Shown: positions 1 through 64,000 of the stretch, piece by piece
Numbering within the stretch: position 1 is the stretch's first letter
How the letters are laid out: each line of letters begins with the position of its first letter
Source of the DNA: Bergeyella zoohelcum ATCC 43767
GTDB lineage: Bacteria; Bacteroidota; Bacteroidia; Flavobacteriales; Weeksellaceae
Assembly (NCBI RefSeq): GCF_000301075.1
Contig: NZ_JH932293.1
Coordinates: 1,331,082-1,395,081 of the forward strand
DNA length: 64,000 bases
Direction: 5' to 3'
The notes under the pieces: model-generated
What the model was told of the DNA's origin: nothing
The model's database searches: none
Seen by the model: only the letters and a program-made list of their open reading frames with translations
Program-made: the position numbers and the translations under genes

Positions 1-191
1 CTGGTTTTTGTAAGTCGAGGAATCAATAATCCTTCATTGGTAGTTAGGTTACTCGATAGATTTTGAATATCGAGTGTAGCTTTGGGAGTAGGAGTGTTAA
101 CCCCCACTCTTCCTTTTTCACTTTGTCCAAAGGCTTCCGTACCGATGAACATACTTGCTAATACGGCAAGCGTGCATAGTTGTTTTTTCAT
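1..191 (-). CDS. Secreted surface protein, N-terminal part (runs off window)
   Basis: The reading frame starts at an ATG (189-191, reverse strand) and is open to the window edge, so only about 63 residues are seen. It begins MKKQLCTLAVLASMF and has a typical signal peptide ending near FGQ. The mature part contains GRVGVNTPTPKATLDI followed by GLLIPRLTK. This GVNT..PxATLDI/GLLIPR pattern is common at the N-terminus of large secreted repeat or tail-fibre-like proteins of Chryseobacterium-type bacteria, whose function is mostly unknown. The rest of the gene, and hence its domain content, cannot be seen here. Confidence 0.75.
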   Translation of the reverse strand, partial: MKKQLCTLAVLASMFIGTEAFGQSEKGRVGVNTPTPKATLDIQNLSSNLTTNEGLLIPRLTKT

Positions 192-1070
192 ACATTGTGT
201 TTTTAAAATTATTTAATTCTATTTTTTCAAATATGTTTTTTGTCACTAGTCCATGAACCTATATTGTTTTTGTTTATTATTTTATGGAAAAAATACCGCT
301 CCAGCTCGTGAAGCGGTCTTAAACAAACAAAAAAATTCTGATTAAAGACACTAATCGAATTATAGCTTATATACAGACTTCCTTTCAATGAGCATAAGGA
401 AGAAGAGTATAATCTATTTGAAATGTTTTTGTTAGATAGAAGGTATTTCCCCAATGAAAAAGATAACATGAACACAAGGGAAGTATTATTAAAAAAAATA
501 AGAAAATGTAAAAGAAAGTAATTTTTTAGTCCGAAATATTTTTCGTAAAATACGCACACACGCGTAGTTATTATGCTATAGAGCGAAGGTGTGTGTTTAT
601 ACAATTATCCGACACCACCAAATTTTGGAGGTGCTTTTTGAAGATAATTGAACTATTTTTTTTCATCACGAGGCAAATATACTAACTATTTCTATATAAA
701 CAAGGATTAGCATAAAAAAAAGAAAATATTTTTATATACTTATTTATATTGAGATCATCTCGACTTACTTAGTAATAAAACCCCATTAAAATCAAAAGAA
801 TAGTAGTATAATGAATGTGTAAATGGATTGATGAAAAATACTAATTTTAATGAGTTTCATCGTTTCGAATTGCTTTGCTAAAGTGCTAAAAAACTTTGGC
901 GAAGAGCTTTGTAATCATAAAACTCAAGAGATTTAAGCAAACTAAAAAACAAGATGAATTTATAGCTTATTTGTCCAATGAGAGAGCAGAACATAAATGG
1001 TGTTAGAAGGTGCATTATTTTGCAGAAATGATCATTCTGTAAAGCTTTTTAAATAAAGTGAGGACTAAAA
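192..1070. other. Gene-poor AT-rich stretch
   Basis: No convincing gene is seen. A 125-codon open frame on the reverse strand (227-604) is rich in Phe, Tyr and Asn, as expected from AT-rich noncoding DNA, and has no recognisable motif. The stretch 830-1060 (+) has short broken frames that could be an old gene ruin, but I cannot name it. An imperfect hairpin lies near 630-652. Confidence 0.5.
674..681 (-). promoter_or_regulatory. Possible TAnnTTTG promoter box, leftward
   Basis: On the reverse strand this reads TATATTTG, matching the Bacteroidota -7 box. It would give a roughly 480-nt leader before the surface protein gene that starts at 191. Only the box match supports it. Confidence 0.35.
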
Positions 1071-1071
1071 A

Positions 1072-1107
1072 AAGATAGCTAAGCATTTCTAAACGCTTAG
1101 CTATCTT
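1072..1107 (-). terminator. Strong hairpin terminator
   Basis: A perfect 13-bp stem (1072-1084 with 1095-1107) and a 10-nt loop. On the reverse strand it is followed by a run of seven T, so it probably ends leftward transcription, plausibly the message of the LptF/G-type gene ending at 1505. Confidence 0.7.
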
Positions 1108-1210
1108 TTGTTCATTGAAATTAGAGATTGTACAAAGTACAATGATTTTAGAAATTAGAGGTTAGAAATGAAAAGTTAGAGTCATCCGTCAAAAACATAC
1201 TCCATCTAAT

Positions 1211-1331
1211 GACTCCAGCGGAGTCAAATGTATATAGTAATAAAATTCGTCTTATTATTCGACCCCCGACGGGGTCGAATGTTATACACAGTCATATCCC
1301 ATGACATAAAACATACGACCTCCACGAGGTC
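1211..1331. repeat. Three REP-like palindromes
   Basis: Three short inverted repeats of the form GACYYC-(3 or 4 nt)-GRRGTC occur at 1211-1225, 1261-1276 and 1317-1331, spaced about 50 bp apart and each followed by a short AA(A/T)G-like tail. The sequences differ but the stems stay complementary (compensatory changes), which marks them as a structured repeat family rather than chance. Confidence 0.65.
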
Positions 1332-1337
1332 AAACGA

Positions 1338-1475
1338 AAAGGCCTCCTGCCTATTGCTTTTAGAAATTAGAAAGCTAAAAGGCTAAAAAGTTAGAAGCCA
1401 AGTGCTAGCAGCCAAAAATTATTCGCCAACAACTAAAAGCCTCCTGCCCATTGCTTCCTGCCTCCTGCTTTTATT
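1338..1475. repeat. Low-complexity CCTCCTGCC/ATTGCTT repeat tract
   Basis: The tract contains several copies of short words such as GCCTCCTGCC, CTATTGCTT and AGCCAAA, and self-similar TTAGAAA runs. A related tract with the same CTATTGCTT and TTCCTGCTT words is present at 62554-62588, so it is a dispersed repeat of this genome. No coding potential is evident. Confidence 0.5.
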
Positions 1476-1504
1476 CTTGCTTTATTTTTAGTATTTCATG
1501 GGGG

Positions 1505-2971
1505 TTACCTATACCTTGCGTGTTCTTTGTTTTTTACAAATTTACGAATCAGTGGCTTGAAAAAAGTTTTGTATTTTTCAATGTCAAAAAGTTGGGAATC
1601 CGTTAAGGCACTTCGGGTAAGCCATATGGCAAATGGTGTAAGAATCATGTTTGGAATCCATGATGCCCAATAGGGACTGAGCGTTCCGTCCCAAGAAAGA
1701 TTCTCTACGGTAAGGTTCATCACATAAAAAAGAATGAAAATAATAATGGCAATGACCACTGGCATCCCTATCCCTCCTTTTCTGATGATACTCCCTAAAC
1801 TGGCTCCTATCATAAAAAAGATAACACAGGTGAGAGAAAGTGCTATAATTCTATGCTGATACATCACCAGATGCCCAAAATCATCATAGATGGTAGCCAT
1901 TTCTGAATTTCTATTGTTCAGTGTCATTTTTTGATTTTCTATATGTCTGTGAGCATTGGTAAGTATCTTTAGTTGTTCTTTTTCTTTTAATTTTGAAAAT
2001 TCAAACTGTGGCTGAGGATTTTTAAATCGGTCTTTATGTTTATCCATGGCGTAGAGGAAAGGCGTGGTTTGGGCGGCAAGCTCTTCTCCTAATCTTTTGA
2101 ACTGTTCGGTATTTTGTTTCTCAGCTTTGGTAATTTCCTCTCCCAGTTCTACAAAATTTTTAAAGCGTGGGTCATCTGTAATTCTCTCTTGCTCCAGAGC
2201 TTTATTCACTATTTCTGATATGTCAAAAAGCTGAGATAGCGTATCGAATTTCATAGACTGGTCGGGCTGTTTCAGTCTTTCTTGGTAATTTTTATTGCCT
2301 AAATTTTCTTCATGTACATAGCCGTCATAGAGCGTAAGTTTTAGGTAATTTTTATTGAGTGGTTCGGCTTTTAATAGTCCTTTTTTAGCAATGATGGTCT
2401 GCTGGTTATCATAGGCACTGGCCTTTTTGTGGATATAAATTCCTTTCAGATGTTCTCCATTTTCACCAGAAATTTCGTCAAACCTTACTGAAAACCCAGG
2501 GATTTGGTCAATGAACTGTTCAGGGGTAAAGTTCAGTGCCAAACGCGTTTGGGTAATATTAAAAAGCATATTCCTCGCCTTTTTCTGGGACGAAGGAATT
2601 ACATTATTGGCAAAAATAAATAGGATAAAAGACATGACGATGCTTACCCCGAAGAGCGGTTTCATTACTCGGAAGAGGGAAATGCCAGCGGCTTTCATGG
2701 CGGCAAGTTCATATCGTTCCCCGAATGTTCCAAAAGTCATAATAGAAGTAAGTAGGATGGAGAGTGGCATTACCAGATTAATCACGCTTACCCCAAAATA
2801 AAAAAGCAGTTTTCCAATTTCAAAATAGGTAAGTCCTTTTCCTAAAAAATGGCTCATCTGCACCCAAACGATATTCACGATGAGAATGAAAAATAGGACG
2901 CTGAAAATGAAAAAAAACGGCCCGAAAAAAGTTTTGATGATGTATTTATCTAAAATTTTAATCATAGACAA
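1505..2971 (-). CDS. LptF/LptG-family (YjgP/YjgQ) permease
   Basis: A 488-residue inner-membrane protein of the LptF/LptG family, which together with LptB extracts lipopolysaccharide from the inner membrane and passes it to the LptC-A-D bridge. Hydrophobic segments lie near residues 12-35, 60-85 and 105-125, then a long periplasmic region (about 130-365), then three more segments near 375-395, 402-420 and 430-450. The conserved GERYELAAMKAAGIS motif, characteristic of YjgP/YjgQ after the second membrane span, is present. It is longer than the usual ~360 residues because of a charged, partly coiled insertion (about 250-350), as is common in Bacteroidota. Whether it is LptF or LptG cannot be decided from sequence. 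It follows kbl on the same strand but is separated from it by a terminator hairpin. Confidence 0.88.
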   Translation of the reverse strand: MSMIKILDKYIIKTFFGPFFFIFSVLFFILIVNIVWVQMSHFLGKGLTYFEIGKLLFYFGVSVINLVMPLSILLTSIMTFGTFGERYELAAMKAAGISLFRVMKPLFGVSIVMSFILFIFANNVIPSSQKKARNMLFNITQTRLALNFTPEQFIDQIPGFSVRFDEISGENGEHLKGIYIHKKASAYDNQQTIIAKKGLLKAEPLNKNYLKLTLYDGYVHEENLGNKNYQERLKQPDQSMKFDTLSQLFDISEIVNKALEQERITDDPRFKNFVELGEEITKAEKQNTEQFKRLGEELAAQTTPFLYAMDKHKDRFKNPQPQFEFSKLKEKEQLKILTNAHRHIENQKMTLNNRNSEMATIYDDFGHLVMYQHRIIALSLTCVIFFMIGASLGSIIRKGGIGMPVVIAIIIFILFYVMNLTVENLSWDGTLSPYWASWIPNMILTPFAIWLTRSALTDSQLFDIEKYKTFFKPLIRKFVKNKEHARYR

Positions 2972-2983
2972 AAATATAAAAAA

Positions 2984-3015
2984 GTTGACAGCTCATTTTC
3001 CATTGAGCTATCAAC
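2984..3015 (-). terminator. Terminator of kbl
   Basis: A 12-bp stem with one mismatch (2984-2995 with 3004-3015). On the reverse strand it is followed by TTTTTT, just after the stop of kbl and before the start of the LptF/G-type gene. Confidence 0.7.
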
Positions 3016-3034
3016 TTTATTTTTTAGTGGATAT

Positions 3035-4231
3035 TTAGGAAATTACACCCAGTTCTTTTCCTACTTTTTCAAAAGCTGCAATGGCTTTATCCAGATGTTC
3101 ACGCGTGTGTGCAGCAGAAAGCTGTACTCTTATTCTTGCTTTACCTTTTGGCACTACTGGATAGAAGAACCCGATGACATAGATGCCTTCGTCCATTAAT
3201 TTTTCTGCCATTTTCTGAGAAAGAGGGGCATCATAGAGCATCACTGGAACAATGGCGGCATCTCCATCTGGAATATCGAAGCCTTTGGCTTTCATTTGGG
3301 TACGGAAATACGCTGCATTTTCCATCACTTTATCTCTCAGTGAAGTATCCTCAGAAATCATGTCTAGTACTTTGAGGGCAGCTCCCACAATACCTGGTGC
3401 TAATGAATTAGAGAAAAGGTAGGGTCTAGACCTCTGTCTCAGCATATCTATGATTTCTTTTTTTCCAGAAGTAAAGCCACCCAAAGCTCCGCCAAGTGCT
3501 TTCCCAAGGGTAGAGGTAATGATATCTACTCGTCCCATTACTTCATTGTACTCATGGGTACCTCTTCCCGTTTTTCCGATGAATCCTGTAGCGTGAGAAT
3601 CATCTACCATGAGTAGGGCATTGTACTTTTCTGCCAAATCACAAACGCCTTTCAGATTGGCCACTATGCCATCCATAGAGAAGACCCCATCGGTAACGAT
3701 GATTTTGAAACGATGTCCTTTCTCTTCTGCGGCTTTTAGCTGTGCTTCGAGGTCTTGCATATCGTTATTTTTGTATCGATATCTTGCCGCTTTACACAGT
3801 CTTACTCCATCTATTATGGAAGCATGATTCAGTTCATCAGAGATAATGGCATCTGCCTCCGCGAAGAGTGGCTCGAAAACGCCTCCATTGGCATCAAAAC
3901 ATGCGGCATAGAGAATGGTATCTTCTAAGCCTAAAAATTCTGAAATTTTCTTTTCAAGTTCCTTATGTATATCTTGTGTGCCACAGATGAAACGAACTGA
4001 AGACATTCCGTAACCTCTTTCATCAATCATTTTTTGAGAAGCTGCCATTACTTCAGGATGATTGGAAAGTCCAAGGTAATTATTCGCACAAAAGTTGAGG
4101 AGTGTTTTTCCATTGGCCACAATCTCAGCACTTTGTTGGGAAGTGATGATTCTCTCTCTTTTGTACAAACCATCTTGTTCTATGGTTGCCAGTTCCGTTT
4201 GTAAATGATGTAGAAATTCTGGTGAAATCAT
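3035..4231 (-). CDS. kbl: Glycine C-acetyltransferase
   Basis: A 398-residue PLP-dependent alpha-oxoamine synthase. The family reaction converts 2-amino-3-ketobutyrate plus CoA to glycine and acetyl-CoA in threonine breakdown. The PLP lysine is K244 in [10 protein letters not shown]; the DDSHATGF motif (near residue 210) holds the aspartate that contacts the pyridine ring, and [10 protein letters not shown] near residue 50 is typical of Kbl rather than of BioF. Length equals that of E. coli Kbl. No tdh (threonine dehydrogenase) lies next to it, unlike in E. coli. A TACCTTTG box sits just upstream of the start on the reverse strand. Confidence 0.92.
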
Positions 4232-4246
4232 ATTATTTATTTTTCA

Positions 4247-4254
4247 CAAAGGTA
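4247..4254 (-). promoter_or_regulatory. Promoter -7 box of kbl
   Basis: Reads TACCTTTG on the reverse strand, matching the Bacteroidota TAnnTTTG consensus, 16 bases before the kbl start codon. Confidence 0.55.
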
Positions 4255-4283
4255 TTAAATAATATCTGAAATTGATGATGACA

Positions 4284-4364
4284 TATTTTCTAAATAGAAA
4301 TTCGTTCACTGGGAAATAAAAAGAGTATTTTCTAAATGGAAATTCGTTCACTGGGAGACAAAAG
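4284..4364. repeat. Two 42-bp tandem direct repeats upstream of lipB
   Basis: The units begin TATTTTCTAAAT at 4284 and 4326 (period 42) and share GAAATTCGTTCACTGGGA in the middle, with only a few substitutions. They lie between the divergent kbl and lipB starts, upstream of the lipB promoter box. They could be a regulator-binding repeat or simply a local duplication. Confidence 0.7.
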
Positions 4365-4394
4365 CCCTTTTCACTATGGTGAAACTATTTTCCT

Positions 4395-4402
4395 TATCTT
4401 TG
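4395..4402 (+). promoter_or_regulatory. Promoter -7 box of lipB
   Basis: TATCTTTG matches TAnnTTTG and lies 26 bases before the lipB start codon. Confidence 0.6.
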
Positions 4403-4427
4403 TTCGGCAAAAAATAAATAACCAATA

Positions 4428-5144
4428 ATGGAGCAGAATAAAATCATTTTTTTTCAAGATTTAGGACTGAAAGAGTATTCAGAAGCATTTGATATTCAAG
4501 AGCAACTCATGACAGGGCTCATAGATAAAAAACTGAAAAATAGAGACCGTAGTGAAGAAGATTATCAGAAGACAGAGAATTATTTTCTCTTTGTAGAGCA
4601 TCCGCATGTTTATACGCTCGGAAAATCAGGGGATGAACAAAATATGCTGGCGAATGCAGATCAACTTAAAGAAATAGGAGCTACCTTCGTAAAAACGAAT
4701 AGAGGAGGGGATATTACTTATCATGGTTTTGGGCAAATAGTAGGTTATCCTATATTAGATTTGGATAATTTTAAGTCTGATATTCATCTTTATATGAGAA
4801 ATTTGGAGGAGGTAATCATCAGAACCATTGCAGAGTATGGACTAAAAGGAGAGAGAAGCGAGGGCGAAACAGGCGTGTGGCTAGATGTAGGAAAACCCTA
4901 TGCCAGAAAAATTTGTGCCATGGGAGTGAAAACCTCTAAGTGGGTAACCATGCACGGTTTTGCACTGAATGTGAATACGGATTTAAGGTATTTTGAGTAC
5001 ATTATTCCTTGTGGAATCAGAGATAAAGCGGTAACTTCTTTGCAAAGGGAATTAGAAAAAACTTTTACCGATGAAGAGATAAAGGTACTTAAAGATAAAA
5101 TTTTGCATCATTTTTCGGAAGTTTTTGATGCTCAACTGGTGTGA
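4428..5144 (+). CDS. lipB: Lipoyl(octanoyl) transferase
   Basis: A 238-residue LipB, which moves the octanoyl group from acyl carrier protein to the lipoyl domains of 2-oxoacid dehydrogenases and the glycine cleavage H protein. The RGGDITYHGFGQIVGYP motif (about 92-108) is the family signature. The catalytic pair is visible as K161 (RKICAMGV) and C195 (IIPCGI). The length is typical. It runs convergent to nothing and is followed 46 bp later by pncA on the same strand, so the two could be cotranscribed. Confidence 0.95.
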   Translation: MEQNKIIFFQDLGLKEYSEAFDIQEQLMTGLIDKKLKNRDRSEEDYQKTENYFLFVEHPHVYTLGKSGDEQNMLANADQLKEIGATFVKTNRGGDITYHGFGQIVGYPILDLDNFKSDIHLYMRNLEEVIIRTIAEYGLKGERSEGETGVWLDVGKPYARKICAMGVKTSKWVTMHGFALNVNTDLRYFEYIIPCGIRDKAVTSLQRELEKTFTDEEIKVLKDKILHHFSEVFDAQLV

Positions 5145-5190
5145 ATTTTTTTATCATCAAAGAATTGTATAATAGATTTAGACAAAAAAT

Positions 5191-5802
5191 ATGGAAATAA
5201 AAAAAGCCTTATTGGTAGTAGATGTTCAGAATGATTTTTGTGAGGGCGGTGCTTTAGCGGTGCCAGGTGCTAATGAAACCATACCTTTTATCAATGAACT
5301 CATTCAAAGTGGGCATCATGATTATGTGATTTTTTCAAAAGATTGGCATCCTGAAAATCACAAGAGTTTTGCTGTAAATAATGGTAGAAAAGTAGGAGAA
5401 ACCATTTCTCTTAACGGAGTGGCTCAGTTCATGTGGCCTGTTCACTGTGTACAGGGTACGCATGGTGCTGCCTTTCATCCAGAACTCGTAGTTCCTGAAA
5501 ATGCGATTACGATACTGAAAGGTAAAAATTCAGAGGTGGACAGTTACAGTGCTTTCCAAGATAATAATCATTTCATGCAAACGGAATTAGAAAAATTCTT
5601 GAATGATAATGGGGTACAGTGGCTTGAAGTAGTAGGGCTTGCATTAGACTATTGTGTGAAACATACATGTTTAGATGCGGTAGATAGAGGATTTATTACC
5701 AATCTGCATTTCCGTGGTACCAAAGCAGTGAATGTGAAACCTACCAATGGTAGAGATACCATCTACGAGCTTTTAGAGAATGGAGTAAACATTTTGGCAT
5801 AA
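5191..5802 (+). CDS. pncA: Nicotinamidase
   Basis: A 203-residue isochorismatase-fold hydrolase that deamidates nicotinamide to nicotinate for NAD salvage. The catalytic triad of the family is visible: D11 in VVDVQNDF, K110 in ILKGKN and C155 in LALDYCVKHTC. The metal site is seen as SKDWHP (50-55). The protein is full length and cytosolic. It follows lipB closely, and a bidirectional hairpin terminator separates it from the convergent tpiA. Confidence 0.93.
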   Translation: MEIKKALLVVDVQNDFCEGGALAVPGANETIPFINELIQSGHHDYVIFSKDWHPENHKSFAVNNGRKVGETISLNGVAQFMWPVHCVQGTHGAAFHPELVVPENAITILKGKNSEVDSYSAFQDNNHFMQTELEKFLNDNGVQWLEVVGLALDYCVKHTCLDAVDRGFITNLHFRGTKAVNVKPTNGRDTIYELLENGVNILA

Positions 5803-5833
5803 TCCTCCTTCTGGAGCGTTACTCGTAGCAAAT

Positions 5834-5860
5834 AAAAAGCCCCTTTCGGGGCAATTTTTA
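5834..5860. terminator. Bidirectional terminator between pncA and tpiA
   Basis: GCCCC-TTTC-GGGGC stem-loop at 5839-5852 with an A-run before it and a T-run after it, between two convergent genes, so it can serve both. Confidence 0.85.
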
Positions 5861-6619
5861 TGCGTTAAAACCTTCGATGACTTTAGAGAAATCTTCAATT
5901 TTAAGTGCTGCACCACCGATGAGCCCACCGTCAATGTCTTTTTGAGAGAAAATTTCTTTCGCATTATCCGGCTTTACAGAGCCACCGTAGAGAATGGAGA
6001 TGGATTGTGCCACTTCTTCACCGAATTTGCTTGCCAATACCTTACGGATGTGTGCATGAATTTCTTGTGCTTGTTCAGGGGTAGCCGTTTCTCCAGTACC
6101 TATTGCCCAAACAGGTTCATAGGCGATGATTACTTTTTTCACTTCCTCAGCTGTAAGCCCGAAAAGTGCATTTTCCGTTTGCTCTTGTACTACTTCTAAG
6201 TGTTTACCTGCTTTTCTTTGTTCCAAAGTTTCCCCATTGCAGTAGATAGGTGTAAGATTTTTAGCCAGTGCTTTTTTTATTTTTTCAAAGCATAGTGCAT
6301 CGGTTTCACCATGGTATTGTCTCCTTTCAGAATGCCCAATGATGCTACCATCCGCTTCTATACTTTCTAGCATTTCGGCAGAAATTTCTCCTGTGTATGC
6401 CCCCGAATCATGGATAGAAATATCCTGAGCAAATACCCCTACTTCATTATTTTCATAAAGGTCTTTTGCCATCATGAGGTAGAGTGCTGGCGGAGCAATC
6501 CACACTTCACAAGAAGGTTTATTTTCTCGGGTATAATTAAGGAGATCACTCATCAGCTGCTGGGCACCGATGACATCTTTGTTCATTTTCCAGTTTCCTG
6601 CTACAATTTTTTTTCTCAT
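5858..6619 (-). CDS. tpiA: Triosephosphate isomerase
   Basis: About 253 residues, interconverting dihydroxyacetone phosphate and glyceraldehyde 3-phosphate in glycolysis. The substrate lysine is in VAGNWKMN, the catalytic histidine in IGHSERR and the catalytic glutamate in AYEPVWAIGTG; YGGSVKP is the phosphate loop. I chose the ATG at 6617-6619, which gives the family-typical MRKKIVAGNWKMN start; an ATG at 6646 would add nine residues that overlap the upstream TerB-like gene. It is the last gene of a leftward group. Confidence 0.95.
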   Translation of the reverse strand: MRKKIVAGNWKMNKDVIGAQQLMSDLLNYTRENKPSCEVWIAPPALYLMMAKDLYENNEVGVFAQDISIHDSGAYTGEISAEMLESIEADGSIIGHSERRQYHGETDALCFEKIKKALAKNLTPIYCNGETLEQRKAGKHLEVVQEQTENALFGLTAEEVKKVIIAYEPVWAIGTGETATPEQAQEIHAHIRKVLASKFGEEVAQSISILYGGSVKPDNAKEIFSQKDIDGGLIGGAALKIEDFSKVIEGFNA

Positions 6620-6633
6620 TATGTAATTTTTTA

Positions 6634-6981
6634 TTAAATATTCCAAATTTTCTTAAGTCGTGTATAATAATCATGCTCTACATCTGCCACGGAATCATCT
6701 GCTTTGATGAGTGATTTGGCAAACTGCACGAATTTTAATCTTTCCTTCTCTGTGGAATCTTCTAAGAAACACTGGGCATGGAAGTCAAAATGGCTTTGCC
6801 ATTGCGTTTTGGGAAGAGAGGCAATGATGTCTAGCTCGTCATCTAAATCCATATAAAATGGGAACTCTTCGGCTAAATACTCTTGAATTTTCATTCCTTC
6901 TTCAGGAGAGAAATCATCATCTACTGAAGATAGTATCATCAGCAAATGGTATCCGGCAATCGGTTTATTGGATTTTTGCAT
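6634..6981 (-). CDS. TerB-like helical protein
   Basis: A 115-residue acidic, all-helical protein. The N-terminal GYHLLMILSSVDDDFSPEEG and the C-terminal AKSLIKADDSVADVEHDYY resemble the two acidic, metal-binding-like repeats of TerB-family proteins. The precise role is unknown; TerB-like proteins are linked to metal or stress responses. In this window it sits between a DoxX-type gene and tpiA, 14 bp from the latter, and is probably cotranscribed. The family call rests on the helical acidic pattern only. Confidence 0.6.
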   Translation of the reverse strand: MQKSNKPIAGYHLLMILSSVDDDFSPEEGMKIQEYLAEEFPFYMDLDDELDIIASLPKTQWQSHFDFHAQCFLEDSTEKERLKFVQFAKSLIKADDSVADVEHDYYTRLKKIWNI

Positions 6982-7013
6982 TTTTATATAATTTAAAGAT
7001 TGGATAATATTCG

Positions 7014-8090
7014 TTATTCTTCTAATTTAAAATCTTTCAAAGCTTTTTTATCTACTATTTTTCCGTTCTCAAGTACTAAGATAAAAGGATTACTCCTCGC
7101 GATGGTTTTGATGGCAATACCATCCATTAGTGCCTCAGGAATTTCTGTAAAAGAATTCGGAACGGTAGTAACTGCCATTGCAAATGCTTGATTTTTAATA
7201 GCGTTTTGTGCTTTAATTCTTTCAGCTTCATTCAATTTTGTAGGCTGATACGCGAAGAGTAAATACGCTTTTGGCTGGTTAAGTATTTCTTCCGTGATGT
7301 CTATCCCGTTTTTTTCTATTTTAAATTTTTTAATCTCTGAGGCATAGCCTTCCTTCACGAGTTCAGTAGTGGTTTTATCCGAGAGAATTTCCCACGGAGT
7401 ACCTTCTTTCCAATAGATGTCGTTTTCCAAATATTCATCTTGTGGAATTCGTTTTTCTTCTTGTGTCTTAGTATTTTTTAGGGTATAGATATTTCTGTAT
7501 TCATCGGGATTTGCATTAATCTTTTTCTTTTCGCTGATCATATCAGTTCCTATTTTGTAAGCTCTAAAATCTACAATAGGTTCATGAGCGATGCCCCAAT
7601 ATATAACGATGCTCATGACGATACTTACGATGCCCATTCCCCCTATGCTGATAGGGTGGCGAAGAGCGAGGGAGGTAGCGTTTCGGTAGAGAAAATAAAG
7701 GAATATCAATCCAATAAGCAGTGCTACATCTTTGAAGAAACTTTGCCAAGGAGTGAATTTAATGGCATCTCCAAAGCAACCACAGTCGGTTACTTTATTG
7801 AAATACGCTGAATAGAAAGTGAGGAAACCGAAAAATACACACAATCCTATAAGGCTGAAAAGTGTAAATTTTAGTTGAGTACCCAAAAACAGCATGACTC
7901 CCAATAGAATTTCTAAAACGACTACGAAAATAGCAATATAGAGTGCAAAAGGTTCTAGCCAAGGCATATTAAACACCGATGGCGAAAAATATTCTTCTAG
8001 TTTAAAAGAAAATCCCATTGGGTCAATGGCTTTTACTGCTCCAGATATAATGAAAATCAGTCCGATAAGTATTCTTAGTAAGTGTTTCAT
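7014..8090 (-). CDS. DoxX-type membrane protein, BT_3928-like
   Basis: A 358-residue protein. The N-terminal ~150 residues have four hydrophobic segments of DoxX/MauE type with the GAVKAIDPMGFSFKLEEYF motif and a conserved VTDCGCFGDAIK cysteine pair between segments 3 and 4. After another membrane span near 155-170 comes a soluble C-terminal domain (about 175-358) that resembles a degraded thioredoxin-like fold. Such proteins are frequent next to tpiA in Flavobacteriia and are thought to act in redox chemistry of the membrane; the substrate is unknown. It lies 32 bp upstream of the TerB-like gene on the same strand. Confidence 0.75.
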   Translation of the reverse strand: MKHLLRILIGLIFIISGAVKAIDPMGFSFKLEEYFSPSVFNMPWLEPFALYIAIFVVVLEILLGVMLFLGTQLKFTLFSLIGLCVFFGFLTFYSAYFNKVTDCGCFGDAIKFTPWQSFFKDVALLIGLIFLYFLYRNATSLALRHPISIGGMGIVSIVMSIVIYWGIAHEPIVDFRAYKIGTDMISEKKKINANPDEYRNIYTLKNTKTQEEKRIPQDEYLENDIYWKEGTPWEILSDKTTTELVKEGYASEIKKFKIEKNGIDITEEILNQPKAYLLFAYQPTKLNEAERIKAQNAIKNQAFAMAVTTVPNSFTEIPEALMDGIAIKTIARSNPFILVLENGKIVDKKALKDFKLEE

Positions 8091-8182
8091 TTTTTTATTG
8101 AGTATTTGAGGTAGAATATTAGAAAAGAAAATGCTAAAACATCAATTATATTTTTTGAGTTAATATATCAAATCTCAAATTT

Positions 8183-8725
8183 CTAATCTTCATGGATGAG
8201 TATCATGGCGAATACGGCATAGTTAATGATATCAAAATAATTGGCTTCGATGCCTTCGGATACCAATGTTTTCCCTTGATTATTTTCTATTTCTTTCGTT
8301 CTTAGTATTTTCTGATAGATTAAATCTGTGATGGCAGTAATCCTCATTTCACGCCAAGCCTCTCCGTAGTCATGATTTTTTCTTTCCATGAGTTTCTGTG
8401 CTTGTAGAGCGAAATCATCATAGAGCGTGAAAATATCATTTTCTTCTTCTCTGAGATTTTCAGAAGTGCCTTTGGTCAGCTGAATTAGCCCGATGATAGA
8501 GTAATTAACCAATGCAATAAAAGTCTCCTCCTGAGATTCATCATCTACTTTAGAGATACCTGTTTCTTGTATTGTTACCAGTCTTTTTACCTTGATATAC
8601 ATCTGATCTGTTACCGAACTGGCTCTCAGTATTCTAAATGCAGAGCCATAGTCCTTAAATTTCTTTTGGAATAATGAACGGCAGTTATGTATAACGGTTT
8701 GGAATTGTTCTATCGTTTTTGTCAT
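8183..8725 (-). CDS. DUF1599 protein
   Basis: A 180-residue protein made of two similar halves, each with a KDYG(S/E)A(F/W)R motif (KDYGSAFRILR near residue 22-32 and HDYGEAWREMR near 118-128). This duplicated pattern is characteristic of DUF1599, a family classed with nucleotide-modification-associated domains; a biochemical role is not established. It heads the leftward DUF1599-DoxX-TerB-tpiA group and is divergent from folP, with a promoter box for each strand in the 64-bp gap. Confidence 0.8.
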   Translation of the reverse strand: MTKTIEQFQTVIHNCRSLFQKKFKDYGSAFRILRASSVTDQMYIKVKRLVTIQETGISKVDDESQEETFIALVNYSIIGLIQLTKGTSENLREEENDIFTLYDDFALQAQKLMERKNHDYGEAWREMRITAITDLIYQKILRTKEIENNQGKTLVSEGIEANYFDIINYAVFAMILIHED

Positions 8726-8741
8726 ATTCTACAATATCACC

Positions 8742-8749
8742 CAAAGGTA
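8742..8749 (-). promoter_or_regulatory. Promoter -7 box of the DUF1599 group
   Basis: Reads TACCTTTG on the reverse strand, 16 bases before the DUF1599 start; matches the Bacteroidota consensus. Confidence 0.55.
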
Positions 8750-8778
8750 CGAATTTTAGTATATTAAAACAAAAGAAT

Positions 8779-8786
8779 ACCTTTGT
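8779..8786 (+). promoter_or_regulatory. Promoter -7 box of folP, very close to the start codon
   Basis: TACCTTTG ends three bases before the ATG of folP (8790). With the usual box-to-start spacing of this phylum, transcription would begin at or next to the ATG, so the message may be leaderless. Confidence 0.55.
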
Positions 8787-8789
8787 ACT

Positions 8790-9641
8790 ATGAAAGATTT
8801 TTTTGGATTTGCTTCTTATTTTACGCTGAATTGTAGAGGGAGGCTCATCAGTTTGGAGACGCCTCTTATTATGGGGATTCTTAATCTTACGCCAGATTCT
8901 TTTTCTGATGGAGGAAAGTACAATACGCTGAATAACGCACTTTTACAAGCGGAAAAAATGATAGAAGAAGGGGCCAGTATCATTGATATAGGAGCTCAAT
9001 CTACCCGTCCTAATGCAGGGGAAATTTCAGCTCAAGAAGAAATCCTCCGAATAGGAAAAACCATTTCTGAAATTAAAAAAAGGTTTCCCGAAGTATTGGT
9101 TTCTCTAGATACTTTTTACTCGGATGTAGTCCGTTTTGGAAATGATGAGGGAATAGACTTGGTCAATGATATTTCAGGAGGTCAGTTTGATGAGAATATG
9201 TTCAGTACGGTAGCAGAAATTCGGCTTCCCTATATACTCATGCACATTGCAGATGCGTATGAAAATATGCACCAGAAAAATGCAGAAAAGGATATTCTAC
9301 TGGAAGAAAATGAGTACTTTTCTGATAAAATAGAAGTGCTGTATCAGTTGGGGATACATGACATTATCTTGGACCCTGGTTTTGGATTTGGGAAAACCAT
9401 AGAGCAGAATCACCAGCTTTTAGATGAATTAGAGTTTATTCATTTTGGAAAAAAGCCACTATTGGTAGGTATTTCAAGGAAATCTTTTATTTATCAACCC
9501 TTAGGTAAAACGCCTTTAGACATCAATTCAGAAACCCAATTGCTTCATCGTAAAGCCTTAGAAAAAGGGGCGAAAATTTTTAGAGTACATGAAGTAGCCG
9601 AAATGAAAAAGACCATAGATGAGTTTTTAGGAAAAGAATAA
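8790..9641 (+). CDS. folP: Dihydropteroate synthase
   Basis: A 283-residue TIM-barrel enzyme that joins p-aminobenzoate to dihydropterin pyrophosphate in folate synthesis; the target of sulfonamides. Signature motifs MGILNLTPDSFSDGG (about 28-42) and IDIGAQSTRPNA (about 66-77) are intact, as are DPGFGFGK (near 192-199) and the C-terminal VGISRKSF (near 225-232) that bind pterin and phosphate. The first ATG (8790) gives a normal N-terminus and no other ATG lies before the MGILNL motif. It is divergent from the DUF1599 gene. Confidence 0.95.
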   Translation: MKDFFGFASYFTLNCRGRLISLETPLIMGILNLTPDSFSDGGKYNTLNNALLQAEKMIEEGASIIDIGAQSTRPNAGEISAQEEILRIGKTISEIKKRFPEVLVSLDTFYSDVVRFGNDEGIDLVNDISGGQFDENMFSTVAEIRLPYILMHIADAYENMHQKNAEKDILLEENEYFSDKIEVLYQLGIHDIILDPGFGFGKTIEQNHQLLDELEFIHFGKKPLLVGISRKSFIYQPLGKTPLDINSETQLLHRKALEKGAKIFRVHEVAEMKKTIDEFLGKE

Positions 9642-9695
9642 GATATAGGCGAATATAACCCACTATCTTACCTCTGATATTTAGTTTATTATTCG

Positions 9696-9703
9696 TACAT
9701 TTG
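9696..9703 (+). promoter_or_regulatory. Promoter -7 box of the ferredoxin-serC-serA operon
   Basis: TACATTTG, 19 bases before the ferredoxin ATG; a clean TAnnTTTG match. Confidence 0.65.
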
Positions 9704-9722
9704 CACTGTCAAAAAAAAAGCT

Positions 9723-10073
9723 ATGGCAATTATCATAACAGATGAATGTATAAACTGTGGTGCTTGTGAGCCAGAATGCCCTAACAACGCCATTTATGAA
9801 GGAGCAATTGACTGGAAAGCATCAGATGGGACCAGTCTTTCAGGGACGGTAACTTTTGATTCTGGACTTACCGTGGATGCGGATGCTCCACAAGAGCCTA
9901 TCAGTGATGACTATTATTTCATCGTTCCAGATAAATGTACGGAGTGTAAAGGATTCCATGAGGAGCCACAGTGTGCCGCTGTTTGTCCTGTAGATTGTTG
10001 TGTTCCAGATGAAAACCGAGTAGAAAGCGAAGATGTATTGCTGAGCAGAAAAGCCTTTTTACACGCAGAATAA
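9723..10073 (+). CDS. 4Fe-4S dicluster ferredoxin
   Basis: A 116-residue electron carrier. The first cluster motif is CINCGACEPECP (residues about 9-20), and the second is CTECKGFHEEPQCAAVCP with a longer spacing, as in Chromatium-type ferredoxins; a final CC pair follows. The ~45-residue acidic stretch between the motifs is typical of this Bacteroidota variant. It is directly upstream of serC (53 bp) and shares its promoter. Confidence 0.9.
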   Translation: MAIIITDECINCGACEPECPNNAIYEGAIDWKASDGTSLSGTVTFDSGLTVDADAPQEPISDDYYFIVPDKCTECKGFHEEPQCAAVCPVDCCVPDENRVESEDVLLSRKAFLHAE

Positions 10074-10126
10074 AATATGCCTCCTTCTCGTAATGGGGCT
10101 TTTTTTCTTTATACTAAACGAAAAAA

Positions 10127-11185
10127 ATGAAAAAACATAATTTCAGTGCGGGACCATGTATTCTTCCACAGGAAGTATTTCAGCAGTCCTCCCAAGCTAT
10201 TCTTGATTTTAATGGTATAGGGCTTTCTATCCTTGAGATTTCCCATAGAAGTAAGGATTTCGTACAGGTAATGGAGGAGGCTAGAGCCATCATAAAAAGA
10301 CTGATGAACTTAAATGATGATTATGAAGTACTTTTTTTAGGAGGAGGTGCCAGTCTTCAGTTTGCCATGGTGCCTTTTAATCTTATGCCTTTACAAAATG
10401 GAGAAGCCGCTTATTTGGATACTGGAACTTGGGCGGCCGGTGCCATTAAAGAAGCAAAGAAACTAGGAAAAGTAAATGTAGTTGCTTCATCTAAAGAAGC
10501 ACAATATTCTTTTATTCCAAAAGATTATACCGTAGGTAAGGAAAATGCGTACTTTCATTGTACCTCTAATAATACGATTTACGGAACGCAGATGCACCAT
10601 TTCCCGAAAGTGGATACGCTGATGGTTTGTGATATGTCATCAGATATTTTTTCGTGCCAAAGAGACTATAGTCAGTTTGACCTTATTTATGCGGGTGCTC
10701 AGAAAAATATGGGGCCTGCTGGAGTAGCCGTAGTGGTGGTAAAGAAAGATATTTTGGGAAAAACAGGTAGAGATATTCCTTCTTATTTAGACTATGTTCA
10801 GCATATTCATAAAGAATCTATGTATAACACACCGCCAGTGTTTTCGGTTTATGCCACACTGCTTACGCTTCAGCATCTAGAAAAAAACGGAGGTGTAGCA
10901 GCGGTGGAAAAGCTGAATAAAGCGAAAGCTCAGCTTCTTTATAACGAAATAGATAGAAATCCATTATTTGAAGGTTTTGCTCAAAAAGAAGACCGTTCCA
11001 TGATGAATGTATCGTTCTATCTCACCGATGATTCTAAAAAAGAGGCTTTTGATAACGCTTGGAAAGAAGCGAATATCAGCGGACTGAATGGGCATAGAAG
11101 TTTAGGGGGATATAGAGCGAGTCTTTACAATGCTTTGCCTTTAGAAAGCGTAGAAGTTTTAGTTAATGTAATGCAATCAATATAG
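10127..11185 (+). CDS. serC: Phosphoserine aminotransferase
   Basis: A 352-residue class V aminotransferase converting 3-phosphohydroxypyruvate to phosphoserine, and also used in pyridoxal phosphate synthesis. It begins with the signature HNFSAGPCILP; the PLP lysine is K193 in YAGAQKNMGPAG; the C-terminal HRSLGGYRASLYNALP is typical of SerC. Five bases separate its stop from the start of the serA-like gene, so the two serine steps form one operon. Confidence 0.95.
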   Translation: MKKHNFSAGPCILPQEVFQQSSQAILDFNGIGLSILEISHRSKDFVQVMEEARAIIKRLMNLNDDYEVLFLGGGASLQFAMVPFNLMPLQNGEAAYLDTGTWAAGAIKEAKKLGKVNVVASSKEAQYSFIPKDYTVGKENAYFHCTSNNTIYGTQMHHFPKVDTLMVCDMSSDIFSCQRDYSQFDLIYAGAQKNMGPAGVAVVVVKKDILGKTGRDIPSYLDYVQHIHKESMYNTPPVFSVYATLLTLQHLEKNGGVAAVEKLNKAKAQLLYNEIDRNPLFEGFAQKEDRSMMNVSFYLTDDSKKEAFDNAWKEANISGLNGHRSLGGYRASLYNALPLESVEVLVNVMQSI

Positions 11186-11190
11186 TCAAG

Positions 11191-12150
11191 ATGATAATAC
11201 TTGCAAATGATGGACTTTCCCAAAAAGGAATAGATGCCCTCCTAAGTGCAGGACACACTTTACTCAATCATAGAGTGGCTCAAGAGCAACTGATTAATTT
11301 CTTAAATGAACATCAGGTAGAGGTGCTTTTGGTAAGAAGTGCTACCCAAGTAAGAAAAGAACTTATAGACCAAGTGCCTAGTCTTAAAATCATTGGTAGA
11401 GGAGGAGTTGGTATGGATAATATAGATGTGGAATATGCTGAAAGTAAAGGGATTAGTGTGATAAATACACCTGCCGCATCTTCTCGTTCTGTGGCTGAAA
11501 TGGTTTTTGCTCATTTCTTTTCTTTGGCAAGATTTCTACATGATGCCAATAGAATGATGCCACTAGAGGGCGAAACACAATTTAACCAACTGAAAAAATC
11601 TTATGCCAATGCGGTAGAGCTTTCAGGGAAGACGCTAGGAATTATAGGATTCGGGGGAATAGGAAAAGAAGTAGCTCAAATGGGCATCGCGTTGGGAATG
11701 AAAGTTAAGGTAGCTACCAGAAAACCAAGGAAAGAAAAAATTGAGTTGTCTTTTTTTGATGGTCAGAAAGTTGAGTTTGAGATTACTACAGAAGTGGCAG
11801 ATGCTTCCTTTTATCAAGATGTTGATTTTCTGAGTATTAATACCCCAAAAACCAATGGCTATTTATTGGATGCTGAGCAGTTTGAGATGATGAAAGACGG
11901 TGTTTTCATTGTTAATACTGCTAGAGGAGGAGTACTGAACGAAGAGACACTGCTTCATTATATAGACACAGAAAAAATAGCAGGAGCAGCACTGGATGTT
12001 TTTGAAAATGAACCTCAGCCAGAACTTAATATTTTGATGCATCCCCAGCTCTCCTTGAGTCCGCATTTGGGAGGAAGTACCATAGATGCTCAGGAAAAAA
12101 TAGGCTTGGAACTTGCCGAGCAAATCATTAATTACAGTAATAATCATTAA
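11191..12150 (+). CDS. serA: D-3-phosphoglycerate dehydrogenase (short type)
   Basis: A 319-residue D-2-hydroxyacid dehydrogenase, oxidising 3-phosphoglycerate as the first step of serine synthesis; the function is inferred from its place directly behind serC. The NAD-binding GFGGIGKEVAQMG loop is at about 151-163, the catalytic arginine in NTARGGVLNE, the glutamate in DVFENEPQPE and the histidine in LSPHLGGST. It lacks the C-terminal ACT domain of E. coli SerA, so serine feedback through that domain is not expected. The DUF1015 gene follows within 4 bp. Confidence 0.88.
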   Translation: MIILANDGLSQKGIDALLSAGHTLLNHRVAQEQLINFLNEHQVEVLLVRSATQVRKELIDQVPSLKIIGRGGVGMDNIDVEYAESKGISVINTPAASSRSVAEMVFAHFFSLARFLHDANRMMPLEGETQFNQLKKSYANAVELSGKTLGIIGFGGIGKEVAQMGIALGMKVKVATRKPRKEKIELSFFDGQKVEFEITTEVADASFYQDVDFLSINTPKTNGYLLDAEQFEMMKDGVFIVNTARGGVLNEETLLHYIDTEKIAGAALDVFENEPQPELNILMHPQLSLSPHLGGSTIDAQEKIGLELAEQIINYSNNH

Positions 12151-12154
12151 AGAA

Positions 12155-13393
12155 ATGCCTACATTTAAGCCATTTCGGGGAATACGCCCACATGAAGATA
12201 TTTTAGAATCATTTCCTACACAGGTTTTAGAATCATTTGCTGATGCACAAAATTTAGAACAGAAAAAGGAATTATCCTATATTCAGATGGTAATGCCCTA
12301 TCTGAAAGGGAATGAAAAGAATAAAGATACGAATTTACAAAAAGTAAGAAACAATTTTGAAGAGCTTTTGGAAGAAAAGAAATTACTTCAAGATGGTTCT
12401 GCATATTATCTTTATGCTCAAATTCATCCTAATAAAGCGGTTTTTCGTGGGCTTTTAGGCTTAGTATCCATTCATGATTTTTGGGAAGGTAAGGTAAAAA
12501 GACATGAGAGTACCATTCCTCAGAAAAAAGAAGAACTTGCGTATTATTTAGAAAAAGTTCAAATTCAGGCAGAACCTGTTTTGCTTACTTATCCATCTAA
12601 TCCTAAAATAGAGCTCATGATGAATATGGAAGAAAAAACGATTCCTGTCATTAAAATGACCGATGAAAATGGGGTACAGCATAAGGTTTGGAAAATAGAT
12701 AATCGGCTGAAAATGCAGCAAATAAAAGAGGCATTAGACCAGCAAAACGCTTTCTACATTGCGGATGGACACCATAGAATGGGGGCGGTGTCTCTTTGTG
12801 CAAAAAATATTTCCGAAAAAAATAAGAAAACCCTTCCTACCGATGGTCATAATTTTGTGTATAGCTTCATTGTTTCTAATCAATCCATCAAAATTAATGA
12901 CTATAATAGGTATATTACCTCCCTCAATGGTATGACCAAGGAAGAACTTTTAAAGAAAATGGAAACTTATTTTTCCATTAATGAAAGAGGAGAAGAAGTC
13001 TATTTTCCTACTAAAAAACATCATTTCTCTATGTACTTAGATGGAAAGTTTTATTCTTTACATCTGAAAAGTGAAGCAAGAAATTGTGATAATGGACAAA
13101 TTTTGGTAGATCATCAGCTTTTTAACCAATATGTATTAAAAGAGATTTTTAATATTGAAGATCCTGATAGCTCAGAACTTATTTGCTATACGAAAGGAAA
13201 CTCTGGTAAAGAAGGTATTATGAAGCTTAAAGATGAAGTAGATAATGGAAATGGTGTAGTAGGATTTGGGATATACCCTATTAGCTTTCAGGATATTATT
13301 CAGATATCTGATCAGAAAATTATTATGCCTCCTAAATGTACTTATATAGAACCGAAATTGGTCTCTGCTTTGGTAATGTATGATATGAAATAG
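12155..13393 (+). CDS. DUF1015 protein
   Basis: A 412-residue protein of the DUF1015 family (COG4198), starting MPTFKPFRGIRP, the family's typical beginning; a longer in-frame start at 12113 would overlap serA and is less likely. The IADGHHRMGA motif (around residue 205) is the conserved, probably ligand- or metal-binding, centre. The family is repeatedly found behind serA/serC and is often proposed to act in serine metabolism (some members are now called serine kinase-like), but function is not settled here. It is the fourth gene of the operon that begins with the ferredoxin. Confidence 0.85.
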   Translation: MPTFKPFRGIRPHEDILESFPTQVLESFADAQNLEQKKELSYIQMVMPYLKGNEKNKDTNLQKVRNNFEELLEEKKLLQDGSAYYLYAQIHPNKAVFRGLLGLVSIHDFWEGKVKRHESTIPQKKEELAYYLEKVQIQAEPVLLTYPSNPKIELMMNMEEKTIPVIKMTDENGVQHKVWKIDNRLKMQQIKEALDQQNAFYIADGHHRMGAVSLCAKNISEKNKKTLPTDGHNFVYSFIVSNQSIKINDYNRYITSLNGMTKEELLKKMETYFSINERGEEVYFPTKKHHFSMYLDGKFYSLHLKSEARNCDNGQILVDHQLFNQYVLKEIFNIEDPDSSELICYTKGNSGKEGIMKLKDEVDNGNGVVGFGIYPISFQDIIQISDQKIIMPPKCTYIEPKLVSALVMYDMK

Positions 13394-13495
13394 TGGGATG
13401 ACACTGGTCAATTCTTTTATCATAGATAAAATTTAATAAAAACATAGGTGGTATAAAAATATTTTATTGTATATTCGTCATTTAAATGATAAAAA

Positions 13496-13867
13496 ATGAG
13501 CTTAATAGACGAATTTAAAAGTTTTGCCTTTAAAGGCAATGTGATTGATTTGGCAGTCGGTGTGATTATTGGAGGGGCTTTCGGAACTATAGTAAACTCT
13601 TTTGTAGAAGATGTTATTACTCCGGCAGCACTTAATCCTGCATTAAAAACAGCCAATTTAGAGAATATTTCACAGCTTACATGGAACGGAATAAAATATG
13701 GTAACTTCTTGTCTGCAGTAATTTCTTTCTTTATTATTGCTGTTGTACTTTTTGCAGTGGTAAAAGCGGCAAATAAATTTAAAAAGGAAAAAGTGGAAGC
13801 ACCTGCAGGGCCTTCATCTACAGATGCATTACTCATGGAAATCCGTGATGAGCTAAGAAAAAAATAA
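13496..13867 (+). CDS. mscL: Large-conductance mechanosensitive channel
   Basis: A 123-residue inner-membrane protein that forms a homopentameric tension-gated pore, releasing solutes on osmotic downshock. The N-terminal FKSFAFKGNVIDLAVGVIIG is the highly conserved amphipathic helix and first span; the second span is near residues 70-95, followed by a short charged C-terminal helix. Slightly shorter than E. coli MscL (136) as is common. It has its own terminator downstream. Confidence 0.96.
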   Translation: MSLIDEFKSFAFKGNVIDLAVGVIIGGAFGTIVNSFVEDVITPAALNPALKTANLENISQLTWNGIKYGNFLSAVISFFIIAVVLFAVVKAANKFKKEKVEAPAGPSSTDALLMEIRDELRKK

Positions 13868-13922
13868 TTTTGTATTTCTAATAGAAATATGATTTTTAAC
13901 GGATAAAGAAAATAAATTTAGA

Positions 13923-13949
13923 AGTCATCTGAAAAGATGACTTTTTTTA
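13923..13949 (+). terminator. Terminator after mscL
   Basis: AGTCATCT-GAAA-AGATGACT (13923-13942) followed by a run of T. Confidence 0.9.
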
Positions 13950-13975
13950 GCTTTACAAAAGAAATAACTTACTGA

Positions 13976-14311
13976 ATGTCTAAAAATATTTTCATTCTTT
14001 ATGACGAAAAATGTCGTTTCTGTACTCGATTTGCTCATTGGGCTACAGAGAAGAACTCTTCTTTGGCTATTGTTCCTATTCGGAGTAAAGAAGCAAAACA
14101 GTTGCTCAAAAAAAGAGGTGTTCATTTTATTGATTTACAGACGGTTTATTTTATCAAAGAGGAAAAAGTAAACACTCGTTCACTAGCTATTTTTAATATT
14201 GCCTATCATTTACCATTTCCTTATCGTCTTTTATCTGTTTTTAAATTTTTACCTCGTTCATTTACAGATTATTGTTATAAAATTTTTGCAAAATATAGAA
14301 CAAAGTTTTAA
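13976..14311 (+). CDS. DCC-family thiol-disulfide protein (DUF393)
   Basis: A 111-residue protein with the family's N-terminal YDEKCRFCTRFA, i.e. a CxxC pair preceded by the conserved aspartate (the D-C-C of the family name). DUF393 proteins are predicted thiol oxidoreductases with a thioredoxin-like fold. The C-terminal half (about 75-111) is basic and carries the usual PYRLLSVFKFLP-type segment. It lies just before the IS1 element and is intact. Confidence 0.75.
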   Translation: MSKNIFILYDEKCRFCTRFAHWATEKNSSLAIVPIRSKEAKQLLKKRGVHFIDLQTVYFIKEEKVNTRSLAIFNIAYHLPFPYRLLSVFKFLPRSFTDYCYKIFAKYRTKF

Positions 14312-14323
14312 AAATAATTACTG

Positions 14324-15052
14324 GGTATTGTTATTCTGATATATTTTATATAATTTAGCGTCATGAAATGTACCAGATGTGAATCGTTAAATAAAATTAA
14401 GGCAGGTTTTGTTGGAGGCAGACAGCGATATAAATGTAAAGACTGTGGCTATTTTTTCAGTGTTGAGAAGAAATCGGATGTGAAAACGCCAGAACAAAAG
14501 CGTCTTGCTTTGCAAATGTATTTGGAAGGATTAGGATTTCGAGCTATTGGAAGGATATTGAATATTAGCTACGGAACGGTTTATCGGTGGGTAAAGAAAT
14601 GGGAAGAATCTGTGGAACTACCTCAGAATGAAGAACCTATTGAAATAGTGGAATTGGACGAGATTCACAGTTATGTACAGTCAAAAAAAACTACTGTTGG
14701 AGCTGGATTGCTATTGATAGACTTGGAAAAAAGTTCATCGGTTTTGTTTGTGGCAAACGAGACACAGAAACTTTCTTAGAACTTTGGAAGAAATTGAAAA
14801 ACAGAGATATCAATGGTTTTTGTAGCGATTATTGGAAGAGTTATTCAGAGATAATTCCAAGTGAAAAGCATATGGAATCCAAAGCAGAAACCTTTACAGT
14901 GGAGGGATATAATAGCAGAATAAGGCATTATTTGGCAAGATTTAAAAGAAAAGGAAAATGTTACTCGAAGTCAAAAACAATGTTAGAAAATTCCTTGAAA
15001 CTTTTATTTCTGAAGCTGAATAATCAATTAAATATAATAATTTAATAATACC
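14324..15052 (+). mobile_element. IS1-family element, copy A (729 bp)
   Basis: Complete element bounded by GGTATTGTT at the left and its imperfect inverse at the right (ends AATAATACC). The right edge is exact, because position 15053 resumes IS30 sequence that is known from the copy at 53790. A second copy of the same length lies at 61329-62057. No target duplication is visible: the left flank is not IS30 sequence, which points to a deletion next to the element. Confidence 0.88.
14363..15045 (+). CDS. IS1-family transposase, made by -1 frameshifting
   Basis: Two overlapping frames encode one protein. The first (14363-14779) has a zinc-ribbon CTRCESLNKIKAGF..YKCKDCGYFF and a helix-turn-helix; the second frame supplies the catalytic part. 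Between them is a run of eight A (14683-14690). After a -1 slip there the reading continues as KNYCWSWIAIDRLGKKFIGF, then CSDYWKSY and TVEGYNSRIRHYLARFKRK, which give the D-D-E triad of IS1. The same A8 and the same frames occur in copy B, so this is programmed frameshifting as in classical IS1 (InsA-InsB), not a mutation. Confidence 0.88.
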
Positions 15053-15163
15053 GAAATTTTAAATACAAGGCCACGCAAAAGATTTGGTTTTTTAAGTCCA
15101 AAACAAGTATATTTGAAAACGATTAATAACAACGGAAAGTTACTTTTATAAGTTGAATCTAGG
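15053..15163 (+). mobile_element. 3' remnant of an IS30-family element
   Basis: Begins exactly at the IS1 right end. The sequence encodes the last ~32 residues of an IS30 transposase (ILNTRPRKRFGFLSPKQVYL..NNNGKLLL) and ends in the terminal GTTGAATCTAGG of the element. It matches 54742-54849 of the other IS30 copy with a few substitutions. The remaining ~950 bp of this element are gone. Confidence 0.88.
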
Positions 15164-15497
15164 GAGAAAATAAAGAATAGTATAGAAAACTAAAAGAACA
15201 ATCTCATCAAACTTTTGAGACTATTAGAAAAAATAAAAAAATGAATTTTTGGTTCAATAGTGGAACGATTAAAATTTCAACAGTTCATGTTTTAAAGGTT
15301 GGGAAAGTTAGTTAGTGTTTTTAATTTTGGAACCTAAATATAGAGAAAATGGTTTTGATTCATATGCTTTTGATGAAGTTTTATATACGGGAATTACTCG
15401 GAGTAGGTTAAATTTGGTTATTATTAATTTTGGAAATAAAGAATATGATGAATGGTTACGAAATTTAGTAAGTTCTATAAATGATAAATTAATATGA
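15164..15497 (+). pseudogene. Ruin of a UvrD/Rep-like helicase C-terminus
   Basis: The reading shifts frame in the middle but its parts are recognisable: FWFNSGTIKISTVH is the start of the STVHS..KG(W/L)E helicase motif, and after a frame change FDEVLYTGITRSRLNLVII is superfamily 1 motif VI (YTGITRSR with the arginine finger). The last intact piece is 15315-15497. Superfamily 1 helicases of this kind unwind DNA and often carry a nuclease domain. The 5' portion is missing, replaced by IS30/IS1 sequence. The stop overlaps the start of the next gene (ATGA), so both formerly belonged to one operon. Confidence 0.72.
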
Positions 15498-15946
15498 ATA
15501 AAGCTAAGTCCAAACTTTATAGAAAAGTAAATACCAAAACTTACAATGTATCTCATTGTTTTGGTGGAGATTTTAGTGATTCTCGTCATCAGAGAAAAAG
15601 TACTTCCGTAACACAGGGTAAGATGCCCAAAATGAAAAGAGGACTAGACTACACACCGCTTTTTCGGTTTCTTTTATCTAAAGTAGGACAAAATTGGGAT
15701 GAAATTTTTAGTGAAGCGAAATCTCGTTTGGATAAAACTGATCCTATTTTTTGGATGGTAGCAATGAATGAGCAAGAAAAAAAAGACTATGTAAGAGTAG
15801 GTGAGTCTTCTTATTACTCGGGGTTATTTGTAGATGAAAATGGAATCTTGCAAATATATAATCCTAATCTAAAAGCAGTTGATATGATACCTTTTTGTAA
15901 TTGCTGTACGCATACTTTCAATGGAAAGTTATTTGGGAGTGAATAA
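15494..15946 (+). CDS. Hypothetical protein coupled to the helicase ruin
   Basis: A 150-residue protein I do not recognise. It starts in an ATGA overlap with the broken helicase gene, so it was translationally coupled to it. The N-terminus is basic (KAKSKLYRKVNTKTYN) with a HCFGGDFSDSRHQRK stretch, and the C-terminus has a CNCCTHTFNGKLF cysteine/histidine cluster that could bind zinc. The middle (WDEIFSEAKSRLDKTDPIFWMV) is helical. With its helicase partner dead, it may be an orphan part of a former DNA-processing or defence pair; that is inference. Confidence 0.6.
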   Translation: MNKAKSKLYRKVNTKTYNVSHCFGGDFSDSRHQRKSTSVTQGKMPKMKRGLDYTPLFRFLLSKVGQNWDEIFSEAKSRLDKTDPIFWMVAMNEQEKKDYVRVGESSYYSGLFVDENGILQIYNPNLKAVDMIPFCNCCTHTFNGKLFGSE

Positions 15947-15967
15947 TAAATTTGATTTTAATAATAA

Positions 15968-16894
15968 ATGAAAAACTACATACATGCCGCTAGGCTTCGT
16001 ACTTTACCGCTTTCTATGAGTGGAATTATTATGGGGGCATTCATTGCCCGATGGAGATTGGGAGAACTGGGACAAGCGTGGGACTGGCAAATTTTTGCTT
16101 TGGCGATTTTGGTAACTTTATTGTATCAAATTTTGTCCAATTTTGCCAATGATTATGGTGATGGCGTTAAAGGTACTGACCAAATGCGGAGTACAAATGC
16201 CGAAGCCAGAGCTGTAGCCTCGGGGAAAATTACGGCACAGCAGATGAAAAATGCTATGCTCATTACTGCTTTCCTCTCTTTATTGGCTACTGTAGGTTTG
16301 CTATATAAAGCGTTTTTCCCTGATTTTATGAAAGAGTTTTGGGTGTTCATCGGTTTAGGAGTGGCGTGTATCTTAGCCGCGATTGGTTATACCGTAGGTA
16401 AAAAGCCGTATGGATATTTGGGCTTGGGAGATGTGATGGTATTTATTTTCTTCGGATTGGTATCGGTAGGGGGGAGCTATTTTCTTTTTACCAAATCGTG
16501 GAGTTGGGATGTACTGCTTCCAGCTTCGGCAGTGGGGCTGTTCTCTGCCGCCGTGTTAAATCTTAATAATATGCGAGATATAGAGAGCGATGCCATTTCG
16601 GGAAAAAAATCACTGGCACTCCGATTGGGCTTTAAAAAAGCAATGATTTATCAGATGATACTGATGCAGTTGCCCATGATATTGTTGCTTATCTTCCTTA
16701 TGCTGAACGGTTTTCATGAAAAGGGAAATTATTATGCTTTTATGGCTATGATTATGATGTTTCCTTTAGCCGGTGTGAGACGGAAAATTATGCAAGTAAA
16801 ATCTCCACATGAGCTAGACCCATTCCTAAAACAGGTAGGTATCATCACTTTTGTAACTTCGGTTTTAGTGGCAATAGGGCTGAATTATTTTTAA
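15968..16894 (+). CDS. menA: 1,4-dihydroxy-2-naphthoate prenyltransferase
   Basis: A 308-residue integral membrane UbiA-family prenyltransferase that attaches the isoprenoid tail in menaquinone synthesis. Both aspartate-rich motifs are visible: NDYGDGVKGTDQ (about 59-70) and NNMRDIESDAISGKKSLA (about 198-215), which bind Mg-prenyl diphosphate. Eight to nine hydrophobic segments are spread along the length. The MenA assignment over other UbiA members rests on RSTNAEARAVASGKIT and length. A terminator follows and faces the convergent hutU. Confidence 0.9.
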   Translation: MKNYIHAARLRTLPLSMSGIIMGAFIARWRLGELGQAWDWQIFALAILVTLLYQILSNFANDYGDGVKGTDQMRSTNAEARAVASGKITAQQMKNAMLITAFLSLLATVGLLYKAFFPDFMKEFWVFIGLGVACILAAIGYTVGKKPYGYLGLGDVMVFIFFGLVSVGGSYFLFTKSWSWDVLLPASAVGLFSAAVLNLNNMRDIESDAISGKKSLALRLGFKKAMIYQMILMQLPMILLLIFLMLNGFHEKGNYYAFMAMIMMFPLAGVRRKIMQVKSPHELDPFLKQVGIITFVTSVLVAIGLNYF

Positions 16895-16900
16895 ATAAAA

Positions 16901-16931
16901 AAGGCTATCCTTTTCGGATGTCCTTTTTTTT
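16901..16931. terminator. Terminator between menA and hutU
   Basis: An imperfect stem GGCTATCC-TTTTC-GGATGTCC (16903-16923) followed by nine T on the plus strand, preceded by an A-run, so it may serve both convergent genes. Confidence 0.6.
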
Positions 16932-16936
16932 TATTT

Positions 16937-18922
16937 TCAAAGTAAGTTTTCATCTACCATATTTGGGAGTGTAACCCTCAGTAGAGGTTCTGATTCCATA
17001 GCTCTTTTGATAGCGAATACAGCACCTTCGTTTCTTGCCCAACTTCTTCGGGAAATGCCATTGTTCACATCCCAGAACAGCATAGATTTCAGTCTGCGGT
17101 CGGCATCATCGGAGCCATCTAAGAGCATACCGAAGCCTCCATTGATTACTTCGCCCCAGCCTACGCCACCTCCGTTGTGGATAGACACCCAAGTGGCCCC
17201 TCGGAAGCTGTCGCCAATCACATTATGAATCGCCATATCGGCGGTAAATCTTGAGCCATCATAAATATTCGAAGTCTCTCTGTATGGAGAGTCTGTCCCC
17301 GAAACATCGTGGTGGTCTCTTCCTAAAACTACTGGTCCTATTTCACCTTTGGCAATGGCTTTATTAAAGGCTTCTGCTATTTTCATTCGTCCTTCGGCAT
17401 CGGCATAGAGGATTCTGGCTTGTGAGCCTACTACCAATTGGTTTTCCTGAGCCCCTTTAATCCACTGGATATTATCGGCCATCTGTTGCTGGATTTCTGC
17501 TGGTGAGTTTTTCATGATTTCTTCCAAAATTTCACAAGCAATGGCATCGGTTTTTGCCAAATCTTCAGGCTTACCACTGGTACATACCCATCGGAACGGC
17601 CCAAAACCATAGTCAAAGCACATTGGTCCCATGATATCCTGAACATAAGAAGGATATTTGAATTCTCTTCCCAATGTAGGCTTTTCTGCCAACACATCGG
17701 CTCCTGCACGACTGGCTTCTAATAAAAAGGCATTTCCATAATCAAAGAAATAAGTGCCTTTAGCTGTATGTTTGTTGATAGCTGCGGCGTGTCTTCTTAG
17801 GGATTCTTGTACTTTTTGTTTAAATAATTCAGGATTGTTAGCCATCATTTCGTTAGACGCTTCAAAAGACAATCCTACAGGGTAATATCCGCCTGCCCAA
17901 GGGTTGTGCAGGGAAGTTTGGTCTGAACCGATGTCTATTTTTAATCCTTTTTCGTCAAACTTTTCCCATACTTCTACCACATTCCCGAGATAGGCTAAAG
18001 AAACCGTCTCTTGATTGGCTTGAGCTTTTTTTACCCTTTCTACTAATAGGTCAAGATCTTCAATAATTTCATCTACCCATTTTTGGTCGTGACGAATTTT
18101 GGTGATTTTAGGATTTACCTCGGCACAAACGGTAACACATCCTGCGATGTTTCCCGCCTTGGGTTGAGCTCCTGACATGCCTCCCAGTCCAGAAGTTACG
18201 AAAAGCCCTCCTTTAGGGTTTTTCTTTATCTTTCTAAAAGCATTGAGTACGGTAATGGTAGTTCCATGAACAATGCCTTGTGGCCCTATGTACATATAAG
18301 ACCCTGCGGTCATTTGCCCATATTGGGTAACGCCTAAGGCATTGAATTTTTCCCAATCATCGGGTTTAGAATAGTTCGGAATCATCATACCATTGGTTAC
18401 TACCACTCTTGGAGCGTCTTTATGTGAAGGGAAAAGCCCCATAGGGTGTCCTGAATACATTACCAAAGTCTGCTCATCGGTCATTTCCGAAAGGTATTTC
18501 ATGGTGAGCAGATACTGAGCCCAATTACTAAAAACAGCACCATTTCCACCGTAAGTAATCAATTCATGTGGGTGCTGAGCCACAGCATAATCCAAATTAT
18601 TTTGAATCATGAGCATAATGGCTGCCGCTTGCTGAGATTTTGCTGGATACTCAGAAATGGGACGAGCGTACATTTTGTAATTCGGACGAAAACGGTACAT
18701 GTAGATACGCCCATACTTTTCTAATTCTTCCCTAAATTCAGGGATGAGTGTGGTGTGATGTTTAGGATCAAAGTAACGGAGGGCATTTTTCAGTGCCAAT
18801 TTTTTCTCTTCCTCGGTTAAAATTTCTTTACGCTTTGGAGCGTGGTTAATGCTCGTATCAAAAGGTTGTGGAGCAGGTAACTCTGTGGGAATTCCTTGTT
18901 GTATCTGTTCTTGGAAAGTCAT
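16937..18922 (-). CDS. hutU: Urocanate hydratase
   Basis: A 661-residue urocanase, which uses tightly bound NAD+ to turn urocanate into imidazolonepropionate in histidine breakdown. The NAD-binding GLGGMSGAQPKAGNIAG and the active-site region CFDYGFGPFRWVCTSG are intact. It is ~100 residues longer than E. coli-type HutU (~560) because of extended N-terminal parts, as in many Bacteroidota. I chose the ATG at 18920-18922 (MTFQEQIQQGIP) because an upstream ATG at 18961 falls inside a promoter box. No other hut genes are adjacent. Confidence 0.92.
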   Translation of the reverse strand: MTFQEQIQQGIPTELPAPQPFDTSINHAPKRKEILTEEEKKLALKNALRYFDPKHHTTLIPEFREELEKYGRIYMYRFRPNYKMYARPISEYPAKSQQAAAIMLMIQNNLDYAVAQHPHELITYGGNGAVFSNWAQYLLTMKYLSEMTDEQTLVMYSGHPMGLFPSHKDAPRVVVTNGMMIPNYSKPDDWEKFNALGVTQYGQMTAGSYMYIGPQGIVHGTTITVLNAFRKIKKNPKGGLFVTSGLGGMSGAQPKAGNIAGCVTVCAEVNPKITKIRHDQKWVDEIIEDLDLLVERVKKAQANQETVSLAYLGNVVEVWEKFDEKGLKIDIGSDQTSLHNPWAGGYYPVGLSFEASNEMMANNPELFKQKVQESLRRHAAAINKHTAKGTYFFDYGNAFLLEASRAGADVLAEKPTLGREFKYPSYVQDIMGPMCFDYGFGPFRWVCTSGKPEDLAKTDAIACEILEEIMKNSPAEIQQQMADNIQWIKGAQENQLVVGSQARILYADAEGRMKIAEAFNKAIAKGEIGPVVLGRDHHDVSGTDSPYRETSNIYDGSRFTADMAIHNVIGDSFRGATWVSIHNGGGVGWGEVINGGFGMLLDGSDDADRRLKSMLFWDVNNGISRRSWARNEGAVFAIKRAMESEPLLRVTLPNMVDENLL

Positions 18923-18958
18923 GATATTTATTTTCAGAATATTGATGATTAATACACG

Positions 18959-18966
18959 CAAATTTA
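18959..18966 (-). promoter_or_regulatory. Promoter -7 box of hutU
   Basis: Reads TAAATTTG on the reverse strand, 36 bases before the chosen hutU start; it argues against the upstream ATG at 18961. Confidence 0.55.
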
Positions 18967-19048
18967 GTAAAAATGTAGCAATGCGTGTAGGAATATTGGC
19001 TTTTTCTTAGGTGCTAAGGATTAAAATTTAGCAAAAGATAGGCGTAAA

Positions 19049-20299
19049 TCATTCTTCATACACCATGTATTTTTTTCTAATTTTTTCAAAATCGTACAGT
19101 CCTTTTTTCCAAGATTTTCGGATTTCCGATGCCGTTTTACCTTGGAGAATTTGTTTTCGGAGTTGGTCTGTTCCTGCCAACTTATCGAAAAAAAGGTTTT
19201 CTAAAAAGAATTTTTTCTCCTTATGATTGAAATTTTGATAGGCTTTGATGAGCCATTCTAAATTCAGCTGCCTCGATTTTTGTCGGTGGTGGGACAAATT
19301 TTCGCCATAGCAAGTTTGGTTTTCTAAGAAAGGTTTTTTCGCTCCCTCAGTAGGTTTAGGAACAAAAGAAAAAGATTGATTTTTCATCCACGGTGACCCG
19401 TAAATTTGAAAAGGTAAGTGGGTACCTCTCCCTACACTTACTTGTGTGCCTTCAAAGAAGCATAGGCTAGGATAGAGCTGTATGGCCACATCATTGGGGA
19501 GGTTAGGGGAAGGTTTGTCAGAAATGCTATATCTTTGATTTTTAGAATAATTTTCCATTTTTATCAAGATGTAATCGGCTTTTAATTTTCCTTTTAGCCA
19601 ACCTTCGCCATTGACCATAAGTCCATATTCTCCGATGGTGAGCCCATAAATTACAGGCACAGGGTGTAGCCCTACGAAACTCTGAAATGGAGGCTCTAAA
19701 ATGGGGCCATCTGTATAGCCATCATGTGGATTAGGGCGGTCTAAGACGATGACTTTTTTACCATTTTCAGCCGCTGCTTCCATAATATAGGAAAGGGTAG
19801 AGATGTAAGTGTAAAACCGAACGCCTACATCTTGAATATCAAAGAGTAAAATGTCTATATCTGCAATCTGTTCTCGGCTCGGTTTTTTATTTTTTTCATA
19901 TAAGGATATGATGGGTAATTTTGTTTTTTGGTCGATGCCATTTTTTACCACTTCCCCTGCATCGGCTGTACCTCTAAAACCATGTTCTGGAGCGAATACT
20001 TTTTTGACATCGATTTTGTTTTCCAGTAAAAAATCTACGATGCTTACCGTATCTTTTCTTATGGCCAAGGCACATCCTCCATTTACTGAAGCATTGTACT
20101 TGATGGTTCTGATGATTTTCCCTGTATGGTTGGTAACTACGCCCACTCTTTTTTCTCTCAACAGATGCAAGTATTTTTCAGGTTGGTCTGCTCCTGTTTT
20201 TAGTGATGAAGAAATATTTTGACTAAAAAATAGGGGATTTCCTAATAAGAAAACCGCGAGGATTGATAGTATTTTTATATTTTTGACGCCTAAAATCAT
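19049..20299 (-). CDS. NamZ-like exo-beta-N-acetylmuramidase (DUF1343)
   Basis: About 416 residues with a signal peptide (MILGVKNIKILSILAVFLLG, cleavage near FFSQ). DUF1343 is the NamZ family (GH171), which removes terminal MurNAc from peptidoglycan fragments in cell-wall recycling. Seen here: LREKRVGVVTNHTG, the FAPEHGFRG loop, LLFDIQDVGVRFYTYISTL with the family's conserved DxQD-like stretch, and IVLDRPNPHDG. I used the ATG at 20297-20299; ATGs at 20320 and 20341 are possible but would overlap the divergent gene start. The protein is predicted periplasmic. Confidence 0.85.
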   Translation of the reverse strand: MILGVKNIKILSILAVFLLGNPLFFSQNISSSLKTGADQPEKYLHLLREKRVGVVTNHTGKIIRTIKYNASVNGGCALAIRKDTVSIVDFLLENKIDVKKVFAPEHGFRGTADAGEVVKNGIDQKTKLPIISLYEKNKKPSREQIADIDILLFDIQDVGVRFYTYISTLSYIMEAAAENGKKVIVLDRPNPHDGYTDGPILEPPFQSFVGLHPVPVIYGLTIGEYGLMVNGEGWLKGKLKADYILIKMENYSKNQRYSISDKPSPNLPNDVAIQLYPSLCFFEGTQVSVGRGTHLPFQIYGSPWMKNQSFSFVPKPTEGAKKPFLENQTCYGENLSHHRQKSRQLNLEWLIKAYQNFNHKEKKFFLENLFFDKLAGTDQLRKQILQGKTASEIRKSWKKGLYDFEKIRKKYMVYEE

Positions 20300-20304
20300 A
20301 AGGT

Positions 20305-21534
20305 TTGAATTTTGCACCATATTTTTCAAAGAAAATAGCACTTTCCAAAGATAATAAAAATAATCTTTCTAGGATTATCATCTTCATCGGTAGGCTGTCT
20401 GTTGCTTTAGGGGTTATTGTTTCATTACTTACAATTTCTATTGGGCAAGGGTCTAAAGAAGCCATAAAACTTCAGATGGCAGATTTTAATGGACATGTAA
20501 ATATTAAGTCTCAGAAAAGTAATACCTCCTATGATTCTTCGGTTTTAGATGCTTCTGGACTAGATATTGAGAAGATAAAGAATACACCTTCTGTGGCCAG
20601 TGTACAGCAGTTTCTTAATGTAACGGGCATCATGAGGACGGAGGATAATTTTGCTGGGATTGTTTTTAAGGGAGTAGATAAAGATTTTGATAAAGAAAGA
20701 TTTGAAAAATTTATTACCGAAGGAAAAATTCCTCAGCTACCCCAGAAAGGGTATAGCAACGAGATTTTGGTATCAGAAAAAATAGCTTCAGATTTACAGC
20801 TCAAGCTAAATGATAGCATCGTAGCGATATTTTCTAAGGCAGATAAAAATCCTATCTATAGAAAATTTAAAATAGCAGGATTCTATAAAACGGATATTAA
20901 AATGATAGACGAACAGTTTGTCATCGGAGATATTAACCACGCAAGAAAAATAGCTGATGTAGATAAAAATGCCATCGGTGGACTGGATGTGTTTTTTCAG
21001 AATGTAAATGAGATAGATACACATACCCCTACCATTGAGCAATATATTGGACTTAAAAACTATGTAGAGTCTGCTACTGATAAATATCCTCAGATAGTAG
21101 ATATGATAGCTATTTTCGATAATAATATTGCCGTTATTATTGGGATTATGCTTTCTGTGGTGATTATCAATATTATTATGGTGCTTCTTATTCTCATCAT
21201 TGAAAGAACGAATAGTATAGGAATATTAAAAACTTTGGGTGCGAATAATTTTCAAATACAGAAGATATTTATTTATTATACGCTTATCATCATGCTTCCA
21301 GGGCTTTTTTATGGCAATATTATAGGAGTAGGATTATTGTTAGCCCAAAGGTTTCTGAAGATTATTAGGCTCAATCCTGATAATTATTATATCAGCACCG
21401 TACCAGTAGATCTTAATCCTATGATACCTTTATTACTATCATTAGGGATTCTTACTGTTTCAGCTATTTCACTGATTTTACCCAGCTATTTAATTTCCAA
21501 AATTTCTCCTGTGAAATCGATTAAATACAATTAA
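20305..21534 (+). CDS. LolC/FtsX-type ABC transporter permease
   Basis: A 409-residue inner-membrane protein with one N-terminal span (about 25-50), a large periplasmic MacB_PCD-like domain (50-265) and three C-terminal spans (about 270-300, 320-350, 375-400), the FtsX/LolC/LolE topology. The C-terminal IERTNSIGILKTLGANNFQI is the conserved coupling segment that contacts the ATPase. The start is a TTG at 20305, chosen because MNF.PYFSKKIAL aligns with the family N-terminus; no ATG is available. Lipoprotein release to the LolA carrier is the most likely role. No ATPase gene is adjacent. It is divergent from namZ with almost no gap. Confidence 0.82.
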   Translation: MNFAPYFSKKIALSKDNKNNLSRIIIFIGRLSVALGVIVSLLTISIGQGSKEAIKLQMADFNGHVNIKSQKSNTSYDSSVLDASGLDIEKIKNTPSVASVQQFLNVTGIMRTEDNFAGIVFKGVDKDFDKERFEKFITEGKIPQLPQKGYSNEILVSEKIASDLQLKLNDSIVAIFSKADKNPIYRKFKIAGFYKTDIKMIDEQFVIGDINHARKIADVDKNAIGGLDVFFQNVNEIDTHTPTIEQYIGLKNYVESATDKYPQIVDMIAIFDNNIAVIIGIMLSVVIINIIMVLLILIIERTNSIGILKTLGANNFQIQKIFIYYTLIIMLPGLFYGNIIGVGLLLAQRFLKIIRLNPDNYYISTVPVDLNPMIPLLLSLGILTVSAISLILPSYLISKISPVKSIKYN

Positions 21535-21659
21535 TGTACTTGTGATGGTTGATTAGGTATTTTCAATCAATTGTACTTATCATACAGCGTAGAATGTAAT
21601 AGGCGAGCTATCTTTTTTGTACAAAATAAATTTCAATCTTAAAATTTTATATACAAACT

Positions 21660-22655
21660 ATGAATTATAAAAACAATATCCTTGAAACCATAGGGAATAC
21701 CCCTTTGATAAAACTTAATAAAGTTTTAGGTGAAAATTTTCCTGCTTTGGTTTTAGCAAAGGTAGAAACCTTTAACCCTGGAAATTCTGTAAAAGACAGA
21801 ATGGCACTGAAAATGATAGAAGATGCCGAAGCTGATGGCAGACTACAGCCGGGCGGTACCATTATAGAAGGTACCAGTGGAAATACAGGAATGGGACTGG
21901 CACTGGCAGCCATAGTGAAAGGCTATCATTGTATTTTCGTAACCAATGACAAGCAGTCTAAAGAAAAATGTGATATTTTAAGAGCGGTAGGGGCAGAAGT
22001 TATTGTTTGTCCTACGGCTGTGGCTCCTGATGATCCTCAGTCTTATTATTCGGTCTCTAAAAGACTTGCCGAAGAAACACCTAACAGCTGGTATGTGAAT
22101 CAGTATGATAACCTTTCTAACCGTCAGGCACACTATGAACAAACCGCCCCAGAGATTTGGGAACAAACAGAAGGTAAACTGACGCACTTCGTGGTGGGAG
22201 CAGGAACTGGGGGAACCATTACAGGATGTGGTAAATTTTTTAAGGAGAAAAATGAAAATATTAAAATCATTGGTGTAGATACTTACGGCTCTATCCTTAA
22301 AGAATACCATGAGACAGGAACTTATAATCCTGAAAATGCGTACGCATACATCACAGAGGGAATAGGGGAGGACATCATTCCTGAAAATTATGATATGCGT
22401 GTGATAGACCATTTTGAGAAGGTTACTGATAAAGATGGGGCATTCTTCGCTAGGAAGTTAGCAAAAGAAGAAGGGATATTCTGTGGATATTCAGCGGGAA
22501 GTGCCATTGCAGCCATTAAACAAATGGAAAATCAGTTTACGGAAAAAGATATTATTGTAGTTCTTCTTCATGATCATGGTTCACGCTATGTAGCTAAAAT
22601 TTATAATGACGAATGGATGAAAAATATGGGCTGGTTAGATGAATTTTCTAAATAA
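21660..22655 (+). CDS. Cystathionine beta-synthase-like PLP enzyme
   Basis: A 331-residue fold-type II PLP enzyme. The PLP lysine is in NPGNSVKDRMA (about residue 46), the substrate loop is EGTSGNTGMG and the phosphate loop GAGTGGTITGCG. Several stretches look more like cystathionine beta-synthase than cysteine synthase: NRQAHYEQTAPEIW, GVDTYGSILK, ITEGIGEDIIPENYD and FCGYSAGSA. It has no C-terminal CBS-pair regulatory domain and no N-terminal haem domain. It may make cystathionine from serine and homocysteine or cysteine from O-acetylserine; the sequence cannot decide. It lies 27 bp before the fused pyrEF gene. Confidence 0.82.
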   Translation: MNYKNNILETIGNTPLIKLNKVLGENFPALVLAKVETFNPGNSVKDRMALKMIEDAEADGRLQPGGTIIEGTSGNTGMGLALAAIVKGYHCIFVTNDKQSKEKCDILRAVGAEVIVCPTAVAPDDPQSYYSVSKRLAEETPNSWYVNQYDNLSNRQAHYEQTAPEIWEQTEGKLTHFVVGAGTGGTITGCGKFFKEKNENIKIIGVDTYGSILKEYHETGTYNPENAYAYITEGIGEDIIPENYDMRVIDHFEKVTDKDGAFFARKLAKEEGIFCGYSAGSAIAAIKQMENQFTEKDIIVVLLHDHGSRYVAKIYNDEWMKNMGWLDEFSK

Positions 22656-22682
22656 ATCCTTAATTTTGTAGGAAATCAAACT

Positions 22683-24041
22683 ATGGAAAACAAAAAAGAT
22701 TTCTTTTTAGAGTGCTATCAATTGGGCATCATAAAATTCGGAAAGTTTACTTTAAAATCAGGTATAGAGAGTCCTTTTTATGTGGATTTAAGGCCACTGG
22801 CATCAGATGCTAAAATTCTAAAAAAATTAGGTCATTACTTGCTTCAGTTGGTTTCTAATGCACAGCCAGAGCTTATTTGTGGTGTGCCTTACGCAGCACT
22901 TCCTATGGCTACAGCGATGGCTTTGGAAAGCGAAATACCATTGATTATTAAAAGAAAAGAAGCCAAAAGTTATGGAACCAAAAAACTCATTGAGGGAATT
23001 TTTGAGAAGGGGCAGTCTTGCCTTGTGGTGGAGGATGTTATCACAAGTGGGAAATCACTTTTAGAGACCATTCCAGAGATAGAAAACGAAGGTATAAAAG
23101 TTTCAGAAATAGTAGTGGTTTTAGATCGTGAGCAGGGAGGTAAAGAACTTTTGGAAGAAAAGGGCTATCAGGTAAGGACGCTATTTACTATTCGTGAGGC
23201 ATGCCAAATCCTTGTGGAAGCTGGAAAAATCACTGAGGAAGAGCAGCAGAGGATAGAGGATTTTGTAAAAGGAAATGCCATTACTTTTGAGAAGCCTAAA
23301 AGAAAATCGTACAAAGAGAAATTGGCAATTCATTCCCATAGTAAGGCACAGAAACTACTGCAGTTGGCAATGGAAAAAGAGTCTAATCTCATTGCCTCAG
23401 CAGATGTGGTTACTACTGCAGAGCTTTTGGATTTTGCAGAAAAGGTAGGTCCACACATTGTAGCACTGAAAACCCATGCGGATATCATTACTGATTTTGA
23501 TTATGAAAAAACCATTGTTCCGCTTTTAGATATTGCACAGAAACATCGTTTCCTTTTGATGGAAGATAGAAAATTTGCAGACATCGGAAGTACGCAGGAG
23601 CTGCAGTATAGTTATGGTATTCACAGGATTTCCAGTTGGGCAGATCTTATTACCTCTCAGGTAATTGGTGGAGCTAAATCTTTGGATTTTTTCCTTAATT
23701 CAGGGGTTATTAGTATTATTGGAATGTCTTCTGAAGGTACACTGACAGATGCCAATTACCGTGCTGAAGCCATTAAAGTAGCTCAGGCACATCCTAATGT
23801 TATTGGAGGAGTGTCCCAAGATACTTTGCCAGAGGATTTACTTCTCTTTACGCCTGGAGTAAATATTGATATACAAGCCGATGGAAAAGGACAGCAATAC
23901 AATAGCCCTGAGGTGGTTTTTTCCAAATTAGGAACGGATTTTATCATTGTAGGGAGAGGAATCTATAAAGCAGAAGATGCAGAACAGGCCGCACTCCAAT
24001 ATAAAATAGCAGGCTGGAATGCATATTTAGAAAATCTATAG
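22683..24041 (+). CDS. pyrEF: Fused orotate phosphoribosyltransferase / OMP decarboxylase (UMP synthase)
   Basis: A 452-residue bifunctional protein for the last two steps of UMP synthesis. Residues about 1-200 are an orotate phosphoribosyltransferase with the PRPP motif LVVEDVITSGKSL. Residues about 215-452 are an OMP decarboxylase of the eukaryotic class: ALKTHADIITDF, LLMEDRKFADIGST (catalytic lysine and aspartates), and GQQYNSPEVVFSKLG followed by IIVGRGI. Domain order (PyrE then PyrF) and these motifs are those of animal and plant UMP synthase rather than of E. coli PyrF. No stop or frame change separates the halves, so it is a true fusion. carB follows 1.4 kb downstream. Confidence 0.93.
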   Translation: MENKKDFFLECYQLGIIKFGKFTLKSGIESPFYVDLRPLASDAKILKKLGHYLLQLVSNAQPELICGVPYAALPMATAMALESEIPLIIKRKEAKSYGTKKLIEGIFEKGQSCLVVEDVITSGKSLLETIPEIENEGIKVSEIVVVLDREQGGKELLEEKGYQVRTLFTIREACQILVEAGKITEEEQQRIEDFVKGNAITFEKPKRKSYKEKLAIHSHSKAQKLLQLAMEKESNLIASADVVTTAELLDFAEKVGPHIVALKTHADIITDFDYEKTIVPLLDIAQKHRFLLMEDRKFADIGSTQELQYSYGIHRISSWADLITSQVIGGAKSLDFFLNSGVISIIGMSSEGTLTDANYRAEAIKVAQAHPNVIGGVSQDTLPEDLLLFTPGVNIDIQADGKGQQYNSPEVVFSKLGTDFIIVGRGIYKAEDAEQAALQYKIAGWNAYLENL

Positions 24042-24154
24042 TAATTTATAAAAAAGAATTACCCTAAAAACGCTTGATGCCAAAAAAGAGGGAGTCTATG
24101 GATTTTTTAAGATGAAAAAACGAAATATTGTTTTTAATTTCTTTACTTTTTTAT

Positions 24155-24162
24155 TACATTTG
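24155..24162 (+). promoter_or_regulatory. Promoter -7 box before the carB leader
   Basis: TACATTTG, a clean TAnnTTTG match, with a TTG-containing T-rich stretch about 25 bases upstream. It would start a leader of about 170 nt ahead of the phospholipase D-like gene. Confidence 0.6.
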
Positions 24163-24181
24163 CAGATATAAAAAATAGAAA

Positions 24182-24244
24182 ATGTTTTTAGCAAATAAAA
24201 TAATTTTTTTAGATAAAATCATCAAAGGCGAAGTCATTTATTGA
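24182..24244 (+). CDS. Possible 20-residue leader peptide
   Basis: An ATG-started frame of 20 codons (MFLANKIIFLDKIIKGEVIY) placed 20 bases behind the promoter box. It crosses a run of seven T (24204-24210) and its stop codon lies inside the following terminator stem. This is the arrangement of a translation-coupled attenuator, but a frame this short could be chance. Confidence 0.35.
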   Translation: MFLANKIIFLDKIIKGEVIY

Positions 24245-24255
24245 CTTCGTTTTTG
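24229..24255 (+). terminator. Terminator/attenuator hairpin ahead of the PLD-carB genes
   Basis: Perfect 8-bp stem CGAAGTCA-TTTAT-TGACTTCG (24229-24249) followed by TTTTT. It lies downstream of a promoter box and upstream of the next gene on the same strand, so it would stop leader transcripts. Confidence 0.75.
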
Positions 24256-24336
24256 TATAATTATTAGGTAGATAATGAAATTAGGCTAGTTAAATTAAGT
24301 GGATAAAATGAATATTAAATAGTCATAAATTAAATA

Positions 24337-25431
24337 ATGAAGTTAATATATCATAGGACAAATTTCAGGGCGGAGTATTCCCCATTTGATGTTGAATTAA
24401 TAACACTAGCCAATCAACAAAATTTGTGCTTGGTATCTCCTTATATCGGACTCGATTATTTGAAAAGACTCATACAACTTTCTAAATCTTGGAGGCTCAT
24501 CACAGATTTTGAAGAGTGGATTATTTCTCATCAGAGAAAAGAACAACGAGAAAACATCATTAATTTTATAAATGAAAACCCAGAAAAAATAAAGCATATT
24601 TCTGATATTCATGCGAAAGTTTTAATTTCAGAGCATTCTGCTTTTTTAGGGTCTGCTAATTTTACTGATAAAGGAATTTGCCAACGAACGGAAATGTCTG
24701 TTTCATTTTCAGAGGTAGAAAAAGTGCAAGAAATAAAATCTTGGTTTGAATCATTGTGGGAAGTAGCAATAAATTTCACAGAAGAGCAGTTGTCTGATTT
24801 TGTAAAGAAAAACGAAAATACCAATCATAAACCTAGAATTAAAAAACTGAAAAGTCCATCAAAAAAAGTAATGAAAAGAGCAAGTTTGGTAGATATTGGT
24901 ACATTCTTTAAGACGGACAAGGACTATCAGAGTGAATTAGTGAAAGCCATTAAGAAAATTAAGAAAGATAAAGAATGGCTGAATCGTTTTTTTGATTTAA
25001 TCAAAGAGCTTTTAACCGATTTAAACATAGGAGAGGAATCGCCTAAAATCACGATGTCTGTAACCAAAGACCTACGAATGCCCATTTCTATTGGACAACG
25101 CTATGTAATTAGAGCTAAATCGCAGCAGAATAAGGTAGGGTTTATCTTACCTTTGGAACTCGAAGAAATGATTTCTAATAATCCTATTGCTAAAATTGAC
25201 GATAATTACTTCTATGACAAAAAGAAAAATAAAGAAGCACTTTGGGTGAATTTTGATAATAATATTGTTTTTTCCAATGACCATTTTTTATTTGAACAGT
25301 GGAAAAAAGCAGCAAAAGTAGAACTCGATAGAACGAACTATTCGGGATATCGAAGAGCTCATAATCCTCTCTATTATAAATTAGTGATGGATTTAGAGTA
25401 TAGGAACAAAATTTTAGATTTGTGTGATTGA
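24337..25431 (+). CDS. Phospholipase D-like domain protein
   Basis: A 364-residue protein with one HKD-type motif: HAKVLISEHSAFLGSANFTDKG (about residues 91-112), preceded by SPYIGLDYLKRLI as in PLD-like nucleases such as the NgoFVII and DNA-repair groups. The last ~200 residues are charged and carry no motif I recognise (conserved-looking RVQ..GQRYVIRAKSQQNK and a final YKLVMDLEYRNKILDL). One HKD motif per chain suggests a dimeric nuclease or phosphatase rather than a lipase; there is no signal peptide. It sits between two pyrimidine genes, 31 bp ahead of carB, which looks like a later insertion. Confidence 0.7.
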   Translation: MKLIYHRTNFRAEYSPFDVELITLANQQNLCLVSPYIGLDYLKRLIQLSKSWRLITDFEEWIISHQRKEQRENIINFINENPEKIKHISDIHAKVLISEHSAFLGSANFTDKGICQRTEMSVSFSEVEKVQEIKSWFESLWEVAINFTEEQLSDFVKKNENTNHKPRIKKLKSPSKKVMKRASLVDIGTFFKTDKDYQSELVKAIKKIKKDKEWLNRFFDLIKELLTDLNIGEESPKITMSVTKDLRMPISIGQRYVIRAKSQQNKVGFILPLELEEMISNNPIAKIDDNYFYDKKKNKEALWVNFDNNIVFSNDHFLFEQWKKAAKVELDRTNYSGYRRAHNPLYYKLVMDLEYRNKILDLCD

Positions 25432-25461
25432 TAATAGTTAAGCTTTTAATACAATAGATAT

Positions 25462-28400
25462 ATGAAACGACAAGATATAAAAACCATTTTAGTAATCGGT
25501 TCCGGGCCTATTATCATTGGTCAAGCAGCCGAGTTCGATTATTCGGGAACGCAGGCGTGCCTCTCTTTGAAAGAAGAAGGTTACCGTGTGATTCTCATCA
25601 ATTCCAATCCTGCCACTATTATGACCGATGTGGAAATTGCCGATAAAGTCTATATCGAACCGATTTCCTTGGAGTTCGTGAGCCATATCATTAGAAAAGA
25701 AAGACCGGATGCTCTATTGCCAACTTTGGGCGGACAAACAGGACTGAATATGGCAGTGGAGCTCGAGAAATCAGGCATCTTGGAAGAGTGTAAAGTAGAG
25801 GTGTTAGGAACCAAACTTTCCGCTATTAATCGTGCTGAGGATAGAGATTTGTTCCGTGAATTGATGAACGAGCTTGGCGAGCCTGTACCAGAATCGGATA
25901 TTGTGAACACAGTGGAAGGTGCGTTGGAATTTGCCCAAAACATCGGTTATCCAGTGATTGTTCGTCCTGCTTTTACGATGGGCGGAACGGGTGGTGGTAT
26001 CGCTGCCAATGAGGAGGAACTCCGAGAAATTGCAGAACTCGGTCTTAAGCATAGTCCCGTTACCCAGTGTTTGATAGAAAAATCCATCGCTGGATACAAG
26101 GAAATAGAATACGAAGTGATGCGTGATGCTAATGATAATGCCATCGTGGTTTGTAATATGGAAAATATAGACCCTGTGGGGGTTCACACAGGAGACTCTA
26201 TTGTGGTGGCACCTTCGCAAACGCTTTCCGATAGAGAATACCAAATGCTGAGAAATGCCTCTCTAAAAATCATTAGAGCTTTAGGTATTGAGGGGGGATG
26301 TAATGTACAATTGGCACTAGACCCGCATTCTTTTAATTATTATGTAATTGAGGTAAATCCAAGGGTTTCCCGCTCATCGGCATTAGCGAGTAAAGCTACG
26401 GGCTATCCGATTGCGAAGATTGCAGCGAAGATTGCCGTTGGACTTACTTTGGACGAGATTATGAACCCCGTAACGGGCAAGACTTACGCTTGTTTCGAAC
26501 CTGCTTTAGACTATGTGGTTACCAAATTCCCTCGCTTCCCGTTTGATAAATTTGAAACTGCTGACCGCCGACTTTCCACGCAGATGAAAGCCACAGGAGA
26601 GGTGATGGCGATTGGTAGAAACTTTGAAGAGTCTTTACAAAAGGCGATTCGTTCTTTGGAAACAGGCATTCGCCATATCGGTTTGAAGACCAAAGATGCC
26701 GAGGCACTGACTGCAGAGGATATTGAGCGAAGAATTAAGGTGTGCGATGACGAGCGTTTGTTCATCATTGGCGATGCCCTTAGAAGAGGTTATGATTGGG
26801 AGCAAATCGTAGAATGGAGCAAAATAGATAAGTTTTTCATTTGGAAAATTAAGAAACTGATTGATTTTGAAAAAACTTTGTCCAACTTATCAAACCTTTC
26901 AAATGCTGAACAAATTGATATAGTGAGAGAAGCCAAAAAATTAGGCTTTGCTGATGTCAATATCGCTCATCTTTGGGGTGTTACCCAGCGTGAGGTATTT
27001 AATTTCAGAAAAGAAAACGGCATTATGCCAGTGTATAAAATGGTAGATACCTGTGCAGCGGAATTTGAGAGCGAGACGCCTTATTTCTATGGAACTTACG
27101 AGGAGGAAAACGAAAGCATCGTAACGGAAAAAGAGAAGGTCATCGTGCTGGGTTCTGGACCTATCCGAATTGGGCAAGGCGTGGAATTCGATTATGCTAC
27201 CGTGCATTCCGTTTGGGCAATTAAGGAAATGGGCTACGAGGCGATTATCATCAATAATAATCCTGAAACCGTTTCTACAGATTTTTCCATTTCAGATAAA
27301 CTCTATTTTGAACCACTTACCGAGGAAGATGTGATGAATATCATTGAGCTGGAGAAACCTAAAGGAGTAGTGGTGCAGTTCGGGGGACAAACTGCCATTA
27401 ACCTTGCTGATAAATTGGCAGCACACGGCGTACAGATTTTGGGAACTTCTTTGGAAGATTTGGACAGAGCCGAAAACCGCGACAAGTTCGAAAAGGCACT
27501 CCAAGAGCTAGGTATTCCTCAGCCAAAAGGAAAAACTTCCACTTCTAAGGAAGAAGCGATAAAAATTGCCAATGAAATCGGGTATCCTGTGCTGGTGCGT
27601 CCGTCTTATGTCTTGGGTGGCCGTGCGATGGAGATAGTGTATAACGAAAAAGAACTCGCCCACTATATGGAGCACGCCGTAGAGGCAAGTCCTGAACATC
27701 CTGTCCTTATCGACCGCTATATGCTGGGGAAAGAGGTGGAAATTGATGCCATTTGCGATGGCGAAACGGTGATTATCCCAGGGATTATGGAGCATATAGA
27801 GCGTGCAGGGGTGCATTCTGGAGACTCTATCGCGGTATATCCGCCTCAAAATATCAGTGAGAAAGAGGTACAAACTTTGGTAGATTATACCCAAAGATTA
27901 GCAAAGGGACTGAATGTCATCGGTTTGATGAATATCCAATATGTCTTATTTGAAGGCAATGTCTATGTGATTGAGGTAAATCCTCGTTCGTCTAGAACTG
28001 TTCCTTTCTTATCAAAAATCACGAATGTTCCGATGGCGAACCTCGCTACTAAAGCGATTTTAGGCAAAAAACTAAAAGACCTCGGTTATGAAAATGGTTT
28101 GGTTCCGAACAAGAAAGGAGTATTTGTAAAAGTGCCAGTATTTTCCTTCTCCAAACTCACCAAGGTAGATATTTCCCTCGGCCCTGAAATGAAATCCACA
28201 GGGGAAGTAATGGGGAAAGACACCACTTTGGAAAAGGCGTTGTACAAGGGTCTCATCGCTGCTGGAATGAAAGTACCTACTCACGGAGCCATCCTCTTTA
28301 CGGTTGCTGATAAACACAAGGACGAAGCCACCGCTTTAGCAAAACGATTCCACGAAATAGGTTTTAGAATTTGGGCAACCGAAGGTACCGCGAAACATTT

Positions 28401-28653
28401 CGAAGCGAATGGTGTACCGTGTAAAATCGGATACAAAATAGGGGAGGAAATCAACCTGATAGACCTTATCCAAAAAGGCAAAGTGCAGTATGTGGTGAAT
28501 ACCACTACCAAGGGAAAACAAGCGGAACGCGACGGCTTCCAAATCCGCCGTATGTCCGTAGAAAATGGCGTACCTTGTCTCACCGCTATGGATACCGTAG
28601 AAGCCGTACTGAAAGTCATCGAAAGTATGAGCTTTAAAATGGAGGTGATGTAA
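25462..28653 (+). CDS. carB: Carbamoyl-phosphate synthase large subunit
   Basis: A 1063-residue protein that makes carbamoyl phosphate for pyrimidines and arginine, using ammonia from CarA. Two ATP-grasp halves are evident: the first starts [20 protein letters not shown], the second [18 protein letters not shown] near residue 560; each has its VNPR metal motif ([15 protein letters not shown] and [15 protein letters not shown]). The C-terminal ~140 residues are the MGS-like allosteric domain. carA is not in the window. The gene is visibly richer in G+C than its neighbours, which may only reflect codon bias of a highly conserved gene. Confidence 0.97.
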
Positions 28654-28800
28654 AATTATATATGATTTAAAGATAGTAGGGGCGAATCATCATTCGTCCC
28701 TATTTTAAAAATAGTAGAGATGAATCATCATTCGTCCCTATTTTAAAATGGAGGTGATGTGATTTTTAGACAGAGGCGAATCATCATTCTTCCTTATGTT
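28633..28800. repeat. REP-like hairpin repeats and an echo of the carB 3' end
   Basis: Two 37-bp units (28674-28710 and 28712-28748) share GAATCATCATTCGTCCCTA and form a hairpin (GGGGCGAAT..ATTCGTCCC); a third, partial unit is at 28769-28796. Between them 28741-28760 repeats the last bases of carB (AAAATGGAGGTGATGT), so the array grew by duplication that included the gene end. Confidence 0.75.
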
Positions 28801-28863
28801 TTTTAATAGTAGCACAATGAAGAGAAAATGGGAAAGAGAAATAATTATGCACTCATAATGGAT

Positions 28864-29055
28864 AGAAAATATTCCTGCTGGAGTAATTATGATTTGTGAA
28901 AAAGCTCACCAGAAGTCTTGCGGATGAATTATGAGTAGTGAAATGAGAGAAAATATTTCGGGGGAGCAATTATGATTTGTGAAAAGGCTCACTAAAAGTC
29001 TTGGGAATGAATTATGAGTAGTGAAATGAGAGAAAATATTTCGGAGGAATCAATT
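28864..29055. repeat. 84-bp tandem repeat (2.3 copies)
   Basis: Units start AGAAAATATT at 28864, 28948 and 29031. Units 1 and 2 share AATTATGATTTGTGAAAA and GAATTATGAGTAGTGAAATGA over their whole length; unit 3 is cut short at about 29055. No coding capacity is evident. It lies just before the rpmI promoter. Confidence 0.8.
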
Positions 29056-29135
29056 CATTACAATGAAAAAGGCTTATGGCTTATAGAGGTCTATAAATGT
29101 TTAAATAATGCTCTTGAAAATTAAATAAATATCCG

Positions 29136-29143
29136 TATATTTG
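29136..29143 (+). promoter_or_regulatory. Promoter -7 box of rpmI-rplT
   Basis: TATATTTG, followed by GCACC; a strong TAnnTTTG match that gives a leader of about 40 nt before rpmI. Confidence 0.65.
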
Positions 29144-29185
29144 CACCTCAAATTATTGATAACAAGAAATAAAAAAAGCAGAACA

Positions 29186-29383
29186 ATGCCAAAATTAAAA
29201 ACGAAATCAGGTGCTAAGAAGCGTTTTGCTCTTACTGGAACAGGAAAGATCAAAAGAAAGAATGCTTATAAAAGCCACATTTTGACTAAGAAGGAAACCA
29301 AACAAAAGAGAAATCTTACACAGACTTCTTATGTTGCTTCTGTGGATGAGAAAAGTGTACTTAAGCAATTAGCAATCAAGTAG
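29186..29383 (+). CDS. rpmI: Ribosomal protein L35
   Basis: A 65-residue, very basic protein of the large ribosomal subunit. It begins [20 protein letters not shown], the L35 signature. I used the ATG at 29186; a TTG in the same frame at 29141 lies inside the promoter box and would add 15 residues not found in the family. rplT follows 117 bp later. infC, which usually precedes rpmI, is not here. Confidence 0.96.
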
Positions 29384-29500
29384 TTTTTATAAATCTTTTC
29401 GGTTTATAAGAATGAATCATTCAGAATTTTTAACCCTGAATATCAGCACAAAAGTTTGATGAAATAAGCAACGCTGTATTCAAAAAAACAATTTTAAATT

Positions 29501-29845
29501 ATGCCAAGATCAGTAAACGCGGTAGCTTCAAGAGCCCGCAGAAAAAAAATCATGAAACAGGCTAAAGGTTTTTTCGGTAGAAGAAAAAATGTTTGGACTG
29601 TAGCTAAAAATGCCGTGGAAAGAGCAATGCAATATGCTTACCGCGGTAGAAAAGAGAAGAAAAGAAATTTCCGTGCACTATGGATTGCCAGAATTAACGC
29701 AGGAGCTAGAGCAGAGGGGATGTCTTACTCTCAGTTTATGGGAGCTCTTAAAAAGAACAACATTGAGCTGAATAGAAAGGTTCTTGCAGACCTTGCAATG
29801 AATCATCCTGAGGCTTTTAAAGCTGTTGTGAATCAAGTAAAATAA
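29501..29845 (+). CDS. rplT: Ribosomal protein L20
   Basis: A 114-residue basic, helical protein that binds 23S rRNA early in large-subunit assembly. Motifs [40 protein letters not shown] and [11 protein letters not shown] are all L20 signatures. Length is typical (114-118). It is in an operon with rpmI and is followed by a terminator. Confidence 0.97.
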
Positions 29846-29871
29846 TGTAGAATTTTTGTTATCAATAATAT

Positions 29872-29905
29872 AAAGCTCGGTTTTTTATAAATCGAGCTTT
29901 TTTAT
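29872..29905 (+). terminator. Terminator of rpmI-rplT
   Basis: Stem AAAGCTCG (29872-29879) with CGAGCTTT (29893-29900), 13-nt loop, then a T-run. Confidence 0.85.
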
Positions 29906-29954
29906 TGGGCAATGTGGTAAAAAATGGTACTTTTATAATTGATAAAAAATGCTT

Positions 29955-30114
29955 ATATTTCGCACATTGATTGGAAGAGGAAACAAGCTCTGCTGAGGAA
30001 TAAGCGAGAAAAAGCGAATAGCTTTTACGAAGGTTACGAACATAGTTCATTGTCAGCAATACAATCAATGTTCAAAACGATAGTTTTAGGGGTGAGTTTT
30101 TCTCACCCTTTTTT
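29955..30114 (+). ncRNA. Structured small RNA candidate (6S-like?)
   Basis: A promoter-like TTATATTTCGC (29953-29963) is followed by a sequence that folds into one long rod: a perfect 10-bp closing stem (29964-29973 with 30062-30071), an asymmetric bubble (17 nt against 3), a second stem TGCTGA/TCAGCA (29991-29996 with 30053-30058) and an apical hairpin AAAAGC-GAATA-GCTTTT (30010-30026). A GGGTGAG/CTCACCC terminator (30090-30108) ends it. No protein is convincing here. Rod plus large bubble resembles 6S RNA, and a 6S-Flavo family exists in this class, but I cannot verify membership. Confidence 0.6.
30090..30114 (+). terminator. Terminator of the small RNA
   Basis: Stem GGGTGAG-TTTTT-CTCACCC followed by TTTTTT. 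Confidence 0.88.
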
Positions 30115-30152
30115 ATTAAAACTATCGGATGAACCCTATGGCTAAAAAAACC

Positions 30153-31127
30153 TTATCCCCCTTGATTTTTAAAATATAAATACCATTTTATAAAGTTCTT
30201 TTTAGCCTCAAAACGAAGTCCTCTATGCAAGGTTAATTTCTCTTTCAAATGCGTAAAATAGGCTTCTAAACGATTGGTAGTATAAGGGATTTCACTATCT
30301 TTCAGATATGCAAACATATTGGGTAAGGCATTGATAATATGATAAGTAGCTAAGTGTAGATTTTTATGTTTAAACCACTGAAATCCAGATTCTTCATTCA
30401 TTGATTTTTCTTCTATAAAATATTGATTTTCAACATACCACTGGTAAAATCTATTTACCCAATCGTTAGCCTGTTCATTGGTTTTTAGATGCGTAATTTC
30501 TTTGGATAAACACAAAAGCTGTTGGCTAATAAAATGTTTTGGGCTACCACTTAAATAGTTCTTAATCTGTCGTTTAATATGCACTAAACATCTTTGGATA
30601 ATCACCTCTGGAAACACCTTTTTTACCGCTCCTAAAATAGATTTATGCCCATCGCAGGTTACACTGTAAACTGCCACATTCAGCTTCTTTAAGTTTTCCA
30701 AATCTTGCTTTATATCACGAAGTTTTTCCTTGTTGGTTTGGCGGTAAAGTTGCACATATCGAATGTCATAATCGTAGTAGAGTATCAGGCATAATCCATT
30801 GGAAAAGTAGGTGCCATCAATCAAGAGATGAACCTTTGTCTTGCTTTTGATGCTGAGGGTAGGAACTTGTGAAAGGTAATGTTTAAAGAGGTTTTGAAGG
30901 GTAGATTGGCTCATTGAGCTATCCCTCGAAAGGGTTTTATAGACTTGCCTTTCCATTATCCATTTTCTGAACCAAATGAATTGATTTTTTCTTTTTACAC
31001 CAATGTTTTTAATCGTAAAATTTGCCTGACAATCTCCACATTGAAAGCGTTGTTTTCCATTTCTTTTTCCTTTTTTGATGATGTGATTAGAATCACAAAC
31101 TGGACATTTTTTATTCGTTTTGGACAT
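30153..31127 (-). CDS. IS256-family (IS1249 group) transposase
   Basis: A 324-residue transposase. The N-terminus is a zinc ribbon (CPVCDSNHIIKKGKRNGKQR..CGDC), typical of the IS1249 group. The mutator/MULE-type core follows: LLIDGTYFSNGLCLILYYD holds the first aspartate, VYSVTCDGHKSILGAVKKVF the second, with IIQRCLVHIKRQIKNYL as the C/H signature after it, and the glutamate is in TTNRLEAYFTHLKEK. No stop or frame change is seen, so it may be active. Confidence 0.85.
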   Translation of the reverse strand: MSKTNKKCPVCDSNHIIKKGKRNGKQRFQCGDCQANFTIKNIGVKRKNQFIWFRKWIMERQVYKTLSRDSSMSQSTLQNLFKHYLSQVPTLSIKSKTKVHLLIDGTYFSNGLCLILYYDYDIRYVQLYRQTNKEKLRDIKQDLENLKKLNVAVYSVTCDGHKSILGAVKKVFPEVIIQRCLVHIKRQIKNYLSGSPKHFISQQLLCLSKEITHLKTNEQANDWVNRFYQWYVENQYFIEEKSMNEESGFQWFKHKNLHLATYHIINALPNMFAYLKDSEIPYTTNRLEAYFTHLKEKLTLHRGLRFEAKKNFIKWYLYFKNQGG

Positions 31128-31130
31128 AAA

Positions 31131-31170
31131 ATAAGAGTTATAATGAAACCACTTTCATTATAACTCTTAT
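31131..31170. promoter_or_regulatory. 18-bp perfect hairpin upstream of the transposase start
   Basis: Stem of 18 bp with a CCAC loop, inside the element and immediately 5' of the transposase ATG. It would fold in any transcript entering from outside, and may shield the transposase from read-through, as in several IS elements. Confidence 0.55.
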
Positions 31171-31254
31171 AAGTCTATAAAAGACAATGCTTTACAAGGT
31201 TTTTAAGCACCATTTTTTGTTATATTGTCTTTTATTGTTATTCATTGATAAAAA

Positions 31255-31285
31255 ACATGCTATCATCAGAATGATGATAGCATGT
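31255..31285 (-). terminator. Terminator of the outer-membrane protein gene
   Basis: Perfect 13-bp stem (31255-31267 with 31273-31285), loop AGAAT, followed by T-run on the reverse strand. Confidence 0.88.
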
Positions 31286-31316
31286 GCGTATTATGAAAAA
31301 AGTATTAAATAGTGTT

Positions 31317-31982
31317 TTAATCCAATATATAGCTAATCCCTACTCCTACCACGATTTCTCTTTTCTTGGTTCCAATGGCTTTGTCCGTACCGAATTCTTT
31401 TAATAGATTAGGGTAGGTATTAGTAAGACCATAATCTAACTGTCCGGTAATTTCAAATTTTCTTTTATAGCTGTATCCTATTCCTGCACCTATAGCCACA
31501 CCGAAAGTATTTGCCTTGCCATTAACACCTGCATATTCAGGAAGCTGCTCTGGGACATAGTAAGGTCTGCTCGGATTTTTTACATTTTGTCCGATGAGGA
31601 AGTTAAATCTAGGTCCGATAAGCCCAAAAAACTCAGATTGAGCTTCAGAAAAATATGCTTTAAAGAATAGCGGTACAGAGATATAGGAATTTCCGTACAC
31701 AGCACTATATCTATCTCCTGATTTACCTTTTTCTTTTCCAGTTTCTCCTGCACCATAATAGAGTACTTCAGGCTGTAGGTAAAACTGCTCCTCTTTCCCT
31801 ATGGGAATGAGTGCCAAAGCACCACCTTGGAGGGTTAATCTAGGTCCTGACGGATTATGAGCATTAGAAACTCTAGAGTAGTTTAGTCCTCCTTTAAGGC
31901 CGAACCTTGTTTCCTTCCATTTTATTTGTGAAAAAAGTGAACTGCACAGGGCAGTTGCACTTAGTATTAATAATTTTTTCAT
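31317..31982 (-). CDS. Outer-membrane beta-barrel protein (PorT-like)
   Basis: A 221-residue protein with a signal peptide (MKKLLILSATALCSSLFSQ) and a mature part of alternating hydrophobic residues typical of an eight-stranded barrel: RFGLKGGLNYSRVS at the start, FYLQPEVLYYG, FFGLIGPRFNFLIG, FGVAIGAGIGYSYKRKFEI, and the C-terminal VVGVGISYILD. This is the PorT/outer-membrane beta-barrel family abundant in Bacteroidota; the substrate or partner is unknown. It lies 14 bp after sucD on the same strand and may share its transcript. Confidence 0.8.
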   Translation of the reverse strand: MKKLLILSATALCSSLFSQIKWKETRFGLKGGLNYSRVSNAHNPSGPRLTLQGGALALIPIGKEEQFYLQPEVLYYGAGETGKEKGKSGDRYSAVYGNSYISVPLFFKAYFSEAQSEFFGLIGPRFNFLIGQNVKNPSRPYYVPEQLPEYAGVNGKANTFGVAIGAGIGYSYKRKFEITGQLDYGLTNTYPNLLKEFGTDKAIGTKKREIVVGVGISYILD

Positions 31983-31996
31983 TATAGGAGTAAATT

Positions 31997-32869
31997 TTAG
32001 CCTAAAACTTTAGCTACTGTAGCTCCAATGTCTGCTGGAGAATCTACCACATGGATACCATTTTCTCTCATAATGGCCATTTTAGCTTGAGCCGTATCTT
32101 CTGCACCTCCTACGATCGCTCCTGCGTGTCCCATTGTTCTACCTTTAGGGGCAGTTTGTCCAGCGATGAACCCGATAACTGGTTTTTTAGAACCGCTTTC
32201 TTTGTACCATCTTGCTGCTTCTGCTTCCAATGAACCACCGATTTCTCCAATCATTACTACCGCTTCTGTTTCATCATCATTGATGAAAAGCTCAAGAGCT
32301 TCTTTAGTAGTAGTACCGATGATAGGGTCTCCACCGATTCCAATAGCTGTAGAAACACCATAACCAGCTCTTACCACTTGGTCAGCAGCTTCATAAGTCA
32401 AAGTACCTGATTTAGAAACGATACCGATTTTTCCTTTTTTGAAAACGAAACCTGGCATAATTCCTATTTTTGCTTCTTCAGAAGTGATTACTCCTGGGCA
32501 GTTTGGCCCGATTAATCTACAGTCTTTATCTTTAATAAATTCTTTTACTTTTACCATGTCTGCTACAGGGATGCCTTCTGTAATACAAACGATTACTTTG
32601 ATTCCTGCTTCTGCAGCTTCCATCACTGCATCTGCTGCGAATGCTGGTGGTACAAAAATGATAGAAACATCAGCTCCTGCTTGTTTTACAGCATCTGCTA
32701 CGGTATTAAATACGGGCTTTCCTAAGTGCTCAGTTCCTCCTTTACCTGGAGTTACCCCTCCTACTACATTGGTACCATAATCAATCATTTGTCCTGCGTG
32801 GAAAGTTCCTTCGTTTCCTGTAAATCCTTGAACGATAACTTTTGAATCTTTGTTTACTAAAACTGACAT
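31997..32869 (-). CDS. sucD: Succinate-CoA ligase, alpha subunit
   Basis: A 290-residue subunit that carries the phosphohistidine in the TCA-cycle step succinyl-CoA to succinate with NTP formation. The CoA-binding [17 protein letters not shown] is at the N-terminus, GPNCPGVI near residue 122, and the catalytic histidine is in [13 protein letters not shown] (about 245). sucC is not adjacent, which is usual in this group of bacteria. A TAAATTTG box lies 36 bases upstream. Confidence 0.95.
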
Positions 32870-32904
32870 TGTATATAATTTATTTTTTGTAAAAATTTAT
32901 CCCA

Positions 32905-32912
32905 CAAATTTA
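32905..32912 (-). promoter_or_regulatory. Promoter -7 box of sucD
   Basis: Reads TAAATTTG on the reverse strand followed by TGGG, 36 bases before the sucD start. Confidence 0.55.
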
Positions 32913-32990
32913 GGCATAAATTTTTATTTGAATGATATTTTATCTTAGAAAATATAGTATTTCTTTATTTTTTGTGTGATAGAAGTAGGG

Positions 32991-33890
32991 CTAAAGATTT
33001 CTTAGTTTTACTTCCTTTTTAAGGTAAGTTTTAAAATCTTCTGCAATTGGTCCCATATATACGCCTTTTTTGAGGCTTCTATTTACTCCTGTTTTGGCAT
33101 AGAGTACGGTCCCTTTTTCTATGTTAATCCCTGAAGCAATGCCTACTTGTCCCCAAATACTCACTTCATCTCCGATGGTACAGCATCCTGCAATGCCTAC
33201 TTGTGATGCGATGAGACATTTTTTTCCGATGATGGTATCGTGCCCTATTTGGATTTGGTTGTCTAAAACAGAGCCTTCACCGATGCGAGTAACATCAGTA
33301 ACACCTCGGTCTATGGTACATCCGTTTCCTATTTCTACATGGTCTTCTATCACCACTGTACCTACAGAAATGAGTCGGTCAAAGTGGCCATTAAGTTTTC
33401 TATAGTAAAAGGCATCTCCTCCTAATACGGTATTACTTTGGATGATGACATTATCCCCAATAATGGTGCGGTCTCCTATGACTACATTGGGGAAGATATG
33501 ACAGTTTTTGCCAATTTTCACTCCATTCCCTATGACGGCTGAAGGATGGATGAATGTGTCGCTACCTATTTCAGTGTCTTTTTCTTCTGTTTTAAAATTA
33601 GAAATAGCAGCAAAGTAAGTATTGATTTTATTAAAATCTCTAAAAGGGTCTTCTGAAATGAGAAGTGCTTTTCCCTGTGGGCAATCTACTTCTTTATCAA
33701 TGAGGATGATGGTGGCATCAGAGTAGAGTGCCTTGTCATAATATTTAGGATGATTTACAAAAACGATGTCTCCGCTTTTTACTCGATGAATTTCGTTGGT
33801 TCCAAGGACTGGAAAATTTTCATCACCAATGAATTTGGCACCAATGATTTCGGCTATAGTTTTTAAGGAGATAGGTTCTGGGAATGTCAT
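32991..33890 (-). CDS. LpxD-like acyltransferase
   Basis: A 299-residue protein: an N-terminal LpxD-type uridine-binding domain (about 1-100) and then a left-handed beta-helix of hexapeptide repeats ([IV]G..[CTV].I pattern, about 105-260), ending in a helical tail. It resembles UDP-3-O-acylglucosamine N-acyltransferase but is ~40 residues shorter than E. coli LpxD; Bacteroidota often have such a second LpxD-like protein besides the one in the lpx cluster. The histidine of [10 protein letters not shown] could be the catalytic one. Role in lipid A is likely but not proven. It is 32 bp from tsaD's stop on the same strand. Confidence 0.78.
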
Positions 33891-33922
33891 AATGTTTTTA
33901 TAGATGATAGTTGGAAAAAAAA

Positions 33923-34960
33923 TTATTTAGATTCAGTAGAAGGATTTATTTCATACCTTGCCATGGCACTGGTTTCCATATTACAGAAATCTTTTTTATC
34001 GTATTTTAATTGTCCTACGAGGGCAATCATAGCGGCATTATCTGTAGTATATTCAAATTTTGGGATGAATACATTTTTATGGTATTGATGACCATAGTCT
34101 TGGATGGCTTTTCGGAGTGCTGAATTGGCAGAAACGCCCCCCGCAATGGCTATATCTTTTATCTGGTATTCTTCTGCTGCCTTTTTCAGTTTGTCCATGA
34201 GTATTTCTATGATGGTTTTCTGTACTGAAGCACAGAGATTATTCAGATTTTCTTGGACGAAGTTTTCATTTTTTGCTATTTCTTTTTTGATGAAATACAG
34301 CACGGAGGTTTTCAGCCCACTAAAGGAATAATCAAAGTGGGCTACTTTAGGTTTGCTGAATTTGAATTCGTTTGCATCGCCCTTTTGTGCCAATTGGTCT
34401 ATGATGGGACCTGCTGGATAATCTAAGCCCAATACTTTTCCTATTTTATCAAAGGCTTCCCCTGCGGCATCGTCTATGGTTTTTCCGATGATTTCTAAAT
34501 CAAAATAGTCTTTGACCAAGACCAGCATGGTATGGCCACCACTCACGGTAAGGCAGAGGAAAGGGAAAGTAGGTGGAGTAGGATTGGCATCGTCTATAAA
34601 GTGTGCTAAGATATGTGCATGAAGATGGTTTACCTCGATTAAAGGAATATCAAGGCTTTGAGCAAAAGACTTAGCAAAGGAAGTACCCACCAAAAGTGAG
34701 CCTAATAATCCAGGACCACGCGTAAAAGCTACGGCATCTATTTCTTTATTTTGTATCTTTGCTTGGGAAATGGCTTCGCTCACTACAGGAATTAGATTTT
34801 GCTGATGTGCTCGGGAGGCTAGTTCTGGGACTACCCCCCCATAAGCAATATGTACGGACTGTCCCGCTGAAACATTGGATAATATAGTGTTTCCTTGGAT
34901 GATGGCCGCTGCGGTATCATCACAAGAGGATTCTATTGCTAAAATTATTGGCTCTTTCAT
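33923..34960 (-). CDS. tsaD: tRNA N6-threonylcarbamoyltransferase, TsaD
   Basis: A 345-residue ASKHA-fold protein that transfers the threonylcarbamoyl group onto A37 of tRNAs reading ANN codons, with TsaB and TsaE. It starts [16 protein letters not shown]; the metal histidines are in [12 protein letters not shown] (HxxxH, about 111-115), the nucleotide loops in VSGGHTMLV and [10 protein letters not shown], and the metal aspartate near [10 protein letters not shown]. Full length. Its start codon is only 4 bp from that of the divergent TamB-like gene. Confidence 0.96.
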
Positions 34961-34964
34961 TACA

Positions 34965-37900
34965 ATGGCAAATTTAGAAAATAAAGATAATAATTACGAA
35001 AATAAAAAACATTCTTCCTCTTCTAAAACACAAAAACCCTTAAAGGAAGAAGTAAAAGAAATCGCTAAGGAGGCACTTCATGCGGTGGAAAATCCTGTGG
35101 AAACGGTGGAAATTCTCGCTAATCAGGCCACCGAAGATGTCCAAAATGTAAAATGGTGGGTAAGAACGCTTTTGGTGCTTTTTTGGACTACCGTATGTAT
35201 TTTCTTTTTAGGTTTTATCATCATTAATCTCCCTGTAACCAAAAGGTGGGCGGGTAATCAGGCCTTGGAATTGCTCAATAAAGATTTTAAGGCAGAAATG
35301 AAAACTGAGGATATTGCTGTCAATTTTTTCGGTGATGTTTCTATTAAGGGGTTAAAAATTAAAGATTATCGTGGAAAAGAGTTTTTCCAAGTGGAAGAAC
35401 TAAAAGCCAATACAGACTGGTTTGCTTTGGCAAAAAACGCTATTGCGGGCAAAGGTACATCACTGAGTTTTAGTTCTATTAAACTCACTCAGCCTGTAGT
35501 GAAGGTTATTACTTACAAAGGCGATAGCATTTCTAATTTTGTGAGGTATATTGCTAATTTTGATGATGGTAAGGAGAGAGACCCTAATAAGCCGCCTTTC
35601 CAGATGGATGCTCGTATTGTTTTGGAGGAGGGAACAGTTTCTATTATTAATGAAAATAGTCCAGGAGATCAAGGAAAATGGCTTGATGCAAAACGGTTTA
35701 ATCTAGTGGCTTCTAGAGTGAAGATTAATGGACAAGATGTTTATGCACAGGTAAATAGACTTTCTTTTGAAACACAAAGGTGGGGAAAGAAACATTGGGT
35801 AGATACTTTTTCCGCAGACTTGATGCTTTCTAATGAAGCTTTAACACTTAGTGATTTAACGCTTAATACTAGCCATACACTGCTTCAAGGTAATCTTAAA
35901 TTTCATCTCAATAAAGGTTCTTGGGCAGATTTTACCGATAAGGTAAAGTGGGAAATGCAACTAAAATATGGAAGCGAAATCAGTGGTCATGATATCAGTT
36001 ATTTCGTGAAAGATTGGGATAATGCTCATACTTTTAAGATGTCTGGCGAGATGTCTGGTCCACTGAATGATTTTCATCTTACAGATTTCGTAATTTCGGA
36101 TGCTAAGATGAATATTTCTACGCCGAATGTTCATTTTTATCAGTTACTTGGTGGTAATTTTACCATTAAATCAAATTTACTATCGGCACGGATGAACTAT
36201 CCGGAACTGAGAGCGGCATTGCCTAGGTTCATCAGCCAAAAAATGGGAAATTTTGCAGATGCTTTTGGGGATATACATTTTAAAGGAGGGGTAGTGGTAC
36301 AGCCTACGCAAGTAGATGTAACCAATGCGGAGCTGATTACCAGCGTAGGACAAGCTAATATTACTCAATTTCAGTTCGCTCATCTTAATCATGTCGCCCC
36401 TTGGTATAAAGGGAGTGTTCAGATGAAGAATTTTAATGTGGCTGCAATTACTAAAAATGAAGCTGTAGGAATGCTAAGCGGAAATTTTAACCTTGAGGGA
36501 CAAGGGGTAGATGTAAATACACTCAAAATTAGAACTAAATCTACTATACAGGAAATAGAAATTCTTAATCATACCATTAAAAATATCTATCTAGATGGCA
36601 TTCTAGACCATAGAATTTATACGGGAATTGCTCATATAGAGGATGCTCCACTCAAGGGGAAAGTAGATGGAAGGATAAATTTCCAAACTTCTAGAATAAA
36701 AGCAGATGTAGAAGCACAGATGAATCATCTTCATCTTCACTATTTTACCAAAACTAAAACGCCTCAAATTATTAAAGGTAGTATGAAGGGGAAAATAGAA
36801 ATGAGTAATCTAGATGATCTGGTCATGGAGGCGGCGTTGTATGATGCTGCTTTTGCTAATGGGAAAAGTAGATATGCTTTAGACCAAGCAAAAGTAAATA
36901 TCAGCTATCAAGAAGGAAATAGAATAGTTTCAGTGATAGCTCCTAAGTTTATTAATGGTAGAATTACAGGTAAATATCAGCTTTCTGATTTGGGGGCAAT
37001 GTTCCAAAATGGATTGGATAAAGTGTTAGTAAATCCTCAACCGAGGAAAATTTATAAAAATCAGTTTTTTAATTTCGAGGCAGAAGTAAGTGAAGCATTA
37101 ACTAAATTTTTTCTCCCAGAATTAAAATTACCTAGAGGGGCTTTTGTTAATGGTGCTTATGACGGAACATTGAACAATTTGGTACTTAATTTAGATGTTA
37201 AAGAAGGAGAGTATAGGATTTCTGATGAAAAAGAGATGGCACTTCTTGCCGAAGCGATTCCTAATCTAGATTTTGCCAATGATGAAAGTGAAAAAGCTAA
37301 ATCTCTTCCGAATAATAAATTGACTATTACCGGAATGGCATTAAGGATAAATACTGCCAATGTAGATGAACAGCTTTTCCTAAGGGTAGATGATTTACGC
37401 TATAATCAGCAGCAGTTTAAGAACTTATCTGTGGTAGGTAAAAAATCCATGGAAGACCAGCTGGCAATTACCACGCAGTTTCAGCATGGTGCCATAGGAG
37501 AAGACCAAGAGGTGGAGCTGAAAAACTATGCGTTTTCTTTAAATCAAACGACCAATAAAATGGGAGATTATGTTTTAAAATTTGATAATACTTCCGTAGA
37601 TTTTAATGGGGTAGTTTGGGCAGTGGATACCAGTGAAGAGAAGAATCATTCCATTGTTTATCGTAAAAAAACGGGTAATATAGAGCTGGAAAATCTTCGT
37701 ATTTATTCGGATGATAGTGAACTTTTTATCAGTAAAGGAATATTTCAGTCGGGTAAAGATTATCATTTCATCGTAGATATGAAAAATTTATCATTGGCAA
37801 AACTTATGCAAATGCAGAAGAGTGGTAATACCATGAATTTAGCAGGAATTGCTAATGGTATTGCAGAAATTAAAATGGAAAAAGGAGAGCTAGAGCCTCA

Positions 37901-39713
37901 TGCCAATATTGAAGTGCAAAGTGTTACTATGAATGGTGATGTGATGGGGAATGTTTTCCTTACCGTTAAGGACAGTGATAGAGAAAATATATTTGACATA
38001 GAAGGGAGAGTAGTTTCTACAGGGTTTTTCGGGTCCAATAGCCTTACGGTTTCAGGGATTTTAGATAACTCAAAAGCGAAAACAGAACTAGATGTAAAAG
38101 CAGATTTATTAGATTTCGACCTGAAATTTGCTAATCAATTCGTGAAAGGAATCTTTTCTAATCTTAGAGGTCTTGCTAATGGAGAACTACATATATCTGG
38201 ACAATTAGATGATTTAGATTATAATGGAGATATCGCTTTGAAAAATTTAGGTTTGAAGTTGGATTTCACAGGGGTAGATTATTCCTTAGAAGATACGGTG
38301 GTCTCTTTGCTGAAAGGGAGTGCTATTCTCAATGATATTCAGGTGAAAGATAGCCGAAACATATCTAAAGGAAGTATCTCTGGAGCAATTTATTTTGAGA
38401 CACTCTCATCTATGGCGGTGGAACTTATCATGCGTGCGGATAATCTCTTACTGCTTAATACTACTCAGTCTGATTTTGATTTATTTTGGGGAAGAGTATT
38501 TGGGCAGGGGGACTTGTATGTCTCTGGTCCAGTGAGCTCGCTCAGTATTCAGACACCCAATATGCGTGCTTTGAATAACAGCGTTTTTACCTTTAATGCC
38601 AATTCTACCTCTACGGTGGAAGAGTTTAAGATGCTTCAATTCCTTAAAGAAGAAAAAGACGGAAGTGTAAGAAGAGTAGAGCAAAAAGCGAGTGCTAATA
38701 TGCGTGTGAATTTTAATGTATTTGTGGATGAAGGTACTTCTGTAAATGTTTTAGTAGGAGATGATATCGGGAATATTTCCGTACGCGGAAAGGCAGAGCG
38801 TCTTAACTTCCAAATGCAGAGAAATGGAGGTATCAGTATGGATGGAGGCTTTACTGTGGGGCATGGTACTTTCACTTCTAAGGCAGTGCTGAATAAGACT
38901 TTCCAAATAGTCAAAGGGTCTAATATTTCATGGTCAGGAAATCCTATGACGCCTAACTTAGATATTACCGCAAACTATATGAGAACGGTAGCTAATACGG
39001 GCGAATACTTAGGAATAGGCAGCATACCACCGATTAATTTGGTACTTCAAACTAAAATTACTCAATCTCTCATCAATCCTAAAATAGAATTAGATGTAGT
39101 GGCCGATGAAGTTTCTAGCCAAATTAAAGAAACACTGAATGCAAAGCTGAATCAAAATGATGAGAAACTCTTGCAGTTCGGTTCTATTCTTTTGCTCAAT
39201 AGGTTTAATACTTCAGATGCATCTACTTCCGTAGTAAATATTGCTCAGAATACGGGCTATGATTTGCTTTTTAAGCAGTTAGGTTCTGTTTTGAATACCA
39301 TTTCTAATGAATTTCAGATAGATCTTAACTATGTCCGTGGAGATGCTTCTTCCAATATGGGAGATAGGGCAAGTGCAGGAGTGAGTCTGGATATCTCTCC
39401 AAGGATAACACTGAAAACAGGCTTCGGAATACCATTGACAAGAGGGACGGAATATACTACCAATAATTTCCTCTCGGGTGAAGGGACTTTAGAGTATGAT
39501 GCCTCTAAACAAAATGATGGTTCTTTGGTACTTAGGGCCTACTCCAAGCCAATGAATATCGGGATGAATGGTACAGGAGTGATAGGAAATATGAACCAAG
39601 CGTATGGGGTGGGGATAGTGCACACTAGGTCTTTTGACTCTTTGTTTAAAAGAAAAAACAAGAAGAAAGCTACTGAAAAAATTAATGATACTGTAGAAAA
39701 TACTGATAAATAA
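34965..39713 (+). CDS. TamB-like (DUF490) translocation/assembly protein
   Basis: A 1582-residue protein with one N-terminal membrane span (about residues 70-95, LLVLFWTTVCIFFLGFI) and a very long beta-rich periplasmic part that includes an AsmA-like beginning and the C-terminal TamB/DUF490 domain. TamB-type proteins bridge inner and outer membrane and are linked to phospholipid transport and outer-membrane protein assembly. The start MANLENKDNN is chosen; a longer frame from 34875 would run through the tsaD start. The N-terminal ~65 residues are charged and cytosolic. It ends shortly before an IS5-family element. Confidence 0.88.
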   Translation: MANLENKDNNYENKKHSSSSKTQKPLKEEVKEIAKEALHAVENPVETVEILANQATEDVQNVKWWVRTLLVLFWTTVCIFFLGFIIINLPVTKRWAGNQALELLNKDFKAEMKTEDIAVNFFGDVSIKGLKIKDYRGKEFFQVEELKANTDWFALAKNAIAGKGTSLSFSSIKLTQPVVKVITYKGDSISNFVRYIANFDDGKERDPNKPPFQMDARIVLEEGTVSIINENSPGDQGKWLDAKRFNLVASRVKINGQDVYAQVNRLSFETQRWGKKHWVDTFSADLMLSNEALTLSDLTLNTSHTLLQGNLKFHLNKGSWADFTDKVKWEMQLKYGSEISGHDISYFVKDWDNAHTFKMSGEMSGPLNDFHLTDFVISDAKMNISTPNVHFYQLLGGNFTIKSNLLSARMNYPELRAALPRFISQKMGNFADAFGDIHFKGGVVVQPTQVDVTNAELITSVGQANITQFQFAHLNHVAPWYKGSVQMKNFNVAAITKNEAVGMLSGNFNLEGQGVDVNTLKIRTKSTIQEIEILNHTIKNIYLDGILDHRIYTGIAHIEDAPLKGKVDGRINFQTSRIKADVEAQMNHLHLHYFTKTKTPQIIKGSMKGKIEMSNLDDLVMEAALYDAAFANGKSRYALDQAKVNISYQEGNRIVSVIAPKFINGRITGKYQLSDLGAMFQNGLDKVLVNPQPRKIYKNQFFNFEAEVSEALTKFFLPELKLPRGAFVNGAYDGTLNNLVLNLDVKEGEYRISDEKEMALLAEAIPNLDFANDESEKAKSLPNNKLTITGMALRINTANVDEQLFLRVDDLRYNQQQFKNLSVVGKKSMEDQLAITTQFQHGAIGEDQEVELKNYAFSLNQTTNKMGDYVLKFDNTSVDFNGVVWAVDTSEEKNHSIVYRKKTGNIELENLRIYSDDSELFISKGIFQSGKDYHFIVDMKNLSLAKLMQMQKSGNTMNLAGIANGIAEIKMEKGELEPHANIEVQSVTMNGDVMGNVFLTVKDSDRENIFDIEGRVVSTGFFGSNSLTVSGILDNSKAKTELDVKADLLDFDLKFANQFVKGIFSNLRGLANGELHISGQLDDLDYNGDIALKNLGLKLDFTGVDYSLEDTVVSLLKGSAILNDIQVKDSRNISKGSISGAIYFETLSSMAVELIMRADNLLLLNTTQSDFDLFWGRVFGQGDLYVSGPVSSLSIQTPNMRALNNSVFTFNANSTSTVEEFKMLQFLKEEKDGSVRRVEQKASANMRVNFNVFVDEGTSVNVLVGDDIGNISVRGKAERLNFQMQRNGGISMDGGFTVGHGTFTSKAVLNKTFQIVKGSNISWSGNPMTPNLDITANYMRTVANTGEYLGIGSIPPINLVLQTKITQSLINPKIELDVVADEVSSQIKETLNAKLNQNDEKLLQFGSILLLNRFNTSDASTSVVNIAQNTGYDLLFKQLGSVLNTISNEFQIDLNYVRGDASSNMGDRASAGVSLDISPRITLKTGFGIPLTRGTEYTTNNFLSGEGTLEYDASKQNDGSLVLRAYSKPMNIGMNGTGVIGNMNQAYGVGIVHTRSFDSLFKRKNKKKATEKINDTVENTDK

Positions 39714-39770
39714 ATAAAAAATATGAAAAAAATCATAGAAGTATTAGGATGAATGTTTTTTATTTTTCAA

Positions 39771-40687
39771 TGAACTCATCTCGACTTTCTCTTTTGTTTA
39801 AATTTTCTGAGTCCTAAGACGATAAAGGCAAGGTAATTAAAACCTACCCAACTACTTACGGTAGTATCAAAAAGATTTAAAACCGAACGAAAACTATCCA
39901 TCCAAGCGTTGCTTCTTTCAATGGCGTAACGCTCTTTATAGAGTTTTTTATCGAAATAATGTTCCGTTTCAGAGGGGGATTTTTGGTTTCTTTTGTTTTC
40001 ACAAATATTGGCTATGATACCTTCTGAGGCGGTTATTTTCCGAAGATTTTCACTGTCAAAACCTGCATCAAAATTCACAAATAAACCTTCTGTGGAGATT
40101 TTAGCCTTTTTCAAAACGGATGTAATTTCTTGAAAATGAGTCTCTATATTATACAAGTCGTGATGCTGGCCAGATATAGGCTGAGACATTGCTAACATCA
40201 AACCTTGCCTATCAGACAAGAACAAACTATTCGTTGTTTTTGCTTTTTTACGAGATTGATAACCGACTTCTTCCCCGCCTTTTTTTGCGGGTGTTTGGCT
40301 ACCGTCAAAATCGCAACTTGAACAATCTATTTTCGATTTGTTTTTCTTCAAAATTTCTACCCAACAAGTCTGCCAAGCACCTTCTTCACACCATTTCCGG
40401 TAATGTCCAAACACGGTTTTATAGCTCGGAACTACCTCTGAAAACAATTGTTCCATCGGTAAAAGTGCCCATTGAACACCTGTTTTCAATTTGTATAAAA
40501 TACAGTTAATTATCTCACTAATAGGCGATTTTGGTTTAAATCCTCTTTTTCTTTTAGGTAAATGTGGGATAATTTCTTCTACTATCGTATCTTTGTCCAG
40601 TACTACAAACAAGGTCTTAGGTTTTTATGTTTCACACCACAAAAATCATAATTCCTTGTTTGTTTTCAAAAAGTCAAGATAGACTCA
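39771..40687 (-). mobile_element. IS5-family insertion sequence (917 bp)
   Basis: One transposase gene flanked by imperfect inverted repeats: TGAACTCATCTCGACTTTCT at the left and, inverted at the right, TGAGTCTATCTTGACTTTTT. It lies between the TamB-like gene and the promoter of the Lrp gene without touching either. Confidence 0.78.
39776..40612 (-). CDS. IS5-family (IS427-like) transposase
   Basis: A 278-residue transposase with an N-terminal DUF4096-type region (GFKPKSPISEIINCILYKLKTGVQW) and a DDE core: DFDGSQTPAKKGGEEVG holds the first aspartate, VNFDAGFDSE the second and YKERYAIERSNAWMDSFR the glutamate (Y-E-R/RSNAW signature of IS5). The reading frame is intact in one piece, so no frameshift is needed, and the element may be active. 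It is unrelated in sequence to the IS5-like remnant at 45317. Confidence 0.85.
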   Translation of the reverse strand: MFVVLDKDTIVEEIIPHLPKRKRGFKPKSPISEIINCILYKLKTGVQWALLPMEQLFSEVVPSYKTVFGHYRKWCEEGAWQTCWVEILKKNKSKIDCSSCDFDGSQTPAKKGGEEVGYQSRKKAKTTNSLFLSDRQGLMLAMSQPISGQHHDLYNIETHFQEITSVLKKAKISTEGLFVNFDAGFDSENLRKITASEGIIANICENKRNQKSPSETEHYFDKKLYKERYAIERSNAWMDSFRSVLNLFDTTVSSWVGFNYLAFIVLGLRKFKQKRKSR

Positions 40688-40698
40688 ATTTATATTTG

Positions 40699-40706
40699 TA
40701 GCTTTG
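40699..40706 (+). promoter_or_regulatory. Promoter -7 box of the Lrp gene
   Basis: TAGCTTTG followed by CAC, 33 bases before the start. A TATATTTG also occurs 10 bases upstream. Confidence 0.6.
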
Positions 40707-40738
40707 CACTTAAAATTAAATAGTAAATATATAAAATG

Positions 40739-41209
40739 ATGAATTATCACCTAGATGACATTGATAAAAAGATTTTAGACTTTCTAGTAGAAAATACTAG
40801 AATGCCTTTTACTGAAATTGCTAAGCAAATGGATGTTTCAGCAGGAACTATCCATGTGAGAGTAAAGAAAATGGAGGACGCAGGGATTATTTTGGGCTCT
40901 TCGTTAAATATTGATTACTCTAAATTAAAGTATGAATTTACAGCTTATATAGGGATTCTTTTAACTAAATCTAATAAAACACAAGAAGTACTTAAAAAAT
41001 TAGTAGAAATTCCTAATGTGATAGAAGCGAGTGTAACTTCTGGGAAATATAATATTTTCTGCAAAATCAGAGCAAAAAATACAGAAAACGCGAAGAAAAT
41101 TATCTATCAAATCGATGATATCCCAGATGTAATGCGTACAGAATCTATGATTTCTATGGAGGAGTTTCTCAGTGATAAGAATAGACTGATTAAGGCATTA
41201 GAGATTTAA
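40739..41209 (+). CDS. Lrp/AsnC-family transcription regulator
   Basis: A 156-residue regulator: N-terminal winged helix (LDDIDKKILDFLVENTRMPF then ISAG-like VSAGTIHVRVKKMEDAGII as recognition helix, about 3-50) and a C-terminal RAM/AsnC ligand domain (about 65-145) with NVIEASVTSGKYNIFCKI. Such proteins form octamers and sense amino acids. The ATG at 40739 is preferred over the one directly before it, as the family starts MNYxLD. Targets cannot be inferred. It has its own promoter and terminator. Confidence 0.9.
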   Translation: MNYHLDDIDKKILDFLVENTRMPFTEIAKQMDVSAGTIHVRVKKMEDAGIILGSSLNIDYSKLKYEFTAYIGILLTKSNKTQEVLKKLVEIPNVIEASVTSGKYNIFCKIRAKNTENAKKIIYQIDDIPDVMRTESMISMEEFLSDKNRLIKALEI

Positions 41210-41233
41210 TTTTCCACTAATAAAAACGCAATA

Positions 41234-41266
41234 AAAACTTACCCCATTGGTGTGTAAGTTTTTTAT
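41234..41266 (+). terminator. Terminator of the Lrp gene
   Basis: Stem AAAACTTAC/GTAAGTTTT (41234-41242 with 41254-41262) followed by T-rich sequence. Confidence 0.75.
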
Positions 41267-41275
41267 TTTTACCAG

Positions 41276-41653
41276 ATGACACAGCCAAAAACAAATTCCC
41301 AAGTACTTCATAGAGGTACTTTCTTTTGGGTAACTCTTATCGTACTCATTGTATTTTCCATTATGACCATGGGCGTGGATGTGGACCAAGTGCTCCAACG
41401 AACCGAAATCCATATCCCAGAATGGTATTTTTATATTATTTTCTCCGTAAATGCGGTGATGATAGCCGCTTTGGTATTGCTTTTTTTCTTTAAAAGATTG
41501 GGGCTTATATTATTTCCTATCAGTGTTTTACTGCATTTTTCTTTTCATATTTATTTCTTAGGAACATTTCTGTACACAGATTTGATGACTTTGTTCATGT
41601 ATTTCGCATTGGGGCTTTTGTATTTCGTTCCGCTTTGGGATAAGATGAAATAA
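41276..41653 (+). CDS. Small membrane protein, function unknown
   Basis: A 125-residue protein with three clear hydrophobic segments (about 17-35, 52-72, 78-120, the last possibly two spans). A polar loop DVDQVLQRTEIHIPEWYFY connects the first two. I do not recognise a family. It lies 18 bp before murB on the same strand and is probably cotranscribed with it. Confidence 0.7.
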   Translation: MTQPKTNSQVLHRGTFFWVTLIVLIVFSIMTMGVDVDQVLQRTEIHIPEWYFYIIFSVNAVMIAALVLLFFFKRLGLILFPISVLLHFSFHIYFLGTFLYTDLMTLFMYFALGLLYFVPLWDKMK

Positions 41654-41671
41654 TTATTTTGAATTTTAATT

Positions 41672-42685
41672 ATGAAAATAACAGAAAACGCATCTCTTTT
41701 GCCTTATAATACTTTCGGAATAGAGGCGAAAACTCGTTTCCTAGTGGAAATAGATTCTACAGAGGTACTCATCTCTTTTTTGAATCAAAAGACAGATGAT
41801 TTGCCTATTCTTTTCTTGGGGGGTGGCAGTAATATCCTTTTTACACAAGATTTTGAAGGATATACTATTTTATTAAAAATGAAAGGGATAAAAGAGGATA
41901 TTCAAGATGAGAACACGGTTTGGGTTACGGCAATGGCAGGGGAAAATTGGCATGATTTCGTTTTGTATTGTATTGGTAAAAATTACGGTGGATTAGAAAA
42001 TCTTTCGCTAATTCCTGGAAATGTGGGGACTTCGCCTATCCAAAATATCGGTGCTTATGGGGTGGAAATTAAAGATAGAATGCACACTTGTACCGTTTTA
42101 GATTTAGAAGATAATAAAGTTAAAGTTTTTCAAAATCAAGAATGTAAATTCGGGTATAGAGATTCTATTTTTAAACAAAACAAAGGAAGGTATTGTATTC
42201 TTTCGGTAACTTTTGCACTTACTCGTCGGTACCATGATATTCGTACGGATTACGGGGCAATTCTTTTAGAGTTACAAAAAAAGAATATAGAAAAACCTAC
42301 TATTCAGCAGGTATCTGATGCGGTCATCGCCATAAGAACTTCAAAGCTCCCTAATCCAAAGAAAATAGGAAATGCAGGAAGTTTCTTTAAAAATCCTGTA
42401 ATTTCTCATGAAGAGTTTCAGAAAATAGTAGCACTTTATCCCACTATTCCTCATTATCCTTCTCCTGAAGGAGTAAAAATTCCAGCGGGTTGGCTCATAG
42501 AAAATGCAGGATGGAAAGGGAAGCAGATAAGCAATGTAGCAAGTCATCGTTCCCAAGCGTTGGTGATTATTAATGCTACAGGAAATGCTACGGGGAAAGA
42601 GATTTTTGATTTTTCAGCACAAATTATTGCATCCATTCAGCAGAAATACGGAATCTTTTTAGAACGAGAAGTGAATTGCTTATGA
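41672..42685 (+). CDS. murB: UDP-N-acetylenolpyruvoylglucosamine reductase
   Basis: A 337-residue FAD enzyme that reduces UDP-GlcNAc-enolpyruvate to UDP-MurNAc in peptidoglycan synthesis. NTFGIEAKTRF at the start and LFLGGGSNILF form the FAD-binding domain; LIPGNVGTSPIQNIGAYGVE is the second FAD motif; KIGNAGSFFKNP has the active-site serine, and the tail LEREVNCL holds the type I glutamate. Its stop overlaps the start of the next gene (ATGA), a sign of translational coupling. Confidence 0.95.
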   Translation: MKITENASLLPYNTFGIEAKTRFLVEIDSTEVLISFLNQKTDDLPILFLGGGSNILFTQDFEGYTILLKMKGIKEDIQDENTVWVTAMAGENWHDFVLYCIGKNYGGLENLSLIPGNVGTSPIQNIGAYGVEIKDRMHTCTVLDLEDNKVKVFQNQECKFGYRDSIFKQNKGRYCILSVTFALTRRYHDIRTDYGAILLELQKKNIEKPTIQQVSDAVIAIRTSKLPNPKKIGNAGSFFKNPVISHEEFQKIVALYPTIPHYPSPEGVKIPAGWLIENAGWKGKQISNVASHRSQALVIINATGNATGKEIFDFSAQIIASIQQKYGIFLEREVNCL

Positions 42686-43179
42686 CCAAAGTTTTGCTGC
42701 TCTCAGATACGCATTCCTATTGGGATGAAAGGATAAGTCATTATATTCATCAGGCAGATGAAGTATGGCATGCAGGAGATTTTGGAGAGGGTGTGGCGGA
42801 AAAAATTTCAGCATTAAAGCCTATGAGGGGAGTCTATGGGAATATAGATGATACATCCATTAGAACTTCGTTTCCAGAAGTAGCGGTTTTTCATTGTGAA
42901 AATGTGAAAGTAGCAATGATGCATATAGGAGGCTATCCTAATAAATATTCTAAAAAGGCGAAAGAAACTCTCCTTGCTGAAAGACCTAATATCTTTATTT
43001 CTGGGCATTCACACATTCTTAAAGTCATGCACGATGCGTCGTTGGGATTGCTTCATCTTAATCCTGGTGCCGCAGGAAATATAGGTTGGCATAAAGTACG
43101 CACCATGCTTCGCTTTGAAATTAATGGTAGTGAAATCCAAAATTTAGAAGTGATAGAACTGGGTAAAAGAGGAGGTTAA
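42682..43179 (+). CDS. YfcE/MJ0936-type phosphodiesterase
   Basis: A 165-residue calcineurin-like metallophosphoesterase. Metal ligands are visible as LLLSDTHSYW (DxH), WHAGDFG (GDxx), VYGNIDD (GNxD), and FISGHSHILK (GHxH). Small enzymes of this group hydrolyse phosphodiesters in vitro; the physiological substrate is unknown. The ATG at 42682 overlaps the murB stop. A start two codons earlier (TTG) is possible. Confidence 0.88.
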   Translation: MTKVLLLSDTHSYWDERISHYIHQADEVWHAGDFGEGVAEKISALKPMRGVYGNIDDTSIRTSFPEVAVFHCENVKVAMMHIGGYPNKYSKKAKETLLAERPNIFISGHSHILKVMHDASLGLLHLNPGAAGNIGWHKVRTMLRFEINGSEIQNLEVIELGKRGG

Positions 43180-43260
43180 GAACTTTCTTAAAAGGGATAA
43201 AATATCTTTGTATTTTTTCTTAATAAGAAAAGTGATTTTAAAAAAAAATAAAAAATTAAT

Positions 43261-43773
43261 ATGCAAGAAGTAGTTGTTTTATTTTGTTGTTTTTTTATAT
43301 TACGGCTTATTTCGCTGGGGATTTCTTTAAGAAATGAGAAGCGTATCAAGGCTTTGGGGGGTGTACAGTATGGGAAAGTAAATTCCATGTTGCTTGCCAT
43401 TGTACACATTGTGTTTTATTTTTCGTGTTTATTTGAGGCGGTTTATAATCATCATTTGATGCTAGATAGTACTTCAAAATGGGGATTAGCATTGCTTATT
43501 TTTGCTTATCTGATGCTGTTCTATGTTATCTATCAATTGAGGGAGGTATGGACGCTCAAAGTTTATATTCTTCCTGAACATAAGGTTAATAAAACTTTTT
43601 TATTCAAATGGGTAAAGCATCCCAATTATTTTTTGAATATTTTACCAGAGCTTATAGGAATGGCACTTCTGTGTAAGGCTGTTTTTACCTTTTGTTTACT
43701 GTTTCCTATTTATTTAGTGATTTTGGTGGTGCGTATCCGTCAAGAAGAAAATGCGATGAAACATCTGTTTTAG
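43261..43773 (+). CDS. Isoprenylcysteine carboxyl methyltransferase-like membrane protein
   Basis: A 170-residue protein with about five hydrophobic segments. The C-terminal WVKHPNYFLNILPELIGMAL and RIRQEENAM match the (K/R)HPxY..E and RxxxEE motifs of the ICMT/phospholipid methyltransferase family, which bind S-adenosylmethionine at the membrane. Bacterial members have mostly unknown substrates. It is the last intact gene before the CRISPR-Cas remnant. Confidence 0.78.
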   Translation: MQEVVVLFCCFFILRLISLGISLRNEKRIKALGGVQYGKVNSMLLAIVHIVFYFSCLFEAVYNHHLMLDSTSKWGLALLIFAYLMLFYVIYQLREVWTLKVYILPEHKVNKTFLFKWVKHPNYFLNILPELIGMALLCKAVFTFCLLFPIYLVILVVRIRQEENAMKHLF

Positions 43774-43974
43774 TGCATTTTGTTTCATGAAAATAAAACC
43801 ATTGTTAGTATATTATTGATGTTTTAAACTATATTAGGTCAATATTTCGTATATCTGAAATAAGAAGACCATAAAATTTATTAGAGTAAATGAAGCGTGA
43901 TGATTTTTTTATTAAAAATTTACAAGTGGGTTGATGAAGAATATTTAGTCTGATTTGTTATCGTAAGTTTAAAT
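43774..43974. other. AT-rich junction left of the cas1 remnant
   Basis: No gene is seen. A functional type II-C locus would carry the end of cas9 and the first codons of cas1 here; neither is recognisable. A weak resemblance to the repeat (AATTTACAA at 43917-43925) is too short to be called a tracrRNA anti-repeat. Confidence 0.5.
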
Positions 43975-45107
<1,133 letters not shown>

Positions 45108-45183
45108 AAATAGAATGAAAAAAATGGATTTACTCAGCCCGATTTATTCTTTTTTTGCTCAATTTTTTATTTCTAAAAACAAA

Positions 45184-45216
45184 AATAATCCTCTGTCTGT
45201 CAGAGGATTATTTTTT
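45184..45216. terminator. Bidirectional terminator between cas2 and the CRISPR array
   Basis: Perfect 12-bp stem AATAATCCTCTG/CAGAGGATTATT (45184-45195 with 45201-45212), loop TCTGT, T-run on both strands. It can end the cas transcript from the left and an array transcript from the right. Confidence 0.85.
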
Positions 45217-45219
45217 GAG

Positions 45220-45316
45220 GTTGTAACTAATCACAAAGTTACGGAAAATTGAAAGCAATTTACAACGGAAATTTCAATACATCTTTATTGAGTACCGTTG
45301 TAACTAATCACAAAGT
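45220..45316 (-). CRISPR. Vestigial CRISPR array: one repeat, one spacer, 20 bp of a second repeat
   Basis: The full repeat is 47 bp (45220-45266), begins GTTGTAAC and ends TTACAAC, i.e. with the complementary ends expected of type II-C repeats in Bacteroidota; read on the reverse strand it starts GTTGTAAATTGCTTTCAA, like known flavobacterial II-C repeats. The single spacer is 30 bp (45267-45296). The second repeat is identical for 20 bp (45297-45316) and then stops abruptly where IS-end sequence begins. Strand of transcription is inferred from the repeat orientation. Confidence 0.88.
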
Positions 45317-46131
45317 GAGACCTTTGAAAGGTAAATTTCCCTAAAAAAGTTAATTATTTGAATATTAGATGGTTATTTTGTGTATTTACTTCATGAAACG
45401 CACCAAAACCCTATCCGCTATGTCCTTTGTTGCTTATGAGGTAGAAAGACGCACCCGAAAAGGCTCTTTTTATGCACAAATTGATAGCATTATCGATTGG
45501 AAACCCATTTCTGCTATCATCAACAAACACTATCAAAAAGGACTTTCCGCTTCGGGTGAAAAACCCTATGACGGACTCCTGCTGTTCAAAATGCTACTCA
45601 CCGGGATGTGGAACACCCTCTCTAGAAGAGCATGTAAACGACAGTCTATCGGCGATGAAATTCTGCGGTATGCAGCTGGAAGACTCTGTTCCGAGCTACA
45701 GTGTTTTAAGCCGATTTCGTTCCGAGCTTACCGAAAAGAAAGCCTTCGATTTACTCCTTTCGAAAATCAACCATCAGTTGGAAAAACATAGGATTATCAT
45801 CCATCAAGGAGTAAAGGTAGATGCCAGTATTACGCAGAGTTCGTTTCATTCGAAAAAGCCGAAAACTTTTGAAATTGCCCAAGACTGAAAGGAAGACGAG
45901 TTGACAGAGGAGGAAATTGAAAAACAAGAGCATTTTTTCAAGGAAGTGGCTGAAGATGGGGTAGATAAGGAAGCGAGATGGCTCAAAAAAGGGAAATGTT
46001 GATTAAAATCGTCCCGAAAAAGAGATAAAAAATGATGAAAAAGAACACAATTTTGAATTTTCAAAACCCCATTTTCTAAAAAAATATCCGAATATAAAAA
46101 ATAGAGAGTGGACGGTTCTTGCAAAGGTCTC
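45317..46131 (+). mobile_element. Decayed IS5/IS1182-like element inserted in a CRISPR repeat
   Basis: The left end GAGACCTTTGAAAGG starts exactly where the second repeat breaks off; the right end TTGCAAAGGTCTC (to 46131) is its inverse. Only 815 bp remain, much less than the ~1.4 kb expected, so the inside is deleted. The rest of the interrupted repeat is not found after the right end, and no target duplication is visible, so array DNA to the right has been lost too. Confidence 0.8.
45390..46003 (+). pseudogene. IS5/IS1182-like transposase remnant
   Basis: The start (MKRTKTLSAMSFVAYEVERR..IDSIIDWKPI) is in one frame; after about 45620 the homology continues in another frame (SLEEHVNDSLSAMKFCGMQ, VPSYSVLSRFRSELTEKKAF, VKVDASITQSSFHSKKPK), showing a frameshift, and a TGA follows at 45886. 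The acidic linker DELTEEEIEKQEHFF can still be read behind the stop, but the catalytic second half is gone. It is clearly inactive. Confidence 0.82.
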
Positions 46132-46216
46132 AATAATTTTATTATGAATATTCTGGGAGCATTAACTGCGTGTTGCTTTTTTCCAAAAAAACCTTCTCTC
46201 AATATTCAAAAAGTCA

Positions 46217-46627
46217 ATGATGGTCAGTTATTTTTTGAATGTGCTTAAACCGAATTGGGGTTACAATAATGCCCCTACGGGAATAGCCATTCATTTACCA
46301 GAGCTTTCGCATGAGGTACTCGCATTTAGGAAAGTGAGCTGTGTAGTGGCAGGATTTAGACCTACAGCCACATTGACCACTAAAGAAACTCCAGTAGCTG
46401 TATCAGAATTTGCAGTGTACCCTAATCCAGCAAAAGATTTTGTACAAATTAAAACGCCAGAGCATGGAAAATATAGCTTTATAATGGTGAACACTTTGGG
46501 GCAAATTGTTTTGAACGCTGTGGAAACCAAAATTCCTATACACCATTTAGAGAAAGGAATCTATTATCTGAGCATTGTGAAAGATAACACTGAAATCATT
46601 GGTACGAAAAAGGTAATAATAGAGTAA
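46217..46627 (+). pseudogene. Orphan C-terminal end of a type IX secreted protein
   Basis: The last ~75 residues (from VYPNPAKDFVQIKTPEHGKY, through GQIVLNAVETK, to GTKKVIIE) form a type A sorting domain, which targets proteins through the type IX secretion system to the surface. The first ~60 residues look like the end of an unidentified larger passenger. There is no signal peptide, which a secreted protein must have, so the gene has lost its 5' part, probably in the deletion that also removed the CRISPR array. Confidence 0.75.
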
Positions 46628-46669
46628 TAATTGGACATGTGTTTTTATTTAGCATGAATAAAAATAACT

Positions 46670-46677
46670 TATATTTG
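46670..46677 (+). promoter_or_regulatory. Promoter -7 box of the DUF4198 gene
   Basis: TATATTTG followed by CA, 18 bases before the start; matches TAnnTTTG. Confidence 0.6.
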
Positions 46678-46694
46678 CAAAAAAAAATACAGCA

Positions 46695-47390
46695 ATGAAA
46701 TCTATTATTAATTTGTTGGCAATTTGTTTATTTGCCTTTGTGAATGCCCACACAGTGTGGATAGAAACCGAGTTAGGAGGAAAAGTAAATAAAAAACACG
46801 AGATAAAAGTGTTTTTCGGTGAAATAGAAAAACCTACTCCTACGGCAAAGTGGTTCTCGGATATTAAGGATTTAGAATTGAGAATCATTTCTCCATCGGG
46901 AAAGGTTTCGGTGATTAAAGAAAAAACGCAGCAAGAAAACTATTATTCTTCCTTTTTTACTCCGATGGAAAAAGGCGTTTATACTATTAGCGTAAAACAT
47001 TTAGTGAAGGATACTTTTAAGAAAATGAAGATTACTTATCACTCCGTTGCTTTTATGAGTACAGATGCCTCTAATAATCATGTGAAAATGGGCGTATCTC
47101 CATTAGAAATGGTGGTAGAGCATCCTCAGCATAAGCTCAATAAAGAAAATAAATTACAGTTTCTTTTTAATGGGGAGGCGAAGTCTAAGCATAAGGTGAA
47201 AATAGTTTCTGATAACGGTTGGGAGCAGAATGCCATGACCAATGTAAAAGGAGAAGTGAAATTTGAACCTCTCTGGAAGGGAAAATATTTGGTGGAGTTC
47301 GTAAATTCACAAAAAGAAGAAGGGCTTCATAATGAGCAACCGTTTAATACGGACTATCAAATGTGGACTTACTATGTCCATGTGAAATAA
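46695..47390 (+). CDS. DUF4198-type periplasmic protein
   Basis: A 231-residue protein with a signal peptide (MKSIINLLAICLFAFVNAHT). The mature start HTVWIETELGG with its N-terminal histidine, and the central DKxxLEL-type beta sandwich, match DUF4198, a family related to the periplasmic components of nickel/cobalt uptake and found beside TonB receptors. The alternating strands and C-terminal VEFVNSQKEEG agree. No transport genes are next to it, so its ligand is unknown. It is convergent to lolA with a shared terminator. Confidence 0.72.
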   Translation: MKSIINLLAICLFAFVNAHTVWIETELGGKVNKKHEIKVFFGEIEKPTPTAKWFSDIKDLELRIISPSGKVSVIKEKTQQENYYSSFFTPMEKGVYTISVKHLVKDTFKKMKITYHSVAFMSTDASNNHVKMGVSPLEMVVEHPQHKLNKENKLQFLFNGEAKSKHKVKIVSDNGWEQNAMTNVKGEVKFEPLWKGKYLVEFVNSQKEEGLHNEQPFNTDYQMWTYYVHVK

Positions 47391-47401
47391 TTATAAAAAA
47401 A

Positions 47402-47429
47402 ACTGCCTTTTAAAAGGCAGTTTTTTTTT
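47402..47429. terminator. Terminator between the DUF4198 gene and lolA
   Basis: Perfect palindrome ACTGCCTTTT-AAAAGGCAGT (47402-47421) followed by eight T; flanked by A-run on the left, so it suits both convergent genes. Confidence 0.9.
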
Positions 47430-48069
47430 ATAGTTCAGTAATAATATAATTTGCGTATTTACTTTTGTTAAATATGAACATATCGCTGCTTAGGTTTTGG
47501 TTGGCTTTATGTTCTTTGATGGCAATGACTGCTACATCTTTATTCGTGCCATGCTGTTCTAGTTTTATGATGCTATTGTTTTTAGTATCAATGAAAAGCT
47601 TTACTACACTGAGTCCGCTTTTTTTCACGGGAGTCAGTTTAATATAATCTGCTTTTATACCGTTAATTTTGAGTTGTCCGGCGTGGCTTACATTGAAGTC
47701 CTTCCTATAATTCGCTAGATAGTTAATAGGTGAAAACATAGCTTGATTCTCATTGGGTTTAGCTATGGTAACCTCGGAATCTTCTTCACTGATATTATAA
47801 ATTTTATTTCCGTCGTAAATTTGCTCAGTACCCATAATTTTGAGCTTGTATTTATCTCCTGCAGAGTAATAAATACCGTGTTCCGTTTTGGTTACTTTAC
47901 CTTGCGTGCCACTACCAAAGGAAAATTTAAAATAATTATTTTTATTGGTATGGTATTTTTGGGTAACCGCATCCAATATTTTCTTTGATTTATCATCAAT
48001 AGTTTGCCCAAAAGCAACGACCGATGAGAGTAAAAAACTACTTGCGATGAATATTTTTTTAGTAAGCAT
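47428..48069 (-). CDS. LolA-like outer-membrane lipoprotein carrier
   Basis: A 213-residue protein with a signal peptide (MLTKKIFIASSFLLSSVVAFGQ) and the open half-barrel pattern of LolA: KFSFGSGTQGKV, GIYYSAGDKYKLKIMGTEQIYDG, YNISEEDSEVTI, and INGIKADYIKLTPVKKSGL. LolA carries lipoproteins across the periplasm from LolCDE. It follows ftsK on the same strand by 54 bp, the same order as in other Flavobacteriia (and E. coli), which supports the call. Confidence 0.85.
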   Translation of the reverse strand: MLTKKIFIASSFLLSSVVAFGQTIDDKSKKILDAVTQKYHTNKNNYFKFSFGSGTQGKVTKTEHGIYYSAGDKYKLKIMGTEQIYDGNKIYNISEEDSEVTIAKPNENQAMFSPINYLANYRKDFNVSHAGQLKINGIKADYIKLTPVKKSGLSVVKLFIDTKNNSIIKLEQHGTNKDVAVIAIKEHKANQNLSSDMFIFNKSKYANYIITEL

Positions 48070-48123
48070 GATTCATTTTTTTAATTCGGAATAGTTTGGG
48101 CAAAAAATATTCCAAAATATTGA

Positions 48124-50652
48124 TTACCTTAAATTCGCTAAAAATTCTTCTAGCTGATGAAGGTCTTTAATGAGTACTTCTCTTGGTTTTGCACCATTAA
48201 AACCTCCTACAATTCCGTTCGCTTCTAATTGGTCCATGATTCTCCCGGCTCTGTTAAAGCCTAATTTTAATTGTCTTTGGAGATTAGAAGTAGAACCCTG
48301 CTGCTGACCTACCACTATTCTTGCAGCCTCTTCAAAGAGGGCATCTCTTTCATCGGCATCTGGAAGGTCATTGCTTCCTATGGCATCTCCTACTACTTCT
48401 GGAAGTAAAAGTGCTGAAGCATAGCCATTTTGTTCTCCGATGAAATCTACTATTTTTTCTACTTCTGGTGTATCTACAAAAGCACATTGGATACGGGTAA
48501 GGTCATTACCGTTAGAGTAAAGCATATCTCCCTTTCCTACCAATTGCTCTGCACCTGTAGTATCCAAGATGGTTCGGGAATCTACGCTGGCATTTACGCG
48601 GAAAGAAATTCTGGCAGGGAAATTGGCCTTAATCATCCCTGTAATTACATTTACCGAAGGTCTTTGAGTAGCCACAATGAGGTGAATACCAATGGCTCTA
48701 GCAAGCTGTGCCAATCTGGCAATAGGATGTTCTACTTCTTTACCTGCCGTCATGATAAGGTCTGCAAACTCATCTACTACCAATACAATGTACGGTAAAT
48801 AACGATGACCATTTTCAGGGTTAAGTTTTCTCTCTTTGAATTTTTGATTATATTCTTTGATATTTCTACAAAACGCCTGTTTCAGAAGTTCATAGCGCAT
48901 ATCCATCTCTAAACAAAGCGAGTTGAGCGTATTGATTACTTTAGAATTATCTGTAAGGATGGCATCTTCTTCATGAGGAAGTTTTGCGAGGTAATGTCTT
49001 TCAATTTTAGAATAAAGAGAAAGCTCTACCTTTTTAGGATCTACCATCACGAATTTGAGCTCACTCGGATGTTTTTTGTAGAGAAGTGAGGTGAGTATAG
49101 CGTTGATTCCTACAGATTTACCTTGCCCAGTAGCCCCCGCCATCAGTAAGTGCGGCATCTTTGCAAGGTCTGCCATGAAAATTTCATTGGAAATGGTTTT
49201 TCCGAAAACAATAGGCAAATCCATGTCTGTATTTTGGAACTTTTGGGAAGCAATTACACTTCTCATCGATACCAAAGTAGGGTTTTTCCTTGGTACCTCT
49301 ATACCTATGGTGCCTTTTCCTGGCATCGGAGCAATGATTCTAATGCCCAATGCAGAAAGGTTAAGGGCAATGTCATCTTGAAGTTTTTTGATGGAAGCTA
49401 CACGGATTCCTGCTTCTGGGATGATTTCATATAGGGTTACAGTAGGACCTATCGTGGCACGAATTTCTGAAATTCCAATGTTAAAATTTTTCAGAAGCCC
49501 TACGATTCTGTTTTTATTTTCCTCTAATTCTTCTCTATTGACAGATATCTCTTCATTACCATAATCTTTTAATATATTTATATTGGGAAGCTGGAATTTT
49601 CCCAGCTCTAACTTATGGTCATATAGCCCAAATTCTTTCACCAGTTCTGCCGATTTTTGTTCGGTGTCCAGTAGTTCATCTTCTTCTTTGGCAATAGAAA
49701 CTTGAAAATGAATATCCTCTAAATCATTAGAAATAGAAACCGAATCAGAAGATTGTATGTCTTGGTTATTTACAGAGACCTTTATTCCTGAAATGGGTTC
49801 ATTTTCAGTAGAAAAATTCGTTTTTTCAGAAGTTTTTTCTGTATTATTTTTTGTATTTGGATTGAACGTGAGTATTACTTCGTCATCAGTAGGTGTGAGG
49901 GGAAGCCCTTCTTTTTCCTTTTCTTCAGTAGATGGAACCTTTTCGTTTTCATCAAATATTGAAGTAGTGGGGTGGAGACTGTTTTCTGATGTGGAAGATG
50001 TGTATTTTTCCTCTAATAATTCCTCATCGGCTTCAAATTGTTCATCTGATTTAGGCAAAGCAGTATTGAATTTATTTTTGGAAAAGGTTTTTAGTTTTTG
50101 GAGTCTTGCTTGGATGGCACTCGGTCTCATGTTAAATTCCAAGATGAAATAGAGAGCGATGCTGGATATAATAATTCCCCAAAGTCCTACCAGTCCAATG
50201 AAAGAACGCAGAAAATCCACAATCTGGTAGCCATATACCCCACTGAGTGTACCTTCTCCCATGGTAATTGCCCCCATGGCAATAGGAAGCCAGCATATGA
50301 AGAATAAAGAATGCCCAATGGTTTTCCAAGGTTTGAAATATTTCTTTTTTAAGATAAGTAATCCGAAAACAATCATGAGAAATGCTACAATAAATGCAGC
50401 AACACCGATGCTATCAAAGATAAAAACCTGCCCCAACCAATCTCCTATTTTACCAAAAATATTACTAGATTTTACCTCTTTATCCATCATGTTTCCAGAC
50501 TGGCTTTGGTCTGCTTTCCAGTTGGAAAGATAAGAAATGAAAGAAAAAGTCATCATTGCTCCCATGAGAATGAAGCTGAGTCCAAAGAAAATTCTAGGCT
50601 TAGAAAGCGGTTTGGCTTTTACCATTGGTTTTGTAGATTGATTTTTTTCCAT
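48124..50652 (-). CDS. ftsK: DNA translocase FtsK
   Basis: About 842 residues. Four to five hydrophobic segments in the first ~190 residues anchor it at the division septum; an acidic, Ser/Glu-rich linker follows (about 200-340), then the RecA-like motor with Walker A GATGQGKSVGIN and Walker B YIVLVVDEFADLIM, and the C-terminal gamma winged helix (STSNLQRQLKLGFNRAGRI), which reads KOPS-type sites. It pumps chromosome ends apart and activates dimer resolution. The ATG at 50652 is chosen because a promoter box overlaps the alternative at 50667. Confidence 0.94.
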   Translation of the reverse strand: MEKNQSTKPMVKAKPLSKPRIFFGLSFILMGAMMTFSFISYLSNWKADQSQSGNMMDKEVKSSNIFGKIGDWLGQVFIFDSIGVAAFIVAFLMIVFGLLILKKKYFKPWKTIGHSLFFICWLPIAMGAITMGEGTLSGVYGYQIVDFLRSFIGLVGLWGIIISSIALYFILEFNMRPSAIQARLQKLKTFSKNKFNTALPKSDEQFEADEELLEEKYTSSTSENSLHPTTSIFDENEKVPSTEEKEKEGLPLTPTDDEVILTFNPNTKNNTEKTSEKTNFSTENEPISGIKVSVNNQDIQSSDSVSISNDLEDIHFQVSIAKEEDELLDTEQKSAELVKEFGLYDHKLELGKFQLPNINILKDYGNEEISVNREELEENKNRIVGLLKNFNIGISEIRATIGPTVTLYEIIPEAGIRVASIKKLQDDIALNLSALGIRIIAPMPGKGTIGIEVPRKNPTLVSMRSVIASQKFQNTDMDLPIVFGKTISNEIFMADLAKMPHLLMAGATGQGKSVGINAILTSLLYKKHPSELKFVMVDPKKVELSLYSKIERHYLAKLPHEEDAILTDNSKVINTLNSLCLEMDMRYELLKQAFCRNIKEYNQKFKERKLNPENGHRYLPYIVLVVDEFADLIMTAGKEVEHPIARLAQLARAIGIHLIVATQRPSVNVITGMIKANFPARISFRVNASVDSRTILDTTGAEQLVGKGDMLYSNGNDLTRIQCAFVDTPEVEKIVDFIGEQNGYASALLLPEVVGDAIGSNDLPDADERDALFEEAARIVVGQQQGSTSNLQRQLKLGFNRAGRIMDQLEANGIVGGFNGAKPREVLIKDLHQLEEFLANLR

Positions 50653-50664
50653 AATGCTTATCTG

Positions 50665-50672
50665 CAAAAGTA
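50665..50672 (-). promoter_or_regulatory. Promoter -7 box of ftsK
   Basis: Reads TACTTTTG on the reverse strand; it overlaps a possible upstream start codon (50667), which is therefore not used. Confidence 0.55.
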
Positions 50673-50694
50673 CGAAAAAGATATTCGCTCCAAA

Positions 50695-50727
50695 AAAATA
50701 CCGCCTTCAAATTTTGAAAGCGGTATA
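50695..50727 (-). terminator. Terminator after the lysine 6-transaminase gene
   Basis: Long hairpin with ATACCGC/GCGGTAT ends (50698 to 50726) and a T-run on the reverse strand. Confidence 0.8.
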
Positions 50728-50747
50728 GTATGTAGTAAATTAATAAC

Positions 50748-52079
50748 TTACTTTTCTGCTATTTGTCTCATTTTATTAAGAACGATGTCTATTTCTGCTT
50801 TAGAAACATTCAGGTGCGGACGGAATCTTACCGAGCGGTCTCCACAAGCTAAGACGATGATGTTTTTCTTATACATTTCTTCACGGAAACGGTCTCTATC
50901 CTCGCCAGATGGCAGGTCAATGGCACACATCAGTCCTCGTCCTCTTGCATTAGAGAAAAGGGTAGGGAAATCAGTAGCTAGTTTTTCAAGCCCTTGGAGA
51001 AGATAGTCTCCTACCACCTGAGCATTTTCGCAAAGATTCTCTTGCTCTATGACTTCCAAAATCAGTTTAAAGCGGAGCATATCTACGAAGTTACCCCCGA
51101 AAGTAGAGTTAATTCTAGAACTTTCTTTGAATACATTGTTAGGTACTTCATCGAATTTTTCTTTATTGGCTAAGCATCCGCATACTTGGGCTTTTTTACC
51201 AAAAGAAATGATGTCTGGTTTTACAGAGAAATGTTCATGTGCCCACATTTTACCTGTAATTCCTATCCCTGTTTGTACTTCATCAAAGATGAGTAGGATT
51301 TCATTTTGGTCACAAATTTTTCTCAGTCCTTGGAAAAATTCATCACGGAAATGGTTATCTCCACCTTCCGCTTGAATAGGCTCTATGATGATACATGCCA
51401 CTCTATCTGGGTTTGCAAGAATTGCTTCCTCGATATTGAGCAATGCCAACTGCTCATTGTGAATGGTTTGTTCTAAATTTTCCTCTGTAATAGGGAAAGT
51501 CAAATAAGGGTTAATGATTCTCGGCCAATCAAACTTTGGGAAATACTGGTATTTCCTTGGGTCAGCAGTATTAGTAAGGCTTAGTGTATAGCCACTTCTT
51601 CCATGGAAAGCCTGACGGAAATGGATACAGATATCTCCCTCTGTATGAATACCTTTTTGGAAGTTTTTATGCGTTTTCCAGTCAAAGCATGCTTTCATGG
51701 CATTCTCTACTCCCAAGGCTCCTCCTGAAATGAAAAAGGCGTACTGAAGATGCTCTGGCATAGCCACTCTCGCAAAAGTTTCCACGAAATCTGCGTATTC
51801 CTGAGAATATACATCAGCCAAAGTAGGCTTGTTTACGGCTAACTTACCGAGCCACTCTGCGTGTTTCATCAGATAAGGATGGTTATATCCTATGGATGCT
51901 GATGCGAACATGGAAAACATATCTAAAAATTCGGTATGGGTAACGGAATCATAAATCCAGCTTCCGTGTGATTTCTCAAAATCCATCACAAAATCAAAAC
52001 CATCTGCAAGGATATGCTTGGCAAGGCTTGATTTTACAGCGTTACTGTTTTGTGGGTTTGAGGCAATTGAATCATTCAT
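50748..52079 (-). CDS. lat: L-lysine 6-transaminase
   Basis: A 443-residue class III aminotransferase that removes the epsilon-amino group of lysine, giving alpha-aminoadipate semialdehyde. The PLP lysine is K295 or K296 in SFGKKAQVCG, the pyridine aspartate in LIFDEVQTGIG, and EPIQAEGGDNHFR is the typical lysine 6-transaminase form. The gene is 21 bp behind an aldehyde dehydrogenase gene of the aminoadipate type on the same strand, which strongly supports the substrate. Full length. Confidence 0.9.
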   Translation of the reverse strand: MNDSIASNPQNSNAVKSSLAKHILADGFDFVMDFEKSHGSWIYDSVTHTEFLDMFSMFASASIGYNHPYLMKHAEWLGKLAVNKPTLADVYSQEYADFVETFARVAMPEHLQYAFFISGGALGVENAMKACFDWKTHKNFQKGIHTEGDICIHFRQAFHGRSGYTLSLTNTADPRKYQYFPKFDWPRIINPYLTFPITEENLEQTIHNEQLALLNIEEAILANPDRVACIIIEPIQAEGGDNHFRDEFFQGLRKICDQNEILLIFDEVQTGIGITGKMWAHEHFSVKPDIISFGKKAQVCGCLANKEKFDEVPNNVFKESSRINSTFGGNFVDMLRFKLILEVIEQENLCENAQVVGDYLLQGLEKLATDFPTLFSNARGRGLMCAIDLPSGEDRDRFREEMYKKNIIVLACGDRSVRFRPHLNVSKAEIDIVLNKMRQIAEK

Positions 52080-52100
52080 TTTTATGTAGTTTTTTATTGT

Positions 52101-53651
52101 TTATAAATCAAATTTAATTCCTTGTGCCAATGGCAGTTCTTTACTATAATTAATGGTATTGGTTTGTCTTCTCATATAGTATTTCCATACATCAGAGCCA
52201 GATTCTCTACCGCCACCTGTTTCCTTCTCTCCACCGAAAGCTCCACCGATTTCTGCTCCTGAGGTACCAATATTGACATTGGCAATGCCACAATCTGAAC
52301 CCGCATGAGAAAGGAAAAGCTCTGCTTCTCTCAGATTTTGGGTCATGATGGCAGATGATAGCCCTTGTGGTACATCATTTTGCATAGTGATAGCTTCTTC
52401 TAAATCTCTATATTTCATCAGATAGAGAATAGGTGCGAAAGTTTCATGCTGTACTACATCATAGTGATTTTCCACTTCTGCGATGCATGGTTTTACATAG
52501 CACCCTGATTGGTAGCCTTCGCCTTGGAGCACTTCACCTTCCACGATGAATTTTCCTCCTTCAGCTTTGCATTTTTCTATGGCATTAAGGTACATATTTA
52601 CAGCGTCCTTGTCAATGAGTGGGCCTACATGGTTATTTTCATCCAAAGGATTTCCTATTTTAATTTGTTGGTAGGCTTTTACCAGTCTTTCTTTTACTTC
52701 TTCGTACACAGATTCGTGGATGATGAGACGGCGTGTGGTGGTACATCTTTGCCCCGCAGTACCTACCGCACCGAATACAGCACCAATGATGCTCATATCT
52801 AAGTCTGCATTCTCGGTGATAATGATGGCGTTATTTCCTCCTAGTTCAAGGATAGATTTACCAAATCTTTCAGCTACTTTGGCTCCCACTTTTCTACCTA
52901 CTGCGGTAGAACCCGTGAAAGAAACCAGCGGAATCCTCTTGTCTTCTACCAAGGTGTTTCCTATTTCTCCGTCTCCTACTATTACGCCAGAAATTCCCAG
53001 CGGCATGTCGTTTTCTTTTAAAACATCTTGAATGATTTTTTGACAAGCAATGGCACAAAGTCCTACTTTTTCAGAAGGTTTCCATACGGTAACATTGCCA
53101 CAAATCCAAGCTAAAGCGGTATTCCAAGACCAAACGGCCACAGGGAAGTTAAATGCGGAGATGATGCCTACCACTCCCATAGGGTGATACTGCTCATACA
53201 TTCTGTGAAGCGGTCTTTCAGAGTGCATGGTGAACCCGTGAAGCTGACGAGAAAGCCCTACGGCAAAATCACAAATGTCTATCATTTCCTGAACTTCACC
53301 TAAGCCTTCCTGAAAAGATTTTCCCATTTCATAGGAAACCAATTTTCCCAAATCTTCTTTGTGTACTCTGAGTTTATTTCCAAATTGTCTTACTAACTCT
53401 CCTCTTTTAGGTGCAGGCATCATACGGAAAGATTTAAAAGCTTCCATTGCTTTTTCCATTACTTTTTCATAGTCTGCAGCTGTTCCTAGTTGGATTTTAG
53501 CAATGCTTTTTCCATCCGTGGGTGAGAGACTCTCTATCGTCTCCCCATTGGCAAAAAAAGAATCTCCATAGCTTACTCCTTTATTTTCTGTACTGATTCC
53601 TAAGTTTTTTAATGATTGTTCAATTCCGAAATCTGCCGAATTTGTACTCAT
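52101..53651 (-). CDS. Aldehyde dehydrogenase, ALDH7 (aminoadipate semialdehyde) type
   Basis: A 516-residue enzyme. The nucleophile is in [13 protein letters not shown] (about 297-309) and the general base in [25 protein letters not shown] binds [13 protein letters not shown] and the SGCYVKP-type C-terminal region are characteristic of the antiquitin (ALDH7) group, which oxidises alpha-aminoadipate semialdehyde to alpha-aminoadipate. Placed directly before lat, it completes a two-step lysine oxidation in the cytosol. A TACCTTTG box lies about 90 bases upstream and would drive both genes. Confidence 0.88.
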
Positions 53652-53741
53652 ATTATTTGTAATTATTTTATTGTTTTTTATTTTGCATAAAGATAAGATT
53701 TTTTTTTAAAATGAAAAGCATGATAAGGCACATTCAATCCA

Positions 53742-53749
53742 CAAAGGTA
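53742..53749 (-). promoter_or_regulatory. Promoter -7 box of the lysine-oxidation operon
   Basis: Reads TACCTTTG followed by TGG on the reverse strand, 90 bases before the aldehyde dehydrogenase start. Confidence 0.5.
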
Positions 53750-53789
53750 ACTTTTAGGGAAAACAGATAAAAAAAGGGAAGCTAAAACT

Positions 53790-54850
53790 ACCCTTGAGTT
53801 AAACGAAAATTTTTCTCATATTTGTTTTCGAACAAAAGTAACTAAATATGAGTCATTTAACACTGGAACAAAGGTGCGAAATTCAAGTTTATTTGCAAGA
53901 AAAAATATCAAGAGCTGAAATTGCAAGACGATTAAATCGTCCGAAAAAGACTATTAATGAGGAAATTAAGCGAAATTCAGACGGTAGAAATGGTGTTTAT
54001 AAAGCCGTTTTAGCTCAACGAAAATACGAACAACGGAAAAAAGAGAAGCCCAAAAAAATCCGCTTTACCGAATCTATTAAAAAAGAAGTAATACGCTTAC
54101 TTTCAAAAGATTATTCACCTGAACAGATTGTAGGTACACTAAAATTAGAAGGCAAAGAAACGGTCTCTCATGAGTGGATTTATCGGTTCATTTGGGAAGA
54201 CAAGCGAAAGGGAGGAAAACTCTATAAACATTTTCAAACCAAAGGTAAACGAGGAATTATTGCAGAAAGAAAAAGTATTGAAGACCGTCCCGAAATTGTA
54301 GAAAAACGATGTAGAATAGGAGATTATGAAGCCGATTTGGTATTAGGTAAAAACCACAAAAAAGCCATTTTAACGATGAACGACCGAGCGACTGGATACA
54401 CTTTTTTGGAGCTATTAGAGGGAAAATCATCGGAAGAAGTTCGATTGAAAATAGAAAAGATAATTACTGATAATCAATTGACTATACATACTTTAACCAC
54501 GGATAATGGGAAAGAAATCGAAGATTCAACGAGACCGCTATTTTCTTTAAAAACAACGAGTTAATTTTCTAAACACAAGGAGTTGTCAGAAGGTTTCAAT
54601 TTTGATTATTACTTTGCTCGTCCGTATCACAGCTGGGAAAGAGGCTCAAATGAGAATTATAATAAGCTGTTAAGGTATTATTTTCCAAAAGGTTATGATT
54701 TTAACCTGATTACAGAACAACGATTAAAGGAGGTACAAGAAATTTTAAATACAAGACCACGCAAAAGATTTGGTTTTTTAAGTCCAAAAGAAATATATTT
54801 GAAAATAATTAATAATAACGGAAAGTTACTTTTATAAGTTGAATCTAGGT
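53790..54850 (+). mobile_element. IS30-family insertion sequence
   Basis: About 1.06 kb. The ends are imperfect inverted repeats (left ACCCTTGAGTTAAACG; right, inverted, ACCTAGATTCAACTT). It contains one transposase gene that is broken by an in-frame insertion. The 3' end of another copy survives at 15053-15163, which confirms the right border. Confidence 0.8.
53848..54837 (+). pseudogene. IS30-family transposase with an in-frame stop
   Basis: The N-terminal helix-turn-helix (LTLEQRCEIQVYLQEKISRA, ARRLNRPKKTINEEIKRN) and DDE core are clear: GDYEADLVLGKNH gives the first aspartate, LTTDNGKE the second, and SWERGSNENYNKLLRYYFPK the glutamate. After DNGKE a 48-bp block (54517-54564) interrupts the frame and ends in TAA; the protein then resumes in the same frame with FSKHKELSEGFNFDYYF and runs to 54837. 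The block ends with an imperfect copy of the sequence that follows it (54541-54562 against 54565-54584). Full-length transposase cannot be made without read-through. Confidence 0.82.
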
Positions 54851-55019
54851 TTTGAATATTATCGTGAAAAGAAAGTTTGTAATTTTGTTATGATGATGGC
54901 GAAATATTATGGTTATTAAATGCATGTAAATTATAGTGTCTATAAATTTGAAATTCAAGGAGCTATAATAGGAGCCTCAGTTGGTAACACATCAAAGAAA
55001 ATAAATAGAAGATAATAAT
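54851..55019 (+). other. Gene ruin at the start of the accessory island
   Basis: Short open pieces remain, ending in GAIIGASVGNTSKKINRR followed by a stop near 55014. The glycine-rich end recalls the membrane-like or linker segments near the C-terminus of large toxins, but the fragment is too short to name. It is cut on its left by the IS30 element. Confidence 0.3.
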
Positions 55020-55276
55020 ATGTATTGTAATTATATATTCCAAGCCATAATTTTTTTAATATTGATACTTATTTATATTTACCTGCAAATAAGATATAAT
55101 GATTTTGTATTTAAAGATGAACGCAAAAGTGTTTTTGAAATAATTGGAAACACTTATATAGGACAATCAATAATTCAATAATTGGTCTATTTGCTATACT
55201 ATTATTTTTTGTTCTTGATAAGAAACCAATATTCACTTTTTTGTTTGATTTGGTAGGAATTAATATGTGTAAGTAA
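55020..55276 (+). pseudogene. Small membrane protein broken by a frameshift
   Basis: The first frame starts MYCNYIFQAIIFLILILIYI and reads through FVFKDERKSVFEIIGNTYIG, then stops near 55181; the continuation IGLFAILLFFVLDKKPIFTF..NMCK lies in another frame and ends at 55276. Together they make a plausible ~85-residue protein with two membrane spans. Each piece alone is too short to be functional. No family recognised. Confidence 0.5.
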
Positions 55277-55379
55277 AGAATTCTTTGTTTTTTCACGGAA
55301 GGATAAATTTAAAGCTATAGGGAATATGCAGTGTTAAATTAATTTTAGTGGAGTCAATACAATAAAACCATAGTTTAAT

Positions 55380-55745
55380 ATGAAAAAAACTCTTTTTATC
55401 TCAATGACACAATTGTTATTATACTCTTGTAATATGTCAGATTCGGTAGAAGAATTACCACAGGGTTATAAAGCTATATATGAAGGAGGAAATCAAAATA
55501 GACTTATTAAAAATAATAAATTGTTCATTGATAGTGGAATGGTAGATGTAAAATACAATGACACATATTTGTTGGTTTCGGTAGATACAACCTATTCAAT
55601 GAAACCTAATAGTATAGACAAACGAAAATTGAAATATTTTATTCAAGATTTAAAACAAGATACAATCTTAAGAGGTATTTCTTATCAAAAATTAAGATAT
55701 GTGATAGAAAAAGAGTCTTTATATGAGTTGGATATAACACAATAG
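55380..55745 (+). CDS. Hypothetical lipoprotein
   Basis: A 121-residue protein with a lipoprotein signal (KKTLFISMTQLLLYSCNM: hydrophobic stretch then LYSC lipobox, cysteine at about 18). The mature part is polar with DTYLLVSVDTTYSM and ends ESLYELDITQ. No known family. It is the first of several small lipoprotein genes on this strand in an AT-rich island, the usual look of immunity proteins or their relatives. Confidence 0.65.
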   Translation: MKKTLFISMTQLLLYSCNMSDSVEELPQGYKAIYEGGNQNRLIKNNKLFIDSGMVDVKYNDTYLLVSVDTTYSMKPNSIDKRKLKYFIQDLKQDTILRGISYQKLRYVIEKESLYELDITQ

Positions 55746-55822
55746 GTTAATTTAATATCTGCTAGGCTGTTTATGTCATATTTCATATTGTTCTGCTTTT
55801 TTTATCTCAATACACTAGAAGT

Positions 55823-55906
55823 ATGATAGGAACCATTGCTTTCGGAGTGATAAGTGATGGAATTTGGCCAGTAATTAGGAGAATGGTGTGTGAATCTATG
55901 AGTTAA
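55823..55906 (+). other. 27-codon frame, possible gene end
   Basis: Reads MIGTIAFGVISDGIWPVIRR and ends ESMS. The well-balanced residue use suggests the C-terminal end of a lost protein rather than random AT-rich sequence, but nothing more can be said. Confidence 0.25.
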
Positions 55907-55935
55907 AATAATGCCAAGAAAAAACTGAAATAGAA

Positions 55936-56397
55936 ATGAGTAAGCTACTGTATGATTTGCTTCTTTTATCTGTGATTACGAAAGATGATGTAGCCTCTTT
56001 GGTGGAAAAAGAGGGATTACATATCAGTAATTCGGATTATTATGAACTGATATACCCTGCAAAGAATAAAAGTTTTTCGGATATTTTATTCATGTTTTGT
56101 AGGAAGAACTATCAGAAAGATGAAATTAAAATAAAATATCATTTAATCATAGAATTGTTTAATAGGAGAAAGATTATAGATATTAAGGAAAAGCTATACT
56201 ATTTTTTTCTTGATAAAAGAAAAGACCTATTATCCATAGATTTTGATTTTTGGAATTTAGTAGAAACAGATTACGAGTTGCTACAAGATGGTTTTGAAGG
56301 GATAGCTAATTCATTCAAGGAAATAGAATACTATCTGAAAAAACATAGTATTTATGATGAAGAGGATGTAAGTTTAATATCAATGATAGCAAAGTAA
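55936..56397 (+). CDS. Hypothetical small soluble protein
   Basis: A 153-residue acidic protein with helical heptad-like stretches (SKLLYDLLLLSVITKDDVAS, FLDKRKDLLSIDFDFWNLVE). No signal peptide or membrane segment. Its size, acidity and setting among other single-copy small genes fit an immunity-type protein; the sequence itself matches no family I know. Confidence 0.6.
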   Translation: MSKLLYDLLLLSVITKDDVASLVEKEGLHISNSDYYELIYPAKNKSFSDILFMFCRKNYQKDEIKIKYHLIIELFNRRKIIDIKEKLYYFFLDKRKDLLSIDFDFWNLVETDYELLQDGFEGIANSFKEIEYYLKKHSIYDEEDVSLISMIAK

Positions 56398-56518
56398 AAA
56401 AAGAAAAAATGTGTGGGATGAATGTGTCTTCAATATAAAAGCTGTTTGCTTAGAGTAGTGGAATATGAAGACCGAGAAGTGATAAGAGATGTTATTTTCT
56501 TAAAATTCAATTTATGCT

Positions 56519-56980
56519 ATGGTAAAAAATATAGTTATTTTGATTTTTGTTGTGATTTTATTGAGTAGTTGTGTAGAAAAGCCAGTAGTAAATATGGATA
56601 ATCATTTTGGATTTGAAAATTTAAGTGATAGTTATGACTCTAAAACTCAAACCTTCAAAAGAAGGTATAGTGATGATACTATTGTTGTAAAAATTGCTTT
56701 AACTTCTGATGAAAAAGTGAAAATTCTAAATGCTTTTTCTGAAAATAATTTTCATAATCTCCCTGATAAATTGGATTGTACAAGTACAGGGAGTTCTCCT
56801 GTTATGTATGATAAGCTGATTTTACAAGACAAAGTAGTAACATACATATACAATGCCCAAAAATCTTATTTTTGTTCTCAAGATGAGGAGTTTACATCAA
56901 TATATGATTTGCTGGTTGATATTGTAAATAATAAAAAAGAGATTAAAGAGCTATTACCCGCTGATATTTATTATGAATAG
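56519..56980 (+). CDS. Hypothetical lipoprotein
   Basis: A 153-residue protein with a clear lipoprotein signal: VKNIVILIFVVILLSSCVEK, lipobox LSSC. The mature protein has FENLSDSYDSKTQTFKRRY and two further cysteines (LDCTSTGSS and SYFCSQDEE) that could form a disulfide in the periplasm. The pattern (query polypeptide with YTRRYxDxD..KV.L..EE) recalls small lipoproteins often found downstream of secreted toxins in Bacteroidota. Function unknown. Confidence 0.65.
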   Translation: MVKNIVILIFVVILLSSCVEKPVVNMDNHFGFENLSDSYDSKTQTFKRRYSDDTIVVKIALTSDEKVKILNAFSENNFHNLPDKLDCTSTGSSPVMYDKLILQDKVVTYIYNAQKSYFCSQDEEFTSIYDLLVDIVNNKKEIKELLPADIYYE

Positions 56981-57088
56981 ATGACATGATTGTATATTTT
57001 GTTAATTATCCATGGAATAAGGAGAACGCTCATGAAAAAAGTGTGTATGAATTCTAAATTTTCAATATAATAAATTAGATGAAAAAAA

Positions 57089-57526
57089 ATGAACGATAGA
57101 CTGCTTAACTTATTAAACCATTATCATTCATTGACGGATAATCTATCTAATAAATATATTGAAGATGGATATGAAGTTTTGGAAATCAAGGATCAAAAAG
57201 ACAAGGTCAATTTGAAAATTCTTCTGTGGGAAAATATGTTAAATATCTATATGGGGCGAGAATATATTCATATATTAGATGATTATTTTGTGGAGAATCA
57301 AGAGCAATTTGAAGAAGTTCAGTCGTTGTTAGAGATAATTTTGTATTCAGATATTGAAGAATCATTGTTGTATGATAAAAAAGGGAGTCTGAGAAAGTTT
57401 TTGTATATTTTCTCTATGAAGAATAAAAAAATTACAGGAAAAAGAAATGGGTATATTTTTCCTGTCATCGAGTTGCTTAAAAAAGAAGAACATTATAAAG
57501 CCATTTTAAAAAATAATGTTAAGTAG
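57089..57526 (+). CDS. Hypothetical small soluble protein
   Basis: A 145-residue, helix-rich protein with no signal peptide. It begins MNDRLLNLLNHYHSLTDN; the middle (FEEVQSLLEIILYSDIEESL) is acidic. No family recognised. It lies on the same strand as the other island genes with ~100-bp gaps and no obvious shared promoter. Confidence 0.55.
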   Translation: MNDRLLNLLNHYHSLTDNLSNKYIEDGYEVLEIKDQKDKVNLKILLWENMLNIYMGREYIHILDDYFVENQEQFEEVQSLLEIILYSDIEESLLYDKKGSLRKFLYIFSMKNKKITGKRNGYIFPVIELLKKEEHYKAILKNNVK

Positions 57527-57903
57527 TAGGGATTTTAACATCAGAATTATTAACGATAAAACACTCAACAACTGCAAGGTTTTTGAACAAAACAGTATCT
57601 TTTTTCCATTATTCCCTTTTATGGCTTTTAAAAAAGAGCAAAAGAAGATTAAAAAGAACTTTAAAATTAATTAAAAAGAGAAAACCAGAATGGGTAGATA
57701 TATACTTTGAGAAATTACTATCACTTATTTCTTAGAATTTCATTTGATAAATTGGGTGAAGATAGTGGGGTTTCTGTCATAAATTAGGGTAAATGTGTTA
57801 AATTTATAATACATTAATAATCAAATAATTAAATTTAGACTCTTTTTGTAAAAGTGATTAAGGGCAAATTTTAATATATTGATATTCAATTATTTTTTAT
57901 TGA
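57527..57903. other. Non-coding gap with a gene scrap
   Basis: Between 57630 and 57735 a short frame reads KKRKPEWVDIYFEKLLSLIS, probably the end of a lost gene. The rest is AT-rich sequence without features that I can support. Confidence 0.35.
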
Positions 57904-58305
57904 GTGCCCTATGAAAATAGGATTTCGTGCGTTTGCCCTATCATAAATTCTAAATACGGTAAGATTATAAGTTTTTCTTTATATTCGCCAGTATGTCTAC
58001 CTATCGAAATACATTATTATATAGAAGGCAAAACGATATATATGGCTGTAAATATAAAACCTAATAGAGAGGGATATATTATCTATGATTCTGACAAATT
58101 AATACATATATTTGATATTATACAAGATGTCTTTCAGAGTAGTATTGTGGAACATAAGTATGTAAATAAGAATAATACTATTTTAAGGCTTCAATACAAA
58201 AATTGTGATACAGAAAAAATATTATACATGGATACTAATATTAAATATTACTGGCATAAAACAAAGAAAATAACAAGTATATATATTGGACATAAATTGA
58301 GATGA
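57904..58305 (+). CDS. Hypothetical protein with a doubtful start
   Basis: A 133-residue frame beginning with GTG (57904) directly behind a stop codon. It contains RISCVCPIINSKYGKIISF, HYYIEGKTIYMAVNIKPN and a basic C-terminus (WHKTKKITSIYIGHKLR). No ribosome-binding or promoter signal stands before it, so it may be the 3' part of a longer lost gene. No family recognised. Confidence 0.4.
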   Translation: MPYENRISCVCPIINSKYGKIISFSLYSPVCLPIEIHYYIEGKTIYMAVNIKPNREGYIIYDSDKLIHIFDIIQDVFQSSIVEHKYVNKNNTILRLQYKNCDTEKILYMDTNIKYYWHKTKKITSIYIGHKLR

Positions 58306-58473
58306 ATAGTGCTGTGCTTTTGGTGTTAGAGATGCCTTGTTGGTGCAATTTTTTTAGGCAGTAGACTTAGGTTAATTGTTTTCAATGGTTTTGATAAAAG
58401 ATATTGACTTCGAAAACTAATCTTGGGATTGTAACTAGTATTTTCAATGTCACACTAAAAATAAACTTACATC

Positions 58474-58980
58474 ATGGTGAAATCTTTTTATTTTATAATT
58501 GTTTTTATATTTTTATGTTATTCCTGTATATATACAGGCTCTATGAATTCACATGGTATCCCTACAACCAATTTTGAAAATGTTAAATGTAATTCTTATC
58601 TATCTGAAAAATATAAGGGGTTATACGAATGTAGATATTATTTTTCAGGAATTGATAAAAGAGGGAATTATAAAGATTTAACAGATGTTTCTTTAACTCC
58701 TAATTTTCTCGATAAAACAACATATATACAAGTCTATGAGTCATGTATTGCTCGTATCTTTGTAAATAGACAGTTGGGGGGTATAGATAATTTAGTTTCA
58801 GACTCGGGGTTAATGGCTTATATAGAATCGAAGAAAAATAGAGATAATATAGTGTTTTTTACTGTAATTAATGGAGAGGGAAGGATAATAAAAAATCATA
58901 TAAGTATCAAAAAAGACACATTGATAATAGAGGAAGCGGGTAGCAGTACAAGTGGGTATATTTATACTAAGATTAAATAA
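58474..58980 (+). CDS. Hypothetical lipoprotein
   Basis: A 168-residue protein with signal FYFIIVFIFLCYSCIYTG (lipobox CYSC). The mature part includes NSHGIPTTNFENVKC, KGLYECRYYFSGIDKRG and a GRIIKNHISIKKDTLIIEEA beta-rich end. Two more cysteines may pair. No family recognised; it resembles the other small lipoproteins of this island in size and layout. Confidence 0.65.
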   Translation: MVKSFYFIIVFIFLCYSCIYTGSMNSHGIPTTNFENVKCNSYLSEKYKGLYECRYYFSGIDKRGNYKDLTDVSLTPNFLDKTTYIQVYESCIARIFVNRQLGGIDNLVSDSGLMAYIESKKNRDNIVFFTVINGEGRIIKNHISIKKDTLIIEEAGSSTSGYIYTKIK

Positions 58981-59023
58981 AATAAATTGTTTCGTTTATA
59001 GATTATTCAATAGATAATTAAAA

Positions 59024-59263
59024 ATGAAAGTAAAATATATAGGCACAATCGGTGAAAAAGATTTTTTTGAATATGATGGAATAACCATTTTTATTCGAGA
59101 TTTTATACATACAATAACAGATGAAAAAATTGAGATAAAGGATCCTATGTATCATCACGAATATATTTTTCATATTTGGGAAATACCAATAAGAGGGCAA
59201 GTGAAAAAATTTGCAATAGGTGAGTTTTCCAATAATATATATGGGATTTTTGGGGTGGAATAA
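59024..59263 (+). CDS. Small hypothetical protein
   Basis: A 79-residue protein starting MKVKYIGTIGEKDFFEYDGI; strands and a polar surface are apparent, with no signal. It may be a complete small immunity-like protein or a shortened one. It overlaps nothing and follows the lipoprotein gene by 43 bp. Confidence 0.5.
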   Translation: MKVKYIGTIGEKDFFEYDGITIFIRDFIHTITDEKIEIKDPMYHHEYIFHIWEIPIRGQVKKFAIGEFSNNIYGIFGVE

Positions 59264-59377
59264 GCGAAGGTTCTCTTCAATAACTTTCTGGTAGATATGT
59301 CATGAATGCCATAAAATAGATGAGTTTAATGAATATGATATTCAAGAAAAAGTTAGATCAGTAATAAAGCAATTGTT

Positions 59378-59806
59378 ATGAAAATACCGAGAGTTATCAC
59401 AATAAATATTTTATTGTTGCTGTACGGTTGTATTATGCCGAAATCACCTAATTGGCTTTATTGTAAATTAAATGATTATGAGAATTATGAAACAGAAGCT
59501 TATTATGGGAAAGCATATGATGTTTCAGGATATTATATGAATTTATGAGTTTTTTCTACTTCTTGGAAAAGTGTTTATTTTACAACAAACATACCTATGG
59601 AGCATGGTATGGTAACTATTGTTGTGGATGATAAAATGCTGATATTAAAAGAAATACCAAAAGATGATTTAGAGCTATTACCACACAAATTTTATAACGA
59701 TGATTCAGTAAAGGTGTATAGCATAACCCTTAAGGGAAAAGAGATTAAAAATGATAGGAAGATGGTAGTATATTTAAACAAAGAACTTGTCTTTGAGAAA
59801 CAATAA
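59378..59806 (+). pseudogene. Lipoprotein gene split by a nonsense codon
   Basis: An ATG at 59378 starts a lipoprotein (KIPRVITINILLLLYGCIMP, lipobox LYGC). The frame is stopped by TGA at 59546-59548 after 56 codons, then continues in the same frame without a gap (VFSTSWKSVYFTTNIPMEHG..) to a stop at 59804-59806. Read through, it would be a 142-residue lipoprotein like its neighbours. One base change separates it from an intact gene, so the loss is recent (or, less likely, read-through is used). Confidence 0.7.
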
Positions 59807-60075
59807 TCTACCATTATAATCAAAAATTTTAATTATTTTTCAAACACAGATTGTGATGTATATATAAAATCAAATCGGTCAAGAAGCATGTAATCCTTTC
59901 ATAAAATGGAACATTTAGATTTTTTATATAGTTTCATCTCAAACTTGGAAAAAGAAGATACTATAAGTCCATTCACAATGATGTTATTCTTATTAAAAAA
60001 TATAATAAGATTGAAAAGTTTATCTTTGATAAGTCATTTTTATCTGGATAATTGAGGGAAAAAGAGAGAAATAGT
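59807..60075. other. Gap with a short decayed frame
   Basis: A 49-codon frame from 59908 (MEHLDFLYSFISNLEKEDTI) ends early, and part of another frame seems to continue it. Probably another ruined small gene; not named. Confidence 0.3.
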
Positions 60076-60390
60076 ATGAAAATAAAAGGAAATATAGATT
60101 TTAGAATTATCACTAATGAGGATGAGTTGGATGGGGAGTTTTCCAAATGGGAAGAAATAGCCATTCATGGAGATCCTGAGGGGCTATTGTCATTCGCAAA
60201 TTTATTGATTGAAATAGCGAATATTAATCAAGATAATATTGATGAAAATGAACTTCCCACAGGTGAGCGAAAACATATTTATTTGAATCCAAGTATTGAT
60301 ATTTCAAAAAGTTCCTCCCCAATAATAATAGGGAGATTAGATGCTAAAGGAACTCATGAATTTTATGAATGCTACAAGCCTAAAGAATAA
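60076..60390 (+). CDS. Imm32-like immunity protein
   Basis: A 104-residue protein. It contains WEEIAIHGDPEGLLSFANLL, LPTGERKHIYLNPSIDIS, and SPIIIGRLDAKGTHEFYE, a set of motifs that I recognise as Imm32, an immunity family of polymorphic toxin systems. Such proteins bind and neutralise a specific toxin domain injected by sister cells; here no cognate toxin lies next to it. The ATG at 60076 is preferred to an upstream TTG (60052). No signal peptide, so it acts in the cytosol. Confidence 0.65.
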   Translation: MKIKGNIDFRIITNEDELDGEFSKWEEIAIHGDPEGLLSFANLLIEIANINQDNIDENELPTGERKHIYLNPSIDISKSSSPIIIGRLDAKGTHEFYECYKPKE

Positions 60391-60507
60391 ATTTTAGAGA
60401 ATATTGGTAGAGTGTTTATCTGATGTATAGATATGCTTTACGGTTATTCCTATATGGAATAAAATCAAATTTTGAAAGCACAATTAAAAATCGTAATAAA
60501 GATAAAA

Positions 60508-60921
60508 ATGTTTTTGGTCAGTTTGGTACTTTTTGTTCATTGTATATCTGGTCAGCAACGCTTTATGTTTGTGATACATGATGATAGGGTAGATTTTTCT
60601 AAAAATGTAGATTCAGTTCTAGTAGAGGGGTATATTTATAAATTATATGGAGAAGATACGGCGGTAAATACATATGAAAACAAACTACTCTTTCGATTAA
60701 CAAACAGTAAAGGAGATAATTATAGTGCGGATGGGTATGTTATTGGTGAAAATGATAAATTGACTTATATTCGTCCGATGGTTAGAATTTGCTTGGTTTT
60801 TAGAAAAAAAGATTTTACGCATTTGCCCATGGGAGAAAATAAATTTTTCATTTCTTTATTGAAGAATAAGCATATAATAGATGAGAAAAAAACGATATCC
60901 AAAATAACGATTCATCAATAA
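60508..60921 (+). CDS. Hypothetical secreted protein
   Basis: A 137-residue protein with a signal peptide MFLVSLVLFVHCISGQQ. The mature part (MFVIHDDRVDFSKNVDSVLV, YIYKLYGEDTA, RICLVFRKKDFTHL) looks like a small beta-sandwich. An in-frame TTG at 60472 would add 12 mostly basic residues, which is also possible for a signal peptide. No family recognised. Confidence 0.55.
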   Translation: MFLVSLVLFVHCISGQQRFMFVIHDDRVDFSKNVDSVLVEGYIYKLYGEDTAVNTYENKLLFRLTNSKGDNYSADGYVIGENDKLTYIRPMVRICLVFRKKDFTHLPMGENKFFISLLKNKHIIDEKKTISKITIHQ

Positions 60922-61012
60922 GAGATTTTATCTTTTCAAAGCAATAAAATAGTCTTTAATACTTTTGGAAATCTCACAGAATATGGTCAGAAAATAATTT
61001 TAAGGAAGAACA

Positions 61013-61328
61013 ATGAAGAACTATAATTATTGGCAAACAATGATTTTGGTGGTATTATCTTCAATTATAGCCTACTATATCATAGGAGGAATAGCTATGG
61101 ATAAAGGTGTAGGAAAGCTCCATTATTCAAGCACTTTGAAAGAGACGATAAGTCAAAAAAACAGTCATTAATACATATATCGTTTTAGATGCAGATGAGC
61201 ATCAAGTAAGTGAGGCTTGGGTAGAATATGCAAGAAGCTATAATATTTTTGATAGGAAAAAAATCGAAAAAGATAAAGTATCGTTAAGTATAGCTAATCT
61301 AAAAGAGTTTGAAGAAATAGAAAATTTT
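61013..61328 (+). pseudogene. Membrane-anchored protein, frameshifted and cut by IS1
   Basis: Starts MKNYNYWQTMILVVLSSIIA (one membrane span), reads to about 61170 and stops; a run of seven A near 61156-61162 is the likely slip site. The continuation in another frame (YIVLDADEHQVSEAWVEYAR, then KVSLSIANLKEFEEIENF) runs straight into the left end of IS1 copy B. So it lost both its frame and its 3' end. Confidence 0.65.
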
Positions 61329-62057
61329 GGTATTGTTATTCTAATATATTTTATATAATTTAGCGTCATGAAATGCACCAGATGTGAATCGTTAAATAAG
61401 ATTAAGGCAGGTTTTGTTGGAGGCAGACAGCGATATAAATGTAAAGACTGTGGCTATTTTTTCAGTGTTGAGAAGAAATCGGATGTGAAAACGCCAGAAC
61501 AAAAGCGTCTTGCTTTGCAAATGTATTTGGAAGGATTAGGATTTCGAGCTATTGGAAGGATATTGAATATTAGCTACGGAACGGTTTATCGGTGGGTAAA
61601 GAAATGGGAAGAATCTGTGGAACTACCTCAGAATGAAGAGCCTATTGAAATAGTGGAATTGGACGAGATTCACAGTTATGTACAGTCAAAAAAAACTACT
61701 GTTGGAGCTGGATTGCTATTGATAGACTTGGAAAAAAGTTCATCGGTTTTGTTTGTGGAAAACGAGACACAGAAACTTTCTTAGAGCTTTGGAAGAAATT
61801 GAAAAACAGAGATGTCAATGGTTTTTGTAGCGATTATTGGAAGAGTTATTTAGAGGTAATTCCAAGTGAAAAGCATATGGAATCCAAAGCAGAAACCTTT
61901 ACAGTGGAGGGATATAATAGCAGAATAAGACATTATTTGGCAAGATTTAAAAGAAAAGGAAAATGTTACTCGAAGTCAAAAATAATGTTAGAAAATTCCT
62001 TGAAACTTTTATTTCTGAAGCTGAATAATCAATTAAATATAATAATTCAACAATGAC
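61329..62057 (+). mobile_element. IS1-family element, copy B (729 bp)
   Basis: Same length and, apart from a few substitutions, same sequence as 14324-15052. The left end GGTATTGTT and the right end ACAATGAC are again imperfect inverses. The flanks AAAATTTT (61321-61328) and AAAATTCT (62058-62065) agree in seven of eight bases, so a target duplication with one change is possible but not certain in such AT-rich DNA. Confidence 0.88.
61368..62056 (+). CDS. IS1-family transposase, made by -1 frameshifting (copy B)
   Basis: Same two-frame organisation as copy A: frame one 61368-61784 (zinc ribbon and helix-turn-helix), slip at the eight-A run near 61688-61695, then the D-D-E domain (IAIDRLGKKF, CSDYWKSY, TVEGYNSRIRHYLARFKRK). 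Differences from copy A are mostly silent or conservative (V for I, E for A, L for S), so both copies could be active. The last codons are CAACAATGA, at the very end of the element. Confidence 0.87.
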
Positions 62058-62520
62058 AAAATTCTTTAAACCTGTTTTCAATTAGCTTGAATTTCTCCTT
62101 ATTTATTAGCCTCGTGGTAGGTCCTCCCGAAGTAGTCAAAAACTTCATCCTCTGGATTTCTTGGAGTAAATCGGCCATTAATTTGTAAAGGGTTTCGGAT
62201 TGTTTTTTTAGGAGGAAGCCGTCCTTATCCATCTGAAATTCCACGCTTTCTACCTTGATTTGAAATTGCTTGATTTCCGAATGATTAACTACTACTGCCA
62301 ACTCTTTCGTAACAAACACAACGCAAACCAATGAACCTACCTTTGGCTCTACAAATACGCCATTTTCCGCAACTTGAAGATATACATCAGTAATTTCGGC
62401 CGAGCCGTCCAAAGGTTGCACATCAGCCGTTTGGTTGTCCACATCTACCGAAATAACCTCGCAGATTTTGGCATAAACTTCTTCGCCCTTATCGGCTAAT
62501 CGTTGTATTAAATCTTTCAT
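62047..62520 (-). CDS. Phage baseplate-type protein, 3' end altered by IS1
   Basis: A 157-residue protein. The first ~85 residues (YAKICEVISVDVDNQTADVQ, ITDVYLQVAENGVFVEPKVG, SLVCVVFV) form an OB-fold-like domain as in the gpV/gp5-type spike or Gp138-like baseplate proteins; a helical tail follows. The reading enters the right end of IS1 copy B at 62057, and its last codons (CHC) and TGA stop are IS1 sequence. The original end has therefore been replaced, though probably only a few residues were lost. Confidence 0.65.
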   Translation of the reverse strand: MKDLIQRLADKGEEVYAKICEVISVDVDNQTADVQPLDGSAEITDVYLQVAENGVFVEPKVGSLVCVVFVTKELAVVVNHSEIKQFQIKVESVEFQMDKDGFLLKKQSETLYKLMADLLQEIQRMKFLTTSGGPTTRLINKEKFKLIENRFKEFCHC

Positions 62521-62553
62521 TTTAATTACTTTACAATTTAAGAAGCAAGTTTA

Positions 62554-62588
62554 TAGCCTATTGCTTTCTGTCTATTGCTTCCTGCTTA
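62554..62588. repeat. Short CTATTGCTT/TTCCTGCTT repeat tract
   Basis: Carries GCCTATTGCTTTCTG and CTATTGCTTCCTGCTT, nearly the same words as in the tract at 1338-1475. It lies between two phage genes and slightly overlaps the 3' end of the upper one. Confidence 0.5.
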
Positions 62589-63555
62589 ATGGCTGACCCA
62601 ATTCTATTTTCTGACGATAACCATTTAACCCAAATTCAATTTCATTTTTCTTGATTAAATACACTCCGCTATTTCCATCGCTAGCGTGAAGCTCCACCAT
62701 ATCGCACTTACTTACTTCGGGTACGCCAAAGGTTTCAAATGAACCTTTAAATCCACTTTGCTTATACCTCTCTACCACTTGGATAGCGTATTTTTTCAGC
62801 TCATCCTGCGTTAGACCGTCCATTCTTATCTTAATCAAATCGCCATCCTTATCGCCATATTCGTAAGTGATTTTTTGATGCTTGGCATTAAAGCTCTGTG
62901 CCTCGCACCTTACTCGTATGTCTTCCTTATCCCTATACTCAAAATCTTCTGAAATGATGTTTTTTCCGTGCATAAACTTGATTTTCTTTCGGTTATCTAT
63001 CGGATAAGCTAAGCCAATGTACAGCACATTTTCATTGTTTATTCTTCGGAAATAAGACGAAAGCATTTGCTTTTCTTTGAGTTCTTGTAGTTCCTCCGAT
63101 GCGTGAGCTTTGGTGATCCGCCAGTTGCCGACCTTTATATTTTTATCCATCAGCTGAAATTGGATACCTGTGCCTTGCAGTAGATAACTCACAATTTCGT
63201 TGAGCGATGCGTTTTTAAAGGCTTTGGGTTTGATTTTATGCGATTTTAGGATAAACATTCCGTCTTCGCATTTTATCGTTATTGGCACTCTGGCATCTAC
63301 AGAGCGAACGAAGCCCGAGAACTTCGTTTGCAAATTATCATCATAACCCAGCTTTACCGTGATTTTGTCGCCTCTCTTAATGGGCGGTTTACCGTTCTTA
63401 CTTATCGCTTCCTGCCACTTGATATTCTTTGGTAATTGAATTTCACAAGTGTCGGTAAGGGTGCTCACATCTTCTATAATAGTGCAATTAGCTACTGCTG
63501 TAAATTGCCAAGTTTTTTCGCCCTCAATGGTAATTTCACTACACAACCTTAACAT
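62572..63555 (-). CDS. Phage baseplate hub / late control D-like protein
   Basis: A 327-residue protein resembling the gpD/gp27/XkdQ hub family: the N-terminal DTCEIQLPKNIKW and GDKITVKLGYDDNLQTKFSG are the first barrel with the typical G.F.G turn, a central segment NASLNEIVSYLLQGTGIQF is the family's helical piece, and the end VSKCDMVELHASDG..YLIKKNEIEFGLNGYRQKIELG is the second barrel. It would connect the tail tube to the spike. It overlaps the upstream gene by 17 bp and belongs to a leftward tail cassette. Confidence 0.68.
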   Translation of the reverse strand: MLRLCSEITIEGEKTWQFTAVANCTIIEDVSTLTDTCEIQLPKNIKWQEAISKNGKPPIKRGDKITVKLGYDDNLQTKFSGFVRSVDARVPITIKCEDGMFILKSHKIKPKAFKNASLNEIVSYLLQGTGIQFQLMDKNIKVGNWRITKAHASEELQELKEKQMLSSYFRRINNENVLYIGLAYPIDNRKKIKFMHGKNIISEDFEYRDKEDIRVRCEAQSFNAKHQKITYEYGDKDGDLIKIRMDGLTQDELKKYAIQVVERYKQSGFKGSFETFGVPEVSKCDMVELHASDGNSGVYLIKKNEIEFGLNGYRQKIELGQPLSRKQ

Positions 63556-64000
63556 CGTTTTCTTCTTTTAGTTTAATTTCGTATGCTCTATCCGACAGCA
63601 TTTGAATGCTTATACTTTGGCGGTTAGAGTGTGTTTCCTGCTGCAAACTAAAAGATTTTACCACAGCGGAATCAATTCCGAAGATGTCCAGAAAATCACT
63701 TTGCACCTCCAACGCCTCTGGCAAGGCTAATAGTTCTTGCAACTCTTTTACAGCATCTACCGGATAACTGATGTCTATTTCATTCTCTTCATTCTGAACC
63801 TGATAAGCACTTACCCCAGCATCTACCGTAATATTGTAATCGCCATCGCTGATGTATTCTTTGATAGTGCCATTTCTCCCTTGCAAGGCGGTGGTTACAA
63901 TGTTCTTTTCCATATTAATAGAAATCAAGCATTCTTCAAAAGTGAAAGATTTTGTACCGTGGGTAATCTTCAAGGTAGTGAGCCAAGTTTGCCCCTCCAG
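63539..64000 (-). CDS. Phage tail protein (DUF6046-like), 5' end outside window
   Basis: The frame is open to the window edge (154 codons seen); a TTG at 63971-63973 is the only start codon in view, but the reading continues upstream (LEGQTWLTT), so the true start is probably beyond 64000. The sequence (KSFTFEECLISINMEKNIVT, TALQGRNGTIKEYISDGDYN, ITVDAGVSAYQ, and FGIDSAVVKSFSLQQETHSN) resembles DUF6046, a tail or baseplate component of Bacteroidota phages. Its stop overlaps the start of the hub gene. Confidence 0.6.
   Translation of the reverse strand: MEGQTWLTTLKITHGTKSFTFEECLISINMEKNIVTTALQGRNGTIKEYISDGDYNITVDAGVSAYQVQNEENEIDISYPVDAVKELQELLALPEALEVQSDFLDIFGIDSAVVKSFSLQQETHSNRQSISIQMLSDRAYEIKLKEENDVKVV

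What the first reader, a model, noticed from the sequence alone, without database searches (positions are those of the whole stretch)
22683..24041. Eukaryote-like fused UMP synthase in a bacterium
Seen: one uninterrupted 452-residue frame with an OPRTase half and an OMP-decarboxylase half. The second half carries motifs (ALKTHADI, EDRKFADIGST, GQQYNSP, IIVGRGI) that I know from animal and plant UMP synthase and that bacterial PyrF of the E. coli type lacks. Inference: an ancient exchange between Bacteroidota and eukaryotes, or a shared archaic form retained here. The direction cannot be judged from one sequence.
Basis: partly seen in the sequence, partly recalled or inferred. Interest (0 to 1): 0.6.

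Follow-up and report, generated by a model that had tools for sequence, protein, structure and literature searches.

The report
Eukaryote-type fused UMP synthase in bacteria
This bacterium makes the pyrimidine UMP with one two-part enzyme of the kind found in animals and plants instead of the two separate enzymes most bacteria use; its whole family shares the trait, which makes it a useful clue to how enzymes moved between bacteria and eukaryotes, though the enzyme itself is ordinary.

Summary
One open frame (22683-24041, 452 aa) holds an OPRTase half and an OMP-decarboxylase half. Both halves have their nearest solved relatives in human UMP synthase, and in trees both group with eukaryotic UMPS rather than with the PyrE and PyrF of other Bacteroidota. 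The genome has no separate pyrE or pyrF.

The fusion is not an oddity of one genome. It is in 118 of 120 sampled genomes of the family (112 of 112 good ones; Weeksellaceae by named members), in two single-genome families of the same order, and in a family of 0.6-Mb genomes that I infer to be Blattabacterium. A 42%-identical fused copy lies on Saprospira plasmids. It is missing from the other sampled Bacteroidota, which have unrelated PyrF.

A shared origin of the fused gene in these bacteria and in animals and plants is well supported. The direction is not: eukaryotes form one clade, the bacteria are unresolved around it (AU p = 0.40), and I could not sample protists or other bacterial phyla. 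Function (orotate to OMP to UMP) follows from conserved catalytic residues and the lack of any alternative. I file it as a new member of a known kind.

The parts
22683..24041 (+). umps (pyrE/F): bifunctional orotate phosphoribosyltransferase - orotidine-5'-phosphate decarboxylase, 452 aa
22683..23282 (+). OPRT half (residues 1-200); PRPP-binding loop VVEDVITSG and Lys/Arg active-site residues conserved
23283..23312 (+). linker between the halves (about residues 201-210), shorter than in human UMPS
   Evidence: alignment
23313..24038 (+). OMP decarboxylase half (residues 211-452); K263, D295, K297, D300 align with yeast K59, D91, K93, D96
25462..28653 (+). carB, carbamoyl-phosphate synthase large subunit (first step of the same pathway); the adjacency is not conserved in relatives

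Best explanation
The gene encodes a working bifunctional UMP synthase. The N-terminal OPRT converts orotate and PRPP to OMP, and the C-terminal OMP decarboxylase converts OMP to UMP. It is this organism's only enzyme for each step. The gene entered the common ancestor of one branch of Flavobacteriales (Weeksellaceae, the 0.6-Mb-genome family inferred to be Blattabacteriaceae, and two small families) already fused. It replaced the ancestral separate pyrE and pyrF and was then inherited vertically. It shares a single fused ancestor with the OPRT-OMPDC synthase of animals and plants, so the gene crossed between bacteria and eukaryotes at least once. The direction, and whether an unsampled third lineage was the donor, are open. 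Shown: fusion, homology of both halves, conserved active sites, family-wide presence, absence of alternatives. Inferred: catalytic activity, single acquisition, replacement.
For: PDB search: OMPDC half 191 bits to human UMPS, also plant (8u0z) and yeast, with no bacterial or archaeal OMPDC at E <= 1e-3; OPRT half 177 bits to human, 125 to Leishmania and 75 or less to all others. OMPDC tree: fused bacteria and eukaryotes lie together, away from PyrF of other Bacteroidota, E. coli and archaea (dividing branch 76/96). OPRT tree: fused bacteria plus animal/plant OPRT together 91/88. Concatenated: 100/100. Same domain order in all 20. Catalytic residues invariant: D, K, D, K, D in OMPDC and K, R, K, K, [ED], D in OPRT. 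No second OMPdecase; the other PRT-family genes include HPRT, PRPP synthetase, APT and UPP. Present in 112 of 112 good family genomes, absent from all other families in the 395-genome phylum sample. Base composition native: GC 0.388, GC3 0.316, like neighbouring cysM.
Against: No activity measured. Support for the OMPDC junction is moderate (76/96), and the outgroups sit on very long branches. Saprospira and G513 (f63) are deep and unstable, so one acquisition versus several is not settled.
Confidence: 0.8

Rival explanations
1. Independent fusion: a eukaryote-type OMPDC and a bacterial OPRT were joined within Bacteroidota, and the shared domain order with animals and plants is coincidence.
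For: Fusions of these two enzymes arose several times: the order is OMPDC-OPRT in oomycetes, diatoms and kinetoplastids (PMC2705460), and NCBIfam holds a bacterial OMPDC-OPRT model, NF004034.
Against: The OPRT half also groups with animal/plant UMPS OPRT (91/88, 177 bits against 75 or less for other bacteria) and not with PyrE of other Bacteroidota.
Confidence: 0.08
2. Archaic form retained: the fused enzyme was ancestral to Bacteroidota, or older, and was lost everywhere except this branch and Saprospira.
For: Two separate places in the phylum carry it, and the Saprospira sequence is as divergent from the window protein as the human one is.
Against: All the rest of the sampled phylum, including Flavobacteriaceae of the same order, lacks it, and the PyrF sampled there is of another type, which would require very many parallel losses and replacements. 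In Saprospira the gene is on a plasmid.
Confidence: 0.1
3. Contamination or misassembly with eukaryotic DNA.
For: None found.
Against: Family-wide presence in complete genomes, native composition, no introns, and 76% identity to an independent Bergeyella record.
Confidence: 0.005

Closest known systems
Eukaryotic UMP synthase (UMPS; human, plant)
   Same: Domain order OPRT-OMPDC, catalytic residues, motifs; 40-42% identity in the OPRT half and 44-45% in the OMPDC half
   Different: Bacterial host, shorter linker, about 450 aa against 480 in human
Fused UMPS of Saprospira grandis plasmids (WP_015695551.1, annotated only as pyrF)
   Same: Fused OPRT-OMPDC, 467 aa, 42% identity
   Different: Plasmid-borne, beside purine and pyrimidine genes; as distant from the window protein as human UMPS is
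OMPDC-OPRT fusion, NCBIfam NF004034 (PRK05500), and kinetoplastid UMPS
   Same: Same two activities in one chain; OPRT halves related (162 bits)
   Different: Reverse domain order; the kinetoplastid OMPDC is of a different type that groups with ordinary PyrF
NCBIfam NF010382 (PRK13809), stand-alone OPRT
   Same: Closest curated model to the OPRT half: 202 bits, cut-off 208
   Different: 210-aa stand-alone enzyme with no OMPDC
Ordinary Bacteroidota PyrE and PyrF
   Same: Same reactions
   Different: Separate genes; PyrF does not match the OMPDC half at E 1e-5

Membership tests
Eukaryotic-type UMP synthase (OPRT-OMPDC) | Both domains in one chain, OPRT first | tested here: met
Eukaryotic-type UMP synthase (OPRT-OMPDC) | OMPDC half of the eukaryotic (URA3/UMPS) type | tested here: met
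Eukaryotic-type UMP synthase (OPRT-OMPDC) | OPRT half related to the animal/plant UMPS OPRT | tested here: met
   (91/88); moderate support
Eukaryotic-type UMP synthase (OPRT-OMPDC) | Catalytic residues of both active sites | tested here: met
Eukaryotic-type UMP synthase (OPRT-OMPDC) | Both enzymatic activities | not testable with these tools
   needs an assay
OMPDC-OPRT fusion (NF004034 / PRK05500) | OMPDC first, OPRT second; score over cut-off 656 | tested here: not met
   order reversed; 159-162 bits, OPRT part only
Ordinary bacterial PyrF (E. coli type NF001273, or the type of other Bacteroidota) | Score over cut-off; grouping with PyrF in a tree | tested here: not met
   29 bits against 193; separate in the tree

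The most novel reading that the evidence does not exclude
The fused UMPS of animals and plants descends from a bacterial fused gene of this lineage or its relatives (bacteria to eukaryote), so that part of the eukaryotic pyrimidine pathway came from Bacteroidota or a common bacterial donor.
Probability: 0.25. Interest if true: 0.7.

Novelty: new member of a known kind. Interest (0 to 1): 0.42.

Why it matters
The origin of the eukaryotic UMP synthase fusion is an open question, and a whole bacterial family carrying the same fusion in the same order gives it an outside comparison. It also means an essential pyrimidine step in a family that includes animal pathogens (Riemerella, Bergeyella) is run by a human-like enzyme. 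That is a caution for anyone who treats PyrE or PyrF as a selective drug target there. Current records name it only as pyrF, at least in Saprospira, and no curated NCBIfam model for this domain order matched it.

Tried and rejected
Two viral-contig scans found no relatives. Phage records hold only partial matches to the OPRT half. The first OPRT tree was spoiled by E. coli and Francisella on very long branches and was rebuilt without them. Structure prediction from a shallow 7-sequence alignment gave mean pLDDT 58.6 and a poor OMPDC half, so no fold search was made. Sampling another phylum through a plasmid locus is not possible with the tool. Ten paper searches found no description of this bacterial enzyme in the held library; most subscription papers are not held. 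Conserved gene neighbourhood with carB was tested and rejected.

Full report
Observation. The ORF at 22683-24041 (+) is 452 codons with one start and one stop. Pfam gives Pribosyltran (44-155) and OMPdecase (234-440, E 1.8e-42). Their exact spelling is partly private to this protein. The looser forms occur in animal, plant and yeast OMPDC and in none of the E. coli, Coxiella, archaeal, Leishmania or ten Bacteroidota PyrF sequences checked.

Nearest relatives. Against all solved structures the OMPDC half matches human UMPS (191 bits), the UMPS chain 8u0z (a plant enzyme by its 491-bit match to the Arabidopsis sequence I recalled) and yeast Ura3 (179 bits). No bacterial or archaeal OMPDC reaches E 1e-3. 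The OPRT half matches human OPRT at 177 bits, Leishmania at 125 and everything else at 75 or less. Identity to human is 40% (OPRT) and 44% (OMPDC).

Alternatives in the genome. A search of the whole genome finds a single place matching the protein and a single OMPdecase. Six other phosphoribosyltransferase-family genes are present. Four are hypoxanthine PRT, PRPP synthetase, adenine PRT and uracil PRT by NCBIfam. The other two I read as PurF (500 aa) and a ComF-like protein, by length and sequence only. None is a PyrE. The genome is 99.94% complete.

Distribution. In the family, 118 of 120 sampled genomes carry the protein (112 of 112 good ones); the two without it are 89% and 56% complete. 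Named members are Bergeyella, Kaistella, Frigoriflavimonas, Riemerella and Amniculibacterium, which identifies the family as Weeksellaceae (for Bergeyella). In the order it is also in f57 (G507), f63 (G513) and a family of 0.6-Mb genomes, f69, which from genome size and position I infer to be Blattabacteriaceae. All those fetched are fused, 449-465 aa. The f57 and f63 families hold one genome each. Flavobacteriaceae and all other families in the 395-genome phylum and class samples lack it, and the PyrF that was sampled there is of another type. Outside this branch, Saprospira plasmids carry a fused 467-aa version at 42% identity.

Trees. OMPDC: the 20 fused bacterial sequences and five eukaryotic ones are separated from all other OMPDCs by a long branch (76/96); eukaryotes form a clade (94/95) and the bacteria are not resolved around it. 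OPRT, after dropping rows that attracted each other: fused bacteria plus animal/plant OPRT together (91/88), with a group of PyrE from other Bacteroidota as the next neighbour. Concatenated: fused bacteria plus eukaryotes 100/100 (the outgroup there has OPRT only), eukaryotes 100/99; holding the bacteria together is not rejected (AU p 0.40). So the fused gene very probably had one ancestor shared by these bacteria and the eukaryotes, and the data cannot say which side had it first. Caveats: five eukaryotes only. Yeast Ura3, E. coli PyrE and PyrF and the M. thermautotrophicus OMPDC were recalled and then checked identical to PDB chains. Human was checked by alignment over most of its length. 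Arabidopsis and Drosophila are from memory and unchecked, apart from the Arabidopsis OMPDC match.

Mechanism. Yeast OMPDC catalytic residues K59, D91, K93 and D96 align with K263, D295, K297 and D300 and are invariant in all 20 fused proteins. The OPRT residues K25, R91, K92, K95, E117, D118 and R149 align with the E. coli enzyme (E117 replaces E. coli D124, as in human). With no other enzyme for either step, the protein most likely makes UMP from orotate in two steps on one chain. That is inference from established enzymology; no assay was possible. In f69 members the phosphate-loop residues aligned with yeast Q215 and R235 are changed (N or L, and K), a relaxed feature within those reduced genomes.

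Context. carB lies 1.4 kb downstream, but none of the sampled relatives keeps that neighbour, so no pyr operon is claimed. Base composition of the gene is that of its neighbours, so any transfer is old.

Known or not. Fused OPRT-OMPDC in plants and animals, and the reverse order in oomycetes, diatoms and kinetoplastids, are described (PMC2705460; PMC7052976). I found no paper in the held library on the bacterial OPRT-OMPDC enzyme, but subscription papers are missing and database annotation may already note it. The OPRT half scores 202 bits against NF010382 (cut-off 208), a stand-alone OPRT model. From memory that model is chlamydial, and a review notes that most Chlamydia keep pyrE (PMC10242142). 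This is a lead toward a third lineage, not a test.

Verdict. A real, family-wide, eukaryote-type UMP synthase: new member of a known kind, with an interesting but unresolved transfer history.

Noticed in passing
L100, L101, L141 (Saprospira plasmids NC_016936.1, NZ_CP116809.1): About 54-kb plasmids carry fused UMPS and dihydroorotate oxidase together with guaA, and in the Lewin strain also guaB, purQ, purH and AIR-synthase-related genes: housekeeping nucleotide synthesis on a plasmid.
   Followed up: partly
L100:1437-2181: In the Lewin strain the last 96 residues of UMPS are repeated as a separate 96-aa ORF overlapping a KilA-N gene.
   Followed up: no
window 24337-25431 (+): Orphan 364-aa protein with a PLD-like domain (PF13091), weakly like DrmC/DpdK/ZacB defence proteins, lying between umps and carB; not found next to umps in relatives.
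   Followed up: partly
L083, L084, L086 (0.6-Mb genomes, f69): OMPDC phosphate-loop residues (GQQ, VGRG) are changed to N/L and K in members of this reduced-genome family while the catalytic Lys/Asp residues stay.
   Followed up: no
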